A DNA stretch of 32,894 nucleotides from Candidatus Sumerlaeota bacterium (lineage in GTDB: Bacteria; Sumerlaeota; Sumerlaeia; JADFCW01), in assembly GCA_017161705.1 (NCBI GenBank), contig JADFCW010000040.1, forward strand, positions 1-32,894, given 5' to 3'. Below the pieces are notes generated by a model. It ran no database searches. It was not told where the DNA came from and saw only the letters and a program-made list of their open reading frames with translations. Positions 1 through 32,894 of this stretch are shown here, in pieces; the stretch's first letter is position 1, and every line of letters begins with the position of its first letter. Made by a program: the position numbers and the translations under genes.

Positions 1-240
1 GGTTATGGCTACAGGCCGCGTTCGGTGCGTCGAAACTTGCCGGGCGAAAGCGGCAGCATGGGTGCCGCAGTCCCAAGCAACAGTATTCCGCTTTGCAGAA
101 TCAGGGCAAGAATTTTGGAGTGTGGCAGCCGTGCTTCCGCTTTGGAGCTGCGGTTTAACACAAGACAAACCATTCCCCTAACTTTTTCGGCCGCCTGAGA
201 ATCTCTCACGCGCGAGGTCTAGCCATCTTGCGAAGATCTT
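1..240 (+). repeat. Dispersed repeat family A, copy 1 (degenerate)
   Basis: This stretch aligns along its whole length with the reverse complement of 4546-4784. It opens with a GGTT(A/G)TGGC block and ends in GCGAAGATCTT in both copies. A run of about 24 bases from position 16 is identical in the two, and I estimate overall identity at 70-80% by eye. The two internal hairpins are decayed here: one arm reads GGGTGCCGC where copy 2 has GGCTGCCGC, and the other hairpin has two substitutions. Homology reaches base 1, so the repeat may continue left of the window. Confidence 0.85.
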
Positions 241-401
241 TTGGGTTGCGGCCACACGCTGCGTTAGAAGGAAACAGCAGCCTAAGACATCGGACGTCGA
301 AGACTGCTTCCTTATAAACATCCGAGCAATTCTGCGAAATCGGTGGGTTCGCCTCTCGCCGCTCCTCATCCATTCAAAGCCGCAGCCTCGCGGTTCGCTG
401 G
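241..401. other. Non-coding stretch, no recognisable feature
   Basis: Together with repeat copy 1 this forms the 401-base gene-free left end of the window. Short open frames exist on the minus strand but none has a ribosome binding site or recognisable protein. The DUF6807 gene ends just to the right. I see no clear terminator hairpin with a T-tract. Confidence 0.5.
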
Positions 402-1415
402 TCATTCTTGCTTCACATATTTCTCATACGCTTCGGCGACGCGGCCTGCCTTGACATCGCCGCGATGAACATACACGCGATATTTCAGATTCAGCGGCTT
501 GCCCGGAGTCAGGGTTTCCCACTCGATCCCCGGCCACGTCGGACCGATGTAGCCATATTCGCGCAGCAGCCACGTGTTGGGAAACTTCGGATTGTTCTTG
601 TGAATGAACGCGGCAATGCCTGCGGTTGTCTTCGCGTCCACAAACAGCGCCGAATAATCCACCCAGGGTGCAACGCCGCCAATGACGTTGTCGGGCTGTC
701 GGCCTTCGGGTGTGGTCATCGCGGCGCGCTGCGTGGCTACTTTGGTTTTGGGCTGTCCCGGCGGCGCAGGAACAGGGACACGCGGAGCGAATCGGATGCC
801 GAAGCCGCCATAACCTTTTTTGAGCGGCAGTTCGCCGCCGATCCGGACGGGTTTGTCCACGGCCGTGAAGGTCAGATCGAAATCCATGGCGCGGCCAAAT
901 GGGTCGGCAGGGTGGACGGTCACGAATACTTTTTCATCCACGACCTTGCGGTCGTCCACATACCAGCCGTTCTGGACGCCGAACACCGCCGCAGGGGGCG
1001 TAGTCTTTCTTTCAAGCCATTTCTCGAATTTTGCCGGGCAGCCGTTGACAGCCCAGGGGTCATAGACCTTGCCTTCGACCTCGACGCGTACCCATGACCA
1101 GAAAATGCCGCGATGGTGATAGTGGTCGCGGGGAAAATCGTCGGTCAAGACTTCGCCGTCCAGTCCCCAGACCGGATGGATGTAGCAACTGCGGCGATAG
1201 CGTTCGGCAACGCCGTTTTTCAAAATCATGCCAAAGTTATATACCAGCACAGGTTTGTCGCCGTCGAAGAGTTTCAGGTATTTGTCTTCGCTTTCTTCGA
1301 AGCGGAAAACCGCCGGTGGGGCGGAAGCCGCCACGGTGCTGGTGGGAAATGCAGAGGCAAGGCAGGCGGCGGTGGAAAGCAAAAGGATGACGCAGGCGGT
1401 AGATTGTTTTCCCAT
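402..1415 (-). CDS. DUF6807 (PmoA-like) family secreted protein
   Basis: The product is 337 aa. The start is the ATG at 1415, preceded by a strong AGGAGG Shine-Dalgarno. The frame is open further upstream, but that extension lacks a site. Residues 1-25 form a signal peptide (MGKQSTACVILLLSTAACLA), so the protein is probably exported. The body has a His-rich block DHYHHRGIFWSW near residue 110 and an aromatic C-terminal part with WLLREYGYIGPTWPG, both typical of the family Pfam called 'methane oxygenase PmoA'. That name is misleading: nothing here links it to methane oxidation. These proteins are common beside sugar-oxidoreductase genes in carbohydrate-degrading bacteria, and the next gene upstream is a Gfo/Idh/MocA protein. 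A role in glycoside or sugar processing is inference; the reaction is unknown. Confidence 0.8.
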   Translation of the reverse strand: MGKQSTACVILLLSTAACLASAFPTSTVAASAPPAVFRFEESEDKYLKLFDGDKPVLVYNFGMILKNGVAERYRRSCYIHPVWGLDGEVLTDDFPRDHYHHRGIFWSWVRVEVEGKVYDPWAVNGCPAKFEKWLERKTTPPAAVFGVQNGWYVDDRKVVDEKVFVTVHPADPFGRAMDFDLTFTAVDKPVRIGGELPLKKGYGGFGIRFAPRVPVPAPPGQPKTKVATQRAAMTTPEGRQPDNVIGGVAPWVDYSALFVDAKTTAGIAAFIHKNNPKFPNTWLLREYGYIGPTWPGIEWETLTPGKPLNLKYRVYVHRGDVKAGRVAEAYEKYVKQE

Positions 1416-1462
1416 GAATTTCCTCCTTCGATTACGTCGCTGCCGTCCACAGGAATAGCCCC

Positions 1463-1495
1463 GTAGACGACATGGACGAGGTGGGCAGCATGGAC
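1463..1495. repeat. Low-complexity GTCCAT/ATGGAC repeat
   Basis: A short run built from repeated ATGGAC words spaced by purine-rich filler lies between the DUF6807 and Gfo/Idh genes. On the minus strand it reads as GTCCAT units. Similar runs occur at 10593-10620 and, in coding DNA, at 27479-27523. Confidence 0.4.
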
Positions 1496-1533
1496 AACCA
1501 TGGGCGAAGCGGGAGAACACTCGGTGTTTCCCC

Positions 1534-2697
1534 TCATGGTTCCGTGGTCGAGCCGAGGTCTTCCCATTTTACCAGACGCGGCTCGAACTTATTGCTCTTG
1601 ACGTCGCGGAAGGCGGCACGGCCCATGAAGCACATCAGAGTGGCAATCCGTGCGGTCTCGATGTTCGAGCGGGGTTTCTCCTTTCCGCCCGACCGAATGT
1701 TCTCGACGAACGCTTCGAGTTCCTCGTTGGTGCCCTTGCCCCAGTCGGTTCCGCTGTCCTCGCCGAGTCTCTCGGTCTTGTTGCCTTTGAGATACAGCTC
1801 GCTCTTCACCAGGTCTATGCCCCATGTCTGGCCATAGACCAACATGCGTTCGAGCTGGAAGGGCTCCGGGCAAAAGAACAGGTGGGTGTAGGAAAAGATG
1901 ACATTGCCGGGGAACCGGAAAAGCAAGCCGGCGTGGTCTTCGCTTGTCGGCTTGGAGTCGGCCGGGATCTCGCGGCTGATGTTGGCCATTGCGACACAGT
2001 CAATGGGATGTTGATATTTCATCACCCATGCCATGACATCCATGTGATGGCCGGCCTGTTCGACCAATTCGCCGCCGCCGAGGTCCATGTCGGCGACCCA
2101 GCCCCCGCCGATCTCCCACACCCAGCTCCATTGGCCCTGCAGAAAGGCAATCTTGCCAAGGTCGCCGGAGTGGATTTTCTCTATGGCCTTCACATAGCCG
2201 TCGTTGTAGTGGCGTTGGAAACCGATTTGGCAGATGGCCTTGGACTTTCGAGCGGCCCGAACAAAAGCGTCCATTCGTTCGACGGTGGTTTCGAGCGGCT
2301 TTTCGCAAAAACAGTGAATGTTGCGCTCGAGGACGGGAATCGCCGTTTTGGCATGATTGCCGACCTCGGTGGCGACAATAACACCATCGAGTTTCTCCTT
2401 ATCGAGCATTTCCTCGAAGTTGGTATAGCCTTTGGGACTGAAGCGCCTGGCGGTTTCCTGTGCGGCGGCCACGCGCTCGGTCCGCAGGTCGCAGACCGCG
2501 GCGACCCGGACGCCTTCGGTGCGGACAATTTTCTGCAGCAGGGTGCTGCCGCGGCCGCCGCAGCCGATAAAGCCGAGAACGACTTCGTCGCTGCGAGCTG
2601 CCGCGCGTGCTTTAGCGGCGCTGCCGAGCGCCAAAGCCGATGCGCCCACGGCAGTCTTGCGCAAAAACGCTCTGCGGGCAAGATTGGACCGGTTCAT
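1534..2697 (-). CDS. Tat-exported Gfo/Idh/MocA family oxidoreductase
   Basis: The product is 387 aa. The ATG at 2697 was chosen because AAGGAGG lies five bases upstream; an in-frame ATG at 2712 overlaps that site. The N-terminus carries a twin-arginine signal (ARRAFLRK, residues 7-14, then a hydrophobic stretch ending AKARA), so the folded NAD(P)-loaded enzyme is likely exported. A Rossmann motif GFIGCGGRGS follows near residue 42. The family signature EKPLE is near residue 133, and GGGELVEQAGHHMDV in the C-terminal domain supplies candidate substrate-site histidines. Members oxidise or reduce sugars or related polyols. The substrate cannot be read from sequence. It sits 118 bases upstream of the DUF6807 gene on the same strand, probably co-transcribed. 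Confidence 0.88.
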   Translation of the reverse strand: MNRSNLARRAFLRKTAVGASALALGSAAKARAAARSDEVVLGFIGCGGRGSTLLQKIVRTEGVRVAAVCDLRTERVAAAQETARRFSPKGYTNFEEMLDKEKLDGVIVATEVGNHAKTAIPVLERNIHCFCEKPLETTVERMDAFVRAARKSKAICQIGFQRHYNDGYVKAIEKIHSGDLGKIAFLQGQWSWVWEIGGGWVADMDLGGGELVEQAGHHMDVMAWVMKYQHPIDCVAMANISREIPADSKPTSEDHAGLLFRFPGNVIFSYTHLFFCPEPFQLERMLVYGQTWGIDLVKSELYLKGNKTERLGEDSGTDWGKGTNEELEAFVENIRSGGKEKPRSNIETARIATLMCFMGRAAFRDVKSNKFEPRLVKWEDLGSTTEP

Positions 2698-2833
2698 GAT
2701 AGCCTCCTTCATAATGAATAGGCCAGGCGTGCCGGCCTGCGTTGGCTGGATACTTCAACCCGAACCCGACTGGCAGCGAAATGGTGAAACGAGGACACGG
2801 CGCCGTCAAGGGCAATTGCGGGCGGCAAGCGTC

Positions 2834-4381
2834 TCAATGCGTCATGGCATACACCAGCACATTGACGCCGAGACGGAGGGCAAGGTCAGGGTCTACGGCG
2901 GCGATCATCGGGCGCGGTTCGTTTTCCCAGCCGCCGCTCAACGAAACGGGACTATAGACAACGCACGTATAGCCCTGGCGGGTTAGGCCGAGCAGTGTGG
3001 GCCTGGCAGGGGTGAAACCTGCGGCCGCGCCGGAAGGCGACATCTCTTCCAGATGAATCGGCGTATGGGCGGAGAAAATCGGATGATCGGGGGGCAATTC
3101 GTCGAGGTCTTCGGCGGGAAAGAGCTTCTTGAGTTCGCGGCGGACCGCGCGGTCGAAGTCGCGCCGGTCGCAGCAGTTGTGAACGAATAGAAATCCGCCG
3201 CCGTCGAGGTAGCGCCGCAGGTTCTCCCGCGCCTGATCCGACAGCGTAAAATCCAAATGCCCCGTGAGATACGCAAAAGGAAAGTGGAAGAGTTGGGGCG
3301 AGTCGGCCTCGACACCGACGCATTTATAGGTCGGCTGGCCGCTGGTCGAAAGGGCAAACGCCTTCATCAGATTGCTGACGCCGGTGGGATGGGGCGACCA
3401 ATCGCCGGCGTGCTTGATTTGGGCGATTTCGACATCGCCCGGTGTTTCGCTGTCGGGTGCGAACACTTTGACGATGCTTTGGGTCCGGCCCAGACGATAG
3501 TAGGCAAGACAATAAGCCAGAAGATTGACGCCGAACCGTCGCGCGTCGGCAATGTCAATGCGCTCGCCGAAGTCATGCGTGTGGCCGTCCCAGCCGCATG
3601 CAACGTCGGCGGGAGAGAAAATGACGGCGGTGCGGCAGCCGACATTGACGCCATAGACTGTTGGAAAGCGGTTCTCAAATTTGTCGGCGCCGATCTTGTG
3701 CCGGAGATTGCCCAGCTGGAAATGGCTGTGAAAGAGCGGATGCTCGGGCGGCAGCCGATGCCAGGGGCAGTCGGGGAATATCGCCTGAAATTCTTTTTTG
3801 AACGACTCTGTGAACGAGGGTTTTCCACTGCTGGAGTTGCCGAAGACATAGCCGCCGGCCAGAATATAGTTGCGGATTAGGTTGCGTTCGAGGGCAGTGA
3901 GTTCGAACCCTTCCTGTCCGGAAAAATAAATCATCGGCGTGCGGTCGGGCGAATAGTTGAACTCGTTCAGTCGCATGACCTCGGCCTTGTAGTTGGCTAC
4001 CTCGCCGAGTTCGCGACGGGCATAGTCGAACAGCCCCTGCGTGTCGCCCATGGCCGTTGTCCATTTGTATTGGCGGACCTTGCGGCCCTCCTGCTCGACC
4101 AGGTCGAGAATGCCGTAGTTGATCTTGGCCATGAGCGTGGGCGGAGCGGGCGGTTTCTTCCGCTCGGTGCGGCGAAGCGGGGTCACGGGCAGAGGCAGGG
4201 GCGGCAATCCTTCAGCGCCTTTGATGCGCTGCGGCGAAGCCTTCGGCGGCGGCGAGCAGGAAATTTGCGCCTGAACCCTGCACACAGCGGCCGCCAGCAT
4301 GGTTCCTGCAAGTGCGGCGAGAACACATGCGGAAAGTTGCCGCTTCAACCGCGCCATGCCTTTTATCCCAAAAAGATTCAT
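2834..4381 (-). CDS. Secreted protein with two tandem DUF4159 domains
   Basis: The product is 515 aa with an N-terminal signal peptide (SACVLAALAGTMLAAAV, near residues 17-33). Two related DUF4159 modules follow. The first, about residues 80-290, has KINYGILD, MIYFSGQEGFELT and GGYVFGNSSSG. The second, about 310-515, has FPFAYLTGHLDFTLS and GGGFLFVHNCCD. The shared pattern is 'predicted strand, F/Y-x-x-G-H/Q, then a glycine-rich turn plus a residue-poor helix', consistent with an internal duplication. DUF4159 proteins have no assigned reaction; they occur in diderm bacteria of the PVC type, often near MoxR/DUF58 loci, which are absent here. The start is uncertain: ATG 4381 has AAAGGG only 2-3 bases away and ATG 4357 has AAAAGG one base away. 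TTGACA at 4436-4441 (minus) is a possible -35 element. Confidence 0.75.
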   Translation of the reverse strand: MNLFGIKGMARLKRQLSACVLAALAGTMLAAAVCRVQAQISCSPPPKASPQRIKGAEGLPPLPLPVTPLRRTERKKPPAPPTLMAKINYGILDLVEQEGRKVRQYKWTTAMGDTQGLFDYARRELGEVANYKAEVMRLNEFNYSPDRTPMIYFSGQEGFELTALERNLIRNYILAGGYVFGNSSSGKPSFTESFKKEFQAIFPDCPWHRLPPEHPLFHSHFQLGNLRHKIGADKFENRFPTVYGVNVGCRTAVIFSPADVACGWDGHTHDFGERIDIADARRFGVNLLAYCLAYYRLGRTQSIVKVFAPDSETPGDVEIAQIKHAGDWSPHPTGVSNLMKAFALSTSGQPTYKCVGVEADSPQLFHFPFAYLTGHLDFTLSDQARENLRRYLDGGGFLFVHNCCDRRDFDRAVRRELKKLFPAEDLDELPPDHPIFSAHTPIHLEEMSPSGAAAGFTPARPTLLGLTRQGYTCVVYSPVSLSGGWENEPRPMIAAVDPDLALRLGVNVLVYAMTH

Positions 4382-4545
4382 AGCCCTTTACCGCTTCGCT
4401 TATCCGATTGCCAGTTCACAGCAAAACGGCCGCAATGTCAAGCTCGACAGCTATGAAAAAGCCGCGAACCGCGGATGGACAGAGATGCACACAGATTTCA
4501 AAGACACATTGCCAATAATCTAACGCGGCTTATGGTTAGAATCAT

Positions 4546-4784
4546 AAGATCTTCGCTAGAGGGCTCGATCTCGGGATGAATGATTCCAGGGCGGCCGAAA
4601 AAGTCAGGGCAATCGGTTGCCGCGCGATGAATGAGAACTGCAAAGCGGCAGCATGGCTGCCGCACTCCAAAATTTCCGCCCCTGATGCTGCAAGGCGGAA
4701 TGCTTTTGCTTTGGACTGCGGCAGCCATGCTGCCGCTTTCGGCCGACAAGTTTCGACGCACCGAACGCGGCCCGCGGCCACAAC
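4546..4784 (-). repeat. Dispersed repeat family A, copy 2 (intact)
   Basis: Inverted relative to copy 1 at 1-240. It contains two 19-base palindromes, at 4645-4663 and 4718-4736, each a GCGGCAGC / GCTGCCGC stem around three bases. The two copies together bracket the DUF6807, Gfo/Idh and DUF4159 genes. Intact stems here against decayed stems in copy 1 suggest that this copy is younger or under selection. Confidence 0.85.
4642..4739. repeat. 98-bp element with 30-bp terminal inverted repeats (core of repeat A)
   Basis: Positions 4642-4671 and 4710-4739 are reverse complements of each other at 29 of 30 positions, separated by 38 bases. Each arm is itself a hairpin (GCGGCAGC-ATG-GCTGCCGC). The single strand can therefore form either one long stem or two side-by-side hairpins, the layout of REP/BIME or MITE-like elements. 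No transposase is encoded within it. Confidence 0.85.
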
Positions 4785-4960
4785 CAAATATAAGGGCGCC
4801 ACCAAGATGCGCACATTTTGGCTAGATCTTTAGATGAAAGAGTCCATAGATTCAGCGAAATCTGTGAAACCACTATGTCTGCAACAAGATTGGAAAATAC
4901 GAGGGGCTTTTATCGAAACCTAGGAAAGTTTGTGTTCGCTTGATCCCGGCGGGTGCAGGC

Positions 4961-5701
4961 TTATTCTCGTCCTGTCTGCACAGAATCGCTGGAGTCGGAC
5001 CGCTGCGCCGGGCGGGCTCCTCCCATGATCTTCTTGTGAATCCATACATAGACCGCCACCAGAGCCGCCAGTGCAAGGATCATCCAGAGCAGGTTCTCAT
5101 GGATGATTTGCTTGCCCTCGAAAATCAAATCCCGATAGGATTTGCCGACCGACGCCCGCCCCAGGCCGTACCCGATGAACGTCAGAACGGAGACCCAGAA
5201 TCCTGCGCCGAGCGCCGTGAACAGCGAGAATCGGAAGATGTTCATCCGCGACAGTCCCGCCGGCAGCGAGATCAGCTGCCGGATGGCCGGCAAAAGGCGG
5301 CATACAAATGTCGTGATCTCGCCGTATTCGCGGAACAGCGCCTCGGCCCGCTCCAGATGCGCCGGCTTGAGAAAGAGGTACTTTGCATAGCGATAGAGAA
5401 ACGGACGCCCCAGCCACAATGCCAAATAGTAATTGATATAAGCGCCCGCCATCGAACCGGCCAGACCGGTCAGAATGGCGACGCACAAACCGATTCCGAC
5501 TGCTTCGCCGCCAATAAACTCATGGCGCGCAATCATCACGCCCGCGGGAATCATCACCACTTCGCTGGGAAAAGGAATAAACGAACTTTCGATTGCCATA
5601 AAGAGAAAAATCAGCACGGGCCCCCATACGCGTGCAATTTCCACGGCCGCTTCCACATACGTCGCAAGAGTCTCCAGCACAGATGCTGCTCCTTGCCCCA
5701 T
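4961..5701 (-). CDS. DedA family integral membrane protein
   Basis: The product is 246 aa, normal for the family. Visible signatures are the ESSFIPFPSE re-entrant segment near residues 38-47, the glycine-rich GSMAGAYINYYLALWLG helix near 81-98, and RLLPAIRQLISLPAGLSRMN near 138-157 with the conserved arginines and PAG. Further hydrophobic helices follow, with a last one near 212-230. DedA proteins act in the inner membrane and are linked to undecaprenyl-phosphate or phospholipid translocation; the cargo of this member is unknown. It lies 30 bases after jag on the same strand, so it is probably the last gene of the rpmH-yidC operon. No Shine-Dalgarno is visible before the ATG, in line with translation following jag. 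Confidence 0.88.
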   Translation of the reverse strand: MGQGAASVLETLATYVEAAVEIARVWGPVLIFLFMAIESSFIPFPSEVVMIPAGVMIARHEFIGGEAVGIGLCVAILTGLAGSMAGAYINYYLALWLGRPFLYRYAKYLFLKPAHLERAEALFREYGEITTFVCRLLPAIRQLISLPAGLSRMNIFRFSLFTALGAGFWVSVLTFIGYGLGRASVGKSYRDLIFEGKQIIHENLLWMILALAALVAVYVWIHKKIMGGARPAQRSDSSDSVQTGRE

Positions 5702-5731
5702 CGCCGGGGCGCCGGATAGTTGGGTGTTCGC

Positions 5732-6382
5732 TTACAACTCGGGCTCGGCTTCTTCCACGCGCGAGGCAGGAGCCACGATCACGCAGCGCTGGCCCTCCGG
5801 CCCTTCGCTGTAGGTTTTGACGCCTTTGAAATCCTTGAGTGCGGTGTGGATGATCTTGCGGTCAGCGACATTCATAGGCGGCAGAGCGACTTCATGGTCC
5901 TCGGCGACCACCTTTTGCGCCGTGCGGCGCGCCAGGCGCTCCAGCCGTGATATTTTCCGCTCCTTGTAGTCCCCGATGTCCACCACAACCGAGGGGGCGG
6001 CACGGCCGCCTTTGCAGGCCACGCGGGTCACCATGTATTGGATGGCATCCAGGGTCTGGCCGTTTTTCCCGATCAGCACGCTCGAAGCGGGCGAAGCCAA
6101 CTTGGCTACAATGCGATCTTCTTCAGGTTGGACTCGCACCTCGGCGATATAGCCCATATAATACATGAGTTTTTGCAGATAGTCGCGGACGATCTCTGCG
6201 ATGTAGTCGGGTTTGACCCACGCCACGATGGTGGTCTCGCGCGGGCGTTTGTCCTCGAGCAGATATTCTTCCTCGCTGCGGTCCACGCGGAACTGCAAGG
6301 CCTCGCGCGGGACGCGCAAACGTTCGAGGGCCTGTCGGACGGCCTCCTCAGTGGTTGCGGCGGTTATACGAACGATGTTCAT
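5732..6382 (-). CDS. jag: Jag/KhpB-type RNA-binding protein (Jag_N, KH, R3H)
   Basis: The product is 216 aa. Residues 1-52 are a Jag N-terminal domain (TAATTEEAVRQALERL and following). The KH domain contains SSVLIGKNGQTLDAIQYM, with the GKxGxTL nucleic-acid loop near residues 103-110. The C-terminal R3H domain has RLARRTAQKV, PPMNVADRKIIHTAL and VKTYSEGPEGQR. The ATG overlaps the yidC stop by four bases (ATGA), so it is translationally coupled to the insertase, the usual genomic partner. Family members are RNA-binding regulators of cell envelope synthesis and division. The assignment is secure; the target RNAs are not known. Confidence 0.93.
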   Translation of the reverse strand: MNIVRITAATTEEAVRQALERLRVPREALQFRVDRSEEEYLLEDKRPRETTIVAWVKPDYIAEIVRDYLQKLMYYMGYIAEVRVQPEEDRIVAKLASPASSVLIGKNGQTLDAIQYMVTRVACKGGRAAPSVVVDIGDYKERKISRLERLARRTAQKVVAEDHEVALPPMNVADRKIIHTALKDFKGVKTYSEGPEGQRCVIVAPASRVEEAEPEL

Positions 6383-8283
6383 TTGACTCCTCCCGGCGCG
6401 CCGGTGGTGGCTGGCGCAGCCTGGCCTTCGGGCGGTTTTTTAATGATCCGATTGGCGATCAATTGATGCGCGCTTTGCCACACATTGTTGATCAGCCAAT
6501 AGATGAAAAGCCCCGAAGGGAAATTATACAGCATGACGGGAAACATGATCGTGAAAATCAGCATCATCTGTTTCTGCGCGGGATCCTGCGAGGGCGTCGG
6601 CGTCAATTTGGACATGTAGTATTGGCTGAGGCCCATGAGAATCGGCAGCAGGTTGATCCCCGAAACTGTTCCCAGCAATGGAATGCTGAAGGCCAGCCCG
6701 TGCCGGGCCAGATCCACCAGCCGGTCGGGTCCGGCCAGGTCTTGAATCCACAGGAAACTAGCTCCCCGCAAATCTATGGACTCGTTCAGCAGACTATAGA
6801 GCGCAAAAAAGATCGGCAGCTGCACAAACATCGGCAGGCAGCCTCGCAGCGGCGCAAACGGACTGATGTTGTGCTCCTTGTAAAGGCGCATCATCTCCTG
6901 GTTTCGCTTCGTTGCATCGTTCTTATACTTGCGATTCACCTCGTCCAGCAAGGGTTTGATTTTCTTCATCTCGGCCATGGTCTTGGCCTGGATTTTCATT
7001 CCCTTGTGCGCCAGCGGGTGCATGATTGCGCGGATCAGAATTGTCAGAATCACGATGGCAACGCCATAGTTGTGCACGACCGAGTGGAGGAAATTCAGCG
7101 AATACATCAGGCCCAGTTTCAGAGCGCGCATCCAGCGGAACATGCTAAAGTAAAAGAGCACCTCGCTAAGATTGGCGCCGGTTTGCCGGCTGGCCTCGCG
7201 CAACAAGGCCGGCTGTTTGGGACCGACAAAAATCTGGTAGTCGAACGCCTTTTCGCCTTGGGGCGGCAGTTCAAACTTGTCGCCGTAAAGCACGACGGTG
7301 AACGGCGGCGAATACGGCGGCCCGCCGGCGGCTTTCTCGGCGTCGGTCAGGGCGTTTTTCAGCCGCTGCAGACAATGCACGGCAGTGGCCTGAAACCCGT
7401 CGGGAATCATCACAGCCAGGAAAAACTTGTCGGTCACGCCCGCCCAGCGGATGTCGCCGCGCTCGATACGTTCGTGCTTGGGCGTCGGTTCTTTGGCTGC
7501 CGCATAACCGGCCCGGCGCGGGGTGCCATAAATCGTATTGACAAAGTTGAGATGCGGGTCTTCTCCCGGGGCAAACTGCCGCACGCCCGGTCCCCAGGCC
7601 AATCCCAAACCCTGCTCGTTGTCATTGATCCGGCAGTCGGCCTGCGGCGACAGGTTGCGCAGCACAACCTGGAATCCCGTCAGATAGCTGGCGGCGGAAA
7701 AACGATAGGTTTTCACCACCTGGAGATTTGCGATTTTCGGCGACGTAAACACCACCTCGGTCGTGCCGTCGTCGAGCGCTCTGACCTCGTGCGTATAAAT
7801 GCCGGTGTTGAATTCCGGGTAATCAATCTTGTTCAATTCTTTGACAATGACCTCGAGCGGCAATTCGCGCAGGGGCGTTTCGGGCCGCTGCGGGATCATC
7901 TCGATGGCCTTGACTGCCCCCCCGCTCGGTAAAACGTCAAGATACTGCCAGCTGACGGGCCGACCGCCGCGATTGGTCAACACAACGCGATAAATGCGCG
8001 TGTGAACGGTGATGCTGGTTTCAGGGGCTTCGCCGGTTGGCGAGGTGGCGCGAACGCTTTCGGCGGGCAAGGCGGCTGTGGTGCGCGCCGTATCCGCGAG
8101 CAGCTGCGGCGGCGGGGCGGTTGTCAGTGTCGGCGTGGTTGTCGTGTCACCCCCGTACAATTCCGGATGCTCGCTCCGATATTCCTCCAGCCTTTTCTGG
8201 TAAGGAAGAAGGTAGAGAATATAGAAGAGAACATAAACAACGGTGGTGGCGGCTATAAACGCTAGCCAACGTCGCTGATCCAC
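6379..8283 (-). CDS. yidC: Membrane protein insertase YidC
   Basis: The product is 634 aa from a GTG start at 8283 that has AAGGA about seven bases upstream; a longer frame starting at 8322 has no such site and lacks the family's usual N-terminus. Residues 2-8 (DQRRWLA) and the following hydrophobic helix match the first membrane anchor of Gram-negative YidC. Residues ~55-360 form the large periplasmic P1 domain. From about 385 on comes the Oxa1/Alb3 core: ILTILIRAIMHPLAHKG, with the substrate-groove arginine near 418; a charged cytoplasmic hairpin; then CLPMFVQLPIFFALYSLL and three more helices. It inserts and folds inner-membrane proteins with or without Sec. The periplasmic domain itself argues for a diderm host. 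Confidence 0.95.
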   Translation of the reverse strand: MDQRRWLAFIAATTVVYVLFYILYLLPYQKRLEEYRSEHPELYGGDTTTTPTLTTAPPPQLLADTARTTAALPAESVRATSPTGEAPETSITVHTRIYRVVLTNRGGRPVSWQYLDVLPSGGAVKAIEMIPQRPETPLRELPLEVIVKELNKIDYPEFNTGIYTHEVRALDDGTTEVVFTSPKIANLQVVKTYRFSAASYLTGFQVVLRNLSPQADCRINDNEQGLGLAWGPGVRQFAPGEDPHLNFVNTIYGTPRRAGYAAAKEPTPKHERIERGDIRWAGVTDKFFLAVMIPDGFQATAVHCLQRLKNALTDAEKAAGGPPYSPPFTVVLYGDKFELPPQGEKAFDYQIFVGPKQPALLREASRQTGANLSEVLFYFSMFRWMRALKLGLMYSLNFLHSVVHNYGVAIVILTILIRAIMHPLAHKGMKIQAKTMAEMKKIKPLLDEVNRKYKNDATKRNQEMMRLYKEHNISPFAPLRGCLPMFVQLPIFFALYSLLNESIDLRGASFLWIQDLAGPDRLVDLARHGLAFSIPLLGTVSGINLLPILMGLSQYYMSKLTPTPSQDPAQKQMMLIFTIMFPVMLYNFPSGLFIYWLINNVWQSAHQLIANRIIKKPPEGQAAPATTGAPGGVK

Positions 8284-8432
8284 TGTGCATTCCTTCGAGT
8301 AAGAGAAACCGGGCCGACGCACGTTCGCACGCGCGTGCAGAACCCGGGGTGTTCGCTTCCGACAACGCTGTCGGCAACCGGTCTTTTTATATGCCGAGGC
8401 CTCGTCCGAACCGCCCGTTCAGCCCCTCGGCC

Positions 8433-8720
8433 TTAACTCTTTGTCGCTTGCCCCAGTCGCCGACCGTGCTGACATTCGCCTTCGCCCGGTACGGGATCGA
8501 AGCCGCCCCTGCAGAAGGGATGGCACCGCGCCAGACGCCAAAGGATCAAGCACATGCCGGTCCACAGGCCCTTGCGTTCGAGCGCCTCCAGCGCATAGTC
8601 CGAGCACGTCGGAAAGAACCGGCAGCTGGGGGGAAGCAAGGGAGAGACCCCGCGTTGATAAGCGCGGATGAGCGCCTGCAATCCCCTGCGAATCCATCGG
8701 CTGGCCGTCGGTCCTGTCAT
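8433..8720 (-). CDS. yidD: Membrane protein insertion efficiency factor YidD
   Basis: The product is 95 aa. The core ALIRAYQRGVSPLLPP, then SCRFFPTCSDYALEAL and RCHPFCRGGFDPVP, is diagnostic for YidD, with the conserved cysteines and the C-terminal HP...G..DPVP motif. The protein is a small amphipathic partner of YidC at the inner membrane. Its ATG overlaps the rnpA stop (ATGA), so it is translationally coupled. A gap of about 150 bases separates it from yidC. Residues after DPVP form a short polar tail. Confidence 0.94.
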   Translation of the reverse strand: MTGPTASRWIRRGLQALIRAYQRGVSPLLPPSCRFFPTCSDYALEALERKGLWTGMCLILWRLARCHPFCRGGFDPVPGEGECQHGRRLGQATKS

Positions 8721-9115
8721 GATCGGTTGCGCAGACTCTCGGCTTGCGAGTCGCCTTCGGCTGATCTTTCGTTCAACACGCCCGCGCGCTCAAGAGTTCC
8801 CAAAAAGGCTTTCTGAAAAGCGCGAAACTCGGCATCCGCAATCGCGGGCCGGAATCGCAAGACAACCTCGACACCGGGGCGAATTGGCTGCCGGCGGAAC
8901 ACCTCGCGCGCCCAGCGTTTGTACCGATTGCGTTGACACGCCTTGCCTACCTTTCGCGAAATGGTCAGCCCCAGCCGTCCGGGCCTTTGGCGGTCGGCAG
9001 CCTCGGCGACATAGCATACGAACCATGGAGCAGCGAACACTTTGCCGCTTGCATAGGCTCGCAAAAACTCCATGGGGCGCGTCAGTCTTCGGTCCCGTCC
9101 AAATGTCTGCGACAT
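8717..9115 (-). CDS. rnpA: Ribonuclease P protein component
   Basis: From the conserved start (ATG 9115) the product is 132 aa, a normal size. It has the basic N-terminus GRDRRLTRPMEFLRAY and the RNR signature GLTISRKVGKACQRNRYKR near residues 48-67, which binds the RNase P RNA and pre-tRNA leader. The enzyme trims tRNA 5' ends. The ATG at 9115 has no clear Shine-Dalgarno. The same frame stays open for another 55 codons to an ATG at 9280, running right through rpmH in a different frame, with a TGA two codons before that ATG. The longer start would give a 187-aa protein. The short form is the conservative call. Confidence 0.92.
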   Translation of the reverse strand: MSQTFGRDRRLTRPMEFLRAYASGKVFAAPWFVCYVAEAADRQRPGRLGLTISRKVGKACQRNRYKRWAREVFRRQPIRPGVEVVLRFRPAIADAEFRAFQKAFLGTLERAGVLNERSAEGDSQAESLRNRS

Positions 9116-9135
9116 TGCGGCGCTCGATGCGGCCG

Positions 9136-9270
9136 TTATGCGCTGATCCGCCGGCGGCCCTTGGCGCGCCGGCGCGCCAGCACTGCCCGGCCCGCCTTGG
9201 TGCTCATCCGACGCCGAAATCCATGCTTGTTGCTTCGCTTGCGAAGCGAAGGTTGAAATGTGCGTTGCAT
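9136..9270 (-). CDS. rpmH: 50S ribosomal protein L34
   Basis: This 44-aa gene is easily missed because of its size. The translation begins [20 protein letters not shown] and continues [20 protein letters not shown], the canonical L34 sequence, ending RISA and a TAA at 9136. The ATG at 9270 lies downstream of a purine-rich GATGGAAGATT. It is the first gene of the operon, 20 bases before the conserved rnpA start. In many bacteria dnaA lies on the other side of rpmH; here that side holds fmt, so the origin-proximal arrangement is broken. Confidence 0.96.
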
Positions 9271-9302
9271 AATCTTCCATCTCTCAATAAAATCAAAAAA
9301 AG

Positions 9303-9332
9303 ATTATCTTTCCTAGTCTGAATGGATGTCAA
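9303..9332 (-). promoter_or_regulatory. Predicted sigma-70-type promoter of the rpmH operon
   Basis: On the minus strand TTGACA (9327-9332) is followed after 18 bases by GATAAT (9303-9308), a perfect -35 and a 5/6 -10. Transcription would start about 25 bases before the rpmH ATG. It is the best promoter match in the window and drives one of the most highly expressed operons. Confidence 0.75.
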
Positions 9333-9430
9333 GGCTTTTTGACCGCGTTTTTCTGCGGCGGTACGTCCCCCGAAATCGGGAGAAAGTCGTTGGCATTTTG
9401 TCAGGGTCGGGTTTCATCCCGATCATGTTC

Positions 9431-9455
9431 GGACGCCGGGAACGGCGTCCCTCCC
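9431..9455 (-). repeat. Dispersed palindrome family B, copy 1
   Basis: GGACGCCG, GGAA loop, CGGCGTCC forms an 8-bp perfect stem, followed by CTCCC. The reverse complement matches 26174-26198 nearly base for base (GGGAGGGACGCCGT-[T/C]-CCCGGCGT), so this is a second extragenic palindrome family in the window. It could also act as a hairpin in the fmt leader. Confidence 0.7.
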
Positions 9456-9569
9456 AATCCAGGGGATTTACCGAAAGGCTCCGGGCAAAACTTCCCGTTG
9501 CACTGCCGCCGCGGCGGAAGTAGATTTGTTTTCAGGACGGGAACTTTATCGCTCGAACGGAAGGAAGCA

Positions 9570-10538
9570 ATGCGAATTATTTTTATGGGAACTCCGGACT
9601 TCGCCGTGCCGACCCTGGAGCGGCTCATCGAATCGCGCCATGAGGTGGTCTGTGTGGTTACGCAGCCCGACCGGCCGTCGGGGCGCGGCCAGCAAATTCA
9701 TCCCCCGCCGGTCAAGCAGGTGGCTCTGCGGCACAACATCCCTGTGCTCCAGCCGGAGAAATTGCGCGGCACCGATTTTCACAGGACGCTTGCCGCCTAT
9801 CAGCCCGATGTCATTGTCGTGGTTGCCTACGGAAAAATCCTTCCGCCCGAAGTGCTTGCCGTGCCCCGCTTTGGCTGCCTCAATGTCCATGCCTCGCTTC
9901 TGCCGAAGTATCGCGGCGCGGCCCCCGTGCCCTGGGCCATTATCCGCGGCGAGCGCAAGACCGGCGTCACGATTATGCACATGGACGAAGGGCTCGACAC
10001 AGGCGGCATTGTCGCGCAAAGCGAGGTCGAAATCCTCGACGACGACGATGCGCTCTCGCTCAGCAACATGCTGAGCGCCCTCGGGGCGGACTTGTTGCTC
10101 CAGACGCTCGACACCATCGAGCGCGACCAAAAAATTACCTCGACGCCCCAGGATCATACCAAGGCGACGCACGCGCCGCTGCTGAAAAAGTCCGACGGCG
10201 AACTGGACTGGCGAATGACCTCCGAAGAAATTATCTGCCGCATTCACGGCCTCAATCCTTGGCCCGGGTGTTTTTCGAAAGCCGGCGGCAAGGTTTTTCG
10301 CCTCATGGATGCGGACAAGTTGATCGCGCGCGAAACTGCCGACCTGGCCGACCCTCGGCACAAACCGGGCGAGGTGGCCGGCATCTGGCCGGGCCGCGGT
10401 CCGGTGGTCCGCACCGGCGACGGCTATATCGTGATCACGCGCGCGCAACCGGCCGGCGGCAAGGTGCTGACGGGAGTGGATCTCATCAACGGCGGCCACC
10501 TGCGTCCGCCGATGCAGTTCGAAAAAACGACGGCCTGA
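9570..10538 (+). CDS. fmt: Methionyl-tRNA formyltransferase
   Basis: The product is 322 aa, close to the usual 310-320. The ATG at 9570 has AAGGAA four bases upstream; the upstream open frame is spurious. Residues 1-8 (MRIIFMGT) open the formyltransferase Rossmann domain. The 10-formyl-THF and catalytic site is seen as NVHASLLPKYRGAAPVPWAI near 106-125, with the catalytic N/H pair, and DEGLDTGGI near 143-151 with the catalytic Asp. The C-terminal tRNA-binding domain starts near residue 205 and has GLNPWPGCFS. The enzyme formylates initiator Met-tRNA. No peptide deformylase gene lies next to it, unlike in many genomes. Confidence 0.96.
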   Translation: MRIIFMGTPDFAVPTLERLIESRHEVVCVVTQPDRPSGRGQQIHPPPVKQVALRHNIPVLQPEKLRGTDFHRTLAAYQPDVIVVVAYGKILPPEVLAVPRFGCLNVHASLLPKYRGAAPVPWAIIRGERKTGVTIMHMDEGLDTGGIVAQSEVEILDDDDALSLSNMLSALGADLLLQTLDTIERDQKITSTPQDHTKATHAPLLKKSDGELDWRMTSEEIICRIHGLNPWPGCFSKAGGKVFRLMDADKLIARETADLADPRHKPGEVAGIWPGRGPVVRTGDGYIVITRAQPAGGKVLTGVDLINGGHLRPPMQFEKTTA

Positions 10539-10558
10539 ACTATCCGTAGTGTTCCGGA

Positions 10559-10584
10559 GCGCGCTCCCCGGCAGGAAAGCGCGC
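10559..10584 (+). terminator. Possible terminator hairpin after fmt
   Basis: GCGCGCT (10559-10565) pairs with AGCGCGC (10578-10584) around a 12-base loop, about 20 bases after the fmt stop. The tail (CGCGCCTTTGTC) has only a short T-run, so it may equally be a structural palindrome. Confidence 0.4.
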
Positions 10585-10592
10585 CGCGCCTT

Positions 10593-10620
10593 TGTCTATT
10601 CTGTCCATTCCTGTCCATTT
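10593..10620. repeat. Low-complexity GTCCAT repeat upstream of the radical SAM gene
   Basis: Three near-repeats of a ten-base unit (TGTCTATTC, TGTCCATTCC, TGTCCATTT) end five bases before the ATG of the next gene. The reverse complement resembles the repeat inside lnt at 27479-27523. Confidence 0.55.
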
Positions 10621-10625
10621 ACCCC

Positions 10626-12071
10626 ATGAGTTGCAATCGCCGCACCACACCGATCCATCCTGCGGGCCGCGCGCCCAGAATTCTCTTTGTCAACCCCTGG
10701 GCGACCGATTTTTCAGCGTTCGATTTATGGGCGCGTCCGCTCGGATTGCTCTATCTGGCGGCCATTGTCCGTCGCGCCGGCGGCGAGCCAATTCTGCTCG
10801 ACTGCATGGACCGCTCCCATCCGTCGCTGGCCGAGCGGCCCTGGAAGCCGCGCCGATTTGCGTGCGGCAAGTATCCCGCGCAGGTGATTGAAAAGCCTCC
10901 GGTGCTGCGGCAAATCCCGCGCCGGTTCAAACGTTACGGCATTTCCGTCGAGGCCTTGGAGCACGCTCTAGATGCGTTGGGCGAGATAGACCTGATTTGC
11001 GTCGGATCGCGCATGACCTATTGGTATCCCGGGGCGGTCGAGGCGATTCGACGCTTGCGCCACCGGTTTCCCCGCGCACCCATTGCACTCGGCGGGGTCT
11101 ACCCTACGTTGTTTCCGGAGCATGCGCGACGGGAATCCGGCGCTGATTTTATCATCGAGGGCGAGGGGGAGAACGCGCTGCTGCAAATCTTCCACGACCG
11201 GTTTCGCGGGACCTCGCCGGTTCCGATGCTGGATTTGGATCATCTGGACGGCCTGCCGGCGCCGGCCTATGATCTTCTGTCCTCGCGCGACTGCCTGCCA
11301 GTCATGCTTTCGCGCGGGTGCCCGCATCGGTGCACCTACTGCGCGTCGCGGAAGATCTTCGGCCGATTTCGGCGACGCGATCCCGTCCGGGCCGCCGAGG
11401 AGTTGATCGCCATTTTGGACCAGCGCCGCGACGGGCGGGAATGCGACATTGCATTTTACGACGACGCGCTGCTGGCCGACGCCGACCGTCACTTCCTGCC
11501 GTTTTGCCGGCGACTGACGGCCGCACGGTCGTGCCTGCCCTCCGCGCTTCGCTTTCACACGCCCAATGGTCTGGATTTTTCGATGATTCGCCCGCCGGTT
11601 GCCGAGGCGATGGTGGAAGTAGGATTTCAAACGGTGCGTCTCAGCATCGAGACGGCCGACCGCACGCGGCTGCGCGCTCTGAACCGCTGCGCCGATCTGT
11701 CGCTATTCGAATCGGCGCTGCGGACGCTTGCGCAAGCAGGATTCGCTGCGACCTCCATCGGTGTGTATGTATTATTTGGCCTCCCCGGACAAACCCGCGC
11801 CGAAGTCGAGCAAACCGTGGACTACGTTCTCTCGCTGGGCGCGACGCCGCTGCTCGGCGAGTTCTCTCCGATGCCTTTCACCCGGGAGTGGGAAAACGTG
11901 CGAAGCATAGGGAATCCGCCTCTCGAAAGCGAGCCGCTCCTGACCAACAATAGCGTGTTCTATCGGCTCAGCGGCGAGTTCCCCGATTCGTGGGTGAATG
12001 ACTTGCGACAGAGGATCCGCGAAGCGAGAAGAAAAGAAAGATGCGCTTCGGCGTTCGATGAAAACGGCTGA
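10626..12071 (+). CDS. B12-binding-domain radical SAM protein
   Basis: The product is 481 aa. Residues ~15-200 form a cobalamin-binding-type Rossmann domain (ILFVNPWATDFSAFDLWARP, then LLDCMDRSHP and GGVYPTLFPE). It lacks the DxHxxG cobalt ligand, as many such radical SAM proteins do. The iron-sulfur motif is CPHRCTYC, with C232, C236 and C239, followed by a TIM-barrel region containing RLSIETAD and GVYVLFGLPGQTRAEV. The chemistry is S-adenosylmethionine radical generation; the substrate is unknown. Methylthiolation, methylation and ring rearrangements all occur in the wider family. No Shine-Dalgarno is visible before the ATG; the GTCCAT repeat sits directly upstream. It converges on nnr, 12 bases away. 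Confidence 0.85.
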   Translation: MSCNRRTTPIHPAGRAPRILFVNPWATDFSAFDLWARPLGLLYLAAIVRRAGGEPILLDCMDRSHPSLAERPWKPRRFACGKYPAQVIEKPPVLRQIPRRFKRYGISVEALEHALDALGEIDLICVGSRMTYWYPGAVEAIRRLRHRFPRAPIALGGVYPTLFPEHARRESGADFIIEGEGENALLQIFHDRFRGTSPVPMLDLDHLDGLPAPAYDLLSSRDCLPVMLSRGCPHRCTYCASRKIFGRFRRRDPVRAAEELIAILDQRRDGRECDIAFYDDALLADADRHFLPFCRRLTAARSCLPSALRFHTPNGLDFSMIRPPVAEAMVEVGFQTVRLSIETADRTRLRALNRCADLSLFESALRTLAQAGFAATSIGVYVLFGLPGQTRAEVEQTVDYVLSLGATPLLGEFSPMPFTREWENVRSIGNPPLESEPLLTNNSVFYRLSGEFPDSWVNDLRQRIREARRKERCASAFDENG

Positions 12072-12083
12072 CCCCGGGCGGAC

Positions 12084-13616
12084 TTACATTTTGGCGACAG
12101 CAGAAAATGCCGCAGGGATGTGCGCAATCACATCCGAGGCGATCATGGCCCGGGGCGGAATGGTCTCGGCGCACAGATCGGCGGCCAGCCCGTGCAGGAA
12201 TACACCGCACAGCGCGGCCGAGAGCGCATTTCCGCTTTGCGCCAAAAGCCCCGCGATCAGTCCGGTCAGCACATCGCCGCTGCCGCCTTTCGCCAGCCCC
12301 GTATTGCCCGTCGGGTTGATGAACACTTCTCCGCCGGGGTCGGCAATCACCGTTTGCGCGCCTTTAAGAACCACCACCGCCCGCACATCGGCCGCCAGCG
12401 TGCGCGCCGCGCCGATGCGATCGCTCTGGATTTCGGCGACCGGCCGTCCGGTCAGCCGCGACATTTCGCCGGGATGCGGCGTGAGAACCGTGGGGGCTTT
12501 TCGCTGCCGGACCGCGTCGAAATGCCCGGTCAGTGCGTGTAGCGCATCGGCATCCACCACGAGCGGCACCGGGATGGCCTCGACGGCCCGCCGCACAAAC
12601 ATTTCCGTTGCCTCGGCGCGGCCGATGCCCGGCCCCAAAGCGACGGCCTCCATCCGGGAAGCATGTCCCAGCAGCGACGGCAGCGAGGAAAGATCGAACC
12701 GGTGCTTGTCCGATGAAGGCGTTTCGAGCGTCAGTTCTTCGAGCAGTCGGGCGGCGATCTGCCCTTGAAGCGCCTCGGCAACCGCGCAGAAAACCAGCCC
12801 GACGCCCGAGCGCATCGCCGCCCGCGCGGCCATCACCGGCGCGCCGGTCATTCCCGGCGAACCCCCGATAATCAATACACTCCCGAACGTTCCCTTGTGG
12901 CCGTCGGCCGGCCGCGGCGGCAAAAGACCGGCGATCATTTTTCCCGTCAAATGATTCAAATGAATATTCGGATCGTTCAGCAAATCGGCGGGAAAATCCA
13001 AATCAGCCACACTGACTGTTCCCGTATAGGCAATACCCGGCTGAATGAGCATACCCAGCTTCGGCAATCCCATCGTAACGGTATGGGCGGCGCGAACCAC
13101 CGGCCCCTGAATCGGGCCGCCTTCCGCAATCAGCCCCGATGGAATATCCACGGACACTACGGGCAGGCCGGTCGCATTGATCGCCTCGATCGCCTCGCCA
13201 AAGGGGCCTTTGACGGGCCCCTGAATGCCTGTGCCCAGAATGGCATCCACAATCAGGTCGAAGCGCGGGAGCGCGTCCGCCAATTGCCGGATATCCTCGA
13301 CTCGCACGCGCTGGACGGCCGCGGGCAACGCCTCGAACATCGTTTTGGCATCGCCGCGGAGTTCCTCCGGGCCTGCCATAAGAAATACGACCACGTGGAT
13401 TCGACGCTGGTGGAGGATGCGGGCCACCACGAATCCATCGCCGGCATTGTTGCCCTTGCCCGTTACGACCGCTACGCTGTCCGGACTAAACCGTTCACAC
13501 ACAGCATCGGCCACTGCCTGACCGGCTTTTTCCATGAGTTGGACGCCGGGAATGCCGCGCTCTTCGATGGTAATCCGGTCAATGCGGCGCATCTGTTCAG
13601 CTGTCACAATTTTCAT
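12084..13616 (-). CDS. nnr: Bifunctional NAD(P)HX epimerase / ADP-dependent NAD(P)HX dehydratase
   Basis: The product is 510 aa, typical of the fused enzyme. The N-terminal YjeF_N epimerase domain (1-215) has GKGNNAGDGFVVAR near residue 53 and VDAILGTG near 122. The C-terminal ribokinase-like dehydratase (about 225-505) has GGSPGMTGAP, PLVVDADALHAL, LTPHPGEMSRL and the catalytic NTGLAKGGSGDVLTGLI. The enzyme repairs hydrated NADH and NADPH in the cytoplasm. The ATG is preceded by GGAGG about 12 bases upstream. It begins nine bases after the era stop, so it closes the rpoN-phosphohexomutase-era-nnr operon. Confidence 0.95.
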   Translation of the reverse strand: MKIVTAEQMRRIDRITIEERGIPGVQLMEKAGQAVADAVCERFSPDSVAVVTGKGNNAGDGFVVARILHQRRIHVVVFLMAGPEELRGDAKTMFEALPAAVQRVRVEDIRQLADALPRFDLIVDAILGTGIQGPVKGPFGEAIEAINATGLPVVSVDIPSGLIAEGGPIQGPVVRAAHTVTMGLPKLGMLIQPGIAYTGTVSVADLDFPADLLNDPNIHLNHLTGKMIAGLLPPRPADGHKGTFGSVLIIGGSPGMTGAPVMAARAAMRSGVGLVFCAVAEALQGQIAARLLEELTLETPSSDKHRFDLSSLPSLLGHASRMEAVALGPGIGRAEATEMFVRRAVEAIPVPLVVDADALHALTGHFDAVRQRKAPTVLTPHPGEMSRLTGRPVAEIQSDRIGAARTLAADVRAVVVLKGAQTVIADPGGEVFINPTGNTGLAKGGSGDVLTGLIAGLLAQSGNALSAALCGVFLHGLAADLCAETIPPRAMIASDVIAHIPAAFSAVAKM

Positions 13617-13625
13617 GGCAACTGT

Positions 13626-14594
13626 TTACCTCCTCGGGTGCGAAATCTTGTAACCGAGCCGTCGGAGGTCGGCTTCGTTCTTGCGCCAGTTCTTGAGAAC
13701 CTTGACCCACAGTTCGAGATAGACGGGATGGCCGAGGAGCGCCTCGATATCCTTGCGGGCCAGTTCGCCGGCTTTTTTGAGGACCCGCCCCTCGGCGCCG
13801 ATGACCAGTTTTTTTTGCGACTCGCGCTCGACGTAGATCCGCACGCGGATGTAGTGCTTTTGTTCTGGGCGTTCCTTGAACTCCTCGCATTCGGTCGCGA
13901 TCGAATACGGCACTTCCTGGCCGGTGAGCTCGAACAGCTTCTCGCGCACAATCTCGGCGGCCAGAAACCGCGCGTCCCGGTCGGTCAGCTCATCTCCCTC
14001 GTAATAGGGCGGATGAACCGGCAGGCGGGCCATTGTGCGTTCGAGCAGCTGCGGCAGGCCCTGTCCGGTCAGAGCGCTGATCCAAAATGTTTCATCGTAG
14101 TGAGCGGCAATCTGCGATAGGGCCGGAGTTTCCTGCGGCGCATGCTTGTCCAGCCGGTCAACTTTGTTCACAATGAGGAAGCGCGGGCATTTGACGCGCG
14201 CCAGCGCCTCGGCTACTTCGGGGCTCAGCGGTGCGGGATCGTCGGCCTCGACCAGATGATACAGCAGGTCCACGTCGCGCAGCGCCTCGACGGCTTGTTC
14301 CATCAGGCATTCGTTGAAGCGGTCGCGCGGCTGAATCAGCCCGGGCATGTCCACGAACACGATCTGGCCGTCGTCGCGCGTGAGGATGCCCTTGATCTGC
14401 TCGCGCGTGGTTTGCGGGCGGCGCGAGACAGCGGAGACTTTCGCGCCGATCAGGGCGTTCATCAATGTGGACTTGCCGACGTTGGGCTTGCCGGCTATGG
14501 CCACAAAGCCCGCGCGAAATTCGCTCCTCTCTTCTGCTCCTGCGATAACCGGCCTGCTCTCCTCGAACGTCATACGCAAATCAACATCGAGCAT
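13626..14594 (-). CDS. era: GTPase Era
   Basis: The product is 322 aa. G1 is GKPNVGKST (35-43), G2 TTREQIKG, G3 DMPG, and G4 NKVD. The C-terminal KH domain ends ...WVKVLKNWRKNEADLRRLGY, the family's usual finish. Era binds the 3' end of 16S rRNA and helps mature the 30S subunit. Against E. coli Era the N-terminus is about 20 residues longer; an in-frame ATG at 14573 would shorten it by seven, and neither start has a clear ribosome binding site. The gene begins 15 bases after the stop of the phosphohexomutase gene. Confidence 0.95.
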   Translation of the reverse strand: MLDVDLRMTFEESRPVIAGAEERSEFRAGFVAIAGKPNVGKSTLMNALIGAKVSAVSRRPQTTREQIKGILTRDDGQIVFVDMPGLIQPRDRFNECLMEQAVEALRDVDLLYHLVEADDPAPLSPEVAEALARVKCPRFLIVNKVDRLDKHAPQETPALSQIAAHYDETFWISALTGQGLPQLLERTMARLPVHPPYYEGDELTDRDARFLAAEIVREKLFELTGQEVPYSIATECEEFKERPEQKHYIRVRIYVERESQKKLVIGAEGRVLKKAGELARKDIEALLGHPVYLELWVKVLKNWRKNEADLRRLGYKISHPRR

Positions 14595-14609
14595 CCGAAA
14601 AAAGAAAGA

Positions 14610-15950
14610 TCAAAGCAGCCGAAGAACCTCGGCGGCCAGCTTTTCCGCCCCCTCGCACGTTGGCGCCTCAACAAACAGACGCACAATGGGCTCCGTCCCC
14701 GAAGGCCGAAGATGAAGCCATCCGTCCGGGAAATCCATCCGCAAGCCGTCAGTTTTCCACACGTGCGCGGCCTTGTCCATCGTCTGCTCCAGACGCGCAA
14801 AAACCGACTCCACCTTGCCGCGCTCCAGCGGCAGTTTCATCTTCCGCATGACATAGTCCGGGATCCGACGGTTGAACTGACTGATCGGTTCGCCGTGGAT
14901 CGCGAGAGCTTCCAGGATCAGTCCGATGCCGGCGGCAGCGTCGCGCCCCCTCGCGACTTTCGGCCAGATGACCCCGCCGTTGCCCTCGCCGCCGATCAAC
15001 GCCCGATGGCGCCGCATACCGGCCACGACGTGGGCCTCGCCCACGGGCGTGCGGATGACCCGGACGCCGCACAGGCGCGCCACATCGTCCACTGCCCGCG
15101 TGGTGCTGAGGTTGACCACCACGGGCGACCGCCGGCGCGCCAACAGATGATAGGCCGCCATAGTGACCGTTCGCTCCTCGCCGACAGGCCGCCCCATTTC
15201 ATCTACAATGGCCAGACGGTCGGCGTCGGGGTCCACGGCGAAACCTATGTCGGCTTGTTCGCGGCGCACGCGCTGGCAAAGGGCGGTCAAATTTTCGGGC
15301 AACGGCTCGGCGGTGCGTTCGAAGGGCCGGTCCATGCGGTCAAACAGAGTGACGACCTCGCAGCCCAGTTCCGCCAGCAGCGCTGGCAGGACGGCTGCTC
15401 CCGCGCCGTTGCAGCAATCGAGGACGACCCGAAAGCGCCGGCGGCGGATGGCGGGGGCATTTACATTGCGAACCACTCGCGCAATGTGGACTGCCGGGCC
15501 CTCGCCGCATGCGATCACATGAGCGGGCTTGCGCAATATTGCGCGGTGGAAGCGCCGTTCGCGATGGATGGCGAACAGTTTTTCCTGATCAGCTTTTTCC
15601 TGCAAGGTTCCGTCGGCGCGGAAAAATTTCAGCGCATTCCATTCGACGGGATTATGGCTGGCCGTGATCGCCACGCCGCCGCGCGCCTTGCGCTCGCGCA
15701 CCATAATCCCGATGGTCGGTGTCGGAACGATGCCGAGATCCTCGACGCCGCAGCCGGTGGAAAGAAGCGCCCCGCAAACAAGATTGCGCACCATTTCGCC
15801 CGACGGCCGCGTGTCGCGACCCACAACCACCTTGCCGCCTTTGAGCAGCGTGCCAAAAGCCAGCGCGTAATGGACGAAGTCTTCCGCCTGCAAGGTTTCG
15901 CCGACAATTCCGCGAATTCCGGCAACGCTGATCATCGCTTGCGGGGTCAT
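14610..15950 (-). CDS. glmM: Phosphohexomutase, probably phosphoglucosamine mutase
   Basis: The product is 446 aa. The start at 15950 is set by AAGGAG four bases upstream; the frame stays open far into rpoN but that part is spurious. The four family motifs are present: the phosphoserine loop TASHNP (Ser98), metal loop DPDADR near residue 240, sugar loop GGEGNGG, and phosphate loop RPSGTEP near the C-terminus. The N-terminus ISVAGIRGIVG and the GEGNGG sugar loop (in place of GEQSGH) resemble archaeal and planctomycete-type phosphoglucosamine mutases rather than E. coli GlmM. The expected reaction is glucosamine-6-P to glucosamine-1-P for cell wall and LPS precursors. Phosphomannomutase or phosphoglucomutase activity is possible, so the symbol is tentative. 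Confidence 0.85.
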   Translation of the reverse strand: MTPQAMISVAGIRGIVGETLQAEDFVHYALAFGTLLKGGKVVVGRDTRPSGEMVRNLVCGALLSTGCGVEDLGIVPTPTIGIMVRERKARGGVAITASHNPVEWNALKFFRADGTLQEKADQEKLFAIHRERRFHRAILRKPAHVIACGEGPAVHIARVVRNVNAPAIRRRRFRVVLDCCNGAGAAVLPALLAELGCEVVTLFDRMDRPFERTAEPLPENLTALCQRVRREQADIGFAVDPDADRLAIVDEMGRPVGEERTVTMAAYHLLARRRSPVVVNLSTTRAVDDVARLCGVRVIRTPVGEAHVVAGMRRHRALIGGEGNGGVIWPKVARGRDAAAGIGLILEALAIHGEPISQFNRRIPDYVMRKMKLPLERGKVESVFARLEQTMDKAAHVWKTDGLRMDFPDGWLHLRPSGTEPIVRLFVEAPTCEGAEKLAAEVLRLL

Positions 15951-15964
15951 AAGTCTCCTTCGCA

Positions 15965-17554
15965 TCAGCGGGGCGAGGCGCTGCGCCGCAAATTGGCGGG
16001 AAGAATTTTCAACGAATCGCGGTACTTGGCAACCGTCCGGCGGGCGATACTGTAGCCCTGGGCCTTCAGTCGCTTGGCGATCTCCGAATCGCTGAGCGGA
16101 CGCCTGGGGTCTTCCTCGGCAACCATTTTGCGGATCAGTTCCTTGACGCTGCGCGAGGAGGCGGCCGTGCTGCCGTCGCGGTCGAGGCTGCTGGAAAAGA
16201 AGTACTTCAATGGGAACACTCCGCGAGGGGTCTCCACATACTTGTTCGCCGTCACGCGCGCAATCGTGCTTTCGTGCATCCCGACCGCCTCGGCGATCTG
16301 GCGCAGTGTCAGCGGCTTGAGATACTCCGTTCCCTTCTCCAAGAACTCCTTCTGATACTCCAGGATGGCTTCGGTCACGCGCAGAATGGTCCCTTTGCGG
16401 CGCTCGATGTTGCGGATCAGCCACACGGCGTCGCGGTATTTGTTGCGATAATATTCGCGTTCCTTGTCTTTCAATCCGTCGCGCGTGAACAGGAGATGGC
16501 GATAGTAGTCGTTGATGTGCAGATGACGGAGTTCGCCCTCGTTGAGAAAGTATAAATAGCGGTTGTCCACTTTCTTGACGACAATATCAGGTTCGACATA
16601 CGAGGGGGTATCTTTGGTGATCGAGCGGCCGGGTTTGGGTTCGCAGCGGCGGATGTTGCGAAACGCTTCGGCCACTTTTTCTTCGGGGACATTGAGCGCG
16701 CGGGCAATCTCGCGGAATTTCTGCTGCCCCATCTGTGCGAAGTACTCGGTCAGAATTGCGCGGTAGATCGGGTCCGTCAGCCCCTGGCTGTTCAACTGAA
16801 TCAGCAAACACTCGGCCAGATTGCGTGCGCCGACGCCCGTCGGGTCGAAGGTCTGAATAATCCGGAGCACCTCTTCGACCTCGTCGGCGGGAACGTTCAA
16901 TTGCGCCGCAGCTTCCTCGACCGACAACGTCAGGTAGCCGTTTTCGTCTATATTGCCGATCAGGAACTCGCCGATGTGAAGCCGCCGCCCGTCGAGCGCC
17001 GAAACCCGCAGTTGCCACATCAGATGGTCGTACAAGCTGCGGCGTGTGGCAGTGTATTCCGTGAAATCGCGCTCTTCGTCCGGCTCCTCGCGCACCGACG
17101 CATAGGAAACCGTTGGCTCATCGTAATACTCATCCCATTCGACGTCCACCTGGTCGAACGTCTCCGCACCTTCTTCGCTATCGAGTGGAGGCGGCAGCGG
17201 TGCGGCGTCGAGGTCCAGCGGCAAGGGATTGTCCTTTGCCGGATCGAGGGCCGCCGCATCGGCGAGGTCGCCCCCTTCGGCCTCGATCGCGGACTCGGAA
17301 GAATCGGCGGAATCAGCAGCAGGAGCATCTTCGGCATCCTTCGCATCCAGGCTCGAAGGGCCTTGCGATTCTCTGTCCTGTTCTTCTTCCTCCTCTTCTT
17401 CCATCTCCAAAAATGGATTTTCGAGGATTTCCTGCCGCGCCAGCTGCTCCATTTCCTGCGTATTCATCTGCAGCAGTTTGATGGACAGCTGCATCTGGGG
17501 CGTCATCACCAGCTTTTGGGTTTGAATTTGGACTTGTTCCAGCGACAGCGGCAT
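15965..17554 (-). CDS. rpoN: RNA polymerase sigma-54 factor
   Basis: The product is 529 aa. Region I (1-50) is glutamine- and leucine-rich (LEQVQIQTQKLVMTPQMQLS) and contacts activators. Region II (about 51-165) is an unusually long, highly acidic linker with EEEEEEEQD and many D/A/P residues. The core-binding domain and HTH follow; PLTLRQIAEAVGMHESTIAR with VTANKYVETPRGVFPLKYFF is the family signature. The RpoN box ARRTVAKYR is at 504-512, reading promoter -24 elements. An enhancer-binding partner with a sigma-54 AAA+ domain is encoded at 28751-30160. The gene heads a four-gene operon. Confidence 0.96.
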   Translation of the reverse strand: MPLSLEQVQIQTQKLVMTPQMQLSIKLLQMNTQEMEQLARQEILENPFLEMEEEEEEEQDRESQGPSSLDAKDAEDAPAADSADSSESAIEAEGGDLADAAALDPAKDNPLPLDLDAAPLPPPLDSEEGAETFDQVDVEWDEYYDEPTVSYASVREEPDEERDFTEYTATRRSLYDHLMWQLRVSALDGRRLHIGEFLIGNIDENGYLTLSVEEAAAQLNVPADEVEEVLRIIQTFDPTGVGARNLAECLLIQLNSQGLTDPIYRAILTEYFAQMGQQKFREIARALNVPEEKVAEAFRNIRRCEPKPGRSITKDTPSYVEPDIVVKKVDNRYLYFLNEGELRHLHINDYYRHLLFTRDGLKDKEREYYRNKYRDAVWLIRNIERRKGTILRVTEAILEYQKEFLEKGTEYLKPLTLRQIAEAVGMHESTIARVTANKYVETPRGVFPLKYFFSSSLDRDGSTAASSRSVKELIRKMVAEEDPRRPLSDSEIAKRLKAQGYSIARRTVAKYRDSLKILPANLRRSASPR

Positions 17555-17805
17555 CTCGAAAAACCTGCGCTCTTCAGATTCTGAAAGAGAGTATTGCTTT
17601 TTTTATCCCTTCAATCAAGTGAAAACACGCAAACGGGCGTTGCCCGAGGATAAGAAAGGTGCGAACGCCAGGCCGCAGGACGTCGAGTATTTCGCCGACC
17701 CACCGCCCCTCCAGCTTCGAACCTTGACACGGCGCGGGCGGCTTCTTCAGATACGTGTGTTTTGCGGTGCCTCAGCCGTTTATTATGATGGTTTGAAAAG
17801 GGTCG
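17555..17805. promoter_or_regulatory. Divergent rpoN / flippase intergenic region
   Basis: Plus-strand TTGACA at 17724-17729 is a perfect -35 hexamer, with a weak -10 (TCAGAT, 17747-17752) after 17 bases; it could start the flippase transcript. I see no matching minus-strand promoter for rpoN. The assignment is tentative. Confidence 0.35.
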
Positions 17806-19188
17806 GTGAAATCCAATATCCATCATCCGGAAGGCCCATCGGAATCTGCGGCCGCGCGCCGGCGCGGTTGGCGGTGGCTGCTCGACCGCTTCCCCCTTCA
17901 CCTGGCTGCGTCGCGCACCGGGCGCGAGGCAGCTCTGGTTGTCTTTGGAAACTTCGTCAACAAAGTTCTCGTCTTTGTCCTTCACTCGCTTTTAATCCGG
18001 ACGCTCGACAAGGCCTCGTTTGCCATATTCAGCGTCACCGTCATCACGACGGAAGTCCTGACGGAGCTGGCCGACCTCGGTCTCAACGTAAATCTTGTCC
18101 GCACGTACAGCCGCTATGCTGAGCGGAATCCCGCCGCCGCACTTTCCGTTGTTCGCCTCATCCTTCGCGTCAAAGTCCTTTGGGTTTTTGCCCTGACTCT
18201 TGCGTTTTACGCCGTGGCGCCGTTGTTCGCCAGTTTGCTCCGCAGGCCTGACCTGACGGAGTTCTTCCGACTGTCGGCGGTCGGCCTGGCCGGCCCAGTG
18301 ATGATTTACTTCGCGCTGGCTCACATGCAGGCAGCCCGTTTGTTCGGGCGCTATGTGCTCGTCAATACGGTGGAACGGCTGGCGCTGGTCGTTCTGATTG
18401 TCCTTTTGGCGGCGACGGGGCATCTGTGGCTCTATCCGGCGCTGACGATTTGGGTAGTGGTGCCGTTTCTGGCTGCCGCTCTGGCGTTTCTGGTCGCTCC
18501 GCGCGACTATTGGCAGGGCGGGCGAATCGAACCGGGCGTGGCCGCCGAGGTCTTTCACTTCGGCAAGTGGGCTCTGGTTCTGGTCCTGATCGTCCTGCTG
18601 ATGTATCGCCTCGAAGTATTCATGCTGACAGCGTTGGCGAACGAAGAAGAGGTCGCGGACTTTGTCATCGCGCTGCGCCTGTGCGCGCTCTTTCAAGTAG
18701 TGACCACCGGCCTGACGACCGCGCTGGTGCCGCGCGTGGGCCGATTCGAGTCGGTGGCCGAATGCCGGACCTACCTGAAGCTGGTTTTGCGAACGAGTCC
18801 GCTGTTGCTGGCGGCGACGGGTGCGGTCTGCCTGTTTGCTTATCCACTGATGGTGTGGCCATTTGGCGAGAAGGCGGCGCCGGCGGTGCCGGTCTTCCGC
18901 GTGCTGGCGCTGGGCGAGACGGCATGGTTGTTTACTGGATTTCTGGTTCCCGTGTATTACCGGCTCAACCGCGTCAATCTCCTGTGCGCAACCAATGTGT
19001 TGACGCTTGCGGTCAGCGCGGCGTCCAACTGGTTCTTGATTCCGCGGTATCTGGGGATGGGGGCGGCGGTGGCGTATGCAGCATCGCGCACAACGCTATT
19101 GCTCGCCTTGGTTCTCCTGGTGCCGGCGCTGTTGCGAAAACCGCCAGCCCATGAACCGACCGAGACGCAACCGGTGCCCTTGGCGTAG
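17806..19188 (+). CDS. Polysaccharide flippase (MOP/Wzx-like membrane protein)
   Basis: The product is 460 aa from a GTG start with AAAAGGG a few bases upstream. After a basic N-terminus it has about twelve to fourteen hydrophobic helices (e.g. LVVFGNFVNKVLVFVLHSLL, then VLIVLLAATGHLWLYPAL, LVLVLIVLLMYRLEVFML). The pattern AALVVFGNFVNKVL...LLIRTLDKASFAIFSV is typical of RfbX/Wzx-type exporters, where 'L..e.FG.y' follows helix 1. Such proteins move undecaprenyl-linked oligosaccharides across the inner membrane. No glycosyltransferases or Wzy sit nearby, so it is an orphan flippase. The gene shows no clear terminator except the candidate at 19214-19257. Confidence 0.8.
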   Translation: MKSNIHHPEGPSESAAARRRGWRWLLDRFPLHLAASRTGREAALVVFGNFVNKVLVFVLHSLLIRTLDKASFAIFSVTVITTEVLTELADLGLNVNLVRTYSRYAERNPAAALSVVRLILRVKVLWVFALTLAFYAVAPLFASLLRRPDLTEFFRLSAVGLAGPVMIYFALAHMQAARLFGRYVLVNTVERLALVVLIVLLAATGHLWLYPALTIWVVVPFLAAALAFLVAPRDYWQGGRIEPGVAAEVFHFGKWALVLVLIVLLMYRLEVFMLTALANEEEVADFVIALRLCALFQVVTTGLTTALVPRVGRFESVAECRTYLKLVLRTSPLLLAATGAVCLFAYPLMVWPFGEKAAPAVPVFRVLALGETAWLFTGFLVPVYYRLNRVNLLCATNVLTLAVSAASNWFLIPRYLGMGAAVAYAASRTTLLLALVLLVPALLRKPPAHEPTETQPVPLA

Positions 19189-19213
19189 CGCAAATTCAGC
19201 AGGGGAAGGGAAC

Positions 19214-19257
19214 TCCTGCCCCATGCGGCAATGCGGCAAAAGGTGCAGGAATTTTTC
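19214..19257 (+). terminator. Possible terminator between flippase and rplM
   Basis: TCCTGC (19214-19219) pairs with GCAGGA (19245-19250), and a T-rich tail (ATTTTTCTT) follows. The stem is short and the intervening loop long, so confidence is low. Confidence 0.35.
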
Positions 19258-19287
19258 TTGACACGCTTCGGGTTTGGCCGCTATTTT
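19258..19287 (+). promoter_or_regulatory. Predicted promoter of rplM-rpsI
   Basis: TTGACA (19258-19263) is followed after 18 bases by TATTTT (19282-19287). Transcription would begin about 65 bases before the rplM ATG, leaving room for a short leader. I could not identify an L13-type autoregulatory structure in it. Confidence 0.6.
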
Positions 19288-19357
19288 CCCCATTCTTGTG
19301 TGGTGATTGCGCCATTGAAACAGCAGATGTGAACGATTCTAACTTCAGGTTTATCAG

Positions 19358-19810
19358 ATGAAAACGTATTCGCCGAAACCGGGCGACATCGCCGAAAAAT
19401 GGTATGTCGCTGATGCAACGGGACAAATCGTCGGGCGGTTTGCCGCCAAAGTTGCCGCCGTCCTGCGCGGAAAAAACTTTCCGCAATTCGCCCCGCATTG
19501 GAACATGGGCGCCCACGTCGTCGTGATCAACGCCGAAAAAGCTGTTTTTACCGGCAAGAAAATGGAGGACAAATACTATCGCTACCATACGGGCTGGCCG
19601 CACGGGCTGAAGGAAAAGCAGGCCAAGACGCTGGCGGTTGAAAAACCCGGCGAGATTCTCCGCCAGGCCATCCTCGGCATGCTGCCGAAAACCCGTTTGG
19701 GCGAAAGGATGAAAAAGCGTCTGCGTGTCTTTGCAGGCCCGAATCATCCGCATGGCGCTCAGAATCCTGAACCTCTGGTGATCGAAACGCGCAAGCCGCG
19801 CAAGGAGTAA
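19358..19810 (+). CDS. rplM: 50S ribosomal protein L13
   Basis: The product is 150 aa, a normal length. [19 protein letters not shown] at the N-terminus, then [28 protein letters not shown] and [19 protein letters not shown] are the L13 core, ending in the [13 protein letters not shown] block. It is an early assembly protein of the large subunit. rpsI follows after five bases, the near-universal pairing. Confidence 0.97.
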
Positions 19811-19815
19811 AGTCT

Positions 19816-20217
19816 ATGACAACCGCAATAGAACAATACTGTGGAACCGGCCGCCGTAAAACGAGCACCGCACGCGTGTATCTACGTCCCGGCAAGGGAC
19901 GTCTCGAGGTCAACGGCGTGCCGTGGAATCGCTACTTTGGCGATCGCGCCACGGTTGAAATGATCATCAAGCAGCCGCTGAAGGAAACCCACACGTTGAC
20001 CAAGTATGATATCTTCGTGAAAGTGGGCGGCGGCGGCGTCATGGGACAGGCCGGCGCGATCCGCCACGGCATTGCGCGCGCGTTGATTCAGACCAACCCG
20101 GCGCTGCGGCCTGCCTTGCGCAAGGCGGGCCTGTTGACGCGCGACCCGCGCATGAAAGAGCGGAAGAAATACGGGCAGCGCGGCGCGCGGCGGCGCTTCC
20201 AGTTCTCAAAACGCTAA
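19816..20217 (+). CDS. rpsI: 30S ribosomal protein S9
   Basis: The product is 133 aa. It opens [19 protein letters not shown], continues with [21 protein letters not shown], and ends [17 protein letters not shown]; this C-terminal tail reaches the P-site tRNA. AGGAG precedes the ATG. It is co-transcribed with rplM. Confidence 0.97.
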
Positions 20218-20268
20218 TCAAACGGCGCGCCTCCATCCAACCGACCGACATCACCGCGGGAGCAAACT

Positions 20269-20748
20269 GTGGCCGAAACCGACATTTCCCTCGATATCCA
20301 TCCGATCGAGCCGGATGAGACCGATGCCGCGGTCGAACTGATCACGAAATGCGTCGGCGAATACGACGCCTACGACTGCGACATGGGGCAGCAAGACCTT
20401 CAGCCCGAACGGATAGAAGACCTCTACGAAGAACCAAAGGGCAAACTCTGGGTCGCCAAGGTCGGCGATCAGGTGGTCGGCACCATTGGGTTACGGCGCG
20501 TGGACGACCGAACCTGCCGTATTTCGCGGCTGTCGGTTCACCCGGACTATCGCAAACATGACGTTGTGCAGCAGTTGGAAAGAACCTTTGAGGACTATGC
20601 CCGCAGCCAAGGTTATCGCCGCGCAACCGCCGAGTTGGCGGTGCGGCAAAAACCCGCCGCTGTGTTCCTCGAATCCGTCGGATTCGAGGAATTCAAACGC
20701 ACCCTCCGCAATAAAATGGTCGTAGTTACCTTCGAGAAAACCTTGTAG
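20269..20748 (+). CDS. GNAT family N-acetyltransferase
   Basis: The product is 159 aa from a GTG start with GGGAG six bases upstream. The fold is visible as an N-terminal helix region, KLWVAKVGDQVVGTIGLRRVDD (strands 2-4), then CRISRLSVHPDYRKHDVVQQLERTFEDYARSQGYRRATAEL and a C-terminal FLESVGFEEF, the classic end of the fold. The acetyl-CoA loop, normally R/Q-x-x-G-x-G/A, reads RKHDVV, so the glycines are missing. The enzyme may bind acetyl-CoA poorly, or use a variant loop. It lies 51 bases after rpsI; a link to ribosomal protein modification is only a guess from position. Confidence 0.8.
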   Translation: MAETDISLDIHPIEPDETDAAVELITKCVGEYDAYDCDMGQQDLQPERIEDLYEEPKGKLWVAKVGDQVVGTIGLRRVDDRTCRISRLSVHPDYRKHDVVQQLERTFEDYARSQGYRRATAELAVRQKPAAVFLESVGFEEFKRTLRNKMVVVTFEKTL

Positions 20749-20824
20749 CTTTCCGCGCAGCGCCTGAAGTTCCTTCTGCGAACACAGCACATTGAAAGCG
20801 TGAACTGCAACCACCCGGCTGCAC

Positions 20825-22606
20825 TCATCGCCGCGCGGCTTTGGGCGTTGCAGGCGGAGGCGGCGGAGTGAAGAGAATGACACCGCGCGTGTGCAAACCC
20901 GCTCCCGTTCCGGCCGTGCTTGCGCCGATTGCGGCAATCCGGTTCAATCGGTTCAACCACTGCTGGACTTGCCCCATGCGCTCGACTTGCGCCGGATCGG
21001 CTTTGGGCAAACGGCGCACGATTTCCCTGACCACCGCAACGATTTTGGGTACATGGATCACGATCAAGTCATTGCACTCCTTGTGCAGATAGGGCGCAAG
21101 CGCGGCATACAACATGCCCGAATAGAAAGACTTTTGCCGGCCTTCGAGGCGCTCCATCGCCTGTTGAACGCTCTCGGTTCCCAGGCCCGCCAAAAGATAA
21201 TTCCCGCTTCTGCCGTAAGCGACGGAATAGAACGGCGCCGGCGGGAAAGCGAAGGACCGAATCACCCGGCCCTGGTGAGACAATGTCTGAATCGCCGGCG
21301 CGGGGCGGGCTGCAGGCGCCCCCGCGCCGTATTGCTTCTCCATGAACCGCTCGAACCCCCTCAGCACGGTCTCCATCCGCGCATCGTCCCGCACTTGAAG
21401 TCCCGCGGCCAGATCGAAGGACGGCAGCAATTGAAGCGGATCGAATCCGGCGGCATCGAGGCTGATAAAAACCTCCGGGCCGATCGAGGCGGCCAAGTCT
21501 TCACGCAGCGCAAAACCCATCTGCTCGCGGAATCTCTCCTCGCTCAATTGCAGCCGCTGTTCCGGGCTGCGCCCGGGCGGCGCGGCGGCGCGAATAGACT
21601 CCAGCGCTATGGCGCGAAGGAGATCATAGAGCACAGGGCCGTCGAGTGTGTTGCGGGCGACAAACGCGATGGGGGCCGACGAGACGGCGTCGAGCACGCG
21701 CATCCTGGCAGGCGGATAAGCCTGATAAAGGGCGCTCAACGGGTCGCGCGACGGATCGCCAAAGGGCAGGAACGATTCCAGGCGGATTGCCTCTTTTTCG
21801 ATTCGCGCCCCGACGGCCAGCGGCATGGCGATCGAACCACCGGGGGCGACTCCCAACAGCCACAAGCCCGGAATCCGTTGGGGACCGTTCAGATAGAGAA
21901 ATCCATGCAGGCGGGGCTCGGTCAACCCGCCGATTGCCGCCCGATAGCGCGCCTGGCTGTCGAGTCCAGCGGGCTTGCGGCACTGGTCCACAATTCGGCG
22001 GATCGCGTCGGCATGATTGGCGAGGACGAACCGCTCGGGCGTCAATTCGGCCGCCGCCATGCCGATGCCGGCGTCGGTGGATACGATTCGGACTTGCTGG
22101 TAGTCGCTCTGTTCGAGGCGAAGGCCGGCGCGCTGTGCGGTCTCGGCCATGCGTTGGATCGCGTAATCGGCCAGACGCCGAAATCGGGGGGCATCAGCCA
22201 CGCGAAAGACAAAGACGGCGCCGCTTCGCCCCTGCCGGGTGGGCGGCGGCAGAAAAGCAAAGTCTATCCCCCAAATAATGGCCGGCAGCGTCGAGGCGTC
22301 GAGAGGAAAACCCAAAGCGGCTTCCATTCGGCGCTTTTCGGCAAGAAATAGGTCCAGCGGCGAAAACCCCGTGGGCACTGGACTGTTCAAGAGCGCCGCG
22401 ACGTCGCCGTAAATCGGTGTGGCGGCCAGAGCCTTCCACGCCTCGGCCAGGTCGGGAATGGAGAGAACAAGAACCGCTTCGGGAGGGAGAGCGCGCGGGT
22501 CGCTAAATGTGCGGATGGAAGCGGCGGGGACCGCGCGACCCGCGGCCAGGGCAAGGAGAAAAAAGAGGACAATCTGCCTGCAGGGGTGTTGCGGCTGACG
22601 GATCAT
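20825..22606 (-). CDS. DUF3352-like exported protein
   Basis: The product is 593 aa from the ATG at 22606, which directly precedes a signal peptide (IVLFFLLALAAGRAVPAA). The frame extends 26 codons further upstream, but that part looks non-coding. After the signal comes LPPEAVLVLSIPDLAEAWKAL, the opening of the DUF3352 pattern ('P.d..lvl.ipDl...w..l'). Repeated segments of the same style follow (AVFVFRVADAPRFRRLADY; FVLANHADAIRRIVDQC; YLLAGLGTESVQQAMERL), the family's repeated FTSH-like domains. The C-terminus is proline-rich (TPPPPPAT). Function is unknown; DUF3352 proteins are secreted or anchored in PVC-type bacteria. Family assignment is by eye. A TIGR04073 gene lies upstream on the same strand. 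Confidence 0.6.
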   Translation of the reverse strand: MIRQPQHPCRQIVLFFLLALAAGRAVPAASIRTFSDPRALPPEAVLVLSIPDLAEAWKALAATPIYGDVAALLNSPVPTGFSPLDLFLAEKRRMEAALGFPLDASTLPAIIWGIDFAFLPPPTRQGRSGAVFVFRVADAPRFRRLADYAIQRMAETAQRAGLRLEQSDYQQVRIVSTDAGIGMAAAELTPERFVLANHADAIRRIVDQCRKPAGLDSQARYRAAIGGLTEPRLHGFLYLNGPQRIPGLWLLGVAPGGSIAMPLAVGARIEKEAIRLESFLPFGDPSRDPLSALYQAYPPARMRVLDAVSSAPIAFVARNTLDGPVLYDLLRAIALESIRAAAPPGRSPEQRLQLSEERFREQMGFALREDLAASIGPEVFISLDAAGFDPLQLLPSFDLAAGLQVRDDARMETVLRGFERFMEKQYGAGAPAARPAPAIQTLSHQGRVIRSFAFPPAPFYSVAYGRSGNYLLAGLGTESVQQAMERLEGRQKSFYSGMLYAALAPYLHKECNDLIVIHVPKIVAVVREIVRRLPKADPAQVERMGQVQQWLNRLNRIAAIGASTAGTGAGLHTRGVILFTPPPPPATPKAARR

Positions 22607-22702
22607 TGTGCTTTTCTCATCTGCGCGTTGTTGACCTATACTTATTCGCGCACCCCTAGCTGAATAGATTGCCATAGAAGACAAAAGGTTTGCTGGATAA
22701 AG

Positions 22703-22737
22703 AAAGAGCCACGCCTGGAATTGGCCTGGCCCTCTTT
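22703..22737 (-). terminator. Possible terminator after the TIGR04073 gene
   Basis: Read on the minus strand, AAAGAG at the left pairs with CTCTTT at the right, with an inner CCA/TGG extension; CTTTATCC follows. The hairpin starts about 55 bases after the stop at 22793. It could end transcription between the two minus-strand genes. Confidence 0.45.
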
Positions 22738-22792
22738 TGCTCGATTGGATAAGAAACGTGGCGACGGAATCCGGCGACTCCCCGCCCCGTTT

Positions 22793-23227
22793 CTATTCGA
22801 ACGAATCGGCCGGATTGGGCTGGGGGTCTGTCATAAACGGCAACGGCTCGCCCCAGAGCGGGGTAAGAATAAACTCCGGCTCGATCAGCGGCAGATAGTT
22901 GTCCGGATAAGGAAAGGGGAAGGAAACAATTTCATAGACGCCGCCGATGGTGCGGGCGATGGCCCAGCCAACGCCGGTAATCGTGCCCACAACGGTTCCG
23001 GAGAAGGGATCGGTCTCTTTCCAGTAAATTGCGATGTTCTTGGGCACCTCGACCCAGCCGGTCAGCACATTCATCACGCCGCGGCCCAGCTTGCGGAACA
23101 TGAGCGAGATATCCTTGCGCTTGCGGGTGAAATCGTCGGCCTGGGCGCGGCCGGCTCCTCCCACGATGCCCGCCAGTACGACAATCAGCGTTGCAGCGAC
23201 GATGGTTTTGCGTGTCTTGAAACTCAT
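22793..23227 (-). CDS. TIGR04073-family ('exosortase system-associated') exported protein
   Basis: The product is 144 aa from the ATG at 23227, with GGGAGG 11 bases upstream and a signal peptide to about residue 30 (IVAATLIVVLAGIVGGAG). The body carries the family's hallmarks: KLGRGVMNVLTGWVEVPKN, then GVGWAIARTIGGVYEIVSFP and FPYPDNYLPLIEPEFIL. The family was named for co-occurrence with exosortase/PEP-CTERM systems, but no exosortase, PEP-CTERM protein or related gene lies in this window. Biochemical role unknown. Confidence 0.8.
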   Translation of the reverse strand: MSFKTRKTIVAATLIVVLAGIVGGAGRAQADDFTRKRKDISLMFRKLGRGVMNVLTGWVEVPKNIAIYWKETDPFSGTVVGTITGVGWAIARTIGGVYEIVSFPFPYPDNYLPLIEPEFILTPLWGEPLPFMTDPQPNPADSFE

Positions 23228-23467
23228 GGTTTTCAGAGCCTCCCTCGCAACTTCCGTTGGGCCGAATTTACCTCCCTGACGCACGAAGCGTCGAAACCCT
23301 ATCAGGCAAACTCCAGCAAGATCAAGAGAAAAAAACAGAAAAAAACCGTCGGAAGCCTATCCGTCCAAATCGGGAAACTCGCCCGAGGCGTTATGGACTT
23401 GCTTTCCAGGCCGGGCTGTGCCAACGAATTCCTTTGCTGGACTACCACTGAACAGGAGGTTTTCATT

Positions 23468-24601
23468 ATGAAATGGAGTATGGCCCCAGGTATGGCTCTA
23501 ATGTGTGTGGCGATGGTTGCAGCGGTCTCGGTCGGCCTTGCCGCACCGGCGCCTCAGGTCGAAACGCTTCCGATCGGCGCAACGGCGCCGGACTTCAGTC
23601 TGCCTGCCGTGGAGGGGAAAACCTATACATTGAAGGATTTCGCCGGTGCCAAAATCCTCGCAGTTGTCTTCACCTGCAATCATTGCCCGACGGCTATCGC
23701 CTACGAAGAGCGCCTCAAGCAACTGGTTGCCGAGTATCAGAAAAAAGGCGTAGCCTTCGTGGCCATCTCGCCCAACGATCCCAAGGCCCTGCGCCTGGAC
23801 GAAATGGGCTATACCGACCTCGGCGATTCGTTCGAGGAGATGAAAATCCGCGCCAAGCACGCCCAGTTCAATTTCCCTTATCTTTACGACGGCGATACCC
23901 AGCAGATCGCCCGCGCCTATGGCCCGACCAATACGCCGCACGTCTTTCTGTTCGACACCGAACGCAAACTCCGCTACCGAGGCCGGATAGATGATTCCGA
24001 GAATCCGAAAAACGTCAAACAACACTATGTGCGCGACGCGCTCGACGCTCTATTGGCCGGCAAACCCGTACCCGTCGAGGTCACCAAGGCCGCCGGCTGC
24101 TCGATCAAATGGAGCGACAAGCGCGATTCCGTCGTCGAGGCGATGAAGAAACTGGCCGCCGAACCGGTAACGGTGAAATCGGTGAATCTCGACGGCGTCA
24201 TGGCGGTCTTGAAAAACAACTCCGACAAATTGCGGCTGATCAACTTCTGGGCTACGTGGTGTCCGCCCTGTCAGGCCGAGTTCCCCGAACTGGTCACCAT
24301 CAATCGGATGTATCGGCACCGTGGATTTGAGATGGTGCTTGTGAGCCTCGATCCGCCGGACAAGCAGGCCGAAGTGCTCGAGTTCCTGAAGAAGCGCGAG
24401 GCGTCCAACACCAATCTCCACTATGACTCCGACGACGTGGAGAAACTGATCAACCGCGTGGGCAACAAATGGGAAGGCGCCATTCCGTTCACGCTGCTCG
24501 TACGTCCCGGCGGGCAGGTGGTTTATTCTCATGTAGGAATTATAGACCCGCTCGAAGTGCGCCGGCTGATCGTCAAGGAACTGGGCCCGCGAGCAAAGTA
24601 A
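23468..24601 (+). CDS. Exported double-thioredoxin-fold protein
   Basis: The product is 377 aa. The start ATG at 23468 has AGGAGG eight bases upstream; the longer open frame to 22721 is antisense to the TIGR04073 gene and rejected. A signal peptide spans residues ~1-26. Domain 1 (30-190) is a redoxin/peroxiredoxin-like fold with GATAPDFSLPAV and a CxxC at C70-x-x-C73 (FTCNHCPTA), characteristic of the redoxin-family subset with CNHCP. Domain 2 (about 220-370) is a TlpA/thioredoxin-like fold with WATWCPPCQ (C265, C268), then PFTLLVRPGGQVVY. Fusions of this type act in periplasmic disulfide or electron-transfer chemistry; substrate and partner reductase are not evident. It is followed at 13 bases by the methyltransferase. 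Confidence 0.85.
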   Translation: MKWSMAPGMALMCVAMVAAVSVGLAAPAPQVETLPIGATAPDFSLPAVEGKTYTLKDFAGAKILAVVFTCNHCPTAIAYEERLKQLVAEYQKKGVAFVAISPNDPKALRLDEMGYTDLGDSFEEMKIRAKHAQFNFPYLYDGDTQQIARAYGPTNTPHVFLFDTERKLRYRGRIDDSENPKNVKQHYVRDALDALLAGKPVPVEVTKAAGCSIKWSDKRDSVVEAMKKLAAEPVTVKSVNLDGVMAVLKNNSDKLRLINFWATWCPPCQAEFPELVTINRMYRHRGFEMVLVSLDPPDKQAEVLEFLKKREASNTNLHYDSDDVEKLINRVGNKWEGAIPFTLLVRPGGQVVYSHVGIIDPLEVRRLIVKELGPRAK

Positions 24602-24614
24602 CCCGGCGACCGCG

Positions 24615-25301
24615 ATGACCGATCCCTTGCGATTCCTCCGCCTCCTGGCGCGCTACGGGCGGCATCCGAAGTTCTGCGAGCGGTTGCGCCGCATCGTTGC
24701 GGTCGAATGGCTCCGGCCCCATCTTTCCGCCGCGGCATCTGTTCTGGAAATCGGCGCGGGCGACGGCCAGACGGTCTGCTTTCTCGCGAAGCAATTTCCC
24801 GACACTACTTTCGTTGCCTGTGAACCGGACCGCACCCAGGCCGCGCGGCTCGAAGCTCGAGCCGCAACCATGCGGCTGACCAATCTCACCGTCCATGCTG
24901 CGGCGTTCGATGCGTCCTTCGAGGCAACCGGCTTTGATCTGATTTATGCCGTGGATGTGCTCGAGCACATTGCCGACGACCGCGCGTTCCTGGCCAACGT
25001 CCGCGCGCACCTGCAGACCGGCGGCAAACTGTTTCTGCATGTTCCTGTTCCCGGCATTTCGCAGTTCGAGGATCCGGGCCATCTGCGGGCAGGATATGAA
25101 ATGGACGGATTGCGGGATTTGTTAGTTCAAGAAGGGTTTACGATCGCACGAATGGAATACACATTTGGCCGGCGGGGACTGAAGTATCACCACAGCCGAA
25201 GGAACCTCTCCCGCTGGCGCCGGATGCTGATCCACCTTCTCGATGCGGCCGACACGTGCAAGGTGCGCAGCGAGATTGGCGTGGCGGCCATTCGACGGTG
25301 A
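24615..25301 (+). CDS. Class I SAM-dependent methyltransferase
   Basis: The product is 228 aa. Motif I VLEIGAGDG (43-51) binds SAM. Motif II (CEPDRTQAARLEA near 75) holds the acidic residue for the ribose. Motif IV VDVLEHI (near 113) and GGKLFLHVPVPG follow. The C-terminal part (AGYEMDGLRDLLVQEGF) resembles the 'methyltransferase type 11/12' group; the substrate is unknown. It begins 13 bases after the double-thioredoxin gene. Convergent with the FmdB gene downstream. Confidence 0.82.
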   Translation: MTDPLRFLRLLARYGRHPKFCERLRRIVAVEWLRPHLSAAASVLEIGAGDGQTVCFLAKQFPDTTFVACEPDRTQAARLEARAATMRLTNLTVHAAAFDASFEATGFDLIYAVDVLEHIADDRAFLANVRAHLQTGGKLFLHVPVPGISQFEDPGHLRAGYEMDGLRDLLVQEGFTIARMEYTFGRRGLKYHHSRRNLSRWRRMLIHLLDAADTCKVRSEIGVAAIRR

Positions 25302-25350
25302 CAATTCCGCAGGATGTGTTGCTCGAACCATAAAATACTCGGCAGGCGCC

Positions 25351-25374
25351 CCGCTTCCCTGAGGGCGGGAGCGG
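25351..25374. terminator. Possible bidirectional terminator hairpin between convergent genes
   Basis: CCGCTTCC (25351-25358) pairs with GGGAGCGG (25367-25374), eight pairs including one G-T, with an 8-base loop. It lies between the converging methyltransferase and FmdB genes. No T-tract follows on either side. Confidence 0.4.
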
Positions 25375-25456
25375 TCAACAAATTCATACTCCCGTCAATA
25401 ATAATAGGGAAACGGGCGGCGGTTTTGAAGAACCGCATCCAACACCGGCACCGCGC

Positions 25457-26005
25457 TCACATGTCATACAGGCCATCGTCGTAAGAATACTCGCCGGCGC
25501 CGGGGCCGCCTTCCTCGCCGCCCAGTCCGAGCAGATCGCCGTATTCTTCTTCGAGTTTTTCGGGGTCTTCGCCGGCTTCCAAACGCCGAATGGCCTCCCG
25601 CATTTCAGGGCCGCCGTCTTCGCCGACAATTTCGGTCATCCGGCGGAGAAAGGCGCCCAGCTGGCGCGGGTCGTGTTCGTCGAGCGACTCGGCCTGGCTC
25701 ATTAGGTGAAACATCTCGCGTTCGGCGCGGGCACGCTGGGCCGGCGTCATTTTCTCGAACGGGTCGTCCATCCCTGCTGGCCCTTCCTCGCTGTCCGGCA
25801 GACCCTCTTTGGGCAGCGAGGCGGATTCATCCGTGCGGGAGGATTTGTCAGGAGACTTGCGCGCCACGGCAAATCGCGACAACACCCGCTCCATATCGTT
25901 GCGATGACATTTGGGACAGTCGGGCGTTTTCTTTTCGCCCACCCGCCGCGCAAAAAACTGGAAGATAATCCGGCAGTGCGGACAGGCAAACTCGTAAATC
26001 GGCAT
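25457..26005 (-). CDS. FmdB-type zinc-ribbon protein with acidic C-terminal extension
   Basis: The product is 182 aa from the ATG at 26005 (AAGGGGGG upstream); the frame to 26140 is open but has no site. The N-terminus MPIYEFACPHCRIIFQFF carries the regulatory-protein FmdB zinc ribbon, with C8, C11, C30 and C33. Most FmdB proteins are 60-110 aa. Here ~100 further residues follow with MDDPFEKMTPAQRARAEREM and EDGGPEMREAIRRLEAGEDP, then a glycine/glutamate/tyrosine-rich tail (GGEEGGPGAGEYSYDDG). The FmdB name comes from formamidase regulation; the role here is unknown. The gene is single, with convergent methyltransferase on one side and divergent genes on the other. Confidence 0.8.
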   Translation of the reverse strand: MPIYEFACPHCRIIFQFFARRVGEKKTPDCPKCHRNDMERVLSRFAVARKSPDKSSRTDESASLPKEGLPDSEEGPAGMDDPFEKMTPAQRARAEREMFHLMSQAESLDEHDPRQLGAFLRRMTEIVGEDGGPEMREAIRRLEAGEDPEKLEEEYGDLLGLGGEEGGPGAGEYSYDDGLYDM

Positions 26006-26173
26006 CGGCAAAACCCCCCTTTTGCGAAACCACATATCCCCAATAAACTGTTTACCCATGCGGCTTAGGATTCCTACTTTGGCGCTGCCAATCATGCAAG
26101 AATTTTTCACCAAGCCTGCCGGCCAGGGCGTATCCCCCAAGTCGCGAGAAGGTTTCCTTTAGGAGGGAGGCCG

Positions 26174-26198
26174 GGGAGGGACGCCGTCCCCGGCGTGC
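26174..26198 (+). repeat. Dispersed palindrome family B, copy 2
   Basis: GGGAGGG, then ACGCCG, TCCC, CGGCGT (stem 26181-26186 with 26191-26196). It matches the reverse complement of 9431-9455 except near the loop, where TTCC is replaced by TCCC, and at the last pairs of the stem. Both copies are in intergenic DNA. Confidence 0.7.
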
Positions 26199-26291
26199 GG
26201 ATTCCCATGACTTTCTCCCGATTCCCGATTTCGGCGGACGCTTTCCGCTCTGGCACGCGGGCGATTCCGCACTTGAAACTGACGGCGCTGC

Positions 26292-26311
26292 GCCGGACAC
26301 TTCTGTCCGGC
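26292..26311. repeat. Perfect 8-bp palindrome, CTTC loop
   Basis: GCCGGACA (26292-26299), loop CTTC, TGTCCGGC (26304-26311). The stem is perfect, with a stable UUCG-like tetraloop class (cUUCg-related). It lies 53 bases upstream of the next gene. It might be a terminator, a leader structure or a further repeat element. Confidence 0.55.
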
Positions 26312-26365
26312 TGAAGAACAGCAATCTCCATTCTGCCTAGTGTCAAAGGAGGATTGCAAATCATC

Positions 26366-26869
26366 ATGACGCCTTCAGGACAACCCCCGCGCACCTCGCC
26401 GCTGGTTCTTCTGACTTTCTGCCTTTCGCTCTTGGCCTTGGCGCTTGCGGGCGTGGCCCTTCTGATGATCCACGACCATATCGCTCAGACGGAATCCGCC
26501 CCAGCCGCCCCAGCGGTTTCCATCCCGTCTCTGCCGGCGGCGCCCGCCAGCAGCGAGTGGAACTGGGAAAGCAGCATTGCCCGCGTCGAGAAAGCCCTCG
26601 AGCGAGCCTACAATCGCCTGGCGCAACCCGGGGAAAAGGCCGAGGAATCGGCAGGCGAGCAAGTGGACTCGGCGCAGGGAGAGATCGCCTCGTGGCGCGA
26701 AAGAGCCGAGCCGCGTCTGCAAGAGGGTATCGCCGCGATCGTCAAACAGGCCGAAGAAGTTCGGGCGGCGTTGCGGGAAAAATCCGGGCAGGCTGCTGAA
26801 AAACTCGAAGCGCTTCGTCAATCGCTGAAGGACCTGCGCGAAAAGATCGCCCGCAAAGAAGAAAAGTGA
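26366..26869 (+). CDS. Small membrane-anchored coiled-coil protein
   Basis: The product is 167 aa. The ATG at 26366 has AAAGGAGG 13 bases upstream; a TTG at 26354 is too close to that site. Residues 12-34 (LVLLTFCLSLLALALAGVAL) are one membrane helix, followed by a Pro/Ala-rich linker (35-60). From about 65 to the end the sequence is charged and heptad-like (RVEKALERAYNRLAQPGEKAEE ... EKLEALRQSLKDLREKIARKEEK), predicting a long coiled coil. I do not recognise a family. It overlaps the lnt start (GTGA), so the two are co-translated; the link to lipoprotein acylation is only positional. Confidence 0.65.
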   Translation: MTPSGQPPRTSPLVLLTFCLSLLALALAGVALLMIHDHIAQTESAPAAPAVSIPSLPAAPASSEWNWESSIARVEKALERAYNRLAQPGEKAEESAGEQVDSAQGEIASWRERAEPRLQEGIAAIVKQAEEVRAALREKSGQAAEKLEALRQSLKDLREKIARKEEK

Positions 26870-28665
26870 AACTCTCCTTTTTTCTTTCAATTGTCCGCCC
26901 TGTTCTCCCGGAATGGGCTGCGTGGAAACGCGAGCGGCGTTTATTCGCCCTCGCGATCGCCTCAGCGCTCCTGCTGTGTCTGGCCTGGCCGCGATGGAAC
27001 CTCGACGCGGCCGCTGCGCTCGCCCTCGCGCCGTTTTTGTGGGCGGTTGCACGGGCTCGAAGCGCCAAGCAGGCATTCTATCTGGGCTGGCTGTTTGGCG
27101 CGGTGTTCTACTATGTACTCGTCATCTGGCTCAATATTTTGGTATTCTATTCCTGGCTGATCCCGCCTGCGATTCTTTCTCTGGCCATTTACCTCGGATT
27201 GTTCAAGGCGCTGTTTGCATGGACTGCGTGGCACGCCATGCGCCGCGCGCCGCGGCGGGGGTACTGGATCGTTGCCGCGGCCTGGACGGCGGCCGAATAT
27301 CTGCAATCGCTGGGCGACCTTGGATTTCCGTGGGGCTATCTGGGCCATGCGCTGTGGAGGCGGCCGGCGCTGATTCAACTGGCCACGTGGACGGGGGTCT
27401 ATGGTTTGAGCGCGGTGTTGTTCTGGTGCAATCATCTGGTGTGCGATGCGGCCGGATGGATGGCGGAGAGAAAAGAGAATGGACGGAGTGGACGGGAAGG
27501 ACAGACTGGACGGGAGGGATGGAGTATTTGGCCGCAGGGGCTGCTAGTGCGGGCGGGATGTCTGGTTTTGTTCGGAGGCGCGATGGCTGCGGCGCATTGG
27601 AGCGCAGGGCATCGCGCCGGCCGGCCGGACTTTTACAGCACAGCGCCGTTTACCGTCGGCATTGTTCAACCCAACATCGCTCAGCGTGAAAAATACCGCT
27701 GCTACTTCAGCAATATTTCGGACGAGGAGCGGGCGGGGCTTCAGGGCAAATTTCTTACCAAAACAGTGCAATTGACCTGGCCGCTCGTGCAGGGCGATGT
27801 GGCCGCACGCTGCCGGCTGCTAATCTGGCCGGAAACTGCCGTTCCCGACACGATGTTCAACACGGTGCGGTGGGGCTTTTATGCAACATTTTTCCGGGAT
27901 TTAGCGACCAGTTTCGGCGCGCCGCTGCTTTTCGGCGCCGACAACGTGGTCATCCGGCGCGACGGCCAGGTCGTTCCGCCCGGCCAGCTGGATTTGGCCG
28001 ACTATCACCGCCGCTATGCCTTATACTCTTTCGAGCCTTACAACAGCGCCTATCTGGCCGAGCCGATCCGCGGCATCCATCCCCGCGTCTATAACAAGAC
28101 GTTCCTCGTTCCCTTCGCCGAAGGAATGCCCTACATCCAACGCATCCGACCTCTGGTGAATGCGCTCGGGGCGTTGATCGGCATGCAGCCTTTCCTAGCG
28201 GGAACGGACCAGACGGTCTATGAGGTTGCGGCAGACGACGGCGGCGCGCCGCTTCGGTTCGGCCCTCTGATCTGCTACGAGTCGTGCTATCCGGCGCTCA
28301 GCCGCAAGCGGGTTCGCGCAGGCGCCGAGACGCTGGTCATCATCACCAACGACGGGTGGTATGAACGGACGGCAGGACCGGCACAGCACCAGTTGCAGGC
28401 AGTGTTTCGGGCTGTCGAAACCCGGCGCTTTGTCGTTCGCTGTGCCAATACCGGCATTTCGTGCGTCGTTTCGCCGCTTGGCCGGATCGAGGCAGAGACA
28501 GCGTTGGCGCAGGACGCGGTCATCCGGCATGCCGTTCGCGGAGTGAAAGAGTTGACTTTCTACGCGCGCTGGGGCGATGTTTTTGCCGGGTTGTTGCTGG
28601 CCATTGTCGCTGGTTTTTTGCTGGCGGAATGGTTTTCGGGGCGGGCAGGAAAACAAGCAAGATGA
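26866..28665 (+). CDS. lnt: Apolipoprotein N-acyltransferase
   Basis: The product is 599 aa from a GTG that overlaps the preceding stop. Six to seven membrane helices occupy about residues 20-240. The nitrilase-type domain follows, with VGIVQPNIAQ near residue 265. The catalytic triad can be placed at E323 (LIWPETAVPD), K411 (YNKTFLVPFAEGMPY) and C470 (GPLICYESCYP); NDGWY.....PAQHQLQAVFRAVETRR then follows as in known Lnt. The enzyme adds the third acyl chain to lipoproteins at the periplasmic face of the inner membrane. At about 600 aa it is longer than the E. coli enzyme (512), partly from a low-complexity loop (about 203-221) and longer spacing between the catalytic residues. Confidence 0.93.
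   Translation: MKLSFFLSIVRPVLPEWAAWKRERRLFALAIASALLLCLAWPRWNLDAAAALALAPFLWAVARARSAKQAFYLGWLFGAVFYYVLVIWLNILVFYSWLIPPAILSLAIYLGLFKALFAWTAWHAMRRAPRRGYWIVAAAWTAAEYLQSLGDLGFPWGYLGHALWRRPALIQLATWTGVYGLSAVLFWCNHLVCDAAGWMAERKENGRSGREGQTGREGWSIWPQGLLVRAGCLVLFGGAMAAAHWSAGHRAGRPDFYSTAPFTVGIVQPNIAQREKYRCYFSNISDEERAGLQGKFLTKTVQLTWPLVQGDVAARCRLLIWPETAVPDTMFNTVRWGFYATFFRDLATSFGAPLLFGADNVVIRRDGQVVPPGQLDLADYHRRYALYSFEPYNSAYLAEPIRGIHPRVYNKTFLVPFAEGMPYIQRIRPLVNALGALIGMQPFLAGTDQTVYEVAADDGGAPLRFGPLICYESCYPALSRKRVRAGAETLVIITNDGWYERTAGPAQHQLQAVFRAVETRRFVVRCANTGISCVVSPLGRIEAETALAQDAVIRHAVRGVKELTFYARWGDVFAGLLLAIVAGFLLAEWFSGRAGKQAR
27479..27523 (+). repeat. Nucleotide low-complexity repeat inside the lnt coding sequence
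   Basis: Four to five near-copies of a 9-10 base unit (TGGACGGAG, TGGACGGGAA, GGACAGAC, TGGACGGGAG, GGATGGAGT) lie in frame within lnt. They code for a polar RSGREGQTGREG-type stretch between two membrane helices. The unit resembles the reverse complement of the intergenic repeat at 10593-10620. Confidence 0.75.
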
Positions 28666-28750
28666 ATCATCTCAGCCAGAGAATATTTTGGGGTGCCGCC
28701 GCAGGGACTTGGGCGTTTTTCCCGCAGACACCCATGAGTGCCGTGAATCC

Positions 28751-30160
28751 ATGAGCGTTCAAAGCCCATCGCTTCTTTTGATCGAGGACGACACATCGTT
28801 TGCCGAACGTCTCAGCCGCAATCTCGCCCTCGAGGGATTCCGGTGCGATGTGGCCGCGACGGGCCGCGATGCCCTCGATCGCCTCGCTGCGCAGTCTTAC
28901 GACCTTGTCGTCACCGACATTCGTATGCCTGACATAGACGGCCTCGAGATCATTCGGCGGATCCGTTCGGGCAGCGATCCGCGTCTGGACAGCACCATTC
29001 CGCTGGTCGTTCTGACCTCGGTCAACGACGTAAGGACCGCCGTCGAGGCGATGCGCAGCGGGGCGGCCGACTACATCACGAAGGAGAGCGAGCGGCCGGA
29101 GATCGTAGTCCGCCTGCGCCGCGTGCTCGAACAGAACCGTTTGCTAAACGAAAACCGTCTACTCAGAGACCAGCTGGCACGCGCAACCGAGTTCAGCGAG
29201 ATCATCGGCCGGAGCGAGGCCATGCGGCGGATTCAGGAAGAAATCGCCCACGCAGCCGGCGGCGAGGCGACCGTCTTGATCACCGGCGAGACGGGCGTCG
29301 GCAAGGAATTGGTGGCCCGGGCGATTCATCGCGCCAGTCCGCGGGCCGACGGGCCGTTTGTGGACCTCAATTGCGCCGCTCTGCCTGACGAGAACTTGCT
29401 TCTGTCCGAGCTGTTCGGCCACGAACGCGGGGCATTCACAGACGCAAAAGCCATGAAAAAAGGCCGCTTCGAGCTGGCCCAGGGTGGCACGCTGTTGCTC
29501 GATGAAATCTCCGATCTTTCCCCGAACGCCCAGGGCAAGTTGCTTCGCGTCATCGAGACGCGCCAGTTCAGCCGCCTTGGCGGATTACGAACGCTGGACG
29601 TGGACTGCCGGATCATTTGCGCCACCAACGCCGACCTTAGCGAAGCAGTGGCGCAGGGCCGTTTCCGTGAAGACCTATACTACCGGATCAACGTATTCCC
29701 GATCCGGGTGCCGCCGCTGCGCGAGCGCGTTGAAGATATCCCAATACTGGCCCGCTACTTTATTCAGCAATTTGCGGAGAAATACCGCCGTCCGGCGCCG
29801 GCGTTCGACGAGGCGGCTATGCAGATGTTATGCGCTTACTCCTGGCCGGGGAATGTGCGCGAATTGCGCAATTTCTGCGAACGGCTTGCCATCCGGATGA
29901 AAAACCCCCTGATAGATCTCCAGCTGATCGCTGCCTGCGGCTTGCCCGAGGCGCGTCCGGTTGCGGCCGCCCCTGTGAACATTCCCGACGACGGAATCAG
30001 TCTCGATCGAATGGAGAAGGAGTTGGTGGTTGCCGCTCTTGAAAAAGCCGGCTGGAACCAAAAGCGGGCGGCGCAATTGCTGGGAATCTCGGTAGACCGG
30101 ATGAATTCAAGGGTCAAAAAATGGGGCCTGCGGCACCCGACCTGGAAGGTGCACAAATGA
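28751..30160 (+). CDS. Sigma-54-dependent response regulator (NtrC family)
   Basis: The product is 469 aa from the ATG at 28751; the open frame to 28577 runs through the end of lnt and is rejected. Residues 1-125 are a receiver domain with acidic pocket E12-D13-D14, phosphoacceptor D56 (VTDIRMP), T89 and K111. Residues ~150-385 are the AAA+ domain: Walker A GETGVGKE (179-186), the sigma-54-contact loop as GAFTDA (227-232) rather than GAFTGA, Walker B TLLLDEI (247-253), and the arginine finger FREDLYYRINVFPIRVPPLRER. The C-terminal Fis-type HTH (about 430-460) has WNQKRAAQLLGISVDRMNSRV. It activates sigma-54 promoters on phosphorylation. The cognate kinase is not in the window. Confidence 0.93.
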   Translation: MSVQSPSLLLIEDDTSFAERLSRNLALEGFRCDVAATGRDALDRLAAQSYDLVVTDIRMPDIDGLEIIRRIRSGSDPRLDSTIPLVVLTSVNDVRTAVEAMRSGAADYITKESERPEIVVRLRRVLEQNRLLNENRLLRDQLARATEFSEIIGRSEAMRRIQEEIAHAAGGEATVLITGETGVGKELVARAIHRASPRADGPFVDLNCAALPDENLLLSELFGHERGAFTDAKAMKKGRFELAQGGTLLLDEISDLSPNAQGKLLRVIETRQFSRLGGLRTLDVDCRIICATNADLSEAVAQGRFREDLYYRINVFPIRVPPLRERVEDIPILARYFIQQFAEKYRRPAPAFDEAAMQMLCAYSWPGNVRELRNFCERLAIRMKNPLIDLQLIAACGLPEARPVAAAPVNIPDDGISLDRMEKELVVAALEKAGWNQKRAAQLLGISVDRMNSRVKKWGLRHPTWKVHK

Positions 30161-30296
30161 AGGCACAAACAACGGGGAGAAGCGAAACAGGGCGGGATTC
30201 TGCCTGTCCGCGAATCCGGGGTCGCGTCGGGCCTTTTGTCCATCCTATCAATCCCGCCCCTTCTGGGCCAAAAAACCAACCCCTTAAAAGGCAGGA

Positions 30297-30318
30297 CGCG
30301 GGGAAGTGATTCCCCGCG
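30297..30318 (+). terminator. Perfect 9-bp hairpin after the response regulator
   Basis: CGCGGGGAA (30297-30305), loop GTGA, TTCCCCGCG (30310-30318). It lies 137 bases after the stop and is followed by CCTTAGTCCCTT, so a long T-tract is absent. A terminator is most likely, though it may be another extragenic palindrome. Confidence 0.5.
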
Positions 30319-30336
30319 CCTTAGTCCCTTAGGAGG

Positions 30337-30429
30337 AAGGAGTTTACTTGAGGCCAACAGAGGACCTAACGGAAGGATAGGTAGTAGTGCGTGTTTATTT
30401 TATCCTCGCAGGCCTGAGGTAACCTCCTT
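30337..30429 (+). ncRNA. Candidate structured RNA / leader element
   Basis: Arms 30337-30355 and 30411-30429 can pair over 19 positions, with 16 Watson-Crick pairs, one G-U and two mismatches. Inside the loop AGGATA (30374-30379) pairs with TATCCT (30401-30406), making a nested second stem; a competing CCTA/TAGG pairing also exists. The layout suggests a leader RNA or sRNA upstream of the deacetylase gene. It does not match a riboswitch I can name. Confidence 0.4.
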
Positions 30430-30657
30430 ATCGAGCACACCTCGTTTGGGCTGCCTTAGTAAAACGCAAGAATCATTCCTAACAGGAAAAAGAAAGTATC
30501 CATTGGAAAATTATTTTGCAAGAAAAAAATGAACTGGACTCAATTTTTTAGAGCTGTGAAAAAAAACAACTTAAACCCAGTAAGCTGTCAAGCGTAGCTG
30601 ATTTTTTAGTCTAGAACACCCTTTTAAGACAGAATAGCTTGGAGGGCTAGTTGCAAA

Positions 30658-31647
30658 GTGAGATTCATTTCTCAGATTCTCTTTCTCAAATCGTTTATAC
30701 ACCCCTGCCGCAACAGCGGCAGTAGTCCAGTTCTGACTGCCATTGCTGTCCTTTTCATGGCGGCCTGGTCTCAGCCTTTTTACGGCGCTACGGCCAAAAA
30801 GCCTGCCGGCACAAGCGGGAAAGCCGTTAAGATCCCTGCTGCACCGGCCTTGGGGGCAACCTCTCAGCCGTCGTCCGCCATGCAAACGCCGGCCGTTCGG
30901 GCCATTACACACGGCGACCGCGGAGTCCCGATGATTGCGCTGACGTTCGACGATGCGCCGCATCCGCAATACGTGCCGCAGCTGCTGGCTCTTTTCCGCG
31001 CCGAGAATGTCCAGGCCACTTTTTTCCTCGTGGGCGAACAGTTGAAGCTGTTTCCCGACGTCGCACGCGCCATCGTGGCCGACGGTCATGAGATCGGCAA
31101 CCATTCGTTGAGCCACAAGAACGCCGCGCGCGCGTCGGCGACGTCGGTCGAGGCGGAAATCGTGGGCATGCAGCGGCTGGTCAAGGACCTGCTCGGTGTG
31201 ACGCCGGCGGTGTATCGCCCGCCGTTCGGCAATGTTTCCGCCGAGGTCAAGCGCATCTGCGAGCGCGAGAACCTGGCCATTGTCACGTGGGATGTGGATA
31301 CCAACGACTGGCGTTCGGGTACGACGCGCGAAATGATCGTCCGAAATGTGCTCGACAATGCAACCAGCGGCTCGATTGTGCTCTTGCATGCCACCCATTT
31401 GAAAACCGTCGAGGCCGTGGCCGATTTGATTCCGATTCTCCGGTTCCGGAAATTGCAAATGGTCACGCTGTCGGATTTGCTCAAGGCGAAGTCGGCGCGC
31501 GCCGTCAAGCCGCGATTGGCACCCCACCAGCAGGGGCCGGTTGCGTTGCAGCTGTTTGAATCGTCGGGCAACGACAAGGCTCCGGCAGCCGCGCCGGCAA
31601 TGCCCTCGACCCGCTCGATTCAAATGCCAGTTCTGCCGTTGCCGTGA
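30658..31647 (+). CDS. Polysaccharide deacetylase (NodB domain), exported
   Basis: The product is 329 aa from a GTG with GGAGGG 11 bases upstream. A signal anchor spans about residues 24-43 (PVLTAIAVLFMAAW), followed by an A/P/T-rich linker to about 80. The NodB domain (about 90-285) shows all five motifs: TFDDAP (D98 base, D99 metal), HSLSH (H149 and H153, metal ligands), RPPFG (187-191), WDVDTNDW (D217) and the LLH (H244). It removes N- or O-acetyl groups from a wall or exopolysaccharide; peptidoglycan or beta-1,6-GlcNAc are candidate targets. The gene is followed 12 bases on by the membrane phosphatase-superfamily gene. Confidence 0.9.
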   Translation: MRFISQILFLKSFIHPCRNSGSSPVLTAIAVLFMAAWSQPFYGATAKKPAGTSGKAVKIPAAPALGATSQPSSAMQTPAVRAITHGDRGVPMIALTFDDAPHPQYVPQLLALFRAENVQATFFLVGEQLKLFPDVARAIVADGHEIGNHSLSHKNAARASATSVEAEIVGMQRLVKDLLGVTPAVYRPPFGNVSAEVKRICERENLAIVTWDVDTNDWRSGTTREMIVRNVLDNATSGSIVLLHATHLKTVEAVADLIPILRFRKLQMVTLSDLLKAKSARAVKPRLAPHQQGPVALQLFESSGNDKAPAAAPAMPSTRSIQMPVLPLP

Positions 31648-31659
31648 CGGAATACTTCT

Positions 31660-32894
31660 ATGAGGCGTCGCGACTGGATTTTCTGCGTTCTTCTGTCGGT
31701 TGCGGCCTTTGTCGGGGCCGGCGTCGTTCACAATTACGAGCATGTGGCAAAAGCTGTCGCGCTGCTGCGCGAGTTTCACGAGCCGGACGCCTCGCTGCGC
31801 CTGCCTGCCGCGCCGTATATCATCGTTTTTCTGCGGATTGCCCTTTTCCATGTGCTAATCGCGATTCCCGTCGGTCTACTTTTGGCGGCGGCGGCCTGGG
31901 GGCTGGTGCAGTCGGCGGAGCAAACGAATTTCCGAAGCAGCGTATATTATCGCACCTATCTTGCTCTGCTGGCAGGTGTTCTGGTTTATCTGCACTTGTG
32001 GGCCATGACCCAATACCCGGGGCTGTTCAAGAATTCATGGCGGTATGCATGGTTTGCGGGCAGTTCGCTTTGGGCCTTTGTCATCGTGCAGGTCGGCCGG
32101 ATCGCCGCAGCGCTGCTGGCGCTGGCGCTGCTGCTGAAATATCGCAGGGCGATCCGCGGCGCCATCCTGAGATCGCCGAAGGTTCGCGCAGTGCTGCTGG
32201 GAGCAGCCGGGGCGGGATGCGCGGCGGCCGGTGTCGCAGGATTGGGGCCGTTGCTTCGACAGAAACCGCCGGTCAACCGGGGGCCGAATGTGATTTTTAT
32301 CGGCGTGGATTCGGTTCGGCCCGACCATCTTTCGGCGCTCGGCTATCCGCGCACCACCACACCCAACATAGACGTCTTCCTCAAGGATGCCGTGCGATTC
32401 GATCAGGCGCTGGTGCCGATAGCGCGCACGTATCCCTCGTGGATGGCCATTCTGACCGGCTGTTATCCGTCGCGCAACGGCGTGCAGTTCGACCTGCCGC
32501 CGCCGGAGCTGTATCATCCGGTGGTGCCGACGCTGGCGCAGTATCTCCAGCATCGCGGCTATTCGACGGCGTTCTTTTTGAACAACACGAACTATGCGTG
32601 GATCGAACCGACCCTGGGTTTCGATCGCATCGTTCAGCCCGCGCACAACGCCGTAGATTTTTATCTCAGCCATGCGCAGCCGTCGGCGATCCTCTATTAC
32701 ACGCTGCTGAACAACCTGCTGGGCTGGTTCATCGAGCCGGGTCTGCGTTGGAACGCCGCCTACGCGCCGCTGTATCGCCCGGAACTGTTCGATCGGGAAG
32801 TTGTTGCACACTGGGAAGACATGAAACAGGCGGGGGCGTTTCTGACCGTAGTTCACATGTGCAACATTCATATCCCCTACAGTGTGAATTATCC
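31660..32894 (+). CDS. Membrane sulfatase-like / phosphotransferase enzyme, truncated by the window edge
   Basis: Translation begins MRRRDWIFCVLLSVAAFVG and stays open to the last base: 411 complete codons, with no stop in the window. Several hydrophobic segments occupy residues ~5-200, so the catalytic domain is membrane-tethered. From about 210 comes an alkaline-phosphatase-superfamily domain: NVIFIGVDSVRPDHLSALGY (metal ligand D217), TTTPNID and ARTYPSWMAILTG, then SRNGV and HMCNIHIPY. The nucleophile position is T257. A threonine, not the Cys/Ser converted to formylglycine in sulfatases, is the pattern of LtaS- and EptA-type phosphotransferases. A sulfatase is therefore less likely than a transferase or phosphodiesterase acting on an envelope polymer. 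It is probably co-transcribed with the deacetylase. Confidence 0.85.
   Translation, partial: MRRRDWIFCVLLSVAAFVGAGVVHNYEHVAKAVALLREFHEPDASLRLPAAPYIIVFLRIALFHVLIAIPVGLLLAAAAWGLVQSAEQTNFRSSVYYRTYLALLAGVLVYLHLWAMTQYPGLFKNSWRYAWFAGSSLWAFVIVQVGRIAAALLALALLLKYRRAIRGAILRSPKVRAVLLGAAGAGCAAAGVAGLGPLLRQKPPVNRGPNVIFIGVDSVRPDHLSALGYPRTTTPNIDVFLKDAVRFDQALVPIARTYPSWMAILTGCYPSRNGVQFDLPPPELYHPVVPTLAQYLQHRGYSTAFFLNNTNYAWIEPTLGFDRIVQPAHNAVDFYLSHAQPSAILYYTLLNNLLGWFIEPGLRWNAAYAPLYRPELFDREVVAHWEDMKQAGAFLTVVHMCNIHIPYSVNY

Follow-up and report, generated by a model that had tools for sequence, protein, structure and literature searches.

REPs are usually explained by an adjacent RAYT. The described systems closest to the repeat analysed here are the REPINs and BIMEs, for which the relevant part of the published account (PMC3116915) gives pairs of inverted hairpins set apart by a spacer, high copy number, extragenic placement, singlets beside doublets and tandem clusters that include flanking DNA. 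Two tagged superfamilies are treated in the pertinent sections of PMC3733652, namely the GTAG REPs, which are palindromes with one unpaired tagged foot (GT[AG]G), dimers, clusters, several stem variants and a flanking transposase, and the CGTC-tagged REPs, reported there without a dedicated transposase. For class 3 Y1 proteins, the corresponding part of PMC6006769 describes atypical hairpins with a CnGA foot that flank their gene and reach high copy number, in Planctomycetes as well as in other phyla.

Here we describe a hairpin unit, H, from Candidatus Sumerlaeota bacterium; the window is the whole contig stretch analysed, 32,894 nucleotides long. H is a dispersed 30-nt hairpin with a compensated stem and a predominantly extragenic location, within the 20-40 nt of REPs and BIMEs in the broad sense, and inverted doublets at near-fixed spacing are its common form, as in REPINs. 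On the account in PMC3116915, it shares with them the spacer, the high copy number, the singlets beside doublets and the expansions that carry flanking DNA along, but differs in its tag (TTTGGASTGC), in having no RAYT alongside, in the opposite dimer polarity of a sister species and in being embedded in a larger mosaic. Measured against the description in PMC3733652, H resembles the GTAG REPs in its palindrome with one tagged foot, its dimers, clusters and stem variants, but lacks both the GT[AG]G foot and the flanking transposase, whereas the CGTC REPs are a precedent for tagged REPs lacking a dedicated transposase, with a different tag. The foot of H, GAST / AAA, is neither GT[AG]G nor CGTC; over four bases it reads GAST on one strand and CAAA/GAAA-like on the other, as compared with CnGA for the class 3 hairpins of PMC6006769, and H, unlike those, does not flank a Y1 gene. 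Judged by its foot, H falls outside the published GTAG and CGTC superfamilies.

The hairpin unit H and its composite

The first-pass annotation had described a 98-bp palindromic element with 30-bp terminal inverted repeats and a 19-base palindrome inside each arm, able to form one long stem or two hairpins, and this description was borne out. The arms are reverse-complementary at 29/30 positions (97%) with 38 nt between them, and within each arm 19 nt pair as a stem of 8 bp around a 3-nt loop. In DNA folding, the 98-mer forms a single long stem (-44.8 kcal/mol, z -9.6, 0/200 shuffles equally stable), while each arm alone forms its own hairpin (-10.9 and -11.0 kcal/mol, beyond all 200 shuffles). 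The palindrome consists of two inverted copies of the 30-nt unit H, AAA-GCGGCAGC-ATG-GCTGCCGC-ANTCCAAA, the flanks of which are fixed, with TTTGGASTGC at one foot and TTT at the other. When up to 3 mismatches are allowed, the 19-mer occurs 6 times in the window, where 0.07 would be expected, and four of these occurrences are the two arms, each counted on both strands; an Rfam search of the window gave no match. The one mismatch between the arms is systematic and not decay, as ACTCC in one arm faces AGTCC in the other in 37 of the 43 adjacent +/- pairs of the genome.

As the extent of the element, 98 bp proved too short, since the similarity between copies runs well beyond the palindrome and 32 genome copies align over approximately 330 bp, in the order A-M1-H1-SP-H2-M2-A' (Table 1). 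The annotation had also pointed to a further, decayed copy in the window; this copy is real, 87% identical to the first, with the layout kept and the stems damaged.

Table 1. Features of the repeat in the window.
Feature	Position	Strand	Basis
Whole composite, A-M1-H1-SP-H2-M2-A'	4520..4848	+	32-copy alignment; ends from consensus, to within a few bases
Module A, beginning with a small GC-rich hairpin	4520..4586	+	32-copy alignment; A-end search
Linker M1	4587..4641	+	32-copy alignment; BLAST among A-end loci
H, first copy, AAA end outward	4642..4671	+	arm comparison, genome matches, folding
Spacer SP between hairpins	4672..4709	+	32-copy alignment; BLAST among A-end loci
H, second copy, inverted	4710..4739	-	arm comparison, genome matches, folding
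Linker M2	4740..4761	+	32-copy alignment; BLAST among A-end loci
Module A', diverged direct repeat of A	4762..4848	+	32-copy alignment; A and A' match each other (BLAST)
Second composite copy (core 47-143), cut by contig end, L122	1..268	-	genome search and BLAST

So that copies were not picked by their hairpins, the A end alone was used as query, with the best 40 of 124 candidates scored and 30 loci taken. Among these, 21 carry A, two H and A', 4 have A' but only one H, one (L111) has a run of four H and lacks A', two (L114, L124) are partial and two are cut by a contig end. Over the 27 measurable loci, identity to the consensus is 94.7% for H1 and 93.5% for H2 (24 copies each, with more than 80% of the segment aligned) and 80-87% for the other modules, the value of A being biased upward because A was the search query. 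Within H1, the stem is 97.4% and the loop 81.9% identical to the consensus.

The whole composite recurs with different flanks, as would be seen if it were a MITE with a DDE transposase recognising its ends. We consider this very unlikely, as inspection of the alignment by eye recognised neither a terminal inverted repeat nor a constant short target-site duplication at the ends of the composite, and H occurs outside the composite too; the empty spacers of the sister species are too diverged for exact junctions. In two forward frames, most of the composite consensus is open, and it might accordingly encode a small protein; the chance of this seems negligible, given that 25/30 copies no longer keep the consensus frame, that stops interrupt every one of the six frames in 17-29 of 30 copies and that substitutions outside the arms have no three-base rhythm (0.13/0.16/0.16). 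Just outside the composite, a AACCGCGGATGGACAGAGATGCACACAGATTTC stretch at 4462-4498 has a partial inverse of its end (GCGAAATCTGTG) at 4853-4868 and is possibly another repeat.

Abundance, dimer polarity and distribution

The first-pass annotation proposed a spread, REP/BIME-like palindromic repeat with decayed copies, and held that a single pair of copies, or arms without compensatory changes, would speak against this. Allowing 3 mismatches at most, the 27-nt arm pattern matches the 4.67-Mb genome 306 times (reversed control 0), and a strict pattern with free stem gives 207 exact matches in this genome and 178 in Ca. Sumerlaeia SKW40, another species of the same genus, with no match in the controls; high copy number and inverted dimers agree with the proposal. 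A search with the 98-bp palindrome gave at least 101 matches from the best 40 of 207 candidates, the reverse-strand self-matches of the arms included. Six of the 40 genomes in a sweep of the phylum contain the strict pattern, only the two genomes of this genus being rich in H, and blastn found H as a single copy in other genera as well (G012, G013, G025, G039); 16S was found in 3/8 genomes and was not used for placement.

Of 64 neighbouring H pairs in the genome of the window, 43 are inverted in +/- orientation with the AAA ends outward, and 30 of these 43 lie at one of two start-to-start distances (20 at 69 bp, 10 at 79 bp); the dimer count includes three -/+ "pairs" at distance 3, each being one palindrome read twice, and may still include a few overlapping loci twice. 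The two spacing classes are one helical turn apart. In SKW40, 50/63 neighbouring pairs are inverted in -/+ orientation with the TTTGGA ends outward (46/50 at 105-112 bp) and none has the polarity of the first genome, so that the two sister species use opposite dimer polarity. The SKW40 kind is also seen in a few dimers of the first genome, where the spacer is conserved (L245, L246, L248), and the pattern listing contains nine such pairs in a Lac Pavin genome (87-92 bp) and five in a Hydrogenedentota genome (96-103 bp).

H has also been expanded in tandem, with four units at a 51-bp period (L251) and with three at 43 plus two at 47 bp (L250), flanking bases being copied along. A further locus (L252, G000:C9:7900-8600) has the arrangement X-H-X-H-X immediately upstream of a possible start codon, X being a host sequence of 36 bp. 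Three X do not result when one unit is simply duplicated in tandem, and the flank may have been duplicated when H inserted or in the course of repair.

Exact copies of the 27-mer arm occupy 56 stretches of the genome collection, 48 of them in SKW40, two each in Hydrogenedentota and Planctomycetota, and one each in Verrucomicrobia, an unclassified Lac Pavin bacterium, Anaerolineae and a BRC1 genome. With the stem left free, H was counted 19 times in Hydrogenedentota, 32 in the Lac Pavin bacterium, 17 in Planctomycetota, 3 in Verrucomicrobia, 3 in BRC1 and 2 in Anaerolineae, and never in the controls. A stray contig is unlikely for the Anaerolineae copies because the record is a MAG titled chromosome (4.7 Mb), while in the other draft genomes H could stem from one. 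Among 247 elements chosen without any requirement on the inner stem pairs, there are seven distinct fully complementary stems (GGCA/TGCC, GGGA/TCCC, GCAA/TTGC, TGGA/TCCA, GGTA/TACC, GGTG/CACC and GGCG/CGCC), the first of which accounts for 202 elements. Watson-Crick pairing reaches 78% over the 23 distinct stem pairs, as against a mean of 62% and a maximum of 75% in 2000 shuffles; compensatory changes are thus present between genomes.

No record in the plasmid and phage sets searched matches the 98-mer. A complete H on the minus strand of the IMG/VR viral contig IMGVR_UViG_3300017934_000140 (L311 3135-3164) is the only pattern match in that collection. A text search of a set of papers found no match for the 19-mer, one unrelated match for six shorter H strings and two unrelated papers on palindromic repeats and Sumerlaeota.

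Y1 genes and genomic placement

The first-pass annotation had suggested processing by a RAYT, had recommended looking for a RAYT or Tnp_Y1 gene and had counted the lack of an associated transposase against its reading. We searched for Y1_Tnp (PF01797) in this and seven other H-bearing genomes and scanned all 45 places found for H. The genome of the window contains one match, a 150-aa protein (L009, 1405-1857, minus strand), and SKW40 likewise has one Y1 gene (L159). The first is flanked (1170-1390, 1849-2281) not by H but by units of 72 bp in which there are two hairpins, GCCTTTCAGGC and GGGGCGTTGCCCC, and the second by a similar GGGCGTTGCCC hairpin; the hairpins beside the Y1 genes of this genus appear to be a second, separate REP-like family. 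Across the eight genomes, H lies within about 1.5 kb of only one Y1 locus, a Planctomycetota RAYT with an H-type hairpin cluster about 100 bp past the 3' end of the gene (L170). Relatives of this RAYT were sought in 392 Planctomycetota genomes and are present in 231, and none of the 29 further loci read has H, three of them (L284, L286, L306) giving loose matches without the full tag. The scan also covered two extra stretches, one of which (L280) was chosen for its H, about 3.4 kb from a Y1 place. When the 2666 open frames that lie no more than 1.5 kb from H were all compared with one another, a set to which Anaerolineae contributed no frames and from which clusters confined to this genome and SKW40 were left out, no gene cluster beside H was found in more than 3 of 11 genome groups.

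The idea that H is a canonical REP/REPIN moved at present by a Y1 transposase that these genomes encode, whether or not H flanks it, draws on its REPIN-like structure and arrangement, on the one Y1 gene kept by each species of the genus and on the Planctomycetota cluster. It nevertheless seems unlikely, given that a RAYT gene flanked by the same REP was seen at 1/45 Y1 loci and 0/29 relatives, that hairpin repeats of other kinds surround the Y1 genes of the genus and that H has no GTAG-type foot. A PF01797 gene is present in the genome and not linked to H, and the suggested processing by a RAYT was not borne out.

With crude ORF calls, 37 of 45 sites in the genome of the window lie between long ORFs (11 divergent, 21 co-directional, 5 convergent), as do 33 of 37 sites in SKW40 (7, 19 and 7, respectively), and neither set shows a preference for gene 3' ends. 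The element in the window is flanked by DUF4159 and VTT-domain genes, the spacer between which measures 569 bp here and 123 bp in SKW40, with both sides aligning at 86-87% and neither H nor composite in the SKW40 spacer. Four sites of the first genome, alignable on both sides to SKW40 DNA, were compared, a sample that is not random because most SKW40 loci were chosen for carrying H. At two of them (the window and L019), the composite is absent from SKW40, which could reflect loss in SKW40; at another (L106), SKW40 has different H elements at the same place. At the fourth (L262/L312), a single H upstream of a conserved ORF is common to both species and 30/30 identical within an 84% alignment, so that single copies may be kept for use. 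In a separate comparison (L148 1500 and L040 892), a single H directly follows the T-run of a terminator-like hairpin, and SKW40 has the hairpin without an intact H. The left flanks of several H are T-rich.

These comparisons also bear on whether H is mainly a functional hairpin kept by selection, be it a terminator, an mRNA-stabilising hairpin or a protein-binding site. The identical single H upstream of the same gene would agree with this, as would the short T-run that follows the stem on one strand and the higher conservation of H relative to its linkers. We regard it as quite improbable as the main role, since H shows no gene 3'-end preference, the arms are not among the terminators reported in a scan of 4380-5000 and composites are missing from two orthologous SKW40 spacers. 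A GC hairpin with a U-run at gene 3' ends, as expected of intrinsic terminators, was not the pattern found; a terminator role for single H is possible, favoured neither by placement nor by scan.

A model for spread and its implications

The repeat is BIME/REPIN-like by structure and behaviour, and RAYT mobilisation is not supported. We consider it probable that H is a non-autonomous BIME/REPIN-like repeat whose tag forms a new class, and that it was spread by a single-strand nuclease which either acts in trans or has been lost. The multiplying unit would be an inverted pair of H with a near-fixed spacer, in which the stem may change freely as long as it stays complementary while the flanks remain fixed. 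The hairpins, their compensated stems, the dimers, the copy number and the presence in one species with absence from its sister are observed; from these we infer movement as single strands, with an HUH (Y1-type) nuclease that would recognise the hairpin in single-stranded DNA. In the genome of the window, the H pair would have joined a larger mosaic with A modules and spread as composites of about 330 bp, local tandem expansion following by slippage or recombination.

Several findings stand against this model of a trans-acting or lost nuclease. No transposase gene is linked to H, and its tag is unlike that of both published REP superfamilies. An IS200/IS605-type reaction is not known to make a host duplication such as the 36-bp repeat around H at L252. 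In addition, the identical H common to both species would also fit selection for a cellular function, and at two of the four comparable sites both species have H, the elements being different ones at one of the two.

An identical 27-mer is common to Sumerlaeota, Hydrogenedentota, Planctomycetota, Verrucomicrobia and Anaerolineae. We put forward, as a tentative and somewhat doubtful extension, that H might represent a third tagged REP superfamily (TTTGGASTGC) that crosses several phyla, owes its movement to an agent other than a neighbouring Y1 transposase and multiplies in both dimer polarities, as seen in two species of one genus. How REPs spread without a resident transposase is the question posed by a REP class that is abundant in distant phyla, bears another tag and has no RAYT beside it, and the opposite dimer polarity of two congeneric genomes makes this question testable.
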